The notes under the pieces: model-generated
The model's database searches: none
What the model was told of the DNA's origin: nothing
What the model saw: the letters and a program-made list of their open reading frames with translations, nothing else
Source: an uncultured Saprospiraceae bacterium
Lineage (GTDB): Bacteria; Bacteroidota; Bacteroidia; Chitinophagales; Saprospiraceae
Length of the DNA: 64,000 nucleotides
NCBI GenBank assembly: GCA_937918905.1
Contig: CAKZSH010000060.1
Span: 1 to 64,000 of the forward strand
Direction: 5' to 3'
Translations under genes and position numbers: made by a program
Part shown: one piece after another, positions 1 through 64,000 of the stretch
How positions within the stretch are numbered: the first letter of the stretch is position 1
Layout: each line of letters opens with the position of its first letter

Positions 1-38
1 CACTTGCAATAAGTCTTGCGGTTTTTTATTTTAGCCCT

Positions 39-473
39 ATGAATCAAAACTTCCAATCCATCACCCTCAATAATTTCGAACACATCATCGATACTCGTAT
101 TCTCGAACGAGGTTTTGAGTATTATAAAAACGATGCCATCCTTTCCGTCGAACAAATAGATTTGGGAATATGGGAAGCCATTATTTTAGGCAATGAAGAA
201 TATGAGGTCGCCATCCATTTTCAGGACAATATTATAATTAATAGTAACTGCACTTGCCCTTACGATCTCAGTCCTTATTGCAAACACAAAGTTGCTGTTC
301 TAAATTTTATAAAATACTCCAACCAAGCTAAAAATCCTCCATCAGACAAAATGCAACGGGTTCGAAATGCCGTTGATCGTTTTACACCAGAAGAATTAAA
401 AGATAATCTTTTGGAAATTTTAAAATACAACAAAACTGTACGAGAAGATTTTTTAGAAGATTATGATCCTTAA
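39..473 (+). CDS. SWIM zinc-finger domain protein
   Basis: A 144-residue soluble protein with no signal peptide or membrane segment. Residues around 71-84 carry a C-x-C-x7-C-x-H pattern (NCTC...YCKH), the zinc-binding signature of the SWIM finger, which in other proteins mediates DNA or protein binding. The region before the finger (E-hxxxDxRIhERGxxYY) matches the usual N-terminal part of bacterial SWIM proteins. In larger family members the finger sits next to SNF2 helicases; here it stands alone with an acidic C-terminus and no obvious partner gene. The ATG at 39 is the first in-frame start. The exact role is unknown. Confidence 0.8.
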   Translation: MNQNFQSITLNNFEHIIDTRILERGFEYYKNDAILSVEQIDLGIWEAIILGNEEYEVAIHFQDNIIINSNCTCPYDLSPYCKHKVAVLNFIKYSNQAKNPPSDKMQRVRNAVDRFTPEELKDNLLEILKYNKTVREDFLEDYDP

Positions 474-555
474 TAATTTGTCTTTTTAGAAAAAAATCTA
501 TCTTCGCTTTAGATAAACAGCTCTTTGTCTGTAATATTAAGAAACCTTTTTTTAA

Positions 556-798
556 CTGATGTTACGCACAAAATATATTGATTAATGAACGCAGGCAGGT
601 TCGAAAAATAGAAGCAGAGTACACAAAGTCTTTCATCAAGAATACTTTAAATCTCAGCATCTTTGCTTATTTTTATTTTAATAAAAAATCCTCTGCGTAC
701 TCAACAAGTTATTCGACAAGCTCTGTGTCTCAGCGACTCAGCGTTCAATAATTAATATGTTTTCGAAACTAGATCAATATATTTTTGCGTAATATCAG
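556..798. repeat. long inverted repeat, about 240 bp
   Basis: The ends 556-582 and 773-798 are near-perfect reverse complements (ctgatgttacgcac... against ...gcgtaatatcag) with one mismatch and one indel. Inner segments also pair (attaatgaacgc against gcgttcaataattaat; agcagagtac against ctctgcgtact). It fills most of the gap between the SWIM gene and the kinase operon, encodes nothing, and looks like a MITE-like element. Confidence 0.7.
780..787 (+). promoter_or_regulatory. candidate Bacteroidota -7 box for the kinase operon
   Basis: TATTTTTG matches the TAnnTTTG consensus and lies 67 nt upstream of the first kinase gene. It is inside the right arm of the inverted repeat, so the repeat may carry the operon promoter. 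No clear -33 box was seen. Confidence 0.35.
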
Positions 799-853
799 TT
801 TTTAAAACTTTTCAACGTAGAAAAGTAAAACCTAATTTAACTAATATTCCATC

Positions 854-2713
854 TTGAAAAAGAATCTTCTTTATCTTTTTCTCTTTGTCTTTTTTGTGCC
901 TTCATTTGCTCAAAAAAACACCGTTTCTAGTTTAAAGAAACAATTATCTACAGTCTCTTCCGATACTGTAAGAATTGATATTTCTATTCAACTTTCTGAG
1001 TCTTTCGCTTCCATTAATGCTGATTCTTGTGTCTTTTATTATGAAAAAGCATTTCAACTGGCTGACCAAATAGACGATATTAAAAGACTTCAAAAAGCTC
1101 AAACTTCTATAATTAAATTTTTTAGGCATAAAGGAGAATACACAAAAGCAAAAATCTATATTGATAAAGGATTAGAAGTTGCCTACAACCGAAATAATGA
1201 TTTTTTAATTTGTAATTCTTTGATAAGTCTTGCTAATTGGAATAGGGATTTATCTAATCTAAAACAAACTTCAGAATATTTGACAGAAGCATTAAAATAT
1301 TCTAAAAAAACAAACGACCTCTATTTAAAAGGGCTAATTATAAATAGTTTTGCACTTCTTTATGGCGAACTAAATGAAAAAGAAAAAGAAAAAGATTTTA
1401 CAATTCAATATTATGAAATTTCAAAAAAAACAAAGAACACTTATGCTCAAGCAATTGCGCTTAACAATCTAGGATATTTTTATATGCAAAGGAAGAATTA
1501 TTCAAAAGTACTACAATATGTAGAACAAGGTATTCTCCTTGCAGCCACAATAGATGAAAATTCTATGCTCTATGATTTTTTAAATTTAATGAAAGGAAAA
1601 GCATTAATTAGATTAGGACAAAAGGAATTAGGTTTTTCTATTTTGGAATCCACGCTAGAAAAAGCTATTGAGAATAAGCATGTGCGTTCAATTGTTATTA
1701 TAAATAAATACAAAGCTGAATTTCTATTTGAATTAAAAAAATATGAAGATGCAATCGATGCAGCAAAAATTGGTGTGAATACCAGTAAAGAAACTTCCTA
1801 CATCAAGGAACTCCCCGAACTTTGTACAATCTTAGCCAAAAGTTATAAAGCCAAAAAAGATTTTCAATCTTCTTTAGTATGGATGGAAGAACAAAAAAAA
1901 GTGGAACAAGAAATTAGAGAACGTAAAAAAGATAAAGAAATACTTCAGCTTGAAGTAAACCTTGAATTGCAAAAAAAAGAAACCGAAAATCAAATTTTGT
2001 TGCAAAAAAATAAAAATCAGAGAATATTCATTGCCTTAATATTTACATTAGGATTAATCTGCGTTCTTTTGATTGGGTATTTTTTTTGGAAAAAAAATCA
2101 AAAAAGGTTAGAGTATTTTCAACAAAGAATCGCTGCAGATTTACATGATGAGGTGGGAAGTAATCTTAACAACATCACTAGAATTGCAAAAGGACTTAAA
2201 TCAAAAAATATCAATCCTAATATTAGTCAAGGAATTGATCAATTAGTCAAAAAAAGCAACACCACTATTCTAAATGTTGTAGATGTAATTTGGGCATTAG
2301 ATGAAGAAGAATCTAAACTCGAGGATTTAATAGAAAAAATGGAAGCCTATCTTGATGGAATAAAAATGACTAGTAAAAACATTGATGTTCAATTTATCAA
2401 AAAAAATATTTCAGGAAAAACACCTCTCCTCATCAATACCAAACATCACTTATTAATGGCATTTAAAGAAGCTATTAATAATATCCAAAAGCATACCCAT
2501 CCCACTTTAATAACAGTTGAATTAGACAATACCAATCAAAAATTAAAAATGAATATCACTAATCATTTTTCCTCAAAAAAAGATGCGTCTAATTCTACAG
2601 GAAAAGGAATTATAAATATAAGACGAAGGATTCATGAACTAGGAGGAACTGTGGAAATAAAAGATGTTCAAGATCATTTTTTCGTAAATATTGAATTGGA
2701 AAAAATCTCCTAA
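854..2713 (+). CDS. TPR sensor histidine kinase (HisKA_3-like), first of a tandem pair
   Basis: Membrane sensor kinase of 619 residues. Order: signal peptide (1-19), an extracytoplasmic helical region of TPR-type repeats (about 25-350), a coiled coil, one membrane segment (391-412), a dimerisation/phosphoacceptor segment with ADLHDEVGSNL (His431), and a GHKL ATPase-like domain with an N-box (EAINNIQKH). The G2-like box is GKGIINI, but the usual DxGxG G1 box is absent: the aligned stretch reads ITNHFSSKK. ATP binding is therefore doubtful. Translation starts at a TTG at 854, which gives a good signal peptide; no upstream ATG fits. The next gene is a full-length paralogue 9 nt downstream, followed by a response regulator, so the three probably form one signalling operon. 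Confidence 0.85.
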   Translation: MKKNLLYLFLFVFFVPSFAQKNTVSSLKKQLSTVSSDTVRIDISIQLSESFASINADSCVFYYEKAFQLADQIDDIKRLQKAQTSIIKFFRHKGEYTKAKIYIDKGLEVAYNRNNDFLICNSLISLANWNRDLSNLKQTSEYLTEALKYSKKTNDLYLKGLIINSFALLYGELNEKEKEKDFTIQYYEISKKTKNTYAQAIALNNLGYFYMQRKNYSKVLQYVEQGILLAATIDENSMLYDFLNLMKGKALIRLGQKELGFSILESTLEKAIENKHVRSIVIINKYKAEFLFELKKYEDAIDAAKIGVNTSKETSYIKELPELCTILAKSYKAKKDFQSSLVWMEEQKKVEQEIRERKKDKEILQLEVNLELQKKETENQILLQKNKNQRIFIALIFTLGLICVLLIGYFFWKKNQKRLEYFQQRIAADLHDEVGSNLNNITRIAKGLKSKNINPNISQGIDQLVKKSNTTILNVVDVIWALDEEESKLEDLIEKMEAYLDGIKMTSKNIDVQFIKKNISGKTPLLINTKHHLLMAFKEAINNIQKHTHPTLITVELDNTNQKLKMNITNHFSSKKDASNSTGKGIINIRRRIHELGGTVEIKDVQDHFFVNIELEKIS

Positions 2714-2722
2714 AATAAAACA

Positions 2723-4582
2723 ATGAAGATTTTCCTTAAATATTATATAGTTTTGTTTTTCATCTCAGTATCCTATAACCTCTTAGGAAATTCCAATCAT
2801 GAAATTTCACCTCTTCTAAAAAAATTAGAAAAGAGTTCCTACTCCGAAAAACTCAACATCTATAATCAATTAATTGAAGCTTATAGTTCCATACATTTAG
2901 ATTCCTCTTTATATTACTATCAAGAAGCAGCCTCTATTACCAAAGAAAAAGAAGATTACAAAAACTATTGGTTAGCAACCAATACCCTCCTTCCTATTTT
3001 AAGTGCTAAGAGTGAGTACAATATCTCAAAGCAATATCTTGATGAGTCTTTAGAAATAATGCAACAGCATGGAGATGAAGAATTAATTGCAAATGTATTC
3101 CTAGGATTTGGAACATTCCATTGGAATTTATCCAATTTAAAAGAAGCACAAATTGTCCTCAATAAGGCATTATTCCATACTAATCAAGCTAAAAACTTAA
3201 AACTAAAAGCTAATATTTTAAAAATTTTTGGAGGAATATTTATTGACATGGAATCTTACGATAAAAGCCTTAAATATCTCGAAGAATCTTATCAAATTTT
3301 TAAAGAAATAAACGATACACTTGGACAAGCCAATTTGCTAAACAATTTAGGATATGTTTATATCCTAAATCAAAATTATGACTTGGCACTTCAATCATTA
3401 AATAAAGGTCTTGCTCTTTCTCAAAATGCCCCCACTCAAAATATTTATGAATTAACACTCGCCAATAAAGGTGATGCTCTCATTGGTATTAATGAAATAG
3501 ATTTAGGTTTTGAGAAAATAGCAAAAGCCATCCAATTGGCTAAAGCCAGTAATAATATTTATAACCTAATCATTTGCTATGAAATACAATCAAGAAGACT
3601 TTTAGAGTTTAAAAAATATGATGAAGTCATAGACATTTCTAAAAAAGGAATTGAACTGTGTAAAGGGACAGGTACAAAAAGGAATATAAATCGTTTTTAT
3701 AAAAAAATTGCAGAAGCTTATCTAGCAAAGAATAATTATAAACAATCTCTAATTTGGACAGAAAAAGCAAATGAATCAAAAAAAGAACTTTTGGAGTTTC
3801 AAAAAAACAAAGAAGTAATTCGATTACAAATCCAACATCAAATCCAGCAAAAAGAAAAGGAAAACGAATTACTTGCTCTAGAATATAAAAATCGAACTTT
3901 TTTGATTGCTTTAATTATTGCCACTTTTTTGGTAGTCTCATCTTTATCTTTCTATTTTTTTAGAAAAAAACAAGAAGCCTTAATTGAATCCTTCAAACAA
4001 AAAATAGCAGCCGATTTACATGATAGTGTGGGTGGTAACCTAAGCAGCATTGCAAGAATTGCAAAAGGACTTAAGTCTCCAAATAACCTTTCAGAAATTA
4101 ATCAAGGAATAGATCAATTGGTTCTCAAAAGTAATACTGCGATTAAAAATGTTGTGGATGTAATTTGGGCATTAGATCCTGAGGAAAATAAATTAGGATG
4201 CTTAATTGATAAAATAGAAGATTCACTTCAAGGTGTAAAAAAATCTCATAATTCAGTCGAAATCATCTTTAATAAAGAAAATATAAATGAAGAAAAAAAG
4301 CTTTCAGTAGATTTACGTCATCATTTATTAATGATTTTTAAAGAAGCTATAAATAATATTCAATCTCATACGAACCCCACTTTAATTAAAATAACCTTAA
4401 AAAACTCTTCCCAACAATTCCACCTACAGATTAAAAGCTATTTTGAAGTAGAAAAAAATATTTCAATTTCTGAAAATCGTGGAATTCAAAAAATAAAAAA
4501 AAGAGTTGATGAAATGAAAGGGACAATGAATATTATAGAAACTAAAAATAATTTTTCTTTAAATATTGATTTAAAAAATTAA
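2723..4582 (+). CDS. TPR sensor histidine kinase (HisKA_3-like), second of a tandem pair
   Basis: Paralogue of the preceding gene with the same length (619 residues) and architecture: signal peptide, TPR repeats, coiled coil, one membrane segment (about 393-414), H-box ADLHDSVGGNL (His433), N-box EAINNIQSH. As in its neighbour, the G1 box of the ATPase domain is not recognisable (IKSYFEVEK where DxGxG is expected) and the G2 region is reduced to NRGIQKI. Spacing to the flanking genes is 9 and 12 nt, so translation is probably coupled. The pair looks like an old tandem duplication in which both copies were kept; they may work as a heterodimer (inference). Confidence 0.85.
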   Translation: MKIFLKYYIVLFFISVSYNLLGNSNHEISPLLKKLEKSSYSEKLNIYNQLIEAYSSIHLDSSLYYYQEAASITKEKEDYKNYWLATNTLLPILSAKSEYNISKQYLDESLEIMQQHGDEELIANVFLGFGTFHWNLSNLKEAQIVLNKALFHTNQAKNLKLKANILKIFGGIFIDMESYDKSLKYLEESYQIFKEINDTLGQANLLNNLGYVYILNQNYDLALQSLNKGLALSQNAPTQNIYELTLANKGDALIGINEIDLGFEKIAKAIQLAKASNNIYNLIICYEIQSRRLLEFKKYDEVIDISKKGIELCKGTGTKRNINRFYKKIAEAYLAKNNYKQSLIWTEKANESKKELLEFQKNKEVIRLQIQHQIQQKEKENELLALEYKNRTFLIALIIATFLVVSSLSFYFFRKKQEALIESFKQKIAADLHDSVGGNLSSIARIAKGLKSPNNLSEINQGIDQLVLKSNTAIKNVVDVIWALDPEENKLGCLIDKIEDSLQGVKKSHNSVEIIFNKENINEEKKLSVDLRHHLLMIFKEAINNIQSHTNPTLIKITLKNSSQQFHLQIKSYFEVEKNISISENRGIQKIKKRVDEMKGTMNIIETKNNFSLNIDLKN

Positions 4583-4594
4583 CAAAAACAGAAA

Positions 4595-5236
4595 ATGCTA
4601 AAAATTGCAATCATAGAAGACGATAAGGAATATCGGGATGCTTTTAAAGCTTTTTTCACTCAAAAATCTGAAACCATTGAATGTGTTTTTGCAGTAAATG
4701 GTATAGAAACTTTTTTAAAGTATTATCATGAAGAATTGGAATTAGACATTATTTTAGTAGATATACAATTACAGGGCATAAATGGAATCAAAGGCGTCAA
4801 CTACTTACGTAAATTAGATGAAGACATGGAACTCATTATGTTGACTTCGTTCGATGATTCAAAATTAATCTTTCAAGCAATTACTTCTGGAGCAACAGGT
4901 TACCTTCTCAAAAATTTAACCTTCGAAGAGATAGAATCAGAGTTACTCAATACCATTAAAAATGGAGCGGCCATGTCTCCTCAAATCGCTCGTAGAATAA
5001 TTAGACATTTCCAACCACAAAAAAAAATTCTCTCTCTCTTAGAAGAAGAAAAACTGACCGAAAAAGAAAATCAAATCGTACAATTAGTAATAGATGGAAA
5101 AACGTATGAAGAGATTGCTCCTTTGATAGGTCTAACTATCAATGGACTTAAATACCACGTAAAAAACATTTATAAAAAACTACATGTCAAATCTAAAAGT
5201 GGATTAATAAAAAAATTTCTGGGACGAAATAATTGA
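4595..5236 (+). CDS. LuxR/NarL-family response regulator
   Basis: Two-domain regulator of 213 residues. The receiver domain has the acidic pair (IIEDD), phosphoacceptor Asp56 (ILVDIQ), the conserved Thr (MLTSFDD) and Lys (GYLLKN), so it appears competent for phosphorylation. The C-terminal 65 residues form a LuxR-type helix-turn-helix (LTEKENQIVQLVIDGKTYEE, then GLTINGLKYHVKNIYKKL), which binds DNA. It starts 12 nt after the second TPR kinase and is the probable partner of both. The intact receiver contrasts with the degraded ATP sites of the kinases. Target genes are not evident. Confidence 0.92.
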   Translation: MLKIAIIEDDKEYRDAFKAFFTQKSETIECVFAVNGIETFLKYYHEELELDIILVDIQLQGINGIKGVNYLRKLDEDMELIMLTSFDDSKLIFQAITSGATGYLLKNLTFEEIESELLNTIKNGAAMSPQIARRIIRHFQPQKKILSLLEEEKLTEKENQIVQLVIDGKTYEEIAPLIGLTINGLKYHVKNIYKKLHVKSKSGLIKKFLGRNN

Positions 5237-5441
5237 GCTAAATTTCCTCTTTTTTTTACAAAGAATATTACAAAAACAATACACTACCTATCAAGGTGGT
5301 TTTCATATAATAATGTTTTACCCTATTTGAGAGGTCAATACAATATTATACTTTTGTTTAAGACAAAACCCCTTTTACAGTAAACCAAATAATTCAATTC
5401 AATTGTGATAATTAACACATGCCTACATACTTTAATAAAGG

Positions 5442-5471
5442 AATCCCATATCACTATGGGATTTTTTTTTA
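5442..5471 (+). terminator. rho-independent terminator after the two-component operon
   Basis: Nine-base stem aatcccata / tatgggatt with a 4-nt loop, followed by a run of nine or more T on the plus strand. It lies between convergent genes and its T-run overlaps the stop codon of the BNR-repeat gene. The 205 bp before it show no other feature. Confidence 0.75.
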
Positions 5472-6557
5472 TACAAATGTTACCCCTTCCACTCTTGCTA
5501 AATTAGAAGAAAGACAAATCCAATCATCGCCATAATTCTCTGAAAAAAATAAATTACCTGTAGTGGTTCCGAATACCAATTCATTTTTATAAATCGCTAA
5601 ACTATGTCTAAATACGATATCAAAGCAAAAATCTTGAGGCAACCCATTCTTTAATGATTCCCAATTTACTCCACCATCTTCTGTTCGACATACTGTTAAT
5701 GATAAGTCATGGGCTATTCTAACCTCATCACTTACCGCAGGTATCACCCAAGCCCTTTGAGGATTATCATGATCTATTGCCAAGGCAAATCCATAATCTG
5801 CAATTCCATTATTATCCGTTACATCTAACCAATTCATTCCTCCATTAACTGACCGAAATATACCACAATGATTTTGTTGCCAAAGCACATCTGGATGAGA
5901 TGCACAAGCAAGTAATAGATGCGGATCATGTCCCACTTCAACATTTGGATTAGGTAAATAAGTTGCCCTCAATCCATTATTTCGAGGTATCCAAGTTGTA
6001 CCACCATCTTTTGTTTCAAAAACTCCAGCACAACTTACTGCAATATATACATGCTGACTATCTCGAGGATCAACAACGAGAGAATGGATAAATGGAAAAT
6101 CTCGCCCTGCTCCAAACCATTGGTTTTTATCTTTCCGACTAGGATGATTCCAAAGGCCTTCTACCAGTTTTAAATTTTTCCCGTTGTCATCAGAATAGAA
6201 TAAACCACCAGGTTCTGTTCCTATCCACAATCCATTGGGGTTATCTTTTCCTGCATGGGAAATGCACCATATTTTTTTTAGAGTAGCTTTTTGTCCTTCA
6301 AAAACTTCCGTTCCTTTTGGATAAATGGGTGGTGCGACCATTTCCCAAGTTTTACCTTCGTCATTTGAAAAATGTAATTTTTGGCCCCAATGTCGGTGTG
6401 CAATACCTGCCCACCAAGTTCCTGTAATTTCATTGTTATAAATTGTACTTACAGGCAAACCTAAAAAGTGAACCTTTTCAATTTTCCATTGATTTATTTT
6501 TTTTTCAAAAACTACTAAACCTTTGTTTGTGCCAACAAGTATTTTTTTATGTTTCAT
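5469..6557 (-). CDS. BNR/Asp-box repeat beta-propeller protein (sialidase-like fold)
   Basis: Predicted cytoplasmic protein of 362 residues without a signal peptide. At least six Asp-box motifs (SxDxGxTW type: SNDEGKTWE, SDDNGKN, TKDGGTTW, SVNGGMNW, TEDGGVNW, SENYGDDW) mark successive blades of a beta-propeller. Such proteins are often annotated as exo-alpha-sialidases or VPS10-like, but the Arg triad and other catalytic residues of true sialidases cannot be recognised here, so no enzymatic activity is assigned. It is convergent with the upstream operon, and a 163-bp palindrome separates it from the XdhC-like gene. Confidence 0.8.
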   Translation of the reverse strand: MKHKKILVGTNKGLVVFEKKINQWKIEKVHFLGLPVSTIYNNEITGTWWAGIAHRHWGQKLHFSNDEGKTWEMVAPPIYPKGTEVFEGQKATLKKIWCISHAGKDNPNGLWIGTEPGGLFYSDDNGKNLKLVEGLWNHPSRKDKNQWFGAGRDFPFIHSLVVDPRDSQHVYIAVSCAGVFETKDGGTTWIPRNNGLRATYLPNPNVEVGHDPHLLLACASHPDVLWQQNHCGIFRSVNGGMNWLDVTDNNGIADYGFALAIDHDNPQRAWVIPAVSDEVRIAHDLSLTVCRTEDGGVNWESLKNGLPQDFCFDIVFRHSLAIYKNELVFGTTTGNLFFSENYGDDWICLSSNLARVEGVTFV

Positions 6558-6611
6558 AGATTCTCTTCAAATCACAAATTGTAATGAGTCTTTTGTATTT
6601 TATTAATTTTT

Positions 6612-6774
6612 TTAAGTTCTTGTCCATAATTAGTTATAAGTTATTTCGAGATTATTTTTTTATCCTTTGAGGCAAAAAACGTAGGCGATGCCTAGCATCG
6701 GCCAGGCTTTTTAACGAAGAAGGGTAAAAAAAGAAGCCGAAATAACTTATGAATAATTATGAACAAGAACTTAA
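6612..6774. repeat. 163-bp imperfect palindrome, family 1 copy A
   Basis: Two 79-nt arms (6612-6690 and 6696-6774) surround a 5-nt centre. The outer 37 nt of the arms match at 34 positions. Near the centre lies ggcgatg / catcggc. A second copy of identical length is at 33265-33427, in the opposite orientation. It lies between divergent genes (BNR protein and XdhC-like protein). Confidence 0.85.
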
Positions 6775-6843
6775 CCCAAAAAATAACTTACTTTGAATTT
6801 CTAAAAATCACTAAACCTCCAAAGATAGTTACAATACAATAAT

Positions 6844-7872
6844 ATGAAAGATTTATTAAAAAAAATTCAAGAGTGGACTTCAACTGGTAAAAAATTCGCA
6901 ATCGCGACAGTTACCAAAACTTGGGGTTCTTCCCCTCGCCCCGTAGGTTCTGCAATGATAATTTCAGAAGATATGGAAATGGCAGGTTCTGTAAGTGGTG
7001 GTTGTGTTGAAGGTGCAGTCATCAAATCAGCAGTTCCACTTTTGGAAAAAGGAGAAAGCAAACAATTAGCTTTTGGAATTACTGATGAAGAAGCCTGGGG
7101 CGTAGGTCTCAGCTGTGGTGGAAAAATTCAAGTTTTCGCAGAACAGTTTTTAGCTTTTAATGAAAATGAAAAAGCGATTTGGAAACAACTAGAATCCTGT
7201 TTAGAAAATAATAAAGGTTGTGTTTTATTGACTCGCTTAAAGGATGGAAAAGGACATCATATTTTGGTTTTACCAAATGGCGAAACCATCGGAGATAACG
7301 CAACCGATGAATTAAAAAATCACGGACTTCGAGTTTACAATGAAAGAAAAAATCAAATTGTAGAATTAGATGAGGTATCTTATTTCGCACAAGTCTTTCC
7401 TCGAAAAAGTCAAATGCTCATCATTGGTGCAGCACATATCACCGTCGATTTAGTGCAACTCGCTCAGATGTATAATTTTGAAACCATCGTAGTTGACCCA
7501 CGTGGTATTTTTTCTAAAAAAACACAATTCACAACTCCACCTGATTTTATTTTTGAAAAATATCCATCTGAAATTCTAGGTGATTATCAATTGGATGCCT
7601 ACACTTATGCTGTCGTCCTTTCACACGATCCTAAAATTGATGACAATGCATTGGAAATTTTATTGCGCTCCGAGGTAGCTTATATTGGAGCATTGGGAAG
7701 TAAACGTACTCACGCAAAACGTGTCAATCGTTTGTTAGAAAAAGGATTTTCAGAAACTGAAATTGAAAAAATTTATTCTCCAATTGGAACAGATATTAAA
7801 GCAAAAACACCTAGGGAAATTGCATTAAGCATTATGGGAGAAATTATCAAAGTAAAAAACACTTCTGGTTAG
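6844..7872 (+). CDS. XdhC/CoxI family protein
   Basis: Protein of 342 residues with two domains. The N-terminal XdhC_CoxI domain contains TWGSSPRPVGSAM and SGGCVEGA; the C-terminal XdhC_C Rossmann-like domain contains IIGAAHITVDLVQLAQ and ALGSKRTHAKR. Family members help mature molybdenum hydroxylases by inserting sulphurated molybdenum cofactor. No xanthine dehydrogenase or CO dehydrogenase gene is in this window, so the client enzyme must be encoded elsewhere. A MOSC-domain gene lies 2 kb downstream on the other strand, loosely consistent with a molybdenum-cofactor theme. The stop codon lies inside the first downstream hairpin. Confidence 0.88.
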   Translation: MKDLLKKIQEWTSTGKKFAIATVTKTWGSSPRPVGSAMIISEDMEMAGSVSGGCVEGAVIKSAVPLLEKGESKQLAFGITDEEAWGVGLSCGGKIQVFAEQFLAFNENEKAIWKQLESCLENNKGCVLLTRLKDGKGHHILVLPNGETIGDNATDELKNHGLRVYNERKNQIVELDEVSYFAQVFPRKSQMLIIGAAHITVDLVQLAQMYNFETIVVDPRGIFSKKTQFTTPPDFIFEKYPSEILGDYQLDAYTYAVVLSHDPKIDDNALEILLRSEVAYIGALGSKRTHAKRVNRLLEKGFSETEIEKIYSPIGTDIKAKTPREIALSIMGEIIKVKNTSG

Positions 7873-7917
7873 GGAGTAGGAATTAAATAACCTACTCCCT
7901 TAATGAATAATTATTCA

Positions 7918-7920
<3 letters not shown>
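7871..7920. terminator. two adjacent hairpins between convergent genes
   Basis: A perfect 10-bp stem (agggagtagg / cctactccct, 10-nt loop aattaaataa) is followed by a perfect 20-bp palindrome (taatgaataattattcatta). Together they fill the gap between the XdhC-like and FadH-like genes and include both stop codons. A bidirectional terminator role is inferred. The first arm reappears at 41710. Confidence 0.55.
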
Positions 7921-9948
<2,028 letters not shown>

Positions 9949-10005
9949 TTAATAATTGATTTTTTGTAAAGATAAAATTTATGAGTAGTAAAATATTTTT
10001 CATTC

Positions 10006-10803
10006 CTAAAAAATAATTTCATCACCTAATTTAATAATAGGTGATTTGCCTTCCTGCATTTTACAATTCATTCGCATTCCGAATTTTATCTCACGATTCA
10101 TTTTTCGATAAGTACTTAATGTTTCTAAAGGTTCTTTCGAAGTTTCCCCTGTCAAATGATTAACATTTATTAATTTACAGCGTCCACATATTTCTACCGT
10201 TTCAAATGTAGTTCCACCAATTTTAACAGATTCCCATTTATCTTCTTCAAAAGCAGTTTTACCATCTCCAATAATATTTGCACGAAAACGATTCATTGGA
10301 ATCGGAGCATCTAATCTACCGTTTAATTCTTTTAGCGAAGCCGTATTGGTAATCAATACAGGTGATTTATCAGCAAGGCTTGCTATTCTTTTTTCAATCC
10401 CTTCTTCGGTTTCCTTGATTCGTATATTTTTTTTGGGAAAAAAAACCAAATGACATTTGAAGCCAAAAATTTCAGAAAACCATTCCCCTATCGTATCAAC
10501 TTTTTGAACTTCACAAGAGGTACTCCAAACTTTTGTTCGCAAGGTAACACCATAACTTTTAAGAATTGGAATACTTGCAACTGAATCTATTTTTTTATGA
10601 GAAAAAATTAAATCTCCGTCTTTGATTTGCGTATCAATCAATGCCATTTGAGGATGATTTCGTTGAGTCATAAAAACTCCATTTTCATCTAATAACATCC
10701 AATTTCTATCGTACATTAATCCTTTGGAAGTTACCATCGATTCTTGAAGTGAAATTCCTCCTAATGATTTGACAGGATAAATATTTAACTCGATTATTCT
10801 CAT
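10006..10803 (-). CDS. MOSC-domain protein (YcbX/mARC-like)
   Basis: Protein of 265 residues with an N-terminal MOSC_N beta-barrel (IIELNIYPVKSLGGISL) and a C-terminal MOSC domain. The MOSC part has MNRFRANIIGDG and CGRCKLINVNHLTGE, which includes the conserved cysteine expected to bind molybdenum cofactor. Relatives such as YcbX and mARC reduce N-hydroxylated compounds. No 2Fe-2S ferredoxin domain is fused, unlike YcbX, so an external electron donor is needed if it is a reductase. It is divergent from the TRIC-like channel gene. Confidence 0.85.
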   Translation of the reverse strand: MRIIELNIYPVKSLGGISLQESMVTSKGLMYDRNWMLLDENGVFMTQRNHPQMALIDTQIKDGDLIFSHKKIDSVASIPILKSYGVTLRTKVWSTSCEVQKVDTIGEWFSEIFGFKCHLVFFPKKNIRIKETEEGIEKRIASLADKSPVLITNTASLKELNGRLDAPIPMNRFRANIIGDGKTAFEEDKWESVKIGGTTFETVEICGRCKLINVNHLTGETSKEPLETLSTYRKMNREIKFGMRMNCKMQEGKSPIIKLGDEIIF

Positions 10804-10869
10804 TTATATTTTTTTACAAAAGAAATAAAACTTCCATCAAGTTCCAAATGGGTCTTAAATAATTCGGAT

Positions 10870-10877
10870 TACATTTG
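10870..10877 (+). promoter_or_regulatory. -7 box upstream of the TRIC-like gene
   Basis: TACATTTG fits the Bacteroidota TAnnTTTG consensus and ends 20 nt before the ATG at 10898, giving a very short leader. A -33 element is not clear. Confidence 0.45.
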
Positions 10878-10897
10878 TATAAAAAATAGAAAGAACA

Positions 10898-11503
10898 ATG
10901 TCTTTATTTCAAATATTCGATTGGTTAGGAACAATAGCATTTGCACTATCTGGTGCAATGGCAGCCATCAATAAGCGTCTTGATCTTTTCGGTATTTTTA
11001 TCATTGCATTTGTTACATCTGTTGGCGGAGGTACCCTTCGAGATACGTTGATTGGGCGAACACCTGTTGGTTGGATGATTGATTTGACTTACCTCTATAT
11101 CATTATAGCCTCTACAATTATTGGAATTATTTTTAGAAAAAAAATCGAATATTGGAGTAAAACTTTATTTTTATTTGACACTATTGGCTTAGGTATTTTT
11201 ACTATTACAGGAGCAGAGATTGGATTGCAATTTGGATTACACCCATTAATTTGTATCATTCTAGCGACAATGAGTGGAAGCTTCGGTGGATTGATTCGAG
11301 ATATTTTAGTTAATGAAATTCCAGTAATATTAAGAAAAGAAATTTATGCTTCAGCTTGTATTGTTGGTGCAATAGGGTTTTTATTCTTAGAAAAATTGAA
11401 TGTAAATCAAGATGTACAATATATCTTGACAAGTAGTTTGGTCATAATCATTCGTTTGCTTGCTGTAAAGTATAGATGGGAAATGCGGGGGATTTATAAA
11501 TAA
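10898..11503 (+). CDS. TRIC-family (UPF0126, YicG-like) membrane cation channel
   Basis: Integral membrane protein of 201 residues with about seven hydrophobic segments arranged as two similar halves, typical of the UPF0126/TRIC family. Characteristic motifs are DWLGTIAFALSGAMAA and the glycine-rich VTSVGGGTLRDTLIGR in the first half, and ATMSGSFGGLIRDIL in the second. Prokaryotic TRIC channels form homotrimers that conduct monovalent cations such as K+. The length and the duplicated GGG/GG-x2-RD motifs are normal for the family. It has its own promoter candidate. Confidence 0.9.
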   Translation: MSLFQIFDWLGTIAFALSGAMAAINKRLDLFGIFIIAFVTSVGGGTLRDTLIGRTPVGWMIDLTYLYIIIASTIIGIIFRKKIEYWSKTLFLFDTIGLGIFTITGAEIGLQFGLHPLICIILATMSGSFGGLIRDILVNEIPVILRKEIYASACIVGAIGFLFLEKLNVNQDVQYILTSSLVIIIRLLAVKYRWEMRGIYK

Positions 11504-11610
11504 TTTTGAAATAAATTTTCGGATGTTTTGGAGAGGCCCATCGAGAATGATGCAAAATGCGGTGATGTTGTTAAAACAAAATTGACATTGAAATATTAGG
11601 TCGATAATAC

Positions 11611-11655
11611 ATTGAGATGAGAACGCATCTGCGTCATCAGCGTTCCCATCTCAAT
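11611..11655. repeat. inverted repeat, 16-bp arms
   Basis: Arms 11611-11626 (attgagatgagaacgc) and 11640-11655 pair at 15 of 16 positions around a 13-nt loop. It lies downstream of the TRIC-like gene with no T-run, so it is probably one of the local palindromic repeats rather than a classical terminator. Confidence 0.6.
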
Positions 11656-11726
11656 ATATCATCAAAATCAAATCATAAAAAAGTCATAAAATTCGTTACC
11701 ATTAAGCACCTCCACTTTTATTTCCG

Positions 11727-11734
11727 TATTTTTG
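11727..11734 (+). promoter_or_regulatory. -7 box upstream of the DUF6702-like gene
   Basis: TATTTTTG matches TAnnTTTG and ends 18 nt before the ATG at 11753. It overlaps a TTG (11732) that could serve as an upstream start, which argues for the ATG as the real start. Confidence 0.5.
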
Positions 11735-11752
11735 CAAAAACATTCATCAATA

Positions 11753-12277
11753 ATGAAATTACTCAAACTCATCGCATTATCGTTTGTTTTCCTAATTGGA
11801 AGCAGTTTTTCCAGTAATAATATAGTACATGATATTCACGTAACGAAATGTAATATTGATTTTTCCGAAGGAGAAAACAGTTTACAAATCACGATGCATA
11901 TTTATTTGGATGATTTGGAATTAGCCATCGAAAAAGGAGGCGTGGAGGAAAAGCTGTTCCTTTGCACAGAGAAAGAACATAAAGACGGGAACAAATTCGT
12001 AAAAGAATATTTTGAAAAAATGTTCAAAATCGAAGTGAATGGAGAAGCGGTAACCTATAATTATTTAGGAAAAGAATCGGCAAAAGATATTATGGCAGGT
12101 TGGTTTTATATGGAAGTGGAAGGTGTAACTGAATTGAAGGATTTAAAAATCAACTATGGAATTTTGACTGATGTGCATAGCGATCAACAAAATGTAATCC
12201 GAATCAAAGGACCAAACAAAGCTGAAGGTTACTTTTTGTTGGATGGTAAAAAAACAGAAGCATCAACTAGTTTCTAA
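11753..12277 (+). CDS. secreted DUF6702-like protein
   Basis: Exported protein of 174 residues starting at MKLLKLIALSFVFLIGSSFS, a clear signal peptide. The mature part begins HDIHVTKCNIDF and reads like the DUF6702 family of Bacteroidota: a small beta-rich secreted domain of unknown function, here with the phrase HIYLDDLELAIEK. An in-frame TTG at 11732 would add seven residues but overlaps the promoter box, so I use the ATG at 11753. No enzymatic residues are recognised. Family assignment is by pattern only. Confidence 0.75.
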   Translation: MKLLKLIALSFVFLIGSSFSSNNIVHDIHVTKCNIDFSEGENSLQITMHIYLDDLELAIEKGGVEEKLFLCTEKEHKDGNKFVKEYFEKMFKIEVNGEAVTYNYLGKESAKDIMAGWFYMEVEGVTELKDLKINYGILTDVHSDQQNVIRIKGPNKAEGYFLLDGKKTEASTSF

Positions 12278-12340
12278 GATTTAATTTTGAATGGTTCGAA
12301 ATTCTTAAGTTCTGTGTAGCAAAAGTCATTGTAGTAAAAT

Positions 12341-12425
12341 GTAACCGCCAAATTCATTTGGCTGGTTGTGCAAAAAACTAAGAGTCAATTATTTTTACAA
12401 CCAGCCAAATAAATTTGGCGGTTAC
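12341..12425. repeat. inverted repeat, 29-bp arms
   Basis: Arms 12341-12369 and 12397-12425 (gtaaccgccaaattcatttg... and its complement) match at 28 of 29 positions with a 27-nt loop. It sits just upstream of yidD and would form a strong hairpin in a transcript arriving from the DUF6702-like gene. No T-run follows. Confidence 0.8.
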
Positions 12426-12443
12426 AATGTTATACAAAATCTA

Positions 12444-12695
12444 ATGAACAGTATTTTTAAAAAAATATTTATCCTACCTATTCGATTTTATCAATTGACT
12501 ATTTCACCAATGTTGGGTTCTAATTGTAGGTACTCTCCTACTTGCTCACAATACATGGTTTTAGCTATCGAAGAATGGGGAGTGTTTAAAGGAATTTGGC
12601 TTGGCGCAAAACGAATAGGCAGATGTCATCCTTGGGCAAAAAAACATGGCCATGATCCTGTCCCTAAAAAAAGTATTCGAAAAAGGAAAAAATAG
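12444..12695 (+). CDS. yidD: YidD, membrane protein insertion efficiency factor
   Basis: Small protein of 83 residues with the signature of the YidD/HlpA family: an amphipathic N-terminal helix ([18 protein letters not shown]) followed by [16 protein letters not shown] and GRCHPWAK, including the conserved cysteines. YidD acts at the inner face of the cytoplasmic membrane and assists YidC-dependent insertion. The reading frame is open further upstream to 12366, but that part lies in the inverted repeat and has no family match, so the ATG at 12444 is taken as start. The lysine/arginine-rich tail is usual. Confidence 0.92.
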
Positions 12696-12706
12696 TTTTG
12701 TGGCTA

Positions 12707-12790
12707 GTGATTAGTAACTAGTGATTGGTTCGATCAAACAAGAACCATCCATTACAAATCACGAATCACGATTTACCAATCACAAATCAC
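12707..12790. repeat. imperfect palindrome upstream of hemB
   Basis: The left part (gtgattagtaactagtgatt, ggttc) and right part (gaaccatccattacaaatc, then several atcac words) are imperfect complements. Related gtgattagtgattggtaact words occur at 34247-34341 and 51968-52035, so this is one member of a small family. It explains why the hemB frame stays open upstream of the true start. Confidence 0.55.
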
Positions 12791-12801
12791 TTACAAAAGA
12801 A

Positions 12802-13773
12802 ATGTTAAGAAGACCTAGAAGAAACAGACGTTCCTCTGCAATCCGAGGAATGATTAGAGAAACCCGATTGACTCCTGACCACTTAGTTTACCCACTCTTT
12901 ATTTTTGATGGAAAAAATATCAAGGACGAAATTTCATCGCTCCCTGGCAACTATCGAATGTCGCTGGATAATGTTCTTTTGGAAATAGAAGAATGTGTGA
13001 GTTTAGGATTACGAAGTTTTATGATTTTCCCAGCAGTCGCTGAAAAACTAAAAAACAAAACGGCAACCTACAGTTATAATTCAAAAAATTTCTACCTCAA
13101 AGCGGCGACAAAAATTAAAAAGAATTTTCCAGAAATCACATTGATAAGTGATGTAGCGATGGATCCATACAGTTCAGATGGACATGATGGTTTGGTTAAA
13201 AATGGAAAAATTCTTAACGATCCTACGTTACCAATTTTAGGAAAAATGGCAGTCGCTCAAGCCAAGGCTGGTTTTGATATCATCGGCCCATCGGATATGA
13301 TGGATGGGCGAGTTCAATATATTCGAGAGGCATTGGATAAAGCTGGATTTTCAGAAACAGGTATCATGTCTTATACTGCAAAATATGCAAGTGCTTTTTA
13401 TGGCCCATTCCGTGATGCATTGGATTCTGCGCCAAAGGCTGGTGATAAAAAAACATATCAAATGGATCCTGCCAATCAACGTGAAGCCATGATCGAAGCA
13501 GAACTCGATACGCAAGAAGGCGCAGACTTTTTGATGGTTAAACCTGCATTGAATTACTTGGATGTAATTAGTTTGTTAAAAAATAATTTTGATTTGCCGA
13601 TTGCCGCTTATCATGTGAGTGGCGAATGTGCGATGTTAATTGCCGCTTGTCAAAATGGTTGGTTGGAATATGAAAAAGCAATGCCTGAAACTTTGACAAG
13701 TATTCATCGAGCGGGGGCTGATGTGATTATGACTTATTTTGCGAAGGACTTTGCGAGGTGGTATGCTAGGTAA
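12802..13773 (+). CDS. hemB: delta-aminolevulinic acid dehydratase (porphobilinogen synthase)
   Basis: Cytoplasmic haem-pathway enzyme of 323 residues that condenses two 5-aminolevulinate molecules to porphobilinogen. The start at MLRRPRRNRRSSAIRGMIRE gives the usual length; the frame is open to 12721, but that extension is repeat DNA. Schiff-base lysines are expected in SYTAKYASAFYGPFRDA and MVKPALNYLDVI. At the metal site the sequence reads DVAMDPYSSDGHDG, so the cysteines that bind catalytic zinc in E. coli-type enzymes are replaced by Asp, Ser and others. This is the magnesium-dependent type. The gene lies alone, without other haem genes. Confidence 0.95.
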   Translation: MLRRPRRNRRSSAIRGMIRETRLTPDHLVYPLFIFDGKNIKDEISSLPGNYRMSLDNVLLEIEECVSLGLRSFMIFPAVAEKLKNKTATYSYNSKNFYLKAATKIKKNFPEITLISDVAMDPYSSDGHDGLVKNGKILNDPTLPILGKMAVAQAKAGFDIIGPSDMMDGRVQYIREALDKAGFSETGIMSYTAKYASAFYGPFRDALDSAPKAGDKKTYQMDPANQREAMIEAELDTQEGADFLMVKPALNYLDVISLLKNNFDLPIAAYHVSGECAMLIAACQNGWLEYEKAMPETLTSIHRAGADVIMTYFAKDFARWYAR

Positions 13774-13788
13774 ATTTTTTAGTTTTTC

Positions 13789-13836
13789 AGCCGCAGATTT
13801 ACGCTGATTTTTTATGATTTCGAAAAACTCGTTAAC
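13789..13836. repeat. solo arm of the 31.2-kb palindrome family
   Basis: The stretch starting agccgcagatttacgctgat closely matches the left arm and start of the loop of the palindrome at 31151-31272, but no complementary right arm follows. It looks like a half-element. Confidence 0.6.
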
Positions 13837-13856
13837 ATTGTTTTGTAATTTTATTG

Positions 13857-14711
13857 TTATGAATAATCTAAATCCCATTCCGTACCCAATGCAATAATTT
13901 CTTGCGTTGGAAACGGAACGACTTCTACGAGTTTCACTTTTAGTAAAGAATTAAAAACTACTAATTTTTCTCCAAGGTATTCCAAGTTAGAAAACACATG
14001 AGTATCTGGATTATATTTTGCTTCCTTATTTTGTTCCATAAAAGATTTTAAAATACCTGGAGTATCGGATAACTCCTCAAAGCTCCCTTGAAATAATTCT
14101 AGATCACCCGCTCTATTAAAAAGTGAATCTTCCAACTGTCCTGCCAACATCTTAAAAGCCGCCTCTTTAGAATTAAAAAAAATTGGAATGTTTTTATAGA
14201 TTCTTTTCGTCTTAGTTTCATTCCATTTAGAAGCCTCCCTATCCATCCACTCCCCTGCCCGTTCCGACCGTGCACCTAATTTAAATCCCCAAAAAACGGG
14301 TTCATCTTTATTGCCTTCTATCAGTTCAAATTGTTCGATGCCAGTCAGCTTTCGAAGTTCCCAAGATTGCTCTACTGATAATGAATCGGGCAATTGATAA
14401 TCGAAAGCAATATTAAGATATGGTGGATTGGTAGGAGGTTGGATAAAACCTTGATTCAATTCTTGAGTCAAAAAATCGTTTATCTTTTGCAATTCCTCTT
14501 TATCCGATACATAAGATAATGGACTAAACTCAAATATTTTCATCCCTCGAAAAGCATCGCGAGTATGCTCTTTTAATGATTGCATAGCTGCTTCTAAATC
14601 ATCAAACGAAGATTGTACACAACCAAAGCCATCTTCTACACTATAGCATTCATCATTATAACAGAAACCTCTTTCGCGAACAAAATATATTTTGGAATTA
14701 GGAGAATTCAT
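13857..14711 (-). CDS. hypothetical protein, paralogue of the next gene
   Basis: Soluble protein of 284 residues with no signal peptide, and a family I do not recognise. It shares its plan with the 271-residue neighbour: an N-terminal beta-rich segment (IYFVRERGFCYNDE), a DFxDLExAxxxL helix, a central segment ending FWGFKLG, an EELSDTPGILKS motif and the C-terminal signature NSLLKVKLVEVVPFPTQEII. The gap between the two genes is 24 nt, so they form an operon with the DUF6915-like gene. Nothing suggests an enzyme. An immunity or accessory role is possible but unsupported. Confidence 0.7.
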   Translation of the reverse strand: MNSPNSKIYFVRERGFCYNDECYSVEDGFGCVQSSFDDLEAAMQSLKEHTRDAFRGMKIFEFSPLSYVSDKEELQKINDFLTQELNQGFIQPPTNPPYLNIAFDYQLPDSLSVEQSWELRKLTGIEQFELIEGNKDEPVFWGFKLGARSERAGEWMDREASKWNETKTKRIYKNIPIFFNSKEAAFKMLAGQLEDSLFNRAGDLELFQGSFEELSDTPGILKSFMEQNKEAKYNPDTHVFSNLEYLGEKLVVFNSLLKVKLVEVVPFPTQEIIALGTEWDLDYS

Positions 14712-14735
14712 ATTTTGTATTTTTATTGTTATAAA

Positions 14736-15551
14736 TTATTGAAAAGGAATCCACTCTCCTCCCAATTCAATCAACCCTTCAATCGGAATCGGAGCTACTT
14801 CAATAAACTTCTCTTTTAATAAACTATTTATGGTAAGTAGTTTTTCATTATCATACAATCGGGAGAGAATGAGTCGATTGGCATTTTCATAATATTCAAT
14901 ACGCGCATCTTGCTCTACGATTGATTTTAAAATCTGAGGTGTATCCGAAAGTTCTTCAAAAGTACCAATGATTCCTATTGGACAAAAATAGGGCAAAATA
15001 GTCATCGATCTCAAATACTCTAAGGCTTCATCTCTTGTTGTCAAAAAAGTCGGAATCTTTCCATGCTCTTTAGGTTGATTATTTTCATCTACTTTAAATG
15101 CATCACGCGTCAGCCATTTGCCTTCATCCTTCATTCCTACGCCTAATCGAAATCCCCAAAATGGAGGCTCTTCATCTGTATGTTCAATAATTTCAAAATG
15201 ATGAATCCTTGAAATCTCTCGAATCTTCCATGCTTGTTCTTCAGTTAAATCTTTAGGAAATCGGAAACTTTTTATTAGTTCCGTATCTCCTTTTTCATCT
15301 GCTGGCCACAACAAGCCAAAACCAAATTCTTTATGGGCAAAACTATTTAAACCAGATATCTCCTCAAATGTATATCCAGAATAATTAAATGGATTTACTC
15401 CAATCCATTTTTTTAGAGTCAGTCTTCTAATTTCTTTTTCGGCATCTTCAAAATTATCAAATGTATTTTCCAAACCTCCAAATCCTTCTACTTTAGAATT
15501 TCCTTCATCATCATAAACAAAGCCAACTTGTCGAATATAATATTTTTTCAT
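14736..15551 (-). CDS. hypothetical protein, paralogue of the previous gene
   Basis: Soluble protein of 271 residues, homologous over its whole length to the adjacent downstream gene: shared YxIRQVGFVYDDEG start, FWGFRLGVG, EELSDTPQILKS and the end NSLLKEKFIEVAPIPIEGLI. No signal peptide, membrane segment or known catalytic motif is seen. It begins 15 nt downstream of the DUF6915-like gene and is probably cotranscribed. The tandem arrangement points to local duplication and divergence of an unknown family. Confidence 0.7.
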   Translation of the reverse strand: MKKYYIRQVGFVYDDEGNSKVEGFGGLENTFDNFEDAEKEIRRLTLKKWIGVNPFNYSGYTFEEISGLNSFAHKEFGFGLLWPADEKGDTELIKSFRFPKDLTEEQAWKIREISRIHHFEIIEHTDEEPPFWGFRLGVGMKDEGKWLTRDAFKVDENNQPKEHGKIPTFLTTRDEALEYLRSMTILPYFCPIGIIGTFEELSDTPQILKSIVEQDARIEYYENANRLILSRLYDNEKLLTINSLLKEKFIEVAPIPIEGLIELGGEWIPFQ

Positions 15552-15566
15552 TTTGAAAATATATTG

Positions 15567-16193
15567 TTATAAAACTACTTTAGATTGAAACACATTTTGA
15601 CTCTTCTTGGCACTCGGTGGAAAGTCTGCACCATTATCCATCCAAAATTTAAACTCCATTGCTTCAAAAAAATCAGCAGGACTCAATTCAAAATTTTGGA
15701 ATCGAAAAGGTGTAGGATATATTTTTGGTAAAATACTTTGTAAAAACCAACTGTTGTGTGTAATCAAAAGTGAATACATTTTCCCAGTCTGTGCCAAAGG
15801 CGACAGTAAGAGTTCTGCAACTTCTTTTTGTCCTGCATATTGTTGATGAAGTGCTTCTACTTTTTTAGGAAAATCTTTAGGTAATTCCTTCTCATCAAAT
15901 GCTCCTACAAAATCCATCAAAGTTGGAATAAATTTATTTCGAAAATCAGGAAGGATATGATCTCTTTCGCAAAGGTCTTTGACGTTAACTTCTTTTCCAT
16001 CACTATTAACTATGGTATGTCCAAAAATTGGAATGATGACTCGCTTGATGCCCCACATGGTATGCAAAATGCGATGGCGATTATCGCTACACAATTCTTT
16101 AGTGCAATCCATAAAATGATGGATGGGGTAATAATCTTCTATTTGACCTCCCCAACGATGAACTGAAATTTCAGCATGTTTTACTGCATTCAT
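15567..16193 (-). CDS. DUF6915-like hypothetical protein
   Basis: Protein of 208 residues. The N-terminal 90 residues (MNAVKHAEISVHRWGGQIED, YYPIHHFMDCTKE, DNRHRILHTMWGIKR) resemble DUF6915, a small His-rich domain of unknown function; the recurrent histidines suggest metal binding (inference). The C-terminal half (about 100-208) has no recognised domain. No signal peptide is seen. It is the first gene of a three-gene minus-strand cluster with the two paralogous unknown proteins. Confidence 0.6.
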   Translation of the reverse strand: MNAVKHAEISVHRWGGQIEDYYPIHHFMDCTKELCSDNRHRILHTMWGIKRVIIPIFGHTIVNSDGKEVNVKDLCERDHILPDFRNKFIPTLMDFVGAFDEKELPKDFPKKVEALHQQYAGQKEVAELLLSPLAQTGKMYSLLITHNSWFLQSILPKIYPTPFRFQNFELSPADFFEAMEFKFWMDNGADFPPSAKKSQNVFQSKVVL

Positions 16194-16641
16194 AACTTTT
16201 AGGATTATAGATGTATGATTAAGGATTCAAGATTTCGAATAAATTGAATTCACAAATAAAGAACATTATCAAAAAAAACAAACAATTTGATTGCATTAAA
16301 TTAGCCCAAATGTTAAAAAAAGGCTTGTTATTTAACACTTGAACCTTATATCAGAATATGCTCTATTTATAGTAAAAGTAAATACTTCGTCGAACTTTCC
16401 TCTTGTCTCGACGACTAAAATGGATTTCACCTACCAAAAATCTTAATATGATAATATCAATTACGACATAACTTTTAAAAACCAAATTACCCTAAATACC
16501 AAATGAATATCTTTTTTCCCCTCAGGTTACTTCGAGTCTTGAAGGGAAAAAGGAAAAAAAACTCAGCTATAAAATACAACAAAACCAACAACAAAAAATA
16601 TAAAGCTTTGAAGATTTGGCTTAACACAAAAAAGTATAACA
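16194..16641. other. gene-free stretch, about 450 bp
   Basis: No convincing gene. It lies between divergent genes and must hold promoters for both. A fragment near 16212-16240 (aaggattcaagatttcgaat) resembles the arm of the palindrome at 39023-39190. A weak hairpin of cccttc / gaaggg type is at about 16512-16553. Nothing else was recognised. Confidence 0.5.
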
Positions 16642-16998
16642 ATGAAACTACAAACTAATTTATTCAAAAGGTATTTTCACAGTAGCAATGAAAAACTAAT
16701 TGCTATTATCGAAAATGCACACCTTTACCGTTCTGAAACGGTAGCAGTTGCAAAGGAGTTACTGGAAGGCCGCGACTTAGAATTTGAGTTTGTCAAGAAC
16801 TGCGCTCGTAGCCTGATGCACGAAAAATTGGAATTGTACTTTGGAAACTTTGACATCTATAATGATGAAATGGAAATTCCTTTAAGTGAGTTTCTTTCTA
16901 AAGAAGAAATTCTCGAAATTTTTGAAGCTGAGTATCACAATTTCTTGAGTATTCGAGATTCTTTTAGAAATGATATGCGACAATATCAAGCTGCTTAA
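16642..16998 (+). CDS. small conserved helical protein, function unknown
   Basis: Protein of 118 residues, mostly helical and acidic, without signal peptide. The N-terminal segment (NEKLIAIIENAHLYRSETVA, then VAKELLEGRDLEFE) follows a pattern common in small Bacteroidota proteins (LxxIIxNxxxYxxEAVxxAxxELxxR). The C-terminal part continues with two helices ending DSFRNDMRQYQAA. It is monocistronic with its own terminator. No function is assigned. Confidence 0.65.
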   Translation: MKLQTNLFKRYFHSSNEKLIAIIENAHLYRSETVAVAKELLEGRDLEFEFVKNCARSLMHEKLELYFGNFDIYNDEMEIPLSEFLSKEEILEIFEAEYHNFLSIRDSFRNDMRQYQAA

Positions 16999-17026
16999 AA
17001 AGAGATCGTTCCCAAAACCAAGTATT

Positions 17027-17063
17027 GGCCTTCTGCGCACTCGTGGCGTGGAAGGCCTTTTTA
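17027..17063 (+). terminator. rho-independent terminator
   Basis: Stem ggccttc / gaaggcc with inner pairing of gcgcactcgtggcgt and a short T-run, 29 nt after the stop of the 118-residue protein gene. Confidence 0.8.
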
Positions 17064-17250
17064 AATTAAAAATGAATAATATTCAAAGTATGGTGAATAC
17101 GTCGTTCGAGATTATTAATTTTTCATTGTTAATTATACTTTTTGAACTTTTTCCAAAAAAAAATCGTACTACGTAAAAACATTGCGCACCTACAACTTCC
17201 AACAAACTATCATTTGAAACCAGAGCAATCTGTGACTCGTTTCTAAAATT

Positions 17251-17292
17251 AAAAAAGGTTGTTATCACATCAAGCGATAACAACCTTTTTTT
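17251..17292. terminator. bidirectional terminator
   Basis: A 16-bp stem (aaaaaaggttgttatc / gataacaacctttttt) with a 9-nt loop, A-rich on one side and T-rich on the other. It lies just downstream of the minus-strand OmpA gene and can terminate transcription in both directions. Confidence 0.85.
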
Positions 17293-17311
17293 ATAACAAA
17301 ACAATTACATT

Positions 17312-19348
17312 TTATCTATTTCTTCTATCAATAATCTCAGGAGCATTGTTTCCATATCGAACATTTACAGGAGCGTCGATACTGGTAACTTTTACTTCCG
17401 TTCTTCGATTATATTGATGTTCTTCTTCTGAACATTTTACACCATCTACACATTGATTACGTGGAGTTGCTTCCCCATATCCTACCGCTCGAACTCTACT
17501 TGAAGCAATACCTCTCGCCGTCAAATATTGCTTTGCAGATTCTGCACGCGATTGAGATAATCGTAGATTATAATCATTTCCTCCACGAGAATCTGTATGT
17601 GAAGAAAGTTCAATAACCATACTTGGATAGTTCTGCATCATCACTAGAAGCTCATCCAATTCTCTCGCTGCACCTGTTCGGATAGATGATTTATTAAAGT
17701 CATAATAAATGTTTTCCAAAACAATTACAGTTCCCGCAGCAATCGATGGTCCTCTTGAAACAGGAGTTAAGAAAACTTCTTTTCTTAATCCATTAGGACT
17801 TAATTCACTTGCAGGTATTTTTACGAATTCACTTCCAAAATTTGCTTTCACCCCTTTTATCATATAATCACAATCAGGCTTTGCGCAATATTCAAACTCA
17901 GCTTTATCATTCGAGAAAATTTCAATTTCCTCACCTGTACATCCATTCCAAATTTTTACAATCGTATTTGGAAGTAAATTGTTATTTGCTTTGTTTTTTA
18001 AGACACCTGATACTGTTGAGCATCTTGGTTTGTCCAACGGAATTCTAATGTTAGAAAGCGTTGCATTTCCTACGGTAGAGTAAGTTGTTTCCTTTCCTGC
18101 GTAACCATCTTTAGTTACAACAATCAAGTATTTTTTCTCTCCCATAAAATCATAAGTCGCTTCTCCTTTTGAGTCAGAGTAACGATCAGGCTCACCAAGA
18201 GATGCAGCATCTTTTTTAACCAATTTGAAAACCATCTCACTTGAACCGTCTTCGATTGGCATCAATACCGCTTGATACAAATCATTATTTCCTCCCAAGA
18301 AGCCATTGCTACTTTGTTCGAAAATTCGAATAGATGCCCCTTCGATTAAACTATTGTCTTTCAAATCATACACCGTAATCAATGAAGTCAACAAGTCAGG
18401 AGTTGTCGCTCCTAAAATTCCATCGGGAGCAGTAAAATGATAGATGTCATCTTTACCCGCACCACCTGCACGATTGGAAGCAAAGTATCCACTTTTTCCA
18501 TCAGGACTTAAAATCAATCCTAAGTCATCTGTAGAAGAATTAAATGGTAATCCAAGATTCATCACTTCCTTAGAAGTGCCTTCAAGATTTGCCATAAATA
18601 AATCTAAACCACCTTTTCCCCCATGTCCATTAGATGAGAAAAATAAATTTCCACTACTATGAATAAAAGGAAAAACATCATGACCAGCAGTATTAATTTC
18701 AGGGCCTAAGTTGACAGGTGCGCCCCAAGTGTCTCCACTTTTAGTTGAAACGTAAAGATCCATTCCTCCTTGTCCACCAGGGCGATCAGAAGAAAAGTAA
18801 AGTTTAGTTTCATCTGCAGAAAGTGTTGGGTGAGCAGTTGAAAATTCATCATTATTGAATGGAAGTTCTGTAATATTTTCCCAGTCATACGAACCTTTTA
18901 CGGCTTCATATATTTTTAACCGAGTGACTCCTTTTGAGTCAGACTTACGCATTCCTTTTTTAATATTATTTCTTGTGAAAAATATCTTTTCACCTGAACG
19001 GCTAAATGTTACAGGGCCTTCATGAAGGAAAGAATTGACCTGTAATGAAAATGGACGCGACTTTAATGGCTCTCCATTTCCATCCGTATCAGAATAAAAT
19101 AATTCGAAAAAAGTTTCGTCAATTTTTTTGTCTCTTTTGCCTGCTTTGAATTTTGAAGAAGCAAAGACAATCCCGTTTTGGTAGTATGCGGGAGAAAACT
19201 CAAGGTTAGTCGTGTTGATGTTAGAAGTATTTCGCAACTGAACTGCCTCTGGATTTCTCTTCATCTCATTATCCGAGGGTTGTGCAAATACCAATTGTGC
19301 AAATAGCCCAAAAAGACTTAGCACGATAAGTTTTTGAAAATTAAACAT
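17312..19348 (-). CDS. PD40 beta-propeller / OmpA-family outer membrane protein
   Basis: Exported protein of 678 residues. Order: signal peptide (1-22), PD40/WD40-like repeats (about 45-310; motifs such as LYFSSDRPGGQGGMDLY, LFFSSNGHGGKGGLDLF, GYFASNRAGGAGKDDIY), two carboxypeptidase-regulatory-like beta domains (about 320-540), and a C-terminal OmpA domain (about 550-665; YYDFNKSSIRTGA, SSHTDSRGGNDYNLRLSQSR, NRRTEVKV) that should bind peptidoglycan. Proteins of this layout resemble PorE/PorW-linked components and are often encoded beside PorP/SprF proteins and type IX secretion substrates, as here. It lacks the N-terminal TPR of typical PorE. A role in anchoring the adhesin system is inferred. 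Confidence 0.88.
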   Translation of the reverse strand: MFNFQKLIVLSLFGLFAQLVFAQPSDNEMKRNPEAVQLRNTSNINTTNLEFSPAYYQNGIVFASSKFKAGKRDKKIDETFFELFYSDTDGNGEPLKSRPFSLQVNSFLHEGPVTFSRSGEKIFFTRNNIKKGMRKSDSKGVTRLKIYEAVKGSYDWENITELPFNNDEFSTAHPTLSADETKLYFSSDRPGGQGGMDLYVSTKSGDTWGAPVNLGPEINTAGHDVFPFIHSSGNLFFSSNGHGGKGGLDLFMANLEGTSKEVMNLGLPFNSSTDDLGLILSPDGKSGYFASNRAGGAGKDDIYHFTAPDGILGATTPDLLTSLITVYDLKDNSLIEGASIRIFEQSSNGFLGGNNDLYQAVLMPIEDGSSEMVFKLVKKDAASLGEPDRYSDSKGEATYDFMGEKKYLIVVTKDGYAGKETTYSTVGNATLSNIRIPLDKPRCSTVSGVLKNKANNNLLPNTIVKIWNGCTGEEIEIFSNDKAEFEYCAKPDCDYMIKGVKANFGSEFVKIPASELSPNGLRKEVFLTPVSRGPSIAAGTVIVLENIYYDFNKSSIRTGAARELDELLVMMQNYPSMVIELSSHTDSRGGNDYNLRLSQSRAESAKQYLTARGIASSRVRAVGYGEATPRNQCVDGVKCSEEEHQYNRRTEVKVTSIDAPVNVRYGNNAPEIIDRRNR

Positions 19349-19510
19349 GGCACATAATTTAAGCGGTGAATAATTAACGATTAACTGATAACGGTTAACT
19401 ATGAATAGTTAACTGCAAAAGTCAAATCGGAAATCATATATAACAATTCTCTATTTATTAATACGTAGCAATGAGCTACTAGGGTCACTTTTTAGTTAAT
19501 TTTGAAGGAT

Positions 19511-19579
19511 TAATTTTGAATTTTGAATGAATCGAATGATATCGACTCAATAAATTGAGGTTATTCAAAATTCAAAATT
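19511..19579. repeat. inverted repeat of ttttgaat words
   Basis: taattttgaattttgaatga (19511-19530) pairs with attcaaaattcaaaatt (19563-19579). The same words occur at 19661-19723 and 54044-54121. It lies in the 374-bp gap between the OmpA and PorP genes, where I see no gene. Confidence 0.65.
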
Positions 19580-19660
19580 GAGATATTCAAAATTGAATGT
19601 AGTGTGTAGGTTGGTTACTTTTTTGTGTAGGATTCTAGTTTTTCATAACATGCTTGGTAA

Positions 19661-19723
19661 TTAATTTTGAATGATGAATTTTGTCCCGAAACTTAGGGAC
19701 AAAATTCACCATTTAAAATTAAT
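19661..19723. repeat. hairpin directly after the PorP/SprF gene
   Basis: An imperfect long stem: ttaattttgaatgatgaatt then ttgtccc on the left, gggacaaaattcaccattta then aaattaa on the right, with an 8-nt loop. It abuts the stop codon of the PorP/SprF gene on the minus strand, so it may stabilise or terminate that transcript. Confidence 0.65.
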
Positions 19724-20676
19724 TAGAAGAAACGTGGATTTACGATATCTTCTCCTTGTGATTTTCCGATACAATATCTTACAACACCTTCGATACTTCC
19801 GTTGCTATAATCTTTGATTTCGGAAAGGGTAACATCATAAGATAATCCGAATAAAATATGATCGGTGATTTGAGCACCTACCATTAAATCGAATGACTCT
19901 CCTGCTCCCGTTTGAGTAGAACCTCCTAATCGGTAAGTCAATCCTGCAACGTATTTTTTATTAAAAATAAAACTTGCATTCACGTCTGCATCGAAAGGAG
20001 AATTAGCAGCATACTTCATCAAAAGTTGAGGTTTGAATGCTACATTGTCATTGATGTCAAATCTATATCCAGCCATGATAAAACCATGTATTTTCTCTTC
20101 TGATAAAATTGTTCCAACTTCGTTGAAATCAATGTTATTTGTAAAAAATCTTGGAATAGATGCTCCAATATAAAACTTTTCATTGTTGAAATAAACTCCT
20201 GCTCCAAAATTTGGAACATATTTACTTCTTGTTCCTACTGGGATAGATCCATCCGCCGTTAAAGGCACAGTAGAAATCAAATCAGGATCAGTATAATCAT
20301 TATTCAAATATCTGATAGAAGCTTGTACTCCTAAACCTAAAGTACCATTTGCCATTCTGATTCGGTACGAGTAAACTCCATCCAAAGTTAATCGCTCAGA
20401 AATACCAATAGTGTTTCTAGTAATATTTGCTCCGATACCTACTCGTTGATTCCGAACTGGCATATCAAAACTTAATACCTGAGTGTTAGGTGCTCCATCC
20501 AGTCCCATCCATTGGCTACGAATAATACCAGTCAAACATGCTGTCTCATGACTTCCTGCATAACCTGGATTATATGCCAATTTATTGTACATAAACTGGG
20601 TGTATTGTTGCTCCTGCTGCGCAAAAGTGGTCATTGCAAAAAGAGCGCAGATGAACGTAAATAAAATTTTTCTCAT
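19723..20676 (-). CDS. PorP/SprF-family type IX secretion outer membrane protein
   Basis: Outer membrane beta-barrel of 317 residues. It has a signal peptide (1-19, ending TTFAQ) followed by the family signature QYTQFMYNKLAYNPGYAGS and many alternating aromatic/glycine strands ending in a C-terminal FF. SprF of Flavobacterium is needed for secretion of the adhesin SprB, and genes of this family commonly sit next to a large adhesin with a type B C-terminal domain. Exactly that order is found here, with the adhesin gene immediately upstream and the OmpA/PD40 gene downstream on the same strand. It is probably the dedicated surface partner of the adhesin. Confidence 0.92.
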   Translation of the reverse strand: MRKILFTFICALFAMTTFAQQEQQYTQFMYNKLAYNPGYAGSHETACLTGIIRSQWMGLDGAPNTQVLSFDMPVRNQRVGIGANITRNTIGISERLTLDGVYSYRIRMANGTLGLGVQASIRYLNNDYTDPDLISTVPLTADGSIPVGTRSKYVPNFGAGVYFNNEKFYIGASIPRFFTNNIDFNEVGTILSEEKIHGFIMAGYRFDINDNVAFKPQLLMKYAANSPFDADVNASFIFNKKYVAGLTYRLGGSTQTGAGESFDLMVGAQITDHILFGLSYDVTLSEIKDYSNGSIEGVVRYCIGKSQGEDIVNPRFF

Positions 20677-20762
20677 TACTTTTTATTTAAGCTTTTTGTA
20701 AATGTGTTTTGAATTTTTTAAAAACAAAATCCTTAACACGTATTTTATTTCTTATAAATGAA

Positions 20763-20866
20763 TCTTTGACAAAACCTGTGTTTTAAGTCAGGTAAAAATT
20801 GAAAACAACACTTCCTTCGGTCGCTTTTGTTTTCGATTTTTATCTGACCATAGGATTTGTCAAAGA
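20763..20866. repeat. about 104-bp palindrome, family 2 copy A
   Basis: Arms begin tctttgacaaaacctgtg and end ataggatttgtcaaaga, with cttccttcggtcg near the centre. A close relative is at 60613-60721 and a shortened one at 40730-40772. It lies between the adhesin and PorP/SprF genes. Confidence 0.85.
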
Positions 20867-20870
20867 ATTA

Positions 20871-20934
20871 AAAAAATTGCTCAAACGCATCCTCCTCTTT
20901 AAACCTAAAGAAAAGGATGCGTTGCGCTTTTTTT
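20871..20934. terminator. terminator of the adhesin gene
   Basis: Perfect 10-bp stem aacgcatcct / aggatgcgtt with a 20-nt loop; T-rich tracts flank both sides (seven T on the plus strand, seven on the minus). It starts at the stop codon of the minus-strand adhesin and can work in either direction. Confidence 0.75.
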
Positions 20935-23900
20935 ATCTTTCTAATACTAGGAATCCAGACATTGGTTCTGATCCATCACCTAAGTCTACTACGTAGAAGT
21001 AGGTTCCTGTTGGTAGATCTTCTCCTTTGTAAGTTCCTCTCCAATCATTCAAGTATGGTCCTTCTCTGTATACCTCATCTCCCCATTGGTTGAAGATCGA
21101 AACTTCATTATTAGGATAAGTTGAAGTACTCAAACATGGAACAACAAATTCATCATTGATGCCATCATTATTTGGAGAGAAGATCGAAGGTATCGCACAA
21201 GTTGCGTCCGATCCTACATCCAAAGTAACTGTCGCAGTTGAACATTCATCAGGACAAAGTTCACTACAGATTTCGTAACTGAATTGGTCAGTTCCAACAT
21301 ATCCAAAACTAGATGTGTAAGAGAAAACACCGTTGTTTTCTGTAATTGTACCATTTGTCGGACTTGTAAATGAAATACTATATCCAGCAGGTACGGCATC
21401 ATTTGAGAATACATTGACGTCAGATGATCCATTGTAAGAAACACTAACTGCATCATCATTAGCAACTACAGGAGCTTCGTAGAAAATCGTTACATCATCA
21501 GATGAGAACGCTCCACAAACTGTATTACTCAATGTCCAAGTAAATGTATTTGCACCAGGTGTTAAATCTGTTACAAAAGTATTCGGTTGGTTAGGTGCTA
21601 AGATTGTTGCACCAGAAGTAGTCGTCCAAGTTCCTATCATTCCAGCAGGAGCAGAAGTCGCATTTAATGGCGTTTCTTCATCTCCGCATAGGTCTTCATC
21701 ATTTCCTGCAAAAGCAGATGTACCACCTGTACTTCCATTATTCAATAGAACAATGTCAGAAGAGAAATCACCACATCCAGCATTACTTAATGTCCAAATG
21801 AATTGGTAATTATTTCCTGGCATCAATCCAGTTACCGCAGAATTAGGATCAGTAGGATCAACAATCGTTACACCAAGCAATGCTTGAGAAGAAGGTTGAG
21901 TCCATGTTCCAGCAATGCCACCTGTTACAGGTATCGCATTCAATGTTGCATTTGCAGCACCACATAATTCAATATCAATTCCTGCATCAGCTGTAGCTAC
22001 TGCATTGTCTACTACTACTGTTACTTGATCTGTTGCATAGTTCAAACAAGAACCATTGGAAAGCACCCAATCAAAAGTATAACTCTGCCCAGTAGCCAAT
22101 CCTGCAATTGAAGTAATTGCTTGATTTGGATTAGCAATCACAACAGTTGCACCTGCTGTCTGTATCCATTGTCCAGTTCCTACTGTAGGAGCTTGAGCAT
22201 TTAACACAACTGAACCATTATCACATACAAAGATGTCATTTCCAGCAAATGCTCCATTGTTTGGAACAAAATCAAATGTTACTGTTGTCGGTACCGAAGC
22301 AGCCGAAGGACAACCATTTACATTTGAAATTACATAGAAATCATTTGCACCTGCGCCAAATCCACTTAGGTCAGTAATCGTTGAAGTCAACGAAGTCGTA
22401 GGCCCTGCTACAATCGTATTTGTCGAAGCATCAAACCATGTATAAGTTGCTCCCGGTATTGCAGATCCACTTGAAACTGTTAGGTCTAAAGTTGCTGAAG
22501 CATCATCTAAACAAACTGGGCCACCATTTAAAGCAATAGTTGCAACTGGTGCATCATTCACTTCAACAAGAAGTGGAGCAGATGAAACTGAAGGACAACC
22601 ATTTACTACAATCGAAACAAAGTAAGTTCCTTCGTAAGTAGCATCCACAGGGAATACTACAGGATTCTGATTAGTCGAGTTAAAGTTATTTGGTCCAGTC
22701 CAGAAGTAAGTTGCACCTGGTACAAATGGCGTCATCAATTCTAAAGTAGTCCCTTCACATATTGGACCATTATAAGATATAGCTGGAGCAGCTGGTATTG
22801 CATTTACATTTACTGCAAAGTTACCTGACACGGTAGAGGTACATCCATCTACTGTTACTGATACAGAATAATTTCCGTTATCACTCATCGCCGTAACTGG
22901 GATCGTAAATGATGCATTAGTAGTTGTTACTGTACCTTGACCTGGAGTATTCCAAGTGTAGGTAATATTCGATCCGTTGTACGGATTATTTACTAATTGT
23001 AATTGTAATAAATCTCCTTCACAAAGTTGATTATTCAACGATGTGATAACAGGTGTAACAGGTTGATCGTCAACTGAAACTACCATAGTATAAGGATTAG
23101 AAGAACAACCTCCATCTCCAATGATAACTAAAGTATATGATCCATTATCAGCAGAAGTTACATTTGGTAAAGTTACATTAGTAGAAGCTGAAGTAAATCC
23201 ATTTGGTCCAGTCCATTGATACACATAATTTGCGTTAGCTGGACTAACTGATGGAGTTAAAATCATATCATCTACTCCTGTTGCACAACCAATTGCAGAA
23301 GTTGCTATATCCGAAATAACAGGTATATCACTTACATCAACTGTCATTGCTCCTGAAGGATTAGATTGACATCCATCCACTTCAACAATTACATAGTAAC
23401 TATAACTTCCACTTGCTGGATTCGCTACTGTAAAAGTAGGTACTTGAGTCGTATTCACTAATGTTCCCGTTGGAGAAACACCTTCATACCAGAAGTAGTT
23501 AACAACTGTACCTGAATAAGATTGTGTTGATAACATTATATCTTCATTCGAACAGATATCTGAATCTGCTACCATTGCATTCGGAGTGTTAGGTGCAGAG
23601 TTAATTGAAATCGTAACTGCACCTGTTGCAGTACATCCTGTCAATCCAGTAATCGTAACTACATAACTTCCTGAGTAGGTTGCATTCGCATTTGGTATGA
23701 TTGGATTTTGGTCAAATGAAGTAAATCCATTTGGTCCTGACCATACATATGAGTATGTTCCTGTTGGAGCATTTGAGAATAAATTCAAATTATCATCACC
23801 ACATAATCCGATAGAGAATGTTGGTGCCAATTGCATAGATTGAACTGTAACTGGTGCAACACAAGAAGAAATATTTCCTGAATTATCAGTTACTTGTAAC

Positions 23901-26900
23901 ACTACATTTGAAGTTGTTCCTAAATCTCCACAATCAAAAGTATTTGGAGAAACTGTCATAGATGCAATTCCACAATTATCAAAACTTCCACCATCTACTT
24001 GAGTTGGATCAAGTGTATAAGTACTTCCGTCAGGATTTACAAAAATTGTTACCCCTTGACATACTGCCGAAGGTGCTGTATTATCTTCAACTGTAACATC
24101 AAATGTACAAGTCGTAACATTACCATTGATATCTTCAACCATATAAGTCACCGTCGTTACTCCTACGTTGAAGTTTCGTGTTACTGGTGCAATTGGTACT
24201 GGGAAAATACTGTTTGGAATAACAGTAGCACCTGATGCAAAATAAGTTGGTGTTACTGCTGTGTAGTCCAACACAACCGTAATATTACTTGAACCATCAG
24301 GAGTTCCGTCAGGAGTTCCATTTGCAAAAACCGTACATGCAGGACTAATTCCATCTCCTGTGATTCCAGGAGGAGGTGTACTAAATGTATTATTTGAAAC
24401 TGTGCTAATATCCACTTGTCCATCTGCAGCCCAAGCATTGAAAGTAGCTACAGGAACTGTGATAGTTGTTACACTTACTGAAAGTGTAGGACAAGTTCCA
24501 GGAGTCAATGTTACATTAGGTTGACCTACTTGAGTAGTTCCTAATAAAGTTCCATTCTCTCCATATATTTCAAAATACTCATCAGGGTCTTCCACATCTC
24601 CCTCTACTCTTACGGTGAAAGTAACATTACCATTTACGGCATTGGCACCTGTACCAAAGAATGAGAATGATTTATCATCTGCTACATAATCCAAGTAGTT
24701 TGGATTGTATGAGAAAGTGATTAATGAATTCACTCCTTGAGGTTGTACTTGTGAGTACATGTTTTGGAAACCACAATTGTCAAAAATATTTGTAGGTGGC
24801 ATCAAATCAACTGATGCTCCCGCAAAACAATTTGCATTAGCTGGTAACGATACTGTCACATCACTTGGACAAGCCATCGTAGGCAATTCATTATCAATAA
24901 CTGTAACATTATAAGTACATGAAGATTCATTTCCAGCACAGTCAGTTGCAAAATAAGTAACCGAAGTACTTCCTACATCAAATGTATTTGGAACTATTGT
25001 ACCAGGAGTAACCTGTACTCTCGAACCTCCATTAATACTATATTCATAAGTTAATCCATTTGGAGTAACTGTATTGTAATTTAAAGTTCCTGTTGCCGTA
25101 GAACCTCCACCTGTTGGAGGACCTTGAGGACAAATATCATTGATTGCAAAAATTGGATCAACTGTAACATTTGGTACTAAAGTGAATGTTACAAAACCAT
25201 CCGCTGCATATGAATTGATTTGAGCAGCAGTTAAACTTAAGGTAACTGTTGAATTTCCACATTGCATTGCTGAATTAGCAGTCTGTCCCCAGTTTGTTCC
25301 ATCTTCTCCTAGTACTGTAAAGAACTCAGTTGGTTCTTCTCCATCATAATTATCTAACGCAATGGTTAAAGTAACTGGATCAGTTGCCACCGCAGGATTA
25401 GTCGGTAAAGGTCCAAAGTTTAAAGTAATTGGATTTACAATTGTTTGGTCATCTCCAGGGTTTGGAGAAACAAAAGGCTCAACTACTGTTACATTTACAG
25501 TTGAAGTACTGCTTGCACACTCATCCGTAATTAATGGAGGATATAAAGCAGAAGCCACTCCACAAATCCCAGGGTCATTATTTAAAGTCACATCAATTGG
25601 GCAACTCACAAATACAGGTGGTGTATTATCCGTTACTGTAAATGTTACCGTTTGTTCTATTGCATTTCCACACTCATCTGCTGCTACAAACGATACTACA
25701 TCAGAACGATATACTCCCATTGTCCCTGAAGGGCAAACCGCTGCTGCAAGTCCTGCTGGAGCTGTTGTAAAAGTATTCGCATCATTGATATTATATGTAC
25801 CTGGCTCTAAAGCATACCATGTAACTGTTCCACAAAGGTCAGTTGCAGTACCTCCAGCATTGTTTGCAATCCATGCAGCAAACATTGCATCTGCATTCGC
25901 ATCATCAGTACATGAAATCGTTGAACTTTCAGGTAATGTTGCAAAAGTTGGAGGAGTAACATCTTGTACAAAAATGGTTTGTATATCAGAAGCTACATTT
26001 CCACAAGCATCAGTTACCGTCCATGTTCTTTCTAATGTATAATTTTGAGGACAAGATCCAGTTGTTACTACTGCATCTGTAAAGTTAACATCAGGTCCAC
26101 CATCACAATTATCGCTAAGCCCTGTTATATTTCCAGTAATCGTTAAGTCATTTACATTTTGACAATCAACAGTTAAGTTAGCAGGTCTTGTAAATGATGG
26201 AGGCATATTATCTCCAACTGTAATTATTTGAGTGTGTACTGTTGTATTTCCACACATATCAATTGCAGTCCATGTCCTTGTTAAAGTATAATTATAAAAA
26301 TTACACATATCAGGATCACTTCCTTGAGTCGAAGCTACAGCATAGTCAAATGCTTGAATACCACAATTATCCGCTCCTACAATATCAACACCAGGTACTG
26401 GTGGTGCTGGAATAGCATTACATTCTACAGTCATATCTGCTGGTAATGTTCCAGTTATAGTAGGGAATGTAGTATCCTCAACTGTAATCACTTGAGAATC
26501 TGAAGCTGAGTTTCCACAATCATCAGTCACCGTCCATGTTCTTGTAATCACATAGGTATGTACACATGATCCTTGAACCGTATCAGCCGTAAGTACAATG
26601 TTAGGATTAGCATCACACATATCCATTACTGTAGGAGTTCCAGGAACTGGAACATTATCACATTGAACAGTTACATCTCCAGGAGCAGTTACTGTCGGAG
26701 CAGTATTATCTTCTACTGTAATTACTTGAACTCCACTTGAAGCATTATTACAATCATCTGTTGCAGTCCACGTACGAGTTACTACATAACTATTTGCACA
26801 AGTTGCTACAGTATCAGCTACTAAAACAACTGTTGGATTTAATGCACATTCATCTGTTGCAGTAATTACAGCAGGAGCAGGTGCTTGACAATCCACCGTT

Positions 26901-29900
26901 ACATCTCCTGGAATTGCAGAAAGAACTGGTGCTGTATTATCTTCTATAGTAAAGTTCGAAGTTGTTGTAGATGTATTGTTACATTCATCAGTTACTCTAA
27001 AAGTAACTTGAACTGACCAATTACAATCATTAGCTGTAACCTGTGGATAATTTCCATAATCTCCAAAGGTAACTGTAGCCGCAGCAGGGAATAGATCATT
27101 TGTTACATAATCAAAATCTACCCAAGTATGATTAGAACAACCATCAGAAGCGACGGCATTTCCAAAATTATCAATCCAGGCTTCTAATTTCAATTGGTCA
27201 TCTCCTCCCCCACATGTTTCAGTAACACTATTTGAGGTTGGGAAAATTTCAGGAGAAATAATATCGATAACTGTTAAGTTAGCACTAGCTGAAGCTGTAA
27301 ATCCACAATCATCAGTTACTGTAAATATTACATTATAAACTCCTGTACCAGTACAATTAGGTGTATAACTCTGAACATAAGTCCAATTACTTGAACCACT
27401 TGAATTATCAATAGTTGAACAACCATCAAATGCAGTTGCTCCACCATGAGCGTTTAACCATGTATTTAAGAAAACATTATCAAACGTATCACATTGAACA
27501 GTTATGCTCATTGGATTATTTGTAATGACAGGTGCTTGTGTATCTATCACCGTCAAGGTAGTAGAAGTGGTCGCTGAATTTCCACACTCATCAGTTGCAG
27601 TAAAGTTTACTGTTGTTGTTCCTGATCCTGCACAACCTGCCGTATGAGTCGTATAATCATTTGACCAAGTCACACTTCCACAAAGTTCACTTACTATTGC
27701 ATTTCCATTATTTGCTAACCAATTATTAATACTTGCAGTCGTACTTCCATTACATTCAACACTTAAAGGTTGCGCTCCAGTAGGAAATGTAGGATCCGTA
27801 GTATCTTGAATGGTAACAGTTGCTGTTCGAGTTGAAGATAAACCACAATCATCAAAAGCAGTAAAGGTAACTGTCGCAGTTCCTGTCGCTCCACATAAAT
27901 CACTTACTCCAGAATAGTTATTTGTAAAAGTTACAACTGTACCACCACAATTATCTGTAGCAGCACCGCCATTTCCAACACTTGTTAACCAAGCATTGAT
28001 TTGCCCACCTGGATCCGTTGTTCCATCACACTCTACAACTAATGGTGCTGGGTTTACTGTCCAATTAGGAGGAGTCGTATCTTCTACAGTTAAAGTTGCT
28101 GTTCGCGTTGCTACATTTCCACAACCATCACTAGCTGTAAACATTACATTTACAGAACCTGATGCTCCACAACCATTTGAGATACTTGTATAATTATTTG
28201 AATAAGTTACCAATGCTGGATTACAAGCATCAGTAGCCGATCCACCTCCGTTATTTGATAACCATGTTGCAATTTGTCCACCTGGATCCATTGTCCCATC
28301 ACACTCAATAGTTAATGGTACTGGGTTAACATTCCATATTGGAAGTTGTGTATCTGCAATTGTAAAAGTAGCAGTCGTTGGTGTTGGGTTTTCATTTCCA
28401 CATGCATCTCGTACATAGAAATCAACCGTTACACTTCCATTATTTCCACAAGTAAAATTAATGGAAGGATTAGCAGGAACAGTTCTCCATGCCATTGCTC
28501 CACTTGCACATACATCATTAGCTGCTGCATTTCCATTTGCATTTAACCATGTGGTAAACTGAGCATTATTTCCTGCACCATCACATTCTACTGTTGCATT
28601 AGTAGCAGGAGTAGATATTGTCGGGAAAGAATTATCAATAATAGAAAAGTCCGCATCTGTAGTTGAAAAATTTCCACAATTATCTGTATACATAAATTCA
28701 ACAGTAATAGTAGCTACAAAACCAGCATTACAACCTGAGTTTATTGCATTTTGCAGAGCTACAAATGGATCATCTGTATTTTGATCAGATGGAACAGCGA
28801 TAGATTTTACTATTAAACTATTAGGAGAACAAGCATCCATTGCAACGGAATTTCCATCAGCCGCTAACCATGCGGTTAAATCTGCTGTATTTCCAGTACC
28901 ATCACAAGTCACTTGAATATCTTGAGCACCTGTAGTAATATTAGGTGGATTAGAATCTAGTACGTTAAAATTAATAGTTACAGTTGATGAATTACATCCA
29001 TCAGAAGCAGTATAAATTACTGCAGCAGTTCCAGTTCCTGCACATGTTCCTCCACTTAAGCCTATATAATTATGTGACCAAACCACAGGGCTACAATTAT
29101 CTGTAACTGTAAAGCTGTCCGCATAAGTCAAAATAATTGTCTCTGGGTCAGCAGGAAATCCTGTACATTGAATAGTTACACTTGTAGTTGCGGGAGGAGT
29201 AATAACTGGTGCGTTATTATCTTGTACATCTATAGTTTGAGTATAATTATATACCAATCCACAATCATCTTCTAAAGTCCAAGTTCGAGTAATTAATAAA
29301 GTAGTTGGGCAAGCACCTCCCGTAGAAGTGGATTCCAATCCGTTATTAATAATCATAACATTTGCTGGAAGTGTACAATCATCTAAAATATCAGCAGCAG
29401 TCAATGTAGGAGCTGCTGGAATTGCACCACATGAAACAGTTACATCTGCAATTGTTGCCAAAAATGCTGGCGAAATAGACGGTCCAGCATTAGGCTGAAC
29501 GGTAATATTTTGTGTTGCTGTGGAAATATTATTTCCATCAGAAGCAGTAAAAGTTCTCACAATAGTTCCACCAATACAATAATCTATAGTTGCTGGATTA
29601 TCTATTACTGTTGCTGGAAAAACTCCTCCACAATTATCCGTAGCATTTATTGTCGGAGCTGCAGGAATCCCACAACTTACTGTTACATCAGCAGGTACTG
29701 AGCCTGCGGCAATAACAGGTGGTGAATTATCTACAAATTCAATGGTAAATCCAAAAAATCCACTATTGCCACAATCATCCATTGCTTGGTATAATACCAT
29801 CACGGAATCTCCTGCAGTAAATGGTGCTGTAGGAGGAATAGTAGTCGTAGGGTAAGAATTTCCACTATTGTCTGTTATGGAAAAAACTCCCGAAGTTACT

Positions 29901-30112
29901 GTACAAGTCATTCCTTGAACATTGGAAGTGATCGTTACAGAAGTAGGGTGTCCCCAATTCGCAACTCCTTCACAATTACTATCTACAAAAATAGTATCGG
30001 GACCTGTATAGGTGAAAATAAACTCATTTTGCGACCACCCTACTTGGGCAAATAGCAAAAGGGTGAAAAACGCTGTCAGCGCATGTTTTAAAGTGAGTAC
30101 TCTGTTCTTCAT
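20933..30112 (-). CDS. giant HYR-repeat adhesin with gliding-motility-type (type IX) C-terminal domain
   Basis: Surface protein of about 3,059 residues. I start at MKNRVLTLKHALTAFFTLLL, a signal peptide ending VGWSQ; an ATG 69 nt upstream would spoil it. Then follow about 18 HYR-like beta domains, each opening with a D-x-x-x-P-x-I/F turn and a DVTVxC motif and rich in paired cysteines; two Calx-beta-like inserts (EEPTEFFTVLGEDG, EDPDEYFEIYGENG); six PKD/Ig-like domains (SGPNGFTS, WTGPNGFTSAS); three AGNDxxxC domains; one cadherin-like VANDD domain; and a C-terminal CHU_C domain (SIFSPNNDGINDEF ... GTYFYVVDLGDG) that directs export by type IX secretion. It probably mediates adhesion or gliding. 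PorP/SprF is its neighbour. No catalytic domain was seen. Confidence 0.93.
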   Translation of the reverse strand: MKNRVLTLKHALTAFFTLLLFAQVGWSQNEFIFTYTGPDTIFVDSNCEGVANWGHPTSVTITSNVQGMTCTVTSGVFSITDNSGNSYPTTTIPPTAPFTAGDSVMVLYQAMDDCGNSGFFGFTIEFVDNSPPVIAAGSVPADVTVSCGIPAAPTINATDNCGGVFPATVIDNPATIDYCIGGTIVRTFTASDGNNISTATQNITVQPNAGPSISPAFLATIADVTVSCGAIPAAPTLTAADILDDCTLPANVMIINNGLESTSTGGACPTTLLITRTWTLEDDCGLVYNYTQTIDVQDNNAPVITPPATTSVTIQCTGFPADPETIILTYADSFTVTDNCSPVVWSHNYIGLSGGTCAGTGTAAVIYTASDGCNSSTVTINFNVLDSNPPNITTGAQDIQVTCDGTGNTADLTAWLAADGNSVAMDACSPNSLIVKSIAVPSDQNTDDPFVALQNAINSGCNAGFVATITVEFMYTDNCGNFSTTDADFSIIDNSFPTISTPATNATVECDGAGNNAQFTTWLNANGNAAANDVCASGAMAWRTVPANPSINFTCGNNGSVTVDFYVRDACGNENPTPTTATFTIADTQLPIWNVNPVPLTIECDGTMDPGGQIATWLSNNGGGSATDACNPALVTYSNNYTSISNGCGASGSVNVMFTASDGCGNVATRTATLTVEDTTPPNWTVNPAPLVVECDGTTDPGGQINAWLTSVGNGGAATDNCGGTVVTFTNNYSGVSDLCGATGTATVTFTAFDDCGLSSTRTATVTIQDTTDPTFPTGAQPLSVECNGSTTASINNWLANNGNAIVSELCGSVTWSNDYTTHTAGCAGSGTTTVNFTATDECGNSATTSTTLTVIDTQAPVITNNPMSITVQCDTFDNVFLNTWLNAHGGATAFDGCSTIDNSSGSSNWTYVQSYTPNCTGTGVYNVIFTVTDDCGFTASASANLTVIDIISPEIFPTSNSVTETCGGGDDQLKLEAWIDNFGNAVASDGCSNHTWVDFDYVTNDLFPAAATVTFGDYGNYPQVTANDCNWSVQVTFRVTDECNNTSTTTSNFTIEDNTAPVLSAIPGDVTVDCQAPAPAVITATDECALNPTVVLVADTVATCANSYVVTRTWTATDDCNNASSGVQVITVEDNTAPTVTAPGDVTVQCDNVPVPGTPTVMDMCDANPNIVLTADTVQGSCVHTYVITRTWTVTDDCGNSASDSQVITVEDTTFPTITGTLPADMTVECNAIPAPPVPGVDIVGADNCGIQAFDYAVASTQGSDPDMCNFYNYTLTRTWTAIDMCGNTTVHTQIITVGDNMPPSFTRPANLTVDCQNVNDLTITGNITGLSDNCDGGPDVNFTDAVVTTGSCPQNYTLERTWTVTDACGNVASDIQTIFVQDVTPPTFATLPESSTISCTDDANADAMFAAWIANNAGGTATDLCGTVTWYALEPGTYNINDANTFTTAPAGLAAAVCPSGTMGVYRSDVVSFVAADECGNAIEQTVTFTVTDNTPPVFVSCPIDVTLNNDPGICGVASALYPPLITDECASSTSTVNVTVVEPFVSPNPGDDQTIVNPITLNFGPLPTNPAVATDPVTLTIALDNYDGEEPTEFFTVLGEDGTNWGQTANSAMQCGNSTVTLSLTAAQINSYAADGFVTFTLVPNVTVDPIFAINDICPQGPPTGGGSTATGTLNYNTVTPNGLTYEYSINGGSRVQVTPGTIVPNTFDVGSTSVTYFATDCAGNESSCTYNVTVIDNELPTMACPSDVTVSLPANANCFAGASVDLMPPTNIFDNCGFQNMYSQVQPQGVNSLITFSYNPNYLDYVADDKSFSFFGTGANAVNGNVTFTVRVEGDVEDPDEYFEIYGENGTLLGTTQVGQPNVTLTPGTCPTLSVSVTTITVPVATFNAWAADGQVDISTVSNNTFSTPPPGITGDGISPACTVFANGTPDGTPDGSSNITVVLDYTAVTPTYFASGATVIPNSIFPVPIAPVTRNFNVGVTTVTYMVEDINGNVTTCTFDVTVEDNTAPSAVCQGVTIFVNPDGSTYTLDPTQVDGGSFDNCGIASMTVSPNTFDCGDLGTTSNVVLQVTDNSGNISSCVAPVTVQSMQLAPTFSIGLCGDDNLNLFSNAPTGTYSYVWSGPNGFTSFDQNPIIPNANATYSGSYVVTITGLTGCTATGAVTISINSAPNTPNAMVADSDICSNEDIMLSTQSYSGTVVNYFWYEGVSPTGTLVNTTQVPTFTVANPASGSYSYYVIVEVDGCQSNPSGAMTVDVSDIPVISDIATSAIGCATGVDDMILTPSVSPANANYVYQWTGPNGFTSASTNVTLPNVTSADNGSYTLVIIGDGGCSSNPYTMVVSVDDQPVTPVITSLNNQLCEGDLLQLQLVNNPYNGSNITYTWNTPGQGTVTTTNASFTIPVTAMSDNGNYSVSVTVDGCTSTVSGNFAVNVNAIPAAPAISYNGPICEGTTLELMTPFVPGATYFWTGPNNFNSTNQNPVVFPVDATYEGTYFVSIVVNGCPSVSSAPLLVEVNDAPVATIALNGGPVCLDDASATLDLTVSSGSAIPGATYTWFDASTNTIVAGPTTSLTSTITDLSGFGAGANDFYVISNVNGCPSAASVPTTVTFDFVPNNGAFAGNDIFVCDNGSVVLNAQAPTVGTGQWIQTAGATVVIANPNQAITSIAGLATGQSYTFDWVLSNGSCLNYATDQVTVVVDNAVATADAGIDIELCGAANATLNAIPVTGGIAGTWTQPSSQALLGVTIVDPTDPNSAVTGLMPGNNYQFIWTLSNAGCGDFSSDIVLLNNGSTGGTSAFAGNDEDLCGDEETPLNATSAPAGMIGTWTTTSGATILAPNQPNTFVTDLTPGANTFTWTLSNTVCGAFSSDDVTIFYEAPVVANDDAVSVSYNGSSDVNVFSNDAVPAGYSISFTSPTNGTITENNGVFSYTSSFGYVGTDQFSYEICSELCPDECSTATVTLDVGSDATCAIPSIFSPNNDGINDEFVVPCLSTSTYPNNEVSIFNQWGDEVYREGPYLNDWRGTYKGEDLPTGTYFYVVDLGDGSEPMSGFLVLER

Positions 30113-30164
30113 ATTTTTAACTTTATTAAAAATTAAGATAAAAACTAATATGTTTTGTTGATTG

Positions 30165-30172
30165 CAAACATA
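30165..30172 (-). promoter_or_regulatory. -7 box of the adhesin gene
   Basis: Read on the minus strand this is TATGTTTG, an exact TAnnTTTG match 53 nt upstream of the adhesin ATG. No -33 TTG is at the usual distance. Confidence 0.45.
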
Positions 30173-30316
30173 TGTACGCATCCCACTAGGGGAAGTGTTA
30201 CAAATACTTGCATCAAAAAATGAAATAGTTTGACGCTAAATAATTGACATAATTACCTTTTTACCAAAATCAATTCATTTGGTAGTATGATAAATCCATA
30301 AATAATTTTCGTGTGA

Positions 30317-30552
30317 TAAATGTGTTAGAACAGTTATACCAGGGGAAACCAGATAAACCTCAAAAGAAGTGAATTTAGAGGTTTTTTCGATGAAATCTGG
30401 AGAAGAGTCCTCGCAGATGCGATGTCTTGAACATAGTTAAATAACCGGTTTAGCCTTTTAATCAAAGCTAACCAAACAATGTGAAAAACGTTTCTCTTTA
30501 AATAATCCTTTGGAAATAAGTAGCAAATACTACTTATTAGGGGGGATTTTTT
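30317..30552 (+). ncRNA. candidate structured small RNA with its own promoter and terminator
   Basis: No ORF of note. Upstream are TTTG (30278-30281) and TAATTTTC (30303-30310) spaced 21 nt, one base off the Bacteroidota promoter. The transcript would fold into nested stems CCAGAT/ATCTGG (30349-30354 with 30395-30400) and AAACCTC/GAGGTTT (30355-30361 with 30378-30384), a small TCGC/GCGA hairpin (30411-30422), GGTTTAGC/GCTAACC (30447-30454 with 30467-30473), and a terminal hairpin AATAAGTAG/CTACTTATT inside AATCC/GGATT followed by six T. I checked it by eye against tmRNA, RNase P RNA and SRP RNA motifs and found no match. 6S RNA was not excluded. Confidence 0.45.
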
Positions 30553-30778
30553 AAGAGCGGCACCTGGGATTTCTCAAGTTCCTGGGATTCATAATTTTTT
30601 AAAAAAACGGATCACACAAAAACACTTGATTAGTCTATCATTTAAAATTAAGTGCTAATACAAGCATTTCTCGCGGTTTTATATTTCTGCAAATATATGA
30701 AAAAGTGACAAGGTAACTTTTCACATAGTCATATTTTTTCATTTTTATTTGCATTACCTATCAATCCTATACATATTA

Positions 30779-30816
30779 CAAAAAAAGTGCCTATATTTTC
30801 AATATAGACACTTTAA
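30779..30816 (-). terminator. rho-independent terminator of the 68-residue protein gene
   Basis: On the minus strand, aaagtgtctatatt / aatataggcacttt forms a stem with a 3-nt loop and one mismatch, followed by seven T. It ends the small upstream gene and so separates it from the adhesin. Confidence 0.85.
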
Positions 30817-30850
30817 TAAATAAAATAATATATTATTTGTTAAAAAAAAA

Positions 30851-31057
30851 TTATTCTTCTTCCTGACTATCAGAATTTTGTGCTGAGTCTCCACGATCAA
30901 CCAACTTTTTATCTTCCACATTTTCATCTAAAAAGTCATTTAATTTATCTACTCCTATATTTGAAGTAATTTCTCCAAATTCGTTGATTTTGATGTCAAA
31001 ACCCTTTAATTCGTCATGTACCTCAGGATTTCCTTTTTGTGGCTTCTTTTTAGGCAT
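30851..31057 (-). CDS. small acidic conserved protein, function unknown
   Basis: Protein of 68 residues, basic at the N-terminus (MPKKKPQKGNPEVH) and acidic at the C-terminus (DSQEEE). The central stretch ELKGFDIKINEFGEI and DKLNDFLDENVEDKKLVDR looks like a small, widespread but uncharacterised Bacteroidota family (from memory, not searched). The frame, start codon and a strong downstream terminator support a real gene. No function is assigned. Confidence 0.7.
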   Translation of the reverse strand: MPKKKPQKGNPEVHDELKGFDIKINEFGEITSNIGVDKLNDFLDENVEDKKLVDRGDSAQNSDSQEEE

Positions 31058-31150
31058 AATCTGTTTTTTTTATGGGTGAAAATATGTGTGACGTTTATAT
31101 GGTTTTAAAAACTAACTAAAAACCTGTAAAGTTCCATTTTACTTGGATTT

Positions 31151-31272
31151 GAGTATTGAAATTTTTTTAGCCGCAGACTTACGCTGATTTTTTTATGACT
31201 GTCGAAAAGCGCGTTATAGAAAAATCATAAAAAAGTCAGCTTAAGTCTGCGGCTAAAAAAATCTCAATACTC
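31151..31272. repeat. 122-bp palindrome, 48-bp arms
   Basis: Arms 31151-31198 (gagtattgaaatttttttag...) and 31225-31272 match at about 45 of 48 positions; the loop contains gtcgaaaagcgcg. The right arm ends 17 nt before the gltX stop codon on the other side. A solo arm of the same sequence is at 13789-13836. Confidence 0.85.
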
Positions 31273-31288
31273 ATCATTTCAAATCTAA

Positions 31289-33046
31289 TCAGACTTTCTC
31301 TTTTACTTCATCAAAATATTGGTAAGCAGTATCCATTCGTTGCCCAACTTCATCTTGCCCCAACAAAGCCATGATGTCAAATACTGATGGCCCTTGAGTC
31401 GTTCCTGAAACTGCCAACCTTAAGATCGGAAATACGTCTCCAAATCCTAATTCATTATCTTCCATAAATTGTTTTATAGCAGTTTCGATTGTTCCTGCGT
31501 CAAAAGAAGGAATTCCTTTAATCAAATTTGCTAAAGCATCCATTTTATCCTTTCGCTCTGGATTCCATCTTTTTTGAATGGTCTTATCATCGTATGATTT
31601 AACTGGCTCAAAAAAGTAGTATCCATCTTCTAAAATTTCTGGCATAAAATGAACTCGCTCTTTCATCATGCCTGCTACGCCTTGCAAAAAATCGTCATGT
31701 GCTCCCATTCCTTTTTCACTTAGCAGTACATCCAATTCATTTGCAATTGTACTGTTATCTTTTTTCATCAGGTATTGCTGATTGTACCATCGCGCTTTAA
31801 CATAGTCAAATGCTGCACCCGACTTTCCTACTCTTTCCAAAGAAAATGCATCAATCATTTCATCCATCGAAAATATTTCTTGTTCCGTTCCTGGATTCCA
31901 ACCTAGAAAAACCAAAAAATTATTTACCGCATCAGGATCAAATCCCATTTCCTTAAATCCTACAAAAGAATCGTCCTCCGACTTTCCTTCCCATGAAAGA
32001 GGGAATACTGGAAAACCTAACCGATCACCATCTCGCTTACTTAATTTTCCATACATCGCATCTTTCAAAAATCCTTTGACTGCTTGCTTTTTTTCATCAT
32101 CCTTTTTCCCAATCTTCAATTGACTCTGAATATCTTTTGGATTATTAAAAACCATTTGTGCGATCTTTTTCACCTCATCCATTTTAAAATCAGAATCATG
32201 GGAACGTAAAAATTCTCCAGAGAATTTTTCTGCAAATTCCTCTTTCGTTTTTTTATTAATATAAGAACTTGGTGATGGTTTCATTATCAACGGTAAATGC
32301 GCAAATCGTGGCATCGTATCCTCCCATCCAAATGCTCGATACATCAACACATGTAACCCTGTACTCGGCAACCATTCTACTCCTCGAACGACATGTGTAA
32401 TTTCCATCAAATGGTCATCCACAACATTCGCCATATGATAAGTAGGCAATCCATCACTCTTCATTAATACTTTATCATCCAAATCATCCGTAGAAAAAGT
32501 AACTTCTTCTCGAATCAAATCATTGATCGTAACGGTCTGACTCTCAGGCATTTTAAATCGAATCGTATAAGGTGCTCCATTTTCTAACAATACTTTTACT
32601 TCGTTCTCAGGAAGACTTAAACTATTCTTCATTTGCATTCGAGTCGAAGCATCGTATTGAAAAGTATGCTTTCCTTCAGCTTTCACTTTTTCTCGCATGG
32701 CATCCAAATCCTCTGCTGTATCAAATGCATAATATGCATGACCACCATCCAATAATACCTTGATATATTTTTGATAAATTTCTCTTCTTTCTGACTGTCG
32801 GTAGGGACCATAATCTCCTCCAATACCTGGACCTTCATCAGGTTCTAGTCCACACCATTTCAAAGCATCGATAATATATTCTTCCGCACCTTCTACATAT
32901 CTTTTTTGATCGGTATCCTCAATACGAAGGATAAAAGTTCCTCCATGTTTTTTAGCCAACAGATAATCATAAAGTGCCGTACGTATCCCGCCGATATGTA
33001 AAGCTCCTGTTGGACTCGGTGCAAATCGTAACCTCATTTTTGACAT
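31289..33046 (-). CDS. gltX: glutamyl-tRNA synthetase
   Basis: Class I aminoacyl-tRNA synthetase of 585 residues that charges tRNA-Glu. The Rossmann domain has RFAPSPTGALHIGGIRTALY (HIGH-type motif at about 17-20) and the second ATP motif is GKLSKRDGDRLG (KMSKS-type KLSKR). It is longer than E. coli GltX (471 residues) because of inserts of about 100 residues in the middle (about 270-345, rich in Lys and Glu), as seen in some Bacteroidota. A discriminating GluRS/GlnRS call cannot be made from motifs alone, but the glutamyl type is expected. It is monocistronic. Confidence 0.93.
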   Translation of the reverse strand: MSKMRLRFAPSPTGALHIGGIRTALYDYLLAKKHGGTFILRIEDTDQKRYVEGAEEYIIDALKWCGLEPDEGPGIGGDYGPYRQSERREIYQKYIKVLLDGGHAYYAFDTAEDLDAMREKVKAEGKHTFQYDASTRMQMKNSLSLPENEVKVLLENGAPYTIRFKMPESQTVTINDLIREEVTFSTDDLDDKVLMKSDGLPTYHMANVVDDHLMEITHVVRGVEWLPSTGLHVLMYRAFGWEDTMPRFAHLPLIMKPSPSSYINKKTKEEFAEKFSGEFLRSHDSDFKMDEVKKIAQMVFNNPKDIQSQLKIGKKDDEKKQAVKGFLKDAMYGKLSKRDGDRLGFPVFPLSWEGKSEDDSFVGFKEMGFDPDAVNNFLVFLGWNPGTEQEIFSMDEMIDAFSLERVGKSGAAFDYVKARWYNQQYLMKKDNSTIANELDVLLSEKGMGAHDDFLQGVAGMMKERVHFMPEILEDGYYFFEPVKSYDDKTIQKRWNPERKDKMDALANLIKGIPSFDAGTIETAIKQFMEDNELGFGDVFPILRLAVSGTTQGPSVFDIMALLGQDEVGQRMDTAYQYFDEVKEKV

Positions 33047-33090
33047 TGAAAAATTTATTTATGGTTTTAAAAATCTAATTTAATTGGACA

Positions 33091-33123
33091 AGTCACAAGG
33101 TGACTTGAAGTCACCTTGTGACT
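33091..33123. repeat. 33-bp perfect palindrome, intergenic copy
   Basis: Perfect 15-bp arms (agtcacaaggtgact / agtcaccttgtgact) around a 3-nt loop tga. Almost the same 33 bp lies in frame inside the GT87-like coding sequence at 55705-55737. It lies upstream of gltX on the minus strand. Confidence 0.9.
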
Positions 33124-33264
33124 CAAAACTTCAAGCAGCGAATTTTCGTTTTACAGCGTTATAACCTCACTAACCTTTTATTATTTGAACTTTCCCCTGC
33201 TAGAAATTTGACGCAAAGATAATGAAATTGTCTCCGTAAGGGTTCACCATTTTTGTTTTTTATC

Positions 33265-33427
33265 TTAAGTTCTTAGACAAAATTATCTCATATTTATTTC
33301 GGCTTCTTTTTTTATCACTCTTTGTTAAAAAGCCTCGCCGATGCTATGCATCGCCTACGTTTTTTGCCTTGAGTGATAAAAAAACAAACTCGAAATAAAT
33401 TATGAATAATTATGTCAAAGAACTTAT
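33265..33427. repeat. 163-bp imperfect palindrome, family 1 copy B
   Basis: Same length and plan as the element at 6612-6774, inverted: 79-nt arms around a 5-nt centre (ctatg), inner core gcctcgccgatg / catcgcctacg. The inner 42 nt of the arms are well conserved between copies, while the outer 37 nt have drifted but still pair within the copy. It lies in the 558-bp gap between gltX and the deacetylase gene; no gene is seen there. Confidence 0.85.
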
Positions 33428-33604
33428 TAAAAATAATAACAAAATAAGCCAACCTTTCGTAACATCTTTTTCTAGCCAATCCCCAAGCATTTGTAAATCA
33501 AAATCAAAAATTCAATCAAAATCAAACATTGAAAACATGCTATCGCAGTTTTGATTTTCATTGATTAACAGTAATTCAACACCTAAATTACACCCAATAG
33601 AATT

Positions 33605-34231
33605 ATGTACCTAGTAAAAACACCTCGACTCATTCAGAACCTTTTCCCAAATTTCACTTGGCGAATCCCTACTACCGATAAGGTAATTTATCTCACTTTT
33701 GATGACGGCCCTATTCCAGAAGTTACTCCTTGGGTTATTGACCAATTAAAAAATTATAATGCAAAAGCTACCTTCTTTTGTGTAGGTGAAAATGTAAAAA
33801 AACATGCTACCGTTTTTGACCAAGTTATTTCTGAAGGTCACTCCGTAGGTAATCATACTTTTAACCACCTTAACGGTTGGGGAACAGAAAACATTCCCTA
33901 CTTTCATAATATTCGTAATTGTGCGCATTTAGTAAAGTCATCTTTATTTCGACCACCTTATGGAAGAATGCTTCCAAGGCAAGCGCAATTTTTACAACGG
34001 CATTATGAAATCATTATGTGGGATGTTCTAAGTGGAGATTTTGATCCTAATATTTCTAAAGAAAAGTGTTTGGAGAATGTTTTGAAAAATACAAAGGCAG
34101 GTTCTATCATTGTATTTCACGATAGCTTAAAAGCAAAGGATAAATTAGAATATGTGCTTCCAAAAGTATTGGAACATTTTTCTCAAAAAGGATTTCGCTT
34201 CGAAACTTTAAAGGAAAAAAATTATAACTAG
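33605..34231 (+). CDS. polysaccharide deacetylase (NodB domain)
   Basis: Carbohydrate esterase family 4 enzyme of 208 residues. The NodB motifs are complete: YLTFDDGPIPEV (catalytic Asp and metal Asp at 33-34), GHSVGNHTFNH (metal His at about 84 and 88), FRPPYGR, WDVLSGDFD and the late VFHDS. The family removes N-acetyl groups from peptidoglycan, chitin-like or exopolysaccharide substrates. It has no clear signal peptide, so the mature location is uncertain, and the substrate cannot be told from sequence. A palindromic repeat and a bidirectional terminator follow. Confidence 0.92.
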   Translation: MYLVKTPRLIQNLFPNFTWRIPTTDKVIYLTFDDGPIPEVTPWVIDQLKNYNAKATFFCVGENVKKHATVFDQVISEGHSVGNHTFNHLNGWGTENIPYFHNIRNCAHLVKSSLFRPPYGRMLPRQAQFLQRHYEIIMWDVLSGDFDPNISKEKCLENVLKNTKAGSIIVFHDSLKAKDKLEYVLPKVLEHFSQKGFRFETLKEKNYN

Positions 34232-34246
34232 TGCTGTGTCAATTAA

Positions 34247-34341
34247 GTGATTAGTGATTGGTAACTCGTGATTCGTTCCTACATACTTTTAAGAGAAATA
34301 TGGATTCAACATTTTTCGATACGAATAACCAATAACTAATC
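34247..34341. repeat. imperfect palindrome, gtgattagtgatt family
   Basis: gtgattagtgattggtaact on the left is partly complementary to cgaataaccaataactaat on the right, with a centre containing tttttcgatac. Related words flank hemB (12707) and the TPR gene (51968). Confidence 0.5.
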
Positions 34342-34366
34342 TGACCAAGTAAAATGTTTAATTCAA

Positions 34367-34411
34367 ACACAAAAGCCTTTGTAACTTGATTGTTACAAAG
34401 GCTTTCGTGTT
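34367..34411. terminator. bidirectional terminator
   Basis: Stem aaaagcctttgtaac / gttacaaaggcttt plus flanking acac / gtgt, loop ttgatt, T-rich downstream. It lies between the convergent deacetylase and SPOR-protein genes. Confidence 0.85.
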
Positions 34412-34426
34412 TTCTTTAAAGAAAAA

Positions 34427-36208
34427 TCATCCTTTCAAATAATTCACAAAGTGCGTCCCAACAATTGTTTGCAACACACACATTGCTAAAGGCTTCGCCT
34501 CTTTATATTTGAATCCTTTATTCATAAAATAATCTTCCAATCGAACTTGAGATTGAAAGTAAGCTACCTTCAATGCCGTCACCCTTTGATCGTGAACAGG
34601 GTCAGAGTTTCCCCACTCATCTAATGCCATCCAAACTGATTTGTGCCAAGTCAAAATATCTTTAGCTTCATCAGCATTCATTTTTAGCGGAGCGACAAAA
34701 AGCTTTGCTCGCTTACTGGCATACAATGCTTGTTGGTCAGATTTAGAGCCATATGCAGGATCAAGATCTTCGGCGATGGTCTTTAATAATTTCGTTTCTT
34801 CCCAACTCATAAAATCTCCACCGCAATTTTGCAATCCAATATTTCCACTATTTGATGCAAATGCATTTGCTGCTTCTGAAGCATGTTGAGAAAAAATCCA
34901 ACAAGGTACTTCCGCGTCTGGTGCAGCAGCATGGATGTATCCTATGTGCTTCAATAATTGTCCTAAATCTTTATAAGCATAGGTAGAATTATAATCGAAT
35001 GGTGGCGCATTTTTTAATTTCTTTCCTTTGAATGCTTGTTGAATAGCAGCATTCATCAATCGGTTCACTTCATCTTGCGCACCTTCATTTTCAAATAAAA
35101 CATATGCTCGATAAGCTTTTGCCAAAGGTGACCGTTCTGCTTTCAAAAGCATTGCAGCAGCATTTGAATTATCAAAAAGGTTATTGATTATTTTTTGTAA
35201 ACGACTTGCTCCAGCATCTGCGTTGGCATTTTCTTCCATCATTTTTGATAGCATCAAATACTTTTTGACTTGATGATTTTGAGTCTTGATGGTTTTGTAA
35301 CCTTTCGCAGTTCCTTTGCCATAGTAACCATCCAATCCACTATTGTACACGCCTTCAGCTTTGAGTACTTTTTGTAATTCAAGCGCAGAAGTTCGTTTTA
35401 CTTTTACTCGAATATTTGGCATCTCCACTTTCTTCTTCTTTGTCGGAGGTGTAATAATTCGAGTTGAATTTCCCTCGTACGATTGAGGAATATCTTTTGG
35501 AATATTACTTCCTCCACCTTTCGAAACGTTTTTAGATTTTTTAAATAAAACATCGTAAGATTCAGGAAGTACGTCTTCTTCTTTTTCTGCCCCTTTGGAA
35601 GTTTCAATGACAGCAACGATAGGATCAGCAGTTGCGCCACCTGTTTGAAAATCATTGACCTCTATCAACTGAACAGTATTTACAGTTTTAGCAGCAGCAT
35701 CAATAAAGCCCATTCGTTTGAGTTGAGCCACTCTTCTTTCTGCTGTTGCTAGATCATCATATTGACCATTTAAAATTCTGAGTTCATTATTATTTTGAAA
35801 GAGATAAAGATGACCTGCTTGAAGGTATCTTCCCCAATCTAATTTTTGACCTGCATTTTGAATGCCTATCTGAACGGTATAAACATCATCGCCTTCATCC
35901 AAAGGTTTGCGCATGACGTAAGCATCAGGATAACCATTTGATTTAACTATTTGTAAAACTTGTTTAGCAGTATTGCGACTATCATAGCCGCCTAAAAAAA
36001 CTTGCATCAAACCATCTCTTAGTTGATAACCATAGACATAACCAACCAATCGAATATCATCAAAGTCAGATAATTCTGCTTTGTCGAATGCTCCAAGATG
36101 GATCGTGTAGGTATAATTAGGATTTTGGTCGGAAGGAATATTTGCTTGTGAAGATTGAATGAATAACAAACAAATTGCAAAAGTTAGAAGGTTCTGGAAA
36201 TACTTCAT
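34427..36208 (-). CDS. exported SPOR-like / peptidoglycan-binding-like protein
   Basis: Exported protein of 593 residues with a signal peptide (1-22). Residues about 30-185 contain two or three SPOR-like units (YTIHLGAFDKAEL ... VFLGGYDSRNTAKQVLQIVK; YTVQIGIQNAG; LRILNGQYDDLATAERRVAQ), a fold that binds denuded peptidoglycan glycan strands. A segment near 275-315 (ALELQKVLKAEGVYNSGLDG, YYGKGTAKGYKTI) resembles a PG_binding_1 domain. The last 270 residues are helical with no recognised family. A periplasmic wall-associated role is inferred. Confidence 0.75.
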   Translation of the reverse strand: MKYFQNLLTFAICLLFIQSSQANIPSDQNPNYTYTIHLGAFDKAELSDFDDIRLVGYVYGYQLRDGLMQVFLGGYDSRNTAKQVLQIVKSNGYPDAYVMRKPLDEGDDVYTVQIGIQNAGQKLDWGRYLQAGHLYLFQNNNELRILNGQYDDLATAERRVAQLKRMGFIDAAAKTVNTVQLIEVNDFQTGGATADPIVAVIETSKGAEKEEDVLPESYDVLFKKSKNVSKGGGSNIPKDIPQSYEGNSTRIITPPTKKKKVEMPNIRVKVKRTSALELQKVLKAEGVYNSGLDGYYGKGTAKGYKTIKTQNHQVKKYLMLSKMMEENANADAGASRLQKIINNLFDNSNAAAMLLKAERSPLAKAYRAYVLFENEGAQDEVNRLMNAAIQQAFKGKKLKNAPPFDYNSTYAYKDLGQLLKHIGYIHAAAPDAEVPCWIFSQHASEAANAFASNSGNIGLQNCGGDFMSWEETKLLKTIAEDLDPAYGSKSDQQALYASKRAKLFVAPLKMNADEAKDILTWHKSVWMALDEWGNSDPVHDQRVTALKVAYFQSQVRLEDYFMNKGFKYKEAKPLAMCVLQTIVGTHFVNYLKG

Positions 36209-36650
36209 AGTCTCTGTTTTTTTTAATCTTTTAGTATCAGAAAGTAAATTTTAAGAGCGGCAATCATTTTCAATTGACCATTTCTTAAAAACTTACAAAC
36301 GTAAAGATACGGATTGATAATGTTTGATTCCAGTATTTTTAATCTAATTAGTAATTAAACGTGAACCTGTTTTTTATAAAAAAGCCTTTATTGATAAGGG
36401 TTTCTGCTATTTTTAGACATTGAAGTTCTTTAAAAAAAAAATTCTCAATCAATATGACCTTCGAAAAATTCAATATTCATCATAAATCTATTCTACTCTA
36501 CCCGATGGTTTTTATAAGTCAGGGCTTGACTTTGCAAGTCAAACCCTGAGCTACTCGTGCCCTAATCAAGTGATTTTAACAACACTTATTTTTTAACAAA
36601 AACTTAAAATCCTATAATTTATTTTGACAAATTGATTGGAGTTATGAAAC
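36209..36650. other. gene-free stretch with fragments of two repeat types
   Basis: No gene seen. At 36495-36507 actctacccgatg matches the terminal repeat of the 229-bp element at 41358-41586. Directly after it, 36516-36558 is a hairpin (agggcttgactt / aagtcaaaccct) related to the element at 61563-61689. The motif taagagcggca at about 36252 also occurs at about 30552. Confidence 0.6.
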
Positions 36651-38084
36651 CTACTTTTTAAAATCAAGATCGGCATCAAGCGTTTCTTCATCGGCTAATG
36701 TTGAACGACCACTTGTTGATACCATATCTTCTTGACTTGAAAAAGTATTCAGTTCAGTATATGCTTTTCGTAAAAAGAAAAAATTGATAATGGCGGTACC
36801 GACATCTGCAATTGGGAAAGCAAACCAGACTCCGTTCAAACCAAAGTATCGAGGCAATATCAAAATCAATGGAATTAAAAATATTCCTTGTTTTAATAAA
36901 CTTAAAAATAACGCAGGCAAAGCTTTTCCTATCGCTTGATAATAAGCTGAACCTATCAATTGAATGACCAGCAAAGGAGTTGCTAGAAACACCGCCATCA
37001 ATGCGGGAGAAGTTTGGTCAATTAAAATTTGGTCATTGGTAAAAACTGCACTCAACTGTTTTGCGCCTAACATGATACTTACAAAAATCAGAAACGATAA
37101 ACCTGTCCCCCATCCAATAGCTTTAAAAATAACTTCTTTAACTCGTTTATTTTTTTGAGCCCCAAAGTTAAAACCTGCAATCGGAATAAAACCTTGTACG
37201 ATACCGAGTACTGGAAAATTGGCAAAAAACATGACTCGATTAATTATCCCATAAACAGAAACACTCATTTCTCCTCCGTAACTAAATAAAGTATTGTTCA
37301 ATACAATTGCCAAAATACTTATCGTTCCTTGTCTTGCTAAAGTCACACCTCCTATAGAAAAAATTTCTTTAACAATATCTGCACGTAACGCTAAGTTTTT
37401 CCATAAAATTTCCATTTCCGATTCTCCTTTTATAAAAAACCAAAGCGTGTAAACGGCACTTCCGACATAGCCTAGCATGGTTGCCCAAGCTGCTCCTGCC
37501 ATTCCCATATCAAACCATACGATCAAAATGGGATCTAAAACCAAATTCAATATCGCAGGAACAATCAAAGTGTACATCGCCATCTTAGGTTGTCCCAATG
37601 CTCGAATCACATTATTCGACATCATCGCCCATGCTAAAAATGGAACCCCCAATAAAACAATATTAAAATAAATTTTGGCGTAAGGTAAAATTTCTCCTTT
37701 CCCTCCGAAAGCTCGAAGGATTTCATCTTGATAAAAATATCCAGCTGTAACAACAGTTATCGCAATAAATAAGGTAAGACTTACTTGATTTCCAAATGCT
37801 TGTAATGCTCGTTTTTTATCGCCTGCTCCCAATGCTCTTGAAATAATTGAAGCACCTCCTATTCCTATTGACATGCCTACCGACGCAATAAAAAATGTAA
37901 TTGGCAACACTACTGTTATCGCTCCTATCGCCAATGAACCAATCCACCGTCCAACAAAAATGGTATCAATTATTCCATACACGGACATGATGAGAATCCC
38001 AATCGAAGCAGGTATTGCTTGTTGGCGCAACAGCTTCCCGATAGGAAGTGTTCCTAATTCTGCTGATTGTCCTTTTTTACTCAT
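36651..38084 (-). CDS. MATE-family efflux transporter
   Basis: Integral membrane protein of 477 residues with twelve predicted membrane segments in two similar halves, typical of multidrug and toxic compound extrusion carriers that exchange Na+ or H+ for organic cations. Family motifs include PASIGILIMSVYGIIDTIFVGR near the N-terminus (LPIGKLLRQQ before it), GGASIISRALGAG and the second-half equivalent PIAGFNFGAQKNKRVKE. The cytoplasmic C-terminal tail is acidic and somewhat longer than usual. The substrate cannot be predicted. A perfect 36-bp-arm palindrome separates it from the pseudouridine-synthase homologue. Confidence 0.93.
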   Translation of the reverse strand: MSKKGQSAELGTLPIGKLLRQQAIPASIGILIMSVYGIIDTIFVGRWIGSLAIGAITVVLPITFFIASVGMSIGIGGASIISRALGAGDKKRALQAFGNQVSLTLFIAITVVTAGYFYQDEILRAFGGKGEILPYAKIYFNIVLLGVPFLAWAMMSNNVIRALGQPKMAMYTLIVPAILNLVLDPILIVWFDMGMAGAAWATMLGYVGSAVYTLWFFIKGESEMEILWKNLALRADIVKEIFSIGGVTLARQGTISILAIVLNNTLFSYGGEMSVSVYGIINRVMFFANFPVLGIVQGFIPIAGFNFGAQKNKRVKEVIFKAIGWGTGLSFLIFVSIMLGAKQLSAVFTNDQILIDQTSPALMAVFLATPLLVIQLIGSAYYQAIGKALPALFLSLLKQGIFLIPLILILPRYFGLNGVWFAFPIADVGTAIINFFFLRKAYTELNTFSSQEDMVSTSGRSTLADEETLDADLDFKK

Positions 38085-38097
38085 CGTTTGAAGATAA

Positions 38098-38200
38098 TGT
38101 GTTTAGGTGTATGTGTGTATAAGTGTATATGTTGACGAATACTTTTGATTCTAAATATTTTCGAAACATATACACTTATACACACATACACCTAAACACA
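38098..38200. repeat. 103-bp palindrome with perfect 36-bp arms
   Basis: Arms 38098-38133 (tgtgtttaggtgtatgtgtg...) and 38165-38200 are perfect complements. The 31-nt centre contains cgaatacttttgattc (38136-38151), which is 15/16 identical to the centre of the palindrome at 56392-56506. The arms share gtgtatatgtt with the element at 58211-58324. Confidence 0.9.
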
Positions 38201-38215
38201 TCCTCTTTTTCTTTT

Positions 38216-39001
38216 TCAAAAGTGTTTTAAAAATATAACTTCCTTCTCCGTCAAAAATCGAAACCTTCCTCTAGGCAAATCTTTTTTGGTAAGTCCTGCG
38301 AAAAATACTCGATCTATTTTTTTTACCTCAATACCATTCTGTTCAAAAGTATTTTTCACATCTTGATCGCTTCCGCCTTTTACTTCTACCCCAACCTCTT
38401 CTTGGCTTTTATCTTTTACGTGGCTAATGGATGAGATGTTTATCGAGTTGGATTTTATTCCAGATTGGATTTTTTGTAGGTCTTCGTTAGAAATGGATTG
38501 ACTGAGTATTAAATGATAAATAAATTTAAGTTGTTGTGTAGGTTGGTTTATTTTTTTAATTAATAATTCATCATCAGAAAATAATTGAAGTCCAGCTGAC
38601 TCTTTGGCTAAAATATTTAGAGGGACAATTGGCGTTTTAATTTTTTCTCCAAATACATTTTTAAAAGTCTTTTCTCCTTCTATTGCTTCAAAAGAAGGAA
38701 TGTACCCTTTTGGTTTATTTAATAAAATGTAAATGTGTTGTTGAGGTAGTTTTAAAACTTTTCCATCATATTTTACCACATCTTCTTTTTTGACTCGATA
38801 AGCGGACTCTGTCACTATCTCATCATTGACAGTCACCAATCCTTTTTGAATCAATACCTCACATGCACGACGGTTGTCAATACCGCAATGAGCCATAAAT
38901 TTGTTCAGTCTTAAATTTTCTTGATTTTGGGTTTTGGGAAAGCTAGGTGGGTTTGGTTTTTTCTTTTTGGAAAAGAATTTCTTCCTAGATGGTTTCTTCA
39001 T
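38216..39001 (-). CDS. RluB/RsuA-type pseudouridine synthase homologue, probably inactive
   Basis: Protein of 261 residues: a Lys-rich N-terminus, an S4 RNA-binding domain (LRLNKFMAHCGIDNRRACEV, about 30-80) and a PseudoU_synth_2 domain (about 88-255). In this family the catalytic Asp sits in GRLDxxTSGL. Here the aligned stretch is ILAKESAGL (130-138), so the Arg is Ile and the Asp is Ala132. The late EGRNRQVRRM motif is also degraded (KGGSDQDVKNTF). The fold and RNA-binding part look intact, so an RNA-binding role without catalysis is likely (inference). I start at MKKPSRKK; the 19 extra codons upstream lie in a palindrome. Confidence 0.82.
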   Translation of the reverse strand: MKKPSRKKFFSKKKKPNPPSFPKTQNQENLRLNKFMAHCGIDNRRACEVLIQKGLVTVNDEIVTESAYRVKKEDVVKYDGKVLKLPQQHIYILLNKPKGYIPSFEAIEGEKTFKNVFGEKIKTPIVPLNILAKESAGLQLFSDDELLIKKINQPTQQLKFIYHLILSQSISNEDLQKIQSGIKSNSINISSISHVKDKSQEEVGVEVKGGSDQDVKNTFEQNGIEVKKIDRVFFAGLTKKDLPRGRFRFLTEKEVIFLKHF

Positions 39002-39022
39002 ATTCTGATTTTTGCCACTAAT

Positions 39023-39190
39023 TTTTAATGAATAATTAAGAATGGTTTTTTGATTCAAAATTGTGGATTAAGGATTCAAGATGATCGAAAAACGTGAATC
39101 TAATTTGAAACTAAAACACGTTTTTCAACAATCTTGAATCCATAATCCATCATCTTGAATCAAAAAATCATTCTTAATTATTCATTAAAA
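39023..39190. repeat. 168-bp palindrome, 74-bp arms, reaching into the dnaB 3' end
   Basis: Arms 39023-39096 (ttttaatgaataattaagaa...) and 39117-39190 pair with only a handful of mismatches, around a 20-nt loop. The right arm covers the last sense codon and stop codon of dnaB. The left end approaches the next gene start. Words such as ggattcaagat recur near 16215. Confidence 0.85.
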
Positions 39191-40693
39191 CGGTATGTCG
39201 TCATCATTCATTCGTGATGACCTTGTAATAATATTGTCTTGAGGCAATTTTGGAATATCACTAAAATCAGGATCATCCATATTGGAGAACTTAGCGAACT
39301 TATCTGTAAATCTCAACTTCACCGTATCCAATGCTCCATTTCTATGTTTTGCAATAATGATCTCGCCAGTACCTTTTAATGAGTTACCCTCCTCATCTTC
39401 CAAAATACCATAGTACTCAGGTCGATAAATAAAGGAAACAATATCCGCATCCTGCTCAATCGCTCCAGATTCCCGAAGGTCAGAAAGTTGAGGTCGCTTC
39501 GTTCCACCCCGAGTCTCCACCGAACGACTCAACTGCGACAAGGCAATCACCGGCACACTCAACTCTTTCGCCAAACTCTTCAAACCCCTCGAAATCATAC
39601 TGATCTCTTGCTCCCGATTTCCTTTATTATCACCACCACCACTCATCAATTGCAAGTAATCAATTACCACTAATTGAATATCGTGCTGCATTTTTAATCG
39701 ACGACATTTTGCACGTAATTCGAAAATATTGATACCAGCAGTATCATCAATAAAAATTGGAACCTCACTCATTTTTTCAATCACACCATTCAATTGAGTC
39801 CATTCATAATCTTCGAGTTGACCACTTCTCATTTTACTACCAGAGATTTCAGCTTCCATAGAAATCAGACGTTGTACCAATTGTACATTCGACATCTCCA
39901 GCGAAAATAACGCTACTCCTTTTCCAAAATCCATTGCAGCATTTCGAGCCAAAGCAAGTGTAAAAGATGTCTTTCCCATACCAGGTCTTGCTGCCACAAT
40001 AATCAAATCCGAAGCCTGCCATCCAGAAGTTAACCGATCCAAATCAGTAAATCCCGTAGGAACTCCTGTAAGTCCTTCCTCTTTTTGAGAAACCTCCTCA
40101 ATCATCTTCAAGGCTTTGGAAGCCAATGTTCCCATTGACTCATAACCACTATTCATATGATTTTGAGTAATGTTAAATAATCCTTGTTCAGCATCATCTA
40201 ACAATTGAATTACATCTGTGGTATCTTCATAAGCATCTCGAATAATATTCGTCGATACTTTAATTAATTCTCTTTGAATGTGTTTTTGGGAAATGATACG
40301 AGCATGGTACTCGATATTGGCAGCCGATGCTACACGGTTGGTTAACTCTACCAAATAATATGGCCCACCGATTTTTTCCAACTCTCCAGCTTTTCGCAAC
40401 TCCTCCGTTACTGTCAATAAATCTACTGGATGAGATTTTTCAAACAAACTCAACATCGCTTTGTAAATCGCTTGATGAGCATCTGTATAAAAACTTTCCT
40501 TACTTAAAATATCAATGATGACAGGTAATGCATCTTTGTCGAGCATGATCGCCCCAAGAACAGCTTCCTCAAGTGACCGAGCCTGTGGCTGGACTTTTCC
40601 AAAAACGAATGATGAAAGTTCATCCCCTTTTTCTCCTTTTTTTCCCCGTAAAGGAATCAAATCTTTTTTAGATGATTTGTTGGTATTAGACAT
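39185..40693 (-). CDS. dnaB: replicative DNA helicase
   Basis: Hexameric helicase of 502 residues that unwinds DNA at the replication fork. The N-terminal DnaB domain (VQPQARSLEEAVLGAIMLDK ...) is followed by the RecA-like C-terminal domain: GVPTGFTDLDRLTSGW, Walker A ARPGMGKTSF, Walker B VVIDYLQLM, and RESGAIEQDADIVSFIYRP. No intein is present. The C-terminal extension ends in an acidic MNDDDIPF, a tail resembling that of SSB. Two DnaA-box-like sites lie 170-200 bp upstream. Confidence 0.96.
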   Translation of the reverse strand: MSNTNKSSKKDLIPLRGKKGEKGDELSSFVFGKVQPQARSLEEAVLGAIMLDKDALPVIIDILSKESFYTDAHQAIYKAMLSLFEKSHPVDLLTVTEELRKAGELEKIGGPYYLVELTNRVASAANIEYHARIISQKHIQRELIKVSTNIIRDAYEDTTDVIQLLDDAEQGLFNITQNHMNSGYESMGTLASKALKMIEEVSQKEEGLTGVPTGFTDLDRLTSGWQASDLIIVAARPGMGKTSFTLALARNAAMDFGKGVALFSLEMSNVQLVQRLISMEAEISGSKMRSGQLEDYEWTQLNGVIEKMSEVPIFIDDTAGINIFELRAKCRRLKMQHDIQLVVIDYLQLMSGGGDNKGNREQEISMISRGLKSLAKELSVPVIALSQLSRSVETRGGTKRPQLSDLRESGAIEQDADIVSFIYRPEYYGILEDEEGNSLKGTGEIIIAKHRNGALDTVKLRFTDKFAKFSNMDDPDFSDIPKLPQDNIITRSSRMNDDDIPF

Positions 40694-40729
40694 GGAGTGT
40701 TTCTTTTCTTGGTTATGTAAATTGATTCA

Positions 40730-40772
40730 TTAGACAAATCCTGTTTTTTTAAGTCAGTTAAAATTTGTCTAA
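40730..40772. repeat. short derivative of the family 2 palindrome
   Basis: ttagacaaat / atttgtctaa enclose cctgttttttt and aagtcagttaaa, which match the left arms at 20763 and 60613. The cttccttcggtcg centre is missing, so it looks like an internal deletion product. It lies just upstream of dnaB. Confidence 0.6.
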
Positions 40773-40861
40773 GAACATGTAATTTTTTGTTTTCTCATTC
40801 TCAGCGGATAGCAAAACTAACAGTTAAATTTCAGATTTAGTAATTCCAACAATTTATTGAA

Positions 40862-40890
40862 TGTGGATAACTGCTTTGAAATGTGGATAA
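40862..40890. promoter_or_regulatory. pair of DnaA-box matches upstream of dnaB
   Basis: tgtggataa occurs at 40862-40870 and 40882-40890 in the same orientation, 20 bp apart; each is the exact complement of TTATCCACA. A one-mismatch copy (ttttccaca) is at 41153-41161, and the DNA between is very AT-rich. This could regulate dnaB or be part of an origin. Gene orientation does not switch here, which speaks against an origin. Confidence 0.4.
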
Positions 40891-41357
40891 AAAAATGATT
40901 TAATTACCCCTCTCAAAAACTCCTTTTCTATCGAAGAATTTTACAGTCTTTTTTCATCAAAAAAATTACATTGCAAAAAAATACATATGTAATTCGTTTA
41001 AAAATGAATATCAACGCTTTTTTTCAAAAAAAGAAAATGGGGAAAAGTTTTTTAAAAAAATTGAAACCCTTTTCTTTTACAAGAGGGACTTGTTGAATAA
41101 TTGCATAATTATAAACAAAAAGTTTTAAAAATGCAATTTTATGGTTAATAAGTTTTCCACAAAGAAAGTGGTTATACCACAAAAAAAAACCACACTTCGA
41201 TGGTTTGAAGTGTGATCTATAGTTTATGTAGATTGTCTTAAAAAGTTTTTAAGTGATTTGGTAATCAGTTCCAAAAGTAATACAATTATTTTTAATGTAG
41301 CAACACCTGATCGTTTTTTTAAAATAAAAAATTAGTCGATTGATTATAAAAATCTGT

Positions 41358-41586
41358 ACTCTACCCGATGATTTTTAGGATGTGATTTTTCGCCACGAAT
41401 TAGCGCGAATTTTCACTAAAAATGCTTCGCATTTTTTAGAATTCGTGAGAATAAAAGAAATTAATTGCCACTAATTAGTCATAAATGACCTTTTTTAATT
41501 TTCACAAATTTCACGCATTAATATTTTGCGAAAATTTGTGATAATTCACGGCTAAAAGTCTCCTTTTTTAAATCATCGGGTAGAGT
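41358..41586. mobile_element. 229-bp MITE-like element with terminal inverted repeats
   Basis: The ends actctacccgatgattt and its complement form 17-bp perfect terminal repeats. Inside are further complementary words (cacgaatt, attcacgg; ttttcac, cgaaaa). Both ends are flanked by aaaaatctg (41348-41356 and 41588-41596), a possible target duplication. No ORF. It lies in the 1.1-kb gap between dnaB and the coiled-coil protein gene. Confidence 0.65.
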
Positions 41587-41709
41587 AAAAAATCTGAATC
41601 CATTTAATTCGCATTCCGTAATTATTCAGCACGACCTTGTAACCGCATTCCTTAAAATAAAAACTCCGAATTCTTATTTTCAACATAAAAATTCAGAGTT
41701 CTTATTTTT

Positions 41710-41767
41710 AGGGAGTAGGAATTAAATAATCTCTTCATACGGGTAGGTTATTTAATTCCTACTCCCT
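41710..41767. repeat. hairpin with 22-bp arms, shared with 7871
   Basis: agggagtaggaattaaata (41710-) pairs with tatttaattcctactccct (-41767), loop about 16 nt. The same first words form the hairpin after the XdhC-like gene at 7871. A second small hairpin (aactccgaattctta / taaaaattcagagtt) precedes it. It may terminate the minus-strand gene at 41791. Confidence 0.7.
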
Positions 41768-41790
41768 AAACTTTTGAAAAAGTACTTATC

Positions 41791-42459
41791 CTACATTTCA
41801 GATAATTTATCTTTTACAGCTTCAAGCACTTCTTTTTGTTTTTCTAACAAACTGGTTTGCTCTTTTTGCTTACGCTCATTATCTTCAATATTCTCCTCCG
41901 CCTTAACGATGGCTTTTTTAGCTTTCTCGATGTCTTTGTGATAACCATCATTTTTCTTTTTCAGTTTTTTCATTTCTGATTGTAAGTTCTTCATTTTCTT
42001 TTCTTCATCCTCAATTTCCATAACGACTAATTCCTTAGCCACTTCATGAGCATAGTCTTGCAGAAATTTTTCAGCTGCTGAGTAATCCCCTGGAAAATCC
42101 TCGGAAGAAACAAAAACGCCACCTGCTCCAAACCAAACAGTTAATCGAGAACCATTGGCTGTTTTATCCACTCGTGAATAAACTTCGATAGGTTCTGAAT
42201 CATTGATACCATTAATAGTAGCACCACTTGCCAACAATTCTTTTGATTTTCTTACTTTTTTTGCTTTGGCTCCATATGATTTGATAAAATCTTTCCAAAC
42301 TTTTGCTGCTACTTTTTTATCAGCCTTGTCTAAATCTACTTTCAATGCATTGAAAGCTCCATCTTTCATAGTTTCAGAACCTTCAGAAATAGAAGCGGAT
42401 TGAGCAAAGCTCCCAATAGCAAATATTGTCAAAATAATAAATAAAGATAATCTACGCAT
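41791..42459 (-). CDS. exported coiled-coil protein, function unknown
   Basis: Exported protein of 222 residues. A signal peptide (1-19, ending GSFAQ) precedes a globular domain of about 110 residues (AAKVWKDFIKSYGAKAKKVR, VYSRVDKTANGSRLTVWFGAGG), which looks like a small beta-alpha fold known only from hypothetical Bacteroidota proteins. Residues about 150-222 form a highly charged coiled coil rich in Lys and Glu. No catalytic motif is seen. It is isolated between large repeat-filled gaps. Confidence 0.7.
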   Translation of the reverse strand: MRRLSLFIILTIFAIGSFAQSASISEGSETMKDGAFNALKVDLDKADKKVAAKVWKDFIKSYGAKAKKVRKSKELLASGATINGINDSEPIEVYSRVDKTANGSRLTVWFGAGGVFVSSEDFPGDYSAAEKFLQDYAHEVAKELVVMEIEDEEKKMKNLQSEMKKLKKKNDGYHKDIEKAKKAIVKAEENIEDNERKQKEQTSLLEKQKEVLEAVKDKLSEM

Positions 42460-42817
42460 GAGTCGATATTTTTTATTAAAAAAATGAGTTATTCTGGATT
42501 TCTAACGATAGGAAGTAATAGTTCAGCTTTCAATTAAAACAAATCGCAATATATAGCAATATATACTTAACTATTATTCAACAGCTTGTATAAAAAACGA
42601 TTAAAAATTTAGTTAAATTTACAAAAATACAATTTGAATTCTCTCGTTTAAATGTTTTATTTATAGACCCTGAACTAGGATTATCGTCACATGTGAAAAA
42701 ACTTGCACAATTTTTGGTATATACTTTATTTGATAAAACAACCAAAGGGGTTTTACGTACAACCTTTTGGCTTTTTTGAATAAATACTATGACCTAACAA
42801 CTTTAAAATAATCCTCC
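42460..42817. other. gene-free stretch, about 360 bp
   Basis: It lies between divergent genes (coiled-coil protein and PD40-OmpA protein). No inverted repeat of note and no exact TAnnTTTG box was found. A direct repeat of the word caatatata (around 42550-42570) is the only pattern seen. Confidence 0.4.
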
Positions 42818-45058
42818 ATGAATTGGTTAAGAATTACATTATTGTTTCAAATAATTCTGATTAGTACCGCTTTATTTTCGCAAAACAAACAAATAGAAAA
42901 AGCGAATAAGCGTTACCAAATCAAAAAATATGCGGAAGCCATTCCGCTATATGAAGAAGGTCTTGCCAAAAATCCTAACCTTAGTGCTAAAACTAAACTT
43001 GCCTTTTGTTACCGAGTCAATAATAATATTGATAAAGCTGCTGAATTATATAGTCAAATTGTTTTGGAAAAAAGAGCCAAAGCGATCACCAAATATTATT
43101 ATGGAGAATCACTTATGAGCCAAGGCAAATATGAGGATGCAAAATCATGGTTAAAAAAATATACGGATGTAAAACCTGGTGATCCAAAAGGTTGGAATCT
43201 TTTAGAATCTATAGATAAAATTCAGAATATTCAACCTTATTATCAGGTTTCCAATATTGAAGCCTTTGCCAATAATTCCGATGCTGATGATTCTGCTCCA
43301 GTTTTTTATAAAGGAGGAATCATCTTTTCTTCAGATCGAAAAACTGGCCTCAAAGTGATGAAAAAGAAATCTGGTTTTACTGGAAGAGATTTTTTGAGTA
43401 TATATCAAAGCAAAAGAAAAGATGATGGCAGCTACGGTTCTCCTAAACCTCTTTCAAAAAGAGTAAATAATTTAAATAAAAATACAGGTACTATTGCCAT
43501 TTCTCCTGATAGTACTTTCGCAATATTTTCAAGAAATAGTGATCTTTCCAATCGGAGAAATTTTTATAATTTGATGCTTTATCGAGCGGAAATTAATTCG
43601 AATGGAAAATTTAAAAATGTTAGCAAACTATATTTTTGCAATAATAATGTGAATTATATGCACCCTGCTTTTTCACCTGATGGACAAACTTTATTTTTTA
43701 CATCAGATAAAAAAGGGGAAGGTGGAACTGATATTTACTATTGTACTTTTGATGGAGAAAAGTGGAGTCGTCCTAGAAATTTAGGAACGCCTATCAATAC
43801 AGAAGCAAACGAAGGATTTCCATTTATGGGATCTGATGGAAAATTATACTTCTGTTCGAAAGGTCATCTTTCCTATGGAGGATTTGATATTTTCTTTAGT
43901 GAAAAAGATAAAAAAGGAAATTGGACAACTCCTATCAATGTGGGAAAACCTATCAACAGTCCTTCGGATGATATTTCGATTTTTTTAGATGAAGAAAATA
44001 AAAAAGGAATGTTTGCTTCATCAAGAGTAGGTGGAGATGATGATATTTATTTCTTTGATATTGATGGATTGTATCATCATGGTACTTCGACGGAATGGAA
44101 TGAACAACCCGTTATGGCAACTTCTCCTGAAGAAGAAACTATAACTGATGAAGGAATTGAAAATGTCAATCCAGTAGAAGAAGTTGTGCAAGATGTGACC
44201 ATTGAAACTGTTACACAAACAACATCACCTACAGAAACGATTCAAGAAAGTACGACTACTGACATTTCCAAAAATATTGAACCGATTACTGAATCGGCAC
44301 CTGAAATTACAATCATAGAAACTACACCTACTGAAATTACAACGCCTCCTCTTGATCCTAATCTTGAAGAGATTATTCAATCATCAGAAATATCTGATTC
44401 CTCTTTAATGTCAGCAGAGGTGAAAATTAAAGAGACAATAGAAAATACAGATACAATTAATTCTTCTTTAAATAAACCCGAACTTCTTTATGACCCTTCT
44501 GAATTTGATCTACATGGAGAAGATACAGAAGCCCCAAATGAACCTTTGGAAGAATGGAAAAAATTTGAAGAAGGACTTGCAAGTGTAGATACACCTATGA
44601 CTGACCATATCGCTCCTAATAATGAAGAAAAAGTAAAAAGATATGCTAACGAAGGGTTAACAGAATTACAAGATCATTTAGATATTAATGATACTCCTGA
44701 AGAAGGTATTTTTGTTTTGGAAAATATAAAATTCGATAAAGAGCAATATGTTGTAACCGAAACAAATGCTTCGTACCTAGATGAATTAGTCGAATTAATG
44801 ATTAAAAATCCTGAGTTGAAAATTGAAGTTAATGCTCATACAGAAAGTATTGGAGACGATCGAGACAATATGGTTTTCTCTATCAAACGTGCTACGGCTG
44901 TAGCGGGATATTTAATTAGAAAAGGAATAGCAACTGATCGGTTGAAAGTGATGGGTTATGGAGAAACTCAATTGCTTAATCATTGTAGCAATGGTATTCC
45001 ATGTACTGATTCGGAGCATATCATTAATCAAAGAATTGAAATAAAGGTGTTGAGATAG
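42818..45058 (+). CDS. TPR / PD40 / OmpA outer membrane protein (PorE-like)
   Basis: Exported protein of 746 residues: signal peptide (1-22, LFSQ), TPR repeats (about 25-145), PD40 propeller repeats (about 150-425; SFSPDGQTLFFTSDKKGEGG-type blade, LYFCSKGHLSYGGFDIFF), a long Thr/Glu/Pro-rich linker (about 430-610), and an OmpA domain (about 630-746; NIKFDKEQYVVTE, NAHTESIGDDRDN, NQRIEIKVLR). The TPR-PD40-OmpA order fits PorE-like proteins, which link the type IX secretion trans-envelope complex to peptidoglycan; the regulatory-like domain usual in PorE is replaced by the disordered linker. The gene is alone and far from the adhesin cluster. Confidence 0.85.
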   Translation: MNWLRITLLFQIILISTALFSQNKQIEKANKRYQIKKYAEAIPLYEEGLAKNPNLSAKTKLAFCYRVNNNIDKAAELYSQIVLEKRAKAITKYYYGESLMSQGKYEDAKSWLKKYTDVKPGDPKGWNLLESIDKIQNIQPYYQVSNIEAFANNSDADDSAPVFYKGGIIFSSDRKTGLKVMKKKSGFTGRDFLSIYQSKRKDDGSYGSPKPLSKRVNNLNKNTGTIAISPDSTFAIFSRNSDLSNRRNFYNLMLYRAEINSNGKFKNVSKLYFCNNNVNYMHPAFSPDGQTLFFTSDKKGEGGTDIYYCTFDGEKWSRPRNLGTPINTEANEGFPFMGSDGKLYFCSKGHLSYGGFDIFFSEKDKKGNWTTPINVGKPINSPSDDISIFLDEENKKGMFASSRVGGDDDIYFFDIDGLYHHGTSTEWNEQPVMATSPEEETITDEGIENVNPVEEVVQDVTIETVTQTTSPTETIQESTTTDISKNIEPITESAPEITIIETTPTEITTPPLDPNLEEIIQSSEISDSSLMSAEVKIKETIENTDTINSSLNKPELLYDPSEFDLHGEDTEAPNEPLEEWKKFEEGLASVDTPMTDHIAPNNEEKVKRYANEGLTELQDHLDINDTPEEGIFVLENIKFDKEQYVVTETNASYLDELVELMIKNPELKIEVNAHTESIGDDRDNMVFSIKRATAVAGYLIRKGIATDRLKVMGYGETQLLNHCSNGIPCTDSEHIINQRIEIKVLR

Positions 45059-45073
45059 TTTAAGAATACATCT

Positions 45074-45118
45074 AAAAAAATAAGGCATGTAACAGAAGTT
45101 ACTTGCCTTATTTTTTTT
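45074..45118. terminator. rho-independent terminator
   Basis: Stem aaaataaggcatgtaac / gttacttgccttatttt with a 4-nt loop and one mismatched base pair, followed by eight T. It lies between convergent genes and can work both ways. Confidence 0.9.
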
Positions 45119-45137
45119 GGGAAGTAATTGTTCACAT

Positions 45138-46706
45138 TTACTTATAAGTGACTAAATTATTCCCTTCCAATTCTAACTCCTTCAAGACTTGTTGTCCTAA
45201 AGAACTTCCTAAATTAGCAGCCTTCGTGCACCAAATTTTAGCTTTTTCAAAATCCATTTCGGTACCAAGACCGTGAAAATACATGTAACCGATATTTGCC
45301 ATTGCATTACGATTACCACTTTCAGCTGATTCTAAAAACCAAGTCATAGCTTGAGCATAATCTATATTGACATGTTTTCCTTCAAGATACATGATCCCTA
45401 AGTTATTTTGTCCATAACTATTATTATTGTTTGCTGATTTCTCATACCAATCAAAAGCTTTTTCAAAATCTTTCTCTCCGATTAGACCTTTATCATAAAT
45501 ATATCCAAGACTATTCTGTGCTCCAGCATGATTCTTTTCTGCTGCTTTAGAAAGCCAATCATAAGCTTTTTTATAATTGCCTCTAGATGATCTAGATGAT
45601 TTTCTTAATAAATAAATGCCAACTTCGTACTGAGCATATTCATATCCTTCTTTTGCAGATTCAAAAAAATAATTATGGGCTTTACCTATATCTTTTTTCA
45701 CTCCTTTTCCTCTTGAGTAAATAATACCTAACATATAGTCGGATGAGTAGTGCTTGTAGGATGCTTTTTTAAACCATTCTCTTGCCTTTTCAAAATCTTG
45801 AGATACGCCGTAACCAAAATAATAAGCATAGCCCAAATTATATTGAGCATTTTTATTACCTCGCGCAGCAGCAGCACGATACCATTTAATTCCTTCTTCC
45901 TCATTCTTTTTAATCCCCAGTCCTTTGAAATAAATATTCCCTAAATTATTTTGAGCCACAGCGGAAAATAGTTCAGAATCTCGATTTTTATAATAAATAG
46001 AAAGAGCTTTTTTATATTTTTTTGAATCATATAAACCATTAGTATATTCAATTTTGTCATAAAATTTTTCTTTTCTAATTCTTTCTATTTCCGCAGCCCT
46101 TTCTTCTGCTAAACGTGCTTTTCTTTTTTCTGCAGCACGTTTCATTTCAGCAATCCTTGCATCATATAAAGCGTAAACTATATCATCCATTAAAGATGAC
46201 ATTTCAAAAGGTGTAATATCAGATTCATCTACAGATATTTTCCAATACCCTTCATCTGTTTTATCGTAGATTTTCACATAATCATCATCCCATTCAAATT
46301 TACAATTCCTTTTAAGGTAGCTGTATGGAAGATTAGTTAATTTCTTTTCCTTCCGAACAATTATCTGTTGGTCAGTAAAAATTATTCCTTCCGAATAAGA
46401 TTTGCTGAAACTAACAAAAGGTATATTATCATAAGCTGCAACAATATATTCAGCTCTTGATACTCGATACCAAGTTCTTAATTGTTCTTCTAAGCCATCT
46501 TCAGTTGATAGATGTTCTTGTTGCTTTATTTTTTTTGCTCGTTTTCCTATTTTAAGTTTGAAGGAAGTAATAACATTTGCAACAATTATTTCATTTGAAT
46601 TTTGAAAGCGATAAGCTTTAGAATTACTTTTTGAAAATAGGCAACATGAATACGATAAGAATAGAATAAGGATTAATAAAACCTTATGTTTAGAGGGGTA
46701 AATCAA
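45138..46706 (-). CDS. Sel1-repeat exported protein
   Basis: Protein of 522 residues. A hydrophobic N-terminus (about 8-27) ends in SYSC, a possible lipobox, so it may be an outer-membrane lipoprotein. An N-terminal domain of about 150 residues (up to about 170) has no known family. A charged helix (KRAAEKRKARLAEERAAEIE) follows, then seven Sel1-type repeats (about 230-505, pattern AQxNLGxxYxxGxGVxxDxxKAxxWxxKAAxxG), an alpha-solenoid used for protein binding. Its partners are unknown. Confidence 0.87.
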   Translation of the reverse strand: MIYPSKHKVLLILILFLSYSCCLFSKSNSKAYRFQNSNEIIVANVITSFKLKIGKRAKKIKQQEHLSTEDGLEEQLRTWYRVSRAEYIVAAYDNIPFVSFSKSYSEGIIFTDQQIIVRKEKKLTNLPYSYLKRNCKFEWDDDYVKIYDKTDEGYWKISVDESDITPFEMSSLMDDIVYALYDARIAEMKRAAEKRKARLAEERAAEIERIRKEKFYDKIEYTNGLYDSKKYKKALSIYYKNRDSELFSAVAQNNLGNIYFKGLGIKKNEEEGIKWYRAAAARGNKNAQYNLGYAYYFGYGVSQDFEKAREWFKKASYKHYSSDYMLGIIYSRGKGVKKDIGKAHNYFFESAKEGYEYAQYEVGIYLLRKSSRSSRGNYKKAYDWLSKAAEKNHAGAQNSLGYIYDKGLIGEKDFEKAFDWYEKSANNNNSYGQNNLGIMYLEGKHVNIDYAQAMTWFLESAESGNRNAMANIGYMYFHGLGTEMDFEKAKIWCTKAANLGSSLGQQVLKELELEGNNLVTYK

Positions 46707-46934
46707 AACATTAAATTTTTTAATTAGATAATAGGCAACAATAGCTAATATTTAATTTAGCAGAAAAACAGATACAAGGTAAGATTCTTAGAAGGTATGG
46801 TATGATAGTTTTCTCATTAGACATTGCATATCCTATACTAGATACAGTATATGTTTTAAAGGAGAATACTCCTTAAAAAATAAAATTTGTATTTGTTTTC
46901 TCACTAATGTTTAAATATATGTATGTTTTATTTT

Positions 46935-46983
46935 AAAGCATTTTGTAGAGGAAAAATCATAAGTTTTCTCTACAAAATACTTT
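46935..46983. terminator. hairpin downstream of the exported 194-residue protein gene
   Basis: Arms aaagcattttgtagaggaaa and ttttctctacaaaatacttt pair over about 20 bp with an 8-nt loop. Located 15 nt beyond the stop codon on the minus strand, with an AT-rich tail rather than a clean T-run. The rest of the 290-bp gap holds nothing I recognise. Confidence 0.65.
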
Positions 46984-46998
46984 AAATATAACGTTTGT

Positions 46999-47583
46999 TT
47001 AGTCTTTTCCTGAGCCATAACGTTTCGCTGCATTATTATAAGGTCGAATTACAGCAGCACTCCATGGAAAACCTGTTTGTTTTTTACTTTCTTTAAATGC
47101 ATCTTGTCCTTCTTCGGCATCCTCATAATTATCAGAATATATGCTTGCATAGCCTTCATCTCCCATAGTTCTAACATTCCATTTTTTCTCTATTGCTTGA
47201 GAAAGATCATTTTTGAAAATATTAATTAAGGCTGCTCCAACTTTTTGAACATAACCACATATTTTTTGATTTTTAATTGAAGCTAAACAAGCATATTTTG
47301 CAATAGAAGGTAACGATTCTAATAAAGCTATGGATAAAACTTGAAACGTGCTTTCACCATCCTTCGTTTTAATCTCATAAATACTACTTGCTTGTCCTAC
47401 TTTAACGAGTTCATATGAAATAACATCTTCTGCTTTTATATGACTAGGAAGAAGTTGGACATATGACATGGATAACACTCTAGGTGTATCTGTTGTATTT
47501 TCAGATAAAATGGGTGAATTAATAAAAGAAAGAAAAGTAAAAGAGAAAAATAGAGTTAAGATGATAACTGGATAGGTTTTCAT
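46999..47583 (-). CDS. exported hypothetical protein
   Basis: Exported protein of 194 residues with an N-terminal signal sequence (about 1-25). The mature part has a segment YVQLLPSHIKAEDVISYELV, then a helical region, then a basic C-terminus (GFPWSAAVIRPYNNAAKRYG). No family was recognised and no catalytic motif is visible. Three cysteines (in YACLA and KICGY, and none paired obviously) give no strong hint. It is not obviously part of an operon. Confidence 0.6.
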   Translation of the reverse strand: MKTYPVIILTLFFSFTFLSFINSPILSENTTDTPRVLSMSYVQLLPSHIKAEDVISYELVKVGQASSIYEIKTKDGESTFQVLSIALLESLPSIAKYACLASIKNQKICGYVQKVGAALINIFKNDLSQAIEKKWNVRTMGDEGYASIYSDNYEDAEEGQDAFKESKKQTGFPWSAAVIRPYNNAAKRYGSGKD

Positions 47584-47730
47584 GATTTTTTGATTTAGTC
47601 GATTTGTTTAATGTGTGCAACATCCAAAATACAACTTAAAGTTGCGAGGATATTGGATTAAATATAGAATATTTTCTATAAAACATCAATAGAGGATTCA
47701 AAAAAATCGAAATTCACAGTTCACCGTTAA

Positions 47731-48720
47731 TCAATATCCCCAAACCAAGTAAATCGCTCCCCAAGTAAACCCTCCTCCAAAAGCAGTCAAAACCAACTTA
47801 TCTCCTTTTTTCAATTGGCTTTCATAATCCCACAAACAAAGCGGCAAAGTACCTGCTGTGGTATTTCCGTATTTATGAATATTGAGCATTACCTTTTCCA
47901 TTGGAAAATCCAACTGGTTGGCAACAGAAGTGATAATTCGAATATTGGCTTGATGAGGTACTACCCAATCAATATCATCATTGGTTAAATTATTTCTTTG
48001 TAACAAATCTTTTACGGCCGATGACATACCTCTTACCGCAGCTTTAAAAACTGGACGGCCTTCCTGAAAAACATATTGTTCTCCTAATGCTAAAGTCTCG
48101 GCAGTATGTGGTTTGAGAGAACCACCTGCTTTCATATGTAAATATTCTCTTCCCGAACCATCTGCCCGTAAAATAGAATCTTGTACCCCTGTTTTTTCTT
48201 CAGTAGGTTCTAGCATGACCGCTCCTCCCCCATCACCAAAAATGATACAAGTTGAACGATCTTTATAATTAATAATAGAAGACATATAATCTAATCCTAC
48301 TATTACTACTTTTTTATGAGAACCTGATTCAACAAATTTAGCTCCAGTCGACAAGGCGTACAAAAATCCAGAACAGGCTGCACTAATATCATATCCAAAT
48401 GCATTCTTTGCCCCCACCTTATCTAAAATGGTATTGGCAGTATCTGGAAAAATCCTATCGCCAGTTATTGTTGCGCAAATCAAAAAATCAATTTCCTCTG
48501 GTTTAGTATTTGTTTTTTCCAACAATCCTTTTACCATTTCTACTCCCATATCGGAAGCAGCCCAGCCTTCTTTTTTGAGAATACGACGTTCTTTGATTCC
48601 AGTTCGGCTCTGAATCCATTCATCATTAGTATCAACCATGGTTTCAAGTTCCTGATTAGTTAAAATATAATCTGGAACGTAGCCGTGTACTCCTGTGATA
48701 GTTGCGAGTTTTCTTGACAT
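47731..48720 (-). CDS. fabH: 3-oxoacyl-ACP synthase III
   Basis: Thiolase-fold enzyme of 329 residues that starts fatty-acid synthesis by condensing an acyl-CoA with malonyl-ACP. The catalytic triad is visible: Cys116 in DISAACSGFLYAL, His in WVVPHQANIRII and Asn in HKYGNTTAGTLPL. Length and motifs are those of FabH. Other fatty-acid genes are not adjacent, and many Bacteroidota carry several FabH-like proteins, some making flexirubin or other products, so this might be a paralogue with another substrate. Confidence 0.92.
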   Translation of the reverse strand: MSRKLATITGVHGYVPDYILTNQELETMVDTNDEWIQSRTGIKERRILKKEGWAASDMGVEMVKGLLEKTNTKPEEIDFLICATITGDRIFPDTANTILDKVGAKNAFGYDISAACSGFLYALSTGAKFVESGSHKKVVIVGLDYMSSIINYKDRSTCIIFGDGGGAVMLEPTEEKTGVQDSILRADGSGREYLHMKAGGSLKPHTAETLALGEQYVFQEGRPVFKAAVRGMSSAVKDLLQRNNLTNDDIDWVVPHQANIRIITSVANQLDFPMEKVMLNIHKYGNTTAGTLPLCLWDYESQLKKGDKLVLTAFGGGFTWGAIYLVWGY

Positions 48721-48895
48721 AGTTATAATTGTATAAGCTATATTTTGCGAATTAATTGATAAAACAGCTTTTCAATTATTTCACAATCTTGATTAATAAA
48801 AAAACAATGCAAGGTAGTGAAAAACGTGGAAGTGCAAAAGTATCCACCCCATATGTTTAGTTGTCATAACAACTTTAGAAATCGTAAATAAAAAT

Positions 48896-48990
48896 AACTG
48901 TGAACGGATAACAGTTGAACTGTGAACATCGAATAATTTAGAAATCACTCTTTTTCGATGTTCACAGTTCAACGTTATCCGTTCACAGTT
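48896..48990. repeat. 95-bp palindrome, 37-38-bp arms
   Basis: aactgtgaacggataacagt... (48896-48933) and its complement (48954-48990) differ by a single indel. The centre begins cgaataatttag and ends tttttcga, recalling the centres of the palindromes at 38098 and 54044. Located in the 618-bp gap between fabH and the thioredoxin-SPOR gene. Confidence 0.85.
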
Positions 48991-49338
48991 AAAAAACTAA
49001 ATATTATAAAAAATAATAAATGGTATCGTATTTGCATATGTGTATATGTATTCAAATTTAAAGTACTATGAGAAAGTCAGGCAAAGAATGAATATCCCCC
49101 CGTTCATTCCGCCGAAAACATTTTTTTTTGATACCTACAACATTCCCAAACTCCCCCACATAATTACAATTTTTTTTTGAAAAACATCTTGTTTTCAAGG
49201 TGCACCTTTAATGGGTTATAGTTTTTTGTCAAAATGATAAAATGCTGATAATCAATTAATTATATACATTACCTATGGGTGATGTGGTAAAGATATGTGT
49301 ATCTCGAACAGCACTTTTTATAATCAAAAACAACCATT
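48991..49338. other. gene-free stretch upstream of the thioredoxin-SPOR gene
   Basis: AT-rich, no gene and no repeat recognised. A C-run (ccccccg, about 49098) and a T-run (about 49125) are the only striking words. No exact TAnnTTTG box was found close to the ATG at 49339. Confidence 0.4.
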
Positions 49339-50553
49339 ATGAGATCAATTATTTATTTATTGCTCGCAAGTTTACTTTTTATGTCAGCAAAAAATCCAAC
49401 TTCGGAAGGAATTGAATTTTTTCAAGGTTCTTTTACTTCTGCTAAGTTAAAAGCATCTCAAGAGGGGAGATTATTTTTCCTTGATTTTACTGCAAGTTGG
49501 TGTACACCTTGTCGCTGGATGGAAGAAACAACATTTACTGACCCAACTTTAGCATCTTATGTAAAAGAGAATTATGTCGCACTTCAAGTAGACATTGATG
49601 ACTTTGACGGGTTTGCATTAAAGCAAGAATATAACATTCAAATATTACCATCTTTATTAGTTTTTAACTCGTCTGGAGAATTATTAGGACAATATGAGGA
49701 GTCGCTTTCACCATCTAGAATGTTGGAGATTTTAAAGCAATACGATCAACCTCATAATAGGATTGCTTCGAGACCTGTACTTCAACCAACGTATAGCTCA
49801 AACGAATCATCTTATCAACAGTCACATAATTCTGCTAATAATTACCAAGAACAAACAGAGCAGATTAACGAACCAACTGATTATAATTATACGACAAATC
49901 AAACTGCTGCAACTCCAAGTACAACATTGGAATTACCGGCAACATTTATTGTTCAGAAAGAAGAAACTGCAACAACTCCAGTTGATTATACATCTAATCG
50001 ACCAGCAGCAGTTGGAAGTATTTCAAGAAATCGTTTGATCAAAAAAGAAGAAATCGAAGACACTAATTATCAAGCATTTGGAGGAGTGGTAGAAATGCCT
50101 ACTCAAAATGTACATAAAGAAGAAATACCAAAACCCGACTTACATACTAATTTGCCTGCTACATTCACACCTTCCAACACAACTGTTGAAAGTAATTATG
50201 CAGCGGCAACAAATGAAACAAATGAAAAACCTTTATCTCACTTACCACTAGTTGACCCTTACAACGACAATGGGCAAGGCTTATATCGCTTGCAAGTCGC
50301 TCGTCAACGTTCGCAAGGTTATAGTGTACAAGTGGGAGCTTACGCAGAGTATGGCAATGTTTTAAAACAAGCTGCAATGATGCAACAGCATTTTACAGAG
50401 CCTGTCATTGTTCATATTTCACAAAATAGAAATCGTTCATTGTACAAATTAATGCTCGGAGAGTTTGATACTCGTACTGCTGCTATTAATTTTATGAGAA
50501 CGGTTCAAGCAAAGGGAGTGGATTGTATGGTAAAAGATCTATCCACCCACTAA
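49339..50553 (+). CDS. exported thioredoxin-SPOR fusion protein
   Basis: Exported protein of 404 residues. A short signal peptide (about 1-17) is followed by a thioredoxin-fold domain (about 25-140) with the active site WCTPC at 54-58 and cis-Pro segment ILPSLLVF, so a periplasmic thiol-disulphide reductase/isomerase role is likely. Residues about 145-310 are a low-complexity linker rich in Thr, Asn, Gln and Pro. The C-terminal 75 residues are a SPOR domain (GYSVQVGAYAEYGNVLKQAA ... LYKLMLGEFDTRTAA), which binds denuded peptidoglycan and recruits proteins to septa. The fusion should hold a redox enzyme at the cell wall. Confidence 0.88.
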   Translation: MRSIIYLLLASLLFMSAKNPTSEGIEFFQGSFTSAKLKASQEGRLFFLDFTASWCTPCRWMEETTFTDPTLASYVKENYVALQVDIDDFDGFALKQEYNIQILPSLLVFNSSGELLGQYEESLSPSRMLEILKQYDQPHNRIASRPVLQPTYSSNESSYQQSHNSANNYQEQTEQINEPTDYNYTTNQTAATPSTTLELPATFIVQKEETATTPVDYTSNRPAAVGSISRNRLIKKEEIEDTNYQAFGGVVEMPTQNVHKEEIPKPDLHTNLPATFTPSNTTVESNYAAATNETNEKPLSHLPLVDPYNDNGQGLYRLQVARQRSQGYSVQVGAYAEYGNVLKQAAMMQQHFTEPVIVHISQNRNRSLYKLMLGEFDTRTAAINFMRTVQAKGVDCMVKDLSTH

Positions 50554-50578
50554 AACTAATTTGCTTAGGAAACGAACT

Positions 50579-50611
50579 GGGGAGGAAGCTTTTGCTTTCT
50601 TCCCTTTTTTT
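50579..50611 (+). terminator. rho-independent terminator
   Basis: Imperfect stem gggaggaagc / gctttcttccc with a 4-nt loop and seven T, 26 nt after the stop of the thioredoxin-SPOR gene. A 45-bp stretch of tgtgtatatgt words, resembling one arm of the palindromes at 38098 and 58211, follows it (about 50611-50656). Confidence 0.75.
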
Positions 50612-50655
50612 ATGTGTATATGTGTTAATGTTTACAGGTGTATATGTTTCGAATA

Positions 50656-50773
50656 ATGGGAAGAAGGGAATACGGATTTAAGGGATGGACATTTGTCGAA
50701 TAACGGTGATTTTCAAATTCAAATTTATTCGAAAAAACTTCTCAATTCGTAAATCCGTCTTCCCTCTTCCCAT
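50656..50773. repeat. 118-bp palindrome, 25-bp arms
   Basis: atgggaagaagggaatacgg(attta) at 50656-50680 pairs with 50750-50773 apart from two differences. The centre contains cgaataacggtgattt (50697-50712), related to the core at 38136 and 56436, and ends attcgaaaa. The right arm touches the stop codon of the TPR gene. Confidence 0.75.
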
Positions 50774-51960
50774 CATTTCCTCATCCGAAACCATCCCAAG
50801 TCAGGATTCAAAAACTTATTATCTTTTTTGATTTTAAATAAAGATTTTTGAAAACGTTGGAAAGATTTTTCCAAGCGAAATGGTTGAAATTCTTTTGCTT
50901 TTTGAAAATCTCGATAAAGTTGTTGGTCTTTAAATGCGCCCCTTTCTTTTGCCTTTTTTAAAAATTCGTACATCTTTGACGCATTCTTTTGTTCTGCAAA
51001 AACTAAAGCTATCCGATAATCTAATAGTCCTTTATATAAAATTCCTGAGGAAGGGCGAACGATTTGAGCCTGATGATATTGATAAATAGCCAAATCATAT
51101 TGTTGAGTTGCTTTGTACAAATTTCCCATTTCTTCATGTGCAAAAGTTAATTGAGGATTCATTGCCAATGCTTGTCGAAAAGCATCGAATGCTTTTTGAT
51201 TTTTTGATTGATTAGCATAAACAACTCCAAGGTAAAAAACAATCATAGCATCATGAGGATTCAATTGATGCGCCTTCTCAAAATCTAACAATGCTTTTTC
51301 ATTTTCTTTTGTGAAAATATGCATCGCACCTCTATTTCGATAAGCCAATGCCAAAGACGGATCTTTTTGAATGGCTTTTGTAAACCAAGCTTTCGCTTCT
51401 CTCAAATCCTTAGAAGTAGGTTGAGCAATGTCTTGTTTAAAATATCGTGCTGCACCTGCATTATTATGAGCCATCGCAAAAGTAGGATCAATTTGAGTAG
51501 CTTGATAAAAATCATTTAACGCATCATCGTACTCCCGCAACTGACATTTAACTAATCCTCGATCATTGTAAGACAATGCATGATTAGGATTGAGTTGAAT
51601 GGAAATGGTCAAATATTTTGATGCTTCAAGATGTTTTTTTTGCTGAAAAAATATTTTGCCTAATACATATGGCGCATCCTTATGAACAGCATCCAATTGA
51701 ATAACCTGCTGCAAATCTTGAATGGCTAACTGGAATTGATTGAGCAGAAGATACGTTTTTCCTCTTTGAAAATAAGCGGTAGGATATTCGGAAGGGTATT
51801 GTTGGATAAATTTTCCAAACGATAAAATAGCGTTAGAATAATCACCCTGATTTTTTAATTCCATACCTTTATTGTACAGCGAGTAATCAATAATTTGCCC
51901 TTTGACATGAAGTGAAAAAAGGGAAATTAGAATTAAGCTATGGAGGTGTTTTTTAAGCAT
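50773..51960 (-). CDS. exported TPR-repeat protein
   Basis: Protein of 395 residues. A signal peptide (1-21, ending HVKGQ) is followed by about nine TPR units (about 25-340; for example YNKGMELKNQGDYSNAILSF, YFQRGKTYLLLNQFQLAIQD, SYNDRGLVKCQLREYDDALN). Each has the W/L-G-Y-A-F pattern expected of TPR helices that form a binding groove. A short basic C-terminal extension closes the protein. The gene is next to a beta-barrel and a glucosaminidase on the same strand, so an envelope scaffold role is plausible, but no partner can be named. Confidence 0.88.
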   Translation of the reverse strand: MLKKHLHSLILISLFSLHVKGQIIDYSLYNKGMELKNQGDYSNAILSFGKFIQQYPSEYPTAYFQRGKTYLLLNQFQLAIQDLQQVIQLDAVHKDAPYVLGKIFFQQKKHLEASKYLTISIQLNPNHALSYNDRGLVKCQLREYDDALNDFYQATQIDPTFAMAHNNAGAARYFKQDIAQPTSKDLREAKAWFTKAIQKDPSLALAYRNRGAMHIFTKENEKALLDFEKAHQLNPHDAMIVFYLGVVYANQSKNQKAFDAFRQALAMNPQLTFAHEEMGNLYKATQQYDLAIYQYHQAQIVRPSSGILYKGLLDYRIALVFAEQKNASKMYEFLKKAKERGAFKDQQLYRDFQKAKEFQPFRLEKSFQRFQKSLFKIKKDNKFLNPDLGWFRMRK

Positions 51961-51967
51961 TTTTATC

Positions 51968-52035
51968 GTAATTAGTAACTCGTGATTGGTTATTCGTTTC
52001 GAATTACGAGTTACCAGTCACGAGCCACTAACCAC
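51968..52035. repeat. imperfect palindrome, gtgattggttatt family
   Basis: The left half has aactcgtgattggttattcg and the right half cgaattacgagttaccagtc (then acgag), imperfect complements around tttcg. It lies between the TPR gene and the beta-barrel gene. Confidence 0.5.
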
Positions 52036-52045
52036 TATTTACCAA

Positions 52046-52771
52046 CTAATCTATATATTCAATTTTATGTAAAAATCTAAATCCTACAGAGATCTCAAGC
52101 GTCAAGTTCCTAATTTTTTGTTCTCCAGAAGATCGAGTCACATTTGCACCATTTTGCAAAACAGTAACACTATAAGCAGGTTGACGATACTGATCTGAAA
52201 AATCAGGATGAAGAGATATTTCAATAATTCCACCCACATAATCCGACAAAGGAATTTCCATTCCTGCTCCTACCGTTGCACCATAATTCCACTTTCTTAC
52301 CGCTTCATCAAATGGGTAAATTGGCGCATTATTAAATTCGTTAATTTGCTTGTATTCATCCAAGTTAGTTCCTACCGTATAATCTCCTCGTACTCCAAAT
52401 ATGTAGTAAAGATTAGAATTTGCTTTTTCTAAAAAATTTCTTTTGAATCCTAAAATCAAAGAAACATTTTGATATTTAAATTTTTGAGAAGATATCGAGA
52501 TACTCCCTGATTGATTGGTAAAAAATGTATTTCGCCAAGCACTTCCTTTGACATGATACCCCAACTGTGCAAATAATGAAAACGAATTATCCTCAGGAAC
52601 AGATTCAATAGAAGCAGCTCCATGATATGAGAACAAAGGATCACGATCTGAACCTTCCCATTTTTGAGTACCTACGGTCAATCCTCCTTTTACGCTATAA
52701 GCTCGACTTTGGGCGATTGAAATCCCACTTAGTAAAAACATTGTTATAAAAAGCAATACTGTCTTTTTCAT
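52046..52771 (-). CDS. outer membrane beta-barrel protein
   Basis: Exported protein of 241 residues. A signal peptide (1-20, SIAQ) precedes a series of amphipathic beta strands (YSVKGGLTVGTQKW, FSLFAQLGYHVKG, NVSLILGFKRNF, YYIFGVRGDYTVG, YGATVGAGMEIPLSDYVGGI, LTLEISVGFRF) that fit a small barrel of 8-10 strands, as in the PorT/OmpW-like families. No specific substrate or partner can be predicted. The GH73-LysM gene lies 32 nt upstream, so the two may be cotranscribed. Confidence 0.8.
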   Translation of the reverse strand: MKKTVLLFITMFLLSGISIAQSRAYSVKGGLTVGTQKWEGSDRDPLFSYHGAASIESVPEDNSFSLFAQLGYHVKGSAWRNTFFTNQSGSISISSQKFKYQNVSLILGFKRNFLEKANSNLYYIFGVRGDYTVGTNLDEYKQINEFNNAPIYPFDEAVRKWNYGATVGAGMEIPLSDYVGGIIEISLHPDFSDQYRQPAYSVTVLQNGANVTRSSGEQKIRNLTLEISVGFRFLHKIEYID

Positions 52772-52803
52772 ATTTATTTTAAGTTTATTTTTTTCTAAAG
52801 AAA

Positions 52804-54015
52804 TTACTTCACTCTTAATCGCTGACCTACGCTAATAGTATTTTCCGTAAGGTCATTTAATTTTTTTAAGGTCTCAACTGTAATATCATATCGTAAAGCA
52901 AGGCTGTACAATGTATCTCCTTTTACAACTAAGTGATATATTTCAACTTGATCTTCTTCAAATAAAAACTCATCTTCTTTTTCATTGGAATTATTGCCAT
53001 CAGCAATAACTTCATTTCCAGTTTCATCAAGAACCGCATCTCTAAGTTGAGGTTTTTTCCTAGATTTAATTTTCCATCCTCGTATTTTCACTTGCTCTCC
53101 AATAGCAGGTTGAGTACCTTCGTCCATTCTATTTTTTTTATACAATCGCCCCAGACGAACGCCATATATTTGAGAAATTTGATACATCGTCTCCCCTTCT
53201 TTTACTAGATGATATCTTTCTTTACCTCTCCAATTACGTCGCTTTTTTTGTAAGTAAATTTTCTCCCCTTGTGCTAATTTTCTAGTATCACTTCCTAGTC
53301 GTTCGTTATACTTTCTAAGACATTTTAATTTTACTCGATATTTTCTAGAAATATCCGTGGGCGTTTGATTCGAAGATGCTGAAACCATCCGTAAGTCATT
53401 GTTACGAATAATTACTCCAGAAGAAGCAACAGGTATAATTGGATCTTTGGTTTCATCTTGATTACCTTCAAGTACCAACTTATCAAACTTGTACAGCTCA
53501 TACGTTCGTATGACCCTAATTAATTTTGAAGCATATTTTAGGTCGGTAGCATAACCTGCTGTCTTTAATCCATGTGCCCACGATTCATAATCTCGTGGAT
53601 TCAAATCTGTAAATAAAAAACGATACCGTGGTTTTTGTAAAAATTCCGAATGTGCGTAATAGGATCGTTTGGCGCTATCGAATTTTCGAAAACAACATTT
53701 TTCAGATTTCCCAGTAACTTTATTAAAACAATCATCCTTGTGATAATAAACTTCTCCATCCCAATTTCCACACTTCATTCCAAAATGGTTTCTTGCTTTA
53801 CGAGCAAGATCACTCCGTCCAGAGGTACTTTCTAAAATCCCCTGTCCCAGCTTAATACTGGCAGGAATTCCTACTCGAATCATTTCCTCCATCGCTATAT
53901 CTTTGTAGGTATCAATGTATTTAAGGGTCACCCAATCCTGGTCTTCGGTTCGTGTTTGTCCGCAGGCGGTTTGACATAAAATGGTTATAAAAACTAGTAA
54001 AATACTCGTTCTCAT
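52804..54015 (-). CDS. glucosaminidase (GH73) with LysM domains, possible lipoprotein
   Basis: Cell-wall hydrolase of 403 residues. The N-terminus (MRTSILLVFITILCQTACGQ) has a lipobox-like TAC-G and may be lipid-modified. Residues about 30-185 are a GH73 (FlgJ/LytG-like) domain with IPASIKLGQGILESTSGRSD, where Glu62 is the likely catalytic acid, and NHFGMKC, and the YATDLKYASKLIRVI end motif. It is followed by a degenerate (about 215-255) and two good LysM modules (YHLVKEGETMYQISQIYGVR; YHLVVKGDTLYSLALRYDIT) that bind peptidoglycan. It should cut N-acetylglucosaminyl bonds during wall turnover. Confidence 0.92.
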   Translation of the reverse strand: MRTSILLVFITILCQTACGQTRTEDQDWVTLKYIDTYKDIAMEEMIRVGIPASIKLGQGILESTSGRSDLARKARNHFGMKCGNWDGEVYYHKDDCFNKVTGKSEKCCFRKFDSAKRSYYAHSEFLQKPRYRFLFTDLNPRDYESWAHGLKTAGYATDLKYASKLIRVIRTYELYKFDKLVLEGNQDETKDPIIPVASSGVIIRNNDLRMVSASSNQTPTDISRKYRVKLKCLRKYNERLGSDTRKLAQGEKIYLQKKRRNWRGKERYHLVKEGETMYQISQIYGVRLGRLYKKNRMDEGTQPAIGEQVKIRGWKIKSRKKPQLRDAVLDETGNEVIADGNNSNEKEDEFLFEEDQVEIYHLVVKGDTLYSLALRYDITVETLKKLNDLTENTISVGQRLRVK

Positions 54016-54043
54016 CGTGGCGCAATTTGCTTGACTTGTCTAA

Positions 54044-54121
54044 TTAATTTTGAATGATGAATTTTGAATAGATCTAATAAACTGGTCTCAATATTTTCGA
54101 TCCATTCAAAATTCAAAATTA
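54044..54121. repeat. imperfect palindrome with a centre like that at 38098
   Basis: taattttgaatgatgaattt on the left pairs with attcaaaattcaaaatta on the right. The centre contains ctcaatattttcga (54087-54100), 13/14 identical to ctaaatattttcga at 38151-38164. Arms use the same words as 19511-19579. Confidence 0.65.
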
Positions 54122-54151
54122 TCTTAGAACATCAATTAATTAAAAAAAAGG

Positions 54152-54181
54152 TTGCTTACTGTTGTGATAGGTTTAATTTTG
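54152..54181 (+). promoter_or_regulatory. Bacteroidota-type promoter of the SH3 lipoprotein gene
   Basis: TTG at 54152-54154, a 19-nt spacer and TAATTTTG at 54174-54181 match the -33 TTG and -7 TAnnTTTG consensus. The ATG is 43 nt downstream. Confidence 0.55.
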
Positions 54182-54224
54182 TATTTTTATTAAAAAAAAT
54201 CGTAATACACAAATACTACCACTT

Positions 54225-55256
54225 ATGAAAAAAATCCTATTTATCGTTTTTTCAACTTTCGTAGGGTTCTCATTCTCTTGTAAAAATACAAACTCCGCTG
54301 AAAGCACCCAACAAACAGAATCGAATTCTACCAACGAAACTACTGAAGTTACTGAAATTCCGCAAAAAGAGAAAGAAACAACTCTTTATGCTTGGGTGGA
54401 CAAACTCCGAATACGGGAACAACCTACTACTAAAAGTGAAATTGTGGCCGAAGTCAAGGAAGGTACTTCTTTCGTTTATTTGAATGAAAAAACGGATTTT
54501 AAAGAAAGAATTAATTTAAGAGGCACACTCTATAATGAGCCTTGGCTCAAAATCAAAACTGAAAATGGAAAGGAAGGATGGGTTTTTGGTGGTGCAGTCA
54601 AATTTTATGAACCTGTGGTGGACGCTAATCCAAGTGCTTATGATCCATGTTTTGAGTTATGGAAAAATGGCAGAAACGAAAGAGCCTCTGCTTGTTTTGA
54701 AAAAACAAGAGCCAAACAACTTACTAAGGATAACAGAAAAGTAACTGCCTCTGACAAGGGACTCGAACTTATGCTATTAACTGGTAAAAAAACAGCATTA
54801 AATAATGTGACAACGGCCGATTCCACAGAGGAAAATTACATTTACAAATACTGGGACTACTTGCCTAAAATTGGATATTATTTAGTTGAGCAATCCTACG
54901 GCGACTATGGTAGTACCTACCAATTGATAAATGATAAATCAGGAAAAGCAACTACCATTTCAGGTTTTCCCAAACCTTCACCAGATCATAAAACCATTCT
55001 CGCTTTTAATGCTGAAACTGTAGATCATGTGGATGGTGAATCCAATAATACAATTGTAATTTATGGTTTTCCAGGTGGGCGTTTTAAAAAATTATTGGAG
55101 AAAGACTTAGGAGATATGGAACCACATACGCCTAAATGGATTGACAATGAAACGGTAGAAGTGAGTTTGGTTCCTGCGGCGCACCTGGTGGATGAAAGAC
55201 CTAGAAATATAAAGGTGATGATAAATGAAAATGGCGAGTGGGAAGTGAAAGAGTGA
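54225..55256 (+). CDS. SH3-domain lipoprotein
   Basis: Lipoprotein of 343 residues. The signal sequence ends in FSFSC, a lipobox with Cys19 as lipidation site. A Ser/Thr/Glu-rich linker (about 22-50) leads to an SH3_3-like domain (about 54-130; YAWVDKLRIREQPTTKSEIV, then PWLKIKTENGKEGWVFGGAV), typical of periplasmic wall-binding modules. The C-terminal 180 residues are a beta-rich domain without a recognised family (YGDYGSTYQLIN, PDHKTILAFNAE). It stands alone. Confidence 0.85.
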   Translation: MKKILFIVFSTFVGFSFSCKNTNSAESTQQTESNSTNETTEVTEIPQKEKETTLYAWVDKLRIREQPTTKSEIVAEVKEGTSFVYLNEKTDFKERINLRGTLYNEPWLKIKTENGKEGWVFGGAVKFYEPVVDANPSAYDPCFELWKNGRNERASACFEKTRAKQLTKDNRKVTASDKGLELMLLTGKKTALNNVTTADSTEENYIYKYWDYLPKIGYYLVEQSYGDYGSTYQLINDKSGKATTISGFPKPSPDHKTILAFNAETVDHVDGESNNTIVIYGFPGGRFKKLLEKDLGDMEPHTPKWIDNETVEVSLVPAAHLVDERPRNIKVMINENGEWEVKE

Positions 55257-55512
55257 TATTTTAAATCAAAATGTCAATCAAAATCAAAAATAAATACGAT
55301 GAAAACATCATTCGGTCTTTAACTTTGATTCTTAACTTAACTACCACCTACTGAAAGATAGGTAGGTTAATTTGACAAACGACTAAAGTCGTTTATATAT
55401 TTTTTGAATATCGAACTGAGGGAATATCGAACGCTGCGCTAATAGAACAAGGATTTAAGATTTGAGAACTTCGTGGAGAGTGCTAGGAGATGAGCAAAAG
55501 TTCTTAAAGCCA

Positions 55513-56883
55513 TTAACTCCCCCTTCCAGCTTCGAAGCTGGAACTTCGGAGTACGTACATTTCCCAAATAATTTTCCCCCAAATCAAAATACAAGGCACC
55601 GCTTTTAACACATACGGTATCACGATATTTTCTCTTAAAAATCGGGGAAACAAATCCGTAGGAGAAAGTGAAGTAAAAACAAATGCTAAAACAACCAGCA
55701 CCGTATTCACAAGGTGACTTGAAGTCACCTTATGAATTGCATCAACTTTCTCCATTTCTATTTTACTCAAAAAATACCAAATCCCTACCCCACTCATCGC
55801 AATCACAAAAGTCGGCGACTCCGCTTTATGATTAAAAATTACAACCCAAATTAAGATAGATGCCAACAATCGCCATCTAAATTTATAGTTAGTATATTTT
55901 TTAATTTTAATCAAAGGCAAACAAAACAAAACGACTCCTAACAATACAATCACATTTTTAGAAACATCTAAACCAAACCAACTCTGCAACCATCCCATCA
56001 CAGAATATCCATACGAAGCCGCATGATCTTCTCCTAACATTCTCCACCAACTTTCATACAGCAATTGAAACTGATCCATCGAAATCACCAACAATGGCAA
56101 CACCGTCAAAACAATCACCCAAACTGTGGATGCTAAAATAAATTTTCCTTTTTTGGGATAAACTAAAAATAATGCAAAAGCAACTACTCCAAATATTTTG
56201 ATAAACACAGTCAACGCAATGCACAAGGTACCCAACCATATTTTATCTTTTTCTAACAATACAAATGCTAAAATTATCAACCCTGCCATCAAGGCATTGG
56301 ATTGTTCGTTTTGGAGGGAGGTGAGCATTTCTAATGCAATAAAAACTAGGCACAAGCCCATCACCCCAATGGAAAACGAGTTGTTTTTTTTGAATATCGA
56401 ACAAGGAACAAGGAACAAGGAATTTCGAAGTTTGTCGAATACTGTTGATTCATCGTTATTCGACAAACTTCGAAATTCCTTGTTCCTTGTTCCTTGTTCG
56501 ATATTCATCAGGGAGTTGCCGAATAACTTTGAATCTTTTAGCGGTATGTTTTTTATGGCAAAAAATAGAACTAACGCATTCAATAAATTCCAACATAACA
56601 ATCCAATTACATCTGGCAAAATCGCCAAGGGTGCCATCAATAACGAAAAGGTTGGAGAGTATTTATATAAGTCCCAATGCTCGGAAGGATATAAAATATA
56701 GAGGTCTTTATTTTCAATTAAATGGAAAAAAGATTGTTTAAAAATAATATAATTATTGTATGCGGTATATTGAAGGTTGTTAAAAGTAGTTGGATTTCCA
56801 AAGTAAGATTGGAGTGTTGCACCAAGTGCTAACAATATATACACACCCAAAAGAAATCGAGGATTTGTAAATATTTTCTTCAT
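55513..56883 (-). CDS. GT87-like (DUF2029) membrane glycosyltransferase with two palindromic inserts
   Basis: Integral membrane protein of 456 residues with about ten membrane segments, similar to the DUF2029/GT87 family of polyprenyl-phosphate-mannose-type transferases. Conserved features include YLYPSEHWDLYKYSPTF-type segment near 60-78 and the DLYKYSP motif. Two stretches do not belong to the fold: residues about 126-164 (NIEQGTRNKEFRS ... LVPCSIF) are encoded by a 115-bp perfect palindrome, and residues 383-393 (IHKVTSSHLVN) by a 33-bp palindrome. Both are in frame, so the gene remains open. Without them it would be about 406 residues, nearer family size. Activity of this copy is uncertain. 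Confidence 0.75.
   Translation of the reverse strand: MKKIFTNPRFLLGVYILLALGATLQSYFGNPTTFNNLQYTAYNNYIIFKQSFFHLIENKDLYILYPSEHWDLYKYSPTFSLLMAPLAILPDVIGLLCWNLLNALVLFFAIKNIPLKDSKLFGNSLMNIEQGTRNKEFRSLSNNDESTVFDKLRNSLFLVPCSIFKKNNSFSIGVMGLCLVFIALEMLTSLQNEQSNALMAGLIILAFVLLEKDKIWLGTLCIALTVFIKIFGVVAFALFLVYPKKGKFILASTVWVIVLTVLPLLVISMDQFQLLYESWWRMLGEDHAASYGYSVMGWLQSWFGLDVSKNVIVLLGVVLFCLPLIKIKKYTNYKFRWRLLASILIWVVIFNHKAESPTFVIAMSGVGIWYFLSKIEMEKVDAIHKVTSSHLVNTVLVVLAFVFTSLSPTDLFPRFLRENIVIPYVLKAVPCILIWGKIIWEMYVLRSSSFEAGRGS
55705..55737. repeat. 33-bp palindrome inside the GT87-like coding sequence
   Basis: Arms attcacaaggtgact / agtcaccttatgaat with loop tga, 15 bp, one wobble mismatch. It spans exactly eleven codons (residues 383-393). 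The core equals the intergenic element at 33091-33123. Confidence 0.9.
56392..56506. repeat. 115-bp palindrome with perfect 50-bp arms inside the GT87-like coding sequence
   Basis: Arms 56392-56441 and 56457-56506 are perfect complements (gaatatcgaacaaggaacaa...), loop 15 nt. The element stays open in the gene frame and encodes residues about 126-164. The centre cgaatactgttgattc (56436-56451) is 15/16 identical to 38136-38151. Confidence 0.95.
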
Positions 56884-56934
56884 TAGGAATTACGTTTTCA
56901 AAGTTTTAGAAAACGTTTGGAATGGATTGGAAAA

Positions 56935-58170
56935 TTAAACATTGATGAATAAAAATGTTATAAAAATCAAAACTGTAGCTACAAATCCTACCATAAAAAT
57001 ATTATAAGAATTGGTGAGGTATCGATATTTTTTATCTAGTACTTTTCCTAAAAAATATAAATCTCGCGTCATATTTCCATACATTAATTCGCTATCTCGA
57101 AACATCGCATCCATCGCTTGTTCATATTCTTCCAGTTCTAAATTGACAAAATTTCCAAAGAAGACAATATTCTTTTTAATATCTTCTTTAGGAGTTTGAG
57201 CAGTATTGAGTTGAGTAACTTTTGGGCGTACTGCCAAAATCGCAAAAACCAAAGACGTCAAACCCGTCACTAAAAAAGTAACCACAGGCAATAAAATCTG
57301 AGGAGACAATGAAGCCAAATCTTGATAGGTCAAAACAGAAATCAATAATGAAATCAAAATAGCATTGACACTAATCATAATATTCGCTTTGTTATCTGCA
57401 ATCAGACTCAAGTGAATATGACTTCGATAAGTCGAACGGAAAAAAGTTTGAATTCCACTTCGAGGCGTTTTCTTTTCTATATTTTGATATTTACGCAATC
57501 GGTTCTCCTCATCATCTTCTGCATTTTGAAAAGCTTTGGCTCGTCCTTTTTCAGCTACTCTTTTTTGCGTCAAAATATTTTGCGCCAGCGTAGGTTCAAA
57601 ATTCACTTTAGCATAAGGCGTATAAAATTTTGCCTCCAACAAAGTATTCATTTGATTTTGTTCCCAATCACTCGTTTCAACTCTTTGCCCCGAAATCAAT
57701 TCTTCCTCTAATCGTTTCAATGGATTTTTTTCAAAAAAACCAGTCGTACATTCATATGCGGTAACTGCATCAGAAAGTATTTCTTCCACAAAATTCATAG
57801 GCGTACTCCCACTTTTCGAATTTAGAATGGCATTGAGTACTCGGTTAACTTTAGCTTCAGGATACCCCTTACCATTGAAAAAAGTACGGGCTTGAACAAC
57901 ACTTTTATTTACATAATTTTTGTAATCATCCACACAACCTACACTTTGAAACCATGCCGCTATTTTTACAATTTCTTTTGTTTCGGCATCAGCATCTGCT
58001 CCAATCGTTTCTACCAATTCCGCTAACTTGGCAGCACGTTGGTAATTATGATACAATAATTCATTCCCTGCTTTTTCATTAAAATATTGCAAAACATACT
58101 GTCGAGCAGCCTCGACAATATCTCTTGGAAATGAAGTGTTAGAATTTACTGTTCTTTTGATTTCTGACAA
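56935..58170 (-). CDS. HD-PycTM fusion: degenerate HD domain plus Pycsar-effector-type membrane domain
   Basis: Protein of 411 residues. The N-terminal part (about 15-200) resembles HD phosphohydrolases that precede PycTM domains, but the metal site is damaged: His41 (YHN) remains, while the HD pair is Gln75-Ser76 (AAWFQSVG) and the late Asp-Ala-Asp is SDAV. The C-terminal part (about 240-411) matches the PycTM/DUF5706 domain, with SHIHLSLIADNKANIMISVN and membrane segments at about 264-282, 292-313 and 389-410. In Pycsar defence, PycTM proteins bind cyclic CMP or UMP and impair the membrane. No pyrimidine cyclase gene is adjacent. A signal-binding rather than hydrolysing HD domain is inferred. 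Family match is from memory of the motifs. Confidence 0.72.
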   Translation of the reverse strand: MSEIKRTVNSNTSFPRDIVEAARQYVLQYFNEKAGNELLYHNYQRAAKLAELVETIGADADAETKEIVKIAAWFQSVGCVDDYKNYVNKSVVQARTFFNGKGYPEAKVNRVLNAILNSKSGSTPMNFVEEILSDAVTAYECTTGFFEKNPLKRLEEELISGQRVETSDWEQNQMNTLLEAKFYTPYAKVNFEPTLAQNILTQKRVAEKGRAKAFQNAEDDEENRLRKYQNIEKKTPRSGIQTFFRSTYRSHIHLSLIADNKANIMISVNAILISLLISVLTYQDLASLSPQILLPVVTFLVTGLTSLVFAILAVRPKVTQLNTAQTPKEDIKKNIVFFGNFVNLELEEYEQAMDAMFRDSELMYGNMTRDLYFLGKVLDKKYRYLTNSYNIFMVGFVATVLIFITFLFINV

Positions 58171-58210
58171 AATTAATAAGTATTGGTTGATGCAAAAGTA
58201 ATTAAAAATT

Positions 58211-58324
58211 GTGTATGAGTGTTAATGTGTATGGGTGTATATGTTGACGTAATAATTTTGAGCAATATAGGGTTCTAATTTATTGCGTCAACATATACAC
58301 CCATACACATTAACACCTAAGCAC
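58211..58324. repeat. 114-bp palindrome, 45-bp arms
   Basis: gtgtatgagtgttaatgtgt... (58211-58255) and 58280-58324 pair at about 41 of 45 positions. The inner arm gtgtatatgttgacg is shared with the palindrome at 38098. Its right end reaches the stop codon of ddl. Confidence 0.85.
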
Positions 58325-58325
58325 T

Positions 58326-59297
58326 TTAGTTCTCCTTCATCCTTTCCTCGACTATGAAATCTAATAATTCTTTAATCGTTATCCCTGAGGCGATTGCTTG
58401 TTGAGGAAAAATACTTTCATTTGAAAAACCTGGAATCGTATTCGCCTCTAAAAAATAAAAAGTATTTTTCATTCTGATATAATCAAATCGCACCATGCCT
58501 TTGCATCTAAGAATTTGATATAATTTTTTAGAAAGTGCTTGGCAAGTCTTTGTATCTTTTTTTGATAATTTAGCAGGAGTGACTTCCTCACTTGCATTTT
58601 CATATTTGGCTTGGAAGTCAAAAAATTCGTTTTGCGAAATAATTTCTGTGATCGGCAAGACTACAACTTCATCTCCTTTTCGAAATACACCATTTGAAAA
58701 TTCACGACCTTTTAAAAAAGCTTCGATGATAACTTCGTTATCAAATTGAAATGCCTTTTCCACAGCAGGTCGAATATCCTTAGCAGCATCCACTTTGGTT
58801 ACGCCGTAGCTACTTCCATTTTTATTGGGTTTTACAAAAAGCGGAAAACCTACTTTTGAAATTGCTTTTATATTTAATTTTTCTCCTTTGAGTACAAGTT
58901 TGGATTCCGCCATTGGGATGTCAAAATCTTTTAAAAAAATCTTACATGCTTGTTTGTCAAAAGTAAGGCTACTTACAAAATGATCACATCCTGTATAAGG
59001 TACGCCCATCACATCCAAAAAACCTTGGAGCCTTCCATCCTCTGCAGGACTTCCATGTAACATTAAAAATGCAAGATCGAATTTCACCTTTTTCTTATCC
59101 TTAGTAAAAGAGAAATCATTTTTATTCAACTTCTTTTTAGAAGATAGTTCGACGAAATTTTTACCATCATAATCAATGAGGTATTGATTATATTTTCTGC
59201 GATTAAGATGTTTATAAATTGTTTTCGCACTCTTGAGAGAGATGCCACGTTCTGCGACGACCCCTCCCGTAATAATAGCTATGTTTAATTTTTTCAT
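58326..59297 (-). CDS. ddl: D-alanine-D-alanine ligase
   Basis: ATP-grasp enzyme of 323 residues that joins two D-Ala for peptidoglycan precursors. Motifs: IAIITGGVVAERGISLKSA (first substrate loop, Glu and Ser present), LMLHGSPAEDGRLQGFLDVMGVPYTG, KPNKNGSSYGVTKV (ATP loop), EAFLKGREFSNGVF and the metal-binding end FYFLEANTIPGFSNESIFPQQA. Residues differ slightly from E. coli Ddl (GGxSxE is GGVVAE here), but all expected catalytic segments are present. It is not in a murein gene cluster. Confidence 0.93.
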   Translation of the reverse strand: MKKLNIAIITGGVVAERGISLKSAKTIYKHLNRRKYNQYLIDYDGKNFVELSSKKKLNKNDFSFTKDKKKVKFDLAFLMLHGSPAEDGRLQGFLDVMGVPYTGCDHFVSSLTFDKQACKIFLKDFDIPMAESKLVLKGEKLNIKAISKVGFPLFVKPNKNGSSYGVTKVDAAKDIRPAVEKAFQFDNEVIIEAFLKGREFSNGVFRKGDEVVVLPITEIISQNEFFDFQAKYENASEEVTPAKLSKKDTKTCQALSKKLYQILRCKGMVRFDYIRMKNTFYFLEANTIPGFSNESIFPQQAIASGITIKELLDFIVEERMKEN

Positions 59298-59462
59298 TTC
59301 AAATCAATGAGAGTAAATGATCGATTTTTAATTGAAAAATGAAGGTAAGGAACGGTTTATAAATAACCTTATATTTTGAATAAAAAGATAAAAGAGGGAA
59401 GAAATAAGAATATAGATTTTGAGTCATCTTATTTCTTCTCTCTTAACTCTCCTGAATTCAAA

Positions 59463-60497
59463 CTATTCTTCAACAATGTCTTGATGTACTCGAATGGTTT
59501 TCAAATACTTAATAACTTTATCAATTTTTTCTTTAGTCAAAAAATGAATCAGGTTCGGGTCATTCCGTAATTGGATTTCATAAAGAATAAAATCATCCAC
59601 CATTCCATGTTGAAGAGAAGTGCCTAAAATATCAAGTAGAGGAAAATTTTCTTTTCCTGTTTTCATTCCATTATAAGTAATCAATGCATTGAGCAAACAT
59701 TCTTTTTGTTCAATTTGGTTTAAGCTAACATTTGCAAGATGACTCATTTGTTTTCGGTAATCTTCCTCATTTTGCCAAAGAGCCTTACAAGCTCCAAATG
59801 ATCTCCAAGGCGCATCCATTGCTTCTACCACAATTTTTTCATCGACCTTAATGATTCGATATTTTGGAAAAAAAGAATAATCTTGATAGTCCATTCTATG
59901 TTCTTGAAAAATACTTTTTAATTGTTGAATAATTCTAGGATGGTTGCGATTATACAAATGAGCAGTAATGATATGTTCTAATGCTTTTTCTTTTTCATTG
60001 ATATTTTGATAAGCAACAGCTAACTTAGCATGAGCCAAAAAATCTATTGGATTGGTTTCAATTACCTTTTTTTCCAAAAATATTAACTCCTCCATCTTTT
60101 CATTTTCCCAATAAAAATCGGTAACCTCATGAATCAATTCAGTTTGGTCAGGAGCTTCCCCAATCGCTTTTTTGTAATATTTTTTAGCTTTAGAAAAATT
60201 ATTTTTCCTTACAGCCTTTCGAGCTTTTTTACGATATTTTTTAGCCTTTCTAGGAAGAAAAAAGGAATTTTGTTGAATCTGAATTTCTTGATCGTTACTA
60301 ATCAAAATTTGTCCCGTCTCTATTAATGGAAAAGAAATAGGTTTTTTAGAAACCTCCACAGAATCGATTTGATATTCTATTGAAGATTTTTTCATATATT
60401 GTAGCACCTCTTGAGGAGTATGTAATTGTTGCGCAACCACTCCTGAAAAGCCAATAAATAATATCAATATTAAAATATACGGTTTAATTGAATTCAT
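59463..60497 (-). CDS. exported TPR-like protein, function unknown
   Basis: Exported protein of 344 residues with a signal peptide (about 1-22, VVAQ). Residues about 75-200 contain a basic stretch (RKAKKYRKKARKAVRKNNFS) followed by two or three TPR-like units (AKKYYKKAIGEAPDQTELIH, AHAKLAVAYQNINEKEKALE). The C-terminal 140 residues (DAPWRSFGACKALWQNEEDY ...) have no known family. No catalytic residue stands out. Confidence 0.72.
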   Translation of the reverse strand: MNSIKPYILILILFIGFSGVVAQQLHTPQEVLQYMKKSSIEYQIDSVEVSKKPISFPLIETGQILISNDQEIQIQQNSFFLPRKAKKYRKKARKAVRKNNFSKAKKYYKKAIGEAPDQTELIHEVTDFYWENEKMEELIFLEKKVIETNPIDFLAHAKLAVAYQNINEKEKALEHIITAHLYNRNHPRIIQQLKSIFQEHRMDYQDYSFFPKYRIIKVDEKIVVEAMDAPWRSFGACKALWQNEEDYRKQMSHLANVSLNQIEQKECLLNALITYNGMKTGKENFPLLDILGTSLQHGMVDDFILYEIQLRNDPNLIHFLTKEKIDKVIKYLKTIRVHQDIVEE

Positions 60498-60612
60498 GGA
60501 ATATTAACTTTTGAAAAAATGTGATTATTGATTTTTAAAAACTTCCACTCCGATTCACTTTCATTTATACACATAAATTATGCTACTAATATGTTTTAGT
60601 ATAAAAAAATGG

Positions 60613-60721
60613 GTTCTTTGACAAATTCCGTGTTTATGAGTCAGTTAAAAGTCGAAATCAACACTTCCTTCGGTCGTTTTTGCTTCCAACTTTTAACTGA
60701 CCACGGAATTTGTCAAAGAAC
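60613..60721. repeat. 109-bp palindrome, family 2 copy B
   Basis: Arms gttctttgacaaattccgtg and cacggaatttgtcaaagaac with cttccttcggtcg in the centre. The left arm has about seven extra bases near gtttatgag. Same family as 20763-20866. It lies upstream of the DUF937 gene; the rest of this 359-bp gap shows no gene. Confidence 0.9.
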
Positions 60722-60856
60722 GAAAAAAACATAAACACCTGATTATCAATTGATTTAAATAATTTAATTTGCTCCTCATTGGGAGTTTATAATATAAACT
60801 TTTATTTACTCACATGTCTCGATTATTCGAGATTTACTAAAATTTTAATAAAAAAT

Positions 60857-61483
60857 ATGGCAAACTTAATTGATTTACTAGAAGGACAACTCTCGGAGGG
60901 ATTGGTAGAGCAACTTGCAGGACAACTGGGAGGTGCTGATAAAAACCAAACTGCTGATGCAGCTTCTGGAATTATTTCTATGATTACTTCTGCTTTGGCA
61001 AAAAATGCAGCTACTCCTGAAGGTGCTGGTGCTTTGGCAGGTGCTTTGGATAGAGATCATGATGGTAGTATCCTTGATGACTTGATGGGGTATGCGACTG
61101 GTAATATTCCTCAACAGCAACAACAAACTCAAAGTAGTATGTTAAATGGTACTGGAATTTTAAAACATATCTTAGGTGGAAAACAAGCTAATGCAATCGA
61201 AGTCATCAGTAAAATGAGTGGACTTGGTGGCGGACAAACGGGTAACTTGATGGCTATGCTGGCTCCTATTGTAATGGGTATGTTAGGTAAACAAAAGAGA
61301 GAACAAAACCTTGACCAAGGTGGTCTAGCTGATATCTTAAATCAATCGGTTCAATCTTCTACGCAAAAACGTAAAGAATTAGGTATGATTGGAAAATTCT
61401 TAGATCAAGATGGTGACGGTAGTATCATGGATGATTTGGCTAATATGGGTATGAAAGCCTTTGGTCGATTTTTGAGAAGATAA
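60857..61483 (+). CDS. DUF937-family protein with two calcium-loop-like motifs
   Basis: Protein of 208 residues from MANLIDLLEGQLSEGLVEQL; an in-frame start 78 nt upstream adds a tail without family features. The glycine- and alanine-rich repeats (ADAASGIISMITSALAKNAA, EGAGALAGALDRDHDGS, GILKHILGGKQ, LAPIVMGMLGKQKR) match DUF937 (YidB-like), whose function is unknown. Two motifs, DRDHDGSILDDL and DQDGDGSIMDDL, have the DxDxDGxIxDD pattern of EF-hand/dockerin-type calcium loops. A strong terminator follows. No signal peptide. Confidence 0.88.
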   Translation: MANLIDLLEGQLSEGLVEQLAGQLGGADKNQTADAASGIISMITSALAKNAATPEGAGALAGALDRDHDGSILDDLMGYATGNIPQQQQQTQSSMLNGTGILKHILGGKQANAIEVISKMSGLGGGQTGNLMAMLAPIVMGMLGKQKREQNLDQGGLADILNQSVQSSTQKRKELGMIGKFLDQDGDGSIMDDLANMGMKAFGRFLRR

Positions 61484-61512
61484 TTTTTGCTTCAAAAATT
61501 CGCAAACAATTT

Positions 61513-61549
61513 GAGCGTCTAACCATTCGGTTAGACGCTCATTTTTTTT
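61513..61549 (+). terminator. rho-independent terminator of the DUF937 gene
   Basis: Perfect stem gagcgtctaacc / ggttagacgctc with a 4-nt loop (attc) and a run of eight T. Confidence 0.93.
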
Positions 61550-61562
61550 ACACCATACCGAT

Positions 61563-61689
61563 ACGAGTCAAGGTCTGACTTAAAAAGTCAGGCTTTGACT
61601 TTTATTGACCTCCTTTTTCTATTGACTTTATTTTATATTGATGTTCTCATAAGTCAAGGCTTGACTTGGAAAGTCAAACCTTGACTCGT
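61563..61689. repeat. 127-bp palindrome of agtcaaggcttgact words
   Basis: Arms 61563-61601 and 61651-61689 are imperfect complements, and each arm contains a smaller hairpin (gtcaaggcttgactt / aagtcaaaccttgac). A related single hairpin is at 36516-36558. It lies between the DUF937 and GT-C genes. Confidence 0.8.
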
Positions 61690-61708
61690 GCTTGTGTATG
61701 CACTAATC

Positions 61709-63127
61709 TTATGTTTCCAACAAATTTGAAATTAAATTTAAAATAGGAATACAATAAGAAGTGAACAATAAAAACATAACCAAATAAAACCCCACTAACT
61801 TCCATTTGCTCCTACCGAAAAATTTAAAACCATATTCAAATCCTTTTAACAAAGGAATCAATATTGCTAAAATACATGGATGCAAATAAATGATTTTCAT
61901 AAAACTATAATCTCTACCCGTAGCCGTAAAAAGAATAATAAAAGCTACAAATCCAAAAATAAAAATATGGAATATCCAATCCTGATTATCATTGATAGAG
62001 TTCCATTTTTTTCTAAAAAATAACCCAATCCATTTTTTCAAATCTTTTAAATATCCAATTAAAAATAAAATCAAAGGAATCATTCCCAATACTAATGAAA
62101 CTCTTCCTATGTTCATCATGGTAGGGTTCGTGGATTGCCATTTCCCAGCAGGCCAATTATCAAAATATATAAAATTCGATCTTCCATACAGTTGTGACCA
62201 AAGAGAGGTTCGATGTAGAGGATACTCATCATTATATTCATTGGTAATCTTTGGATTTTGAAGCATATCAATTAACCTAAAAGTAAAATATCCTTCTGCA
62301 ACAGATCGTATTCCAGGGCGACGAAAAGTAGTTTTTTCAATTAAATATGGCGCATCCGTAACTGGAGTGTTATAAACAACTAGCTTCCCATATTTTTTGT
62401 AATTATCAAAATACTCTCCGAAGTACCCAACGAAAAATGTTGTTGTAATTATAAAAAACAATAAACTTACAAAATAGCTTTTCCAGCTCTTTTTTAAGTT
62501 TAATATTATTTTTATAAAAAAAATAATAACAACACCTATGATTAATATAAATGCATTTCCCTTTGTGAGACCTGCTAGAATGGAAATCATCAATAAAACT
62601 AAAAAGTATTTTAGGTCAAATTTATCGATCAACTTATAAAGTGCAAATAGAATTATAGTTCCAAACAAAATTAAAAATGCATCATTGGAAGCTTGAGCAT
62701 GGATAGCGATAAATCTTGGATTCAAAGCAATCATGGCAAATGACAATAACTTTATATGATCTTCAAAAGGTTGTCTTTTTATAAATATCCAACACATTAA
62801 AAGGGTAAAAATGCCTGCGATTGCATTAATAAGTTGTGCTAAAATAGTACGGAATGCCTTCGTTTCTAAATTGAAAAATTGTGATAACTTAGCTACTGAA
62901 TAATGATAAAACTTGGGATGATAACATTGCCAACATCGTTGTGGCTCGGGTATTTCTCCTTCATTAAAAATAAATTCTGCCACCTCAATATGATCGTCAT
63001 TTGCAGCACCATCATTTACCCGTGCAAGCGAAATCATCAAAGATGACGCAATTGCAAATAAAAAAAATAATGATATTGTAAATGATGATTTTTTTTCCAA
63101 AAACATATTTAAAGGTAAAGAAGACAT
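61709..63127 (-). CDS. GT-C family membrane glycosyltransferase-like protein
   Basis: Integral membrane protein of 472 residues from MSSLPLNMFLEKKSSF, with about ten membrane segments. The first periplasmic loop has DDHIEVAEFIFNEGEIPEPQ and CYHPKFYHY, the acidic/aromatic signature expected for the catalytic loop of GT-C (PMT/ArnT-like) transferases that use polyprenyl-phosphate sugars. The frame is open to 63205, but the extra 26 residues have no signal and would leave less room for a divergent promoter. It is divergent from another GT-C gene, so the two may act on one surface polymer. Confidence 0.78.
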   Translation of the reverse strand: MSSLPLNMFLEKKSSFTISLFFLFAIASSLMISLARVNDGAANDDHIEVAEFIFNEGEIPEPQRCWQCYHPKFYHYSVAKLSQFFNLETKAFRTILAQLINAIAGIFTLLMCWIFIKRQPFEDHIKLLSFAMIALNPRFIAIHAQASNDAFLILFGTIILFALYKLIDKFDLKYFLVLLMISILAGLTKGNAFILIIGVVIIFFIKIILNLKKSWKSYFVSLLFFIITTTFFVGYFGEYFDNYKKYGKLVVYNTPVTDAPYLIEKTTFRRPGIRSVAEGYFTFRLIDMLQNPKITNEYNDEYPLHRTSLWSQLYGRSNFIYFDNWPAGKWQSTNPTMMNIGRVSLVLGMIPLILFLIGYLKDLKKWIGLFFRKKWNSINDNQDWIFHIFIFGFVAFIILFTATGRDYSFMKIIYLHPCILAILIPLLKGFEYGFKFFGRSKWKLVGFYLVMFLLFTSYCIPILNLISNLLET

Positions 63128-63217
63128 TAGACTTAATACCGATTTTTTTTTGCAAAACCAGTATATTTGTCCAACCGCTTCAAATTGTTTTACAATTGAG
63201 AACAACTATAAAAAAAT

Positions 63218-64000
63218 ATGCAATCCAAATCTATTTTAACTTTCCTACTATTTATAGTTGTCTGTGCTGTTCCGCTATTCCTTAATCTTGATACGATGCC
63301 CATGAAATTATGGGATGAATCAAGGCTTGCCAATAATGCAATTGAAATGTTACAAAATGGAAATTGGCTCATCCCCCACTTTGAGGGACAACCCGATATG
63401 TGGAATACCAAACCTCCACTTTTGATTTGGGTACAGGTTGTTTTTATGAAAATATTCGGTTGCAATGAACTGGCACTTCGGCTACCTTCTGCACTTGCTG
63501 GACTAGGAACCATTTTATTGGTTTTCTTTTTTTGTAAAAAAACATTACAAAATCAAGTACTCGGTTACATGGCAGCTTTAGTTCTAGTGACCACTACTGG
63601 CTATGTTACAGATCATGTTACCCGCACAGGTGACTATGATGCTTTCCTTATTTTTTGGACAACACTTTCGAGTTTACTTTTTATTGCTTGGGCAAATTCG
63701 GAAGAAGAAAAAGAAAAAACTAAACTCCTTTATTTTATCGCAATCAGTTTTGCACTAGCGGTATTGACCAAAGGTATTGCAGGTCTGATGATTCTCCCCG
63801 GTATGTTTATTTACCTTTTGGTAGCAAAAAAAATCATTCCTTTGTTGAAAAACAAACATACTTATTTCGCATTGATTAGTTTTCTCTTTTTGGCAGCAGG
63901 TTATTATTTTTTAAGAGAACAATATAATGAAGGATACCTTCAAGCGGTTTGGGAAAATGAACTTGGAGGAAGATATCTCACTTCATTGGAAGGGAATGAA
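63218..64000 (+). CDS. ArnT/PMT-like (GT39) glycosyltransferase, 3' end beyond the window
   Basis: Partial gene: 261 codons from the ATG at 63218 to the window end, frame fully open. The protein starts MQSKSILTFLLFIVVCAVPL, a first membrane segment, then has the DESRLANNAIEMLQNG catalytic-loop motif, GQPDMWNTKPPLLIWVQ (the KPPL motif of GT39 enzymes), LALRLPSALAG and TRTGDYDAFLIFW, followed by more membrane segments. ArnT-like enzymes transfer sugars such as aminoarabinose or mannose from polyprenyl phosphate to lipid A or proteins. A TATATTTG at 63162-63169 could be its -7 box. The acceptor is not known. Confidence 0.9.
   Translation, partial: MQSKSILTFLLFIVVCAVPLFLNLDTMPMKLWDESRLANNAIEMLQNGNWLIPHFEGQPDMWNTKPPLLIWVQVVFMKIFGCNELALRLPSALAGLGTILLVFFFCKKTLQNQVLGYMAALVLVTTTGYVTDHVTRTGDYDAFLIFWTTLSSLLFIAWANSEEEKEKTKLLYFIAISFALAVLTKGIAGLMILPGMFIYLLVAKKIIPLLKNKHTYFALISFLFLAAGYYFLREQYNEGYLQAVWENELGGRYLTSLEGNE

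Follow-up and report, generated by a model that had tools for sequence, protein, structure and literature searches.

Variant G1 boxes in a tandem of TPR sensor kinases from Saprospiraceae suggest weak ATP binding rather than loss of kinase function

The window analysed here is a stretch of 64,000 nucleotides of a contig from an uncultured Saprospiraceae bacterium. Near its start lie two tandem sensor kinase genes, which we call HK1 and HK2, and the gene of a response regulator (Table 1). The intergenic gaps of 9 bases between HK1 and HK2 and of 12 bases between HK2 and the response regulator, together with the terminator-like hairpin behind the last gene, are consistent with a single operon. 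The two kinases are 37% identical over 612 residues. Further along the window, positions 20933-30181 of the minus strand encode a protein of 3082 aa, which contains HYR and Ig-like domains and carries a CHU_C type IX secretion domain at its C terminus.

Table 1 Features of the kinase locus, in positions of the window.
Feature	Position	Strand	Remarks
SWIM zinc-finger gene	39..473	+	Upstream of HK1; opens the window
HK1 sensor kinase, 619 aa, TTG start	854..2713	+	Intact ORF
Parts of HK1			N-terminal hydrophobic segment, TPR sensor region, second hydrophobic segment (~392-412), HisKA_3-type DHp (H431, D432), GHKL catalytic domain
HK1 variant G1 box ITNHFSSKK, residues 568-576	2555..2581	+	Asn570 codon 2561-2563
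HK2 sensor kinase, 619 aa	2723..4582	+	Intact ORF; tandem paralogue, architecture as HK1
HK2 variant G1 box IKSYFEVEK, residues 570-578	4430..4456	+	Ser572 codon 4436-4438
NarL-type response regulator	4595..5236	+	Receiver and GerE/LuxR HTH (Response_reg and GerE matches)
Terminator-like hairpin	5283..5300	+	3' of the response regulator

Both kinases carry the phosphoacceptor histidine (H431 in HK1, H433 in HK2) and the N box KEAINNI, which begins at residue 538 in HK1 and at residue 540 in HK2. The position of the G1 aspartate is occupied by Asn570 in HK1 and by Ser572 in HK2, and DxGxG is found in neither of the two stretches. When the profile of the clade to which they belong is aligned to DesK, the SDDG box of the latter falls exactly on the variant stretch of both kinases, and no shifted DxG occurs between this stretch and the G2 box in HK1 or HK2. 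The G2 box reads STGKGI in HK1, where GxG is kept, and SENRGI in HK2, where the first glycine is lost and the second kept. The adjoining response regulator retains all phosphorylation-site residues (E8, D9, D10, D56, T84 and K106).

These results bear out the first-pass annotation as far as it described the site itself: the histidine and the N box are kept in both kinases, DxGxG and its aspartate are absent from both copies, and the partner regulator has its full set of active-site residues. The case that would have spoken against that description, a shifted but complete G1 box, is absent from both kinases in the profile alignment. Judged by its residues, HK1 is better described as carrying an Asp-to-Asn substitution, with Phe for the first G1 glycine, than as missing the box.

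We regard HK1 and HK2 as membrane sensor kinases of the HisKA_3 (HPK7/NarL) kind whose TPR sensor region is laid out like that of FimS. The HisKA_3 DHp model is matched by HK2 (24.6 bits against a cut-off of 24), by HK1 just under that cut-off (19.1 bits) and by 18 of 19 aligned members, and the H-D pair is invariant. The N box (KEAINN in both) and the G2 box (with its first glycine in HK1 only) are those of this class, and the partner, with its Response_reg and GerE matches, is of the NarL/LuxR class. What both kinases lack is the G1 DxGxG with the adenine-contacting aspartate; the pair is therefore filed as a HisKA_3 variant and not as typical members. DesK, VraS, NarX and UhpB share with HK1 and HK2 the DHp type with its H-D pair, the catalytic fold, the order of motifs and the NarL-type regulator, whereas the G1 aspartate (SDDG) and the glutamine at H+5 (HDTLGQ) of DesK have no counterpart in either kinase. 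FimS of Porphyromonas gingivalis has a TPR sensor region before the kinase and a partner regulator, FimR (PMC11053733, PMC5706477). FimS is a single kinase, and the weak NCBIfam match to it lies chiefly over the TPR part and reaches 50 bits, far under the family cut-off of 600 bits. A pseudo-histidine-kinase would be recognized by loss of the histidine or of the contacts that the N box and the G2 box make to ATP and Mg2+, and the contacts lost here are limited to the G1 aspartate in both kinases and the first G2 glycine in HK2.

AlphaFold2 models of the catalytic regions are confident, with a mean pLDDT of 90.8 for HK1 and 90.4 for HK2. In the models, the strand that leads into G1 continues through the variant box (residues 563-575 in HK1, 565-577 in HK2) and leaves a short lid. 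A Foldseek search with the HK1 model returns DesK structures with AMP-PCP as its top PDB matches (E 2e-10); whole-chain TM-scores are about 0.5 with a large rmsd, which may mean that in the models the two domains are set at another angle to each other.

To place the substitution among related kinases, we drew relatives from three overlapping sets of genomes, with 398 from the family, 299 from the order and 396 from the phylum. The G1 residue is Asp in 98 of the 124 relatives with a readable box, Asn in 25 and Ser in one, the Asn share being biased and the frequencies not representative because the relatives were fetched with a query of N-type sequences. The 26 non-Asp cases are not a random spread, since 25 of them are Asn. 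A glycine two residues past the G1 position is found in 97 of the 98 D-types, and Phe or Tyr stands there in 15 of the 25 N-types. GxG in the G2 box is absent from 9 of 26 N-types, against 6 of 98 D-types. We examined the surroundings of 15 N-type loci, and a response-regulator gene lies within about 1 kb at 14 of them. Close to one further N-type TPR kinase and its regulator, on contig C125 of the same genome as the window, there is a gene for a 508-aa reverse transcriptase (L054:7484-9010; RVT_1, E 1e-20).

In trees built with the G1 columns removed, HK1, HK2, three tandem copies from a congeneric genome (G004) and 13 other kinases form one clade of 18 members, 17 of which have Asn and one of which, HK2, has Ser. 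Support for this clade is SH-aLRT 99 under a mixture model with long rows left out; the corresponding set receives a weak SH-aLRT of 82 under a simple model with 124 rows. All 18 members belong to Saprospiraceae, the family of the window, and the G1 aspartate is present at all 28 loci from other families that we inspected among the results of the phylum search. Additional Asp-to-Asn changes occur among the D-type kinases, where the box is still recognizable as NDG or NNG.

The congeneric genome preserves the neighbourhood of the window: a SWIM gene, kinases, a regulator, a propeller gene and an XdhC gene. Its locus (L053:7591-13389) has three tandem TPR kinases, not two, before a single NarL-type regulator, and their G1 boxes read IINTF, ILNEF and LLNNY. 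The IINTF copy is the nearest one to HK1 (53%), and the LLNNY copy, which has Asn, is the nearest one to HK2 (48%). Since HK1 and HK2 pair separately with different copies, the duplication came before the split of the two genomes and the serine of HK2 came later. At a divergence that leaves orthologues only about 50% identical, synonymous sites would be saturated. The change from Asp to Asn was inherited from before the kinase duplication, and the step from Asn to Ser followed in HK2 alone. The idea of a parallel loss in the two paralogues, on which the first-pass annotation had based its case for function, is therefore rejected by the G1-free trees in favour of shared inheritance. The case for function itself holds on other grounds, namely the Asn clade, the intact remaining residues, an Asn-bearing LytS-type group and the AgrC precedent.

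We measured constraint on the rest of the catalytic site at positions that are at least 93% conserved in the 98 D-type relatives. H431, D432, D477, W480, E539, N543, G585 and R592 are kept in all 18 members of the clade, which are 25-63% identical to HK1, and D570 is replaced by Asn in 17 of the 18. Random decay of HK1 and HK2 is disfavoured by this conservation together with the specificity of the change. Arg423, eight residues before the phosphoacceptor histidine, is invariant in D-types and kept in half of the clade, and is a possible candidate for a co-varying site. With GxG in G2 more often lost as well, the site and lid of the clade are somewhat looser overall. A contrasting case is a decayed relative of 242 aa in genome G001 (L056:5662-6390), which sits downstream of an N-type propeller kinase and in which the phosphoacceptor histidine is Asn, the N-box asparagine Phe, the G2 glycine Arg and the arginine Leu. 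This protein is likely a true pseudokinase partner. A dead member of the group would be expected to resemble it, and HK1 and HK2 do not.

Asparagine at G1 is also the rule in one group of kinases of the LytS type (PF06580), whose phosphoacceptor domain and N box differ from those of HK1 and HK2. In the phylum sample, this group of kinases of about 340-650 aa (loci L209, L210, L212 and L267-L296) has Asn at G1 in all of its 34 distinct cases; the N box and a GxGL-type G2 box are intact, and the pattern is often N-x-hydrophobic-x-x-Lys. Among the eight PF06580 kinases listed for the genome of the window, three, all of 365-375 aa, have the G1 asparagine. The shared N-x-hydrophobic-x-x-Lys pattern raised the possibility of a catalytic-domain swap from LytS kinases, which we rejected: the catalytic domain of HK1 and HK2 is of the HisKA_3 type (63-88 bits, against 5-31 bits for LytS), and the resemblance therefore looks convergent. 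Our literature search found no paper on G1 asparagine in LytS-type kinases of Bacteroidota.

A biochemical precedent is AgrC, in which DXGXG is absent and the G1 aspartate is replaced by asparagine (PMC10482373). HPK10 kinases in general have no D box (PMC3353171). Reconstituted AgrC autophosphorylates (PMC3841183), and a passage of PMC9430575 that cites Wang et al. 2014 gives its ATP affinity as poor. HK1 resembles AgrC (HPK10, HATPase_c_5) in having Asn570 for the aspartate and no DXGXG with the other ATP-site motifs kept, and it scores slightly higher against HATPase_c_5 than against HATPase_c, at a value under the HATPase_c_5 cut-off; HK2 has Ser instead. On the other hand, the tyrosine two residues past the histidine that defines the HPK10 H box (PMC3353171) and the LytTR partner are absent: HK1 reads H431-D-E and HK2 H433-D-S, and the partner is NarL-type. 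AgrC further differs in its phosphoacceptor domain and its polytopic peptide sensor, as opposed to the HisKA_3 domain and TPR region found here. It belongs to another kinase family, and its biochemistry need not carry over to HK1 and HK2. In DivL, whose site is more altered, nucleotide binding is weak and autokinase activity is absent (PMC4211667).

Taken with the conserved residues, the AgrC parallel suggests that HK1 and HK2 are probably working kinases with weak ATP binding rather than dead enzymes. Our main reading, to which we give a probability of roughly 0.6, is a HisKA_3/NarL-type system with TPR sensors and with ATP sites that have a low affinity like that of AgrC; HK2 is perhaps its weaker partner. 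In the clade of the pair, the aspartate changed to asparagine once, and the first glycine mostly to Phe or Tyr, before the kinases duplicated. HK1 would bind ATP through its unchanged N and G2 boxes, with the asparagine taking over part of the adenine contact, and would autophosphorylate His431 with a low ATP affinity, as AgrC does. HK2, with serine at G1 and the first G2 glycine lost, would be the weaker of the two, and its role may lie mostly in dimers formed with HK1 or in supplying a second input of lower activity. Both kinases would jointly feed the adjoining NarL-type regulator, and, by analogy with AgrC, the signal would depend on the energy state of the cell in addition to the TPR ligand. 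This reading is weakened by the looser site of the clade, by the different kinase family of AgrC and by the example of DivL, as well as by the combination in HK2 of Ser at G1 with a broken GxG in G2.

That same combination, which is found in HK2 alone, suits a division of labour in which HK1 is the kinase that is active, with low affinity, while HK2 is a pseudokinase that responds to a second ligand and forms heterodimers by which it steers HK1. The tandem arrangement of two kinases of 37% identity and the true pseudokinase adjoining an N-type kinase in genome G001 point the same way, and the ChrS pseudokinase, which acts with HrrS, is a precedent for such steering (PMC9491836). HK2, however, retains H433, D434, the N-box Glu and Asn, the second G2 glycine and the arginine, and its closest copy in the congeneric genome has Asn, so that we consider this arrangement possible but doubtful. 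It is improbable that both proteins are pseudokinases phosphorylated by another kinase and serving as phosphotransfer scaffolds. The absence of the G1 aspartate from both would fit such a role, and any of the 49 HATPase_c matches listed for the genome could act in trans, but strict ATP and Mg2+ contacts in the N and G2 boxes, held over the 18-member clade, would be useless to a scaffold. A phosphatase-only pair that turns the regulator off is very improbable: the aspartate beside the histidine, with which DxxxQ begins, is kept, but H+5 is occupied by Ser in HK1 and by Gly in HK2, Gln stands there in none of 123 relatives, D-type or N-type, DxxxQ is required for phosphatase action in NarX (PMC3510030), and such a role would hardly account for the invariance of the ATP-site residues.

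The first-pass annotation had offered three possibilities for the pair. The low-affinity reading corresponds to its proposal that they bind ATP differently, which fits best; action as phosphatases only is disfavoured by the missing DxxxQ of the whole group and by the invariant ATP- and Mg2+-site residues, and HK2 might use another kinase. More speculatively, and in our view unlikely, the HisKA_3 kinases of the clade may have independently adopted the asparagine site seen in AgrC and LytS-type kinases, so that these systems would read the ATP level together with a ligand, with Asn and Ser tuning HK1 and HK2 to different ATP ranges.

The G1 aspartate is often used to tell whether a GHKL ATPase is live. 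As it is absent from an otherwise intact clade and from all 34 sampled members of the LytS-type group described above, a pseudokinase label given on that residue alone would be premature. If the AgrC parallel is true, histidine kinases that have low affinity and are coupled to cell energy would be common beyond the quorum sensing of Gram-positive bacteria, and the HK1/HK2 tandem would be a simple system for testing energy coupling.
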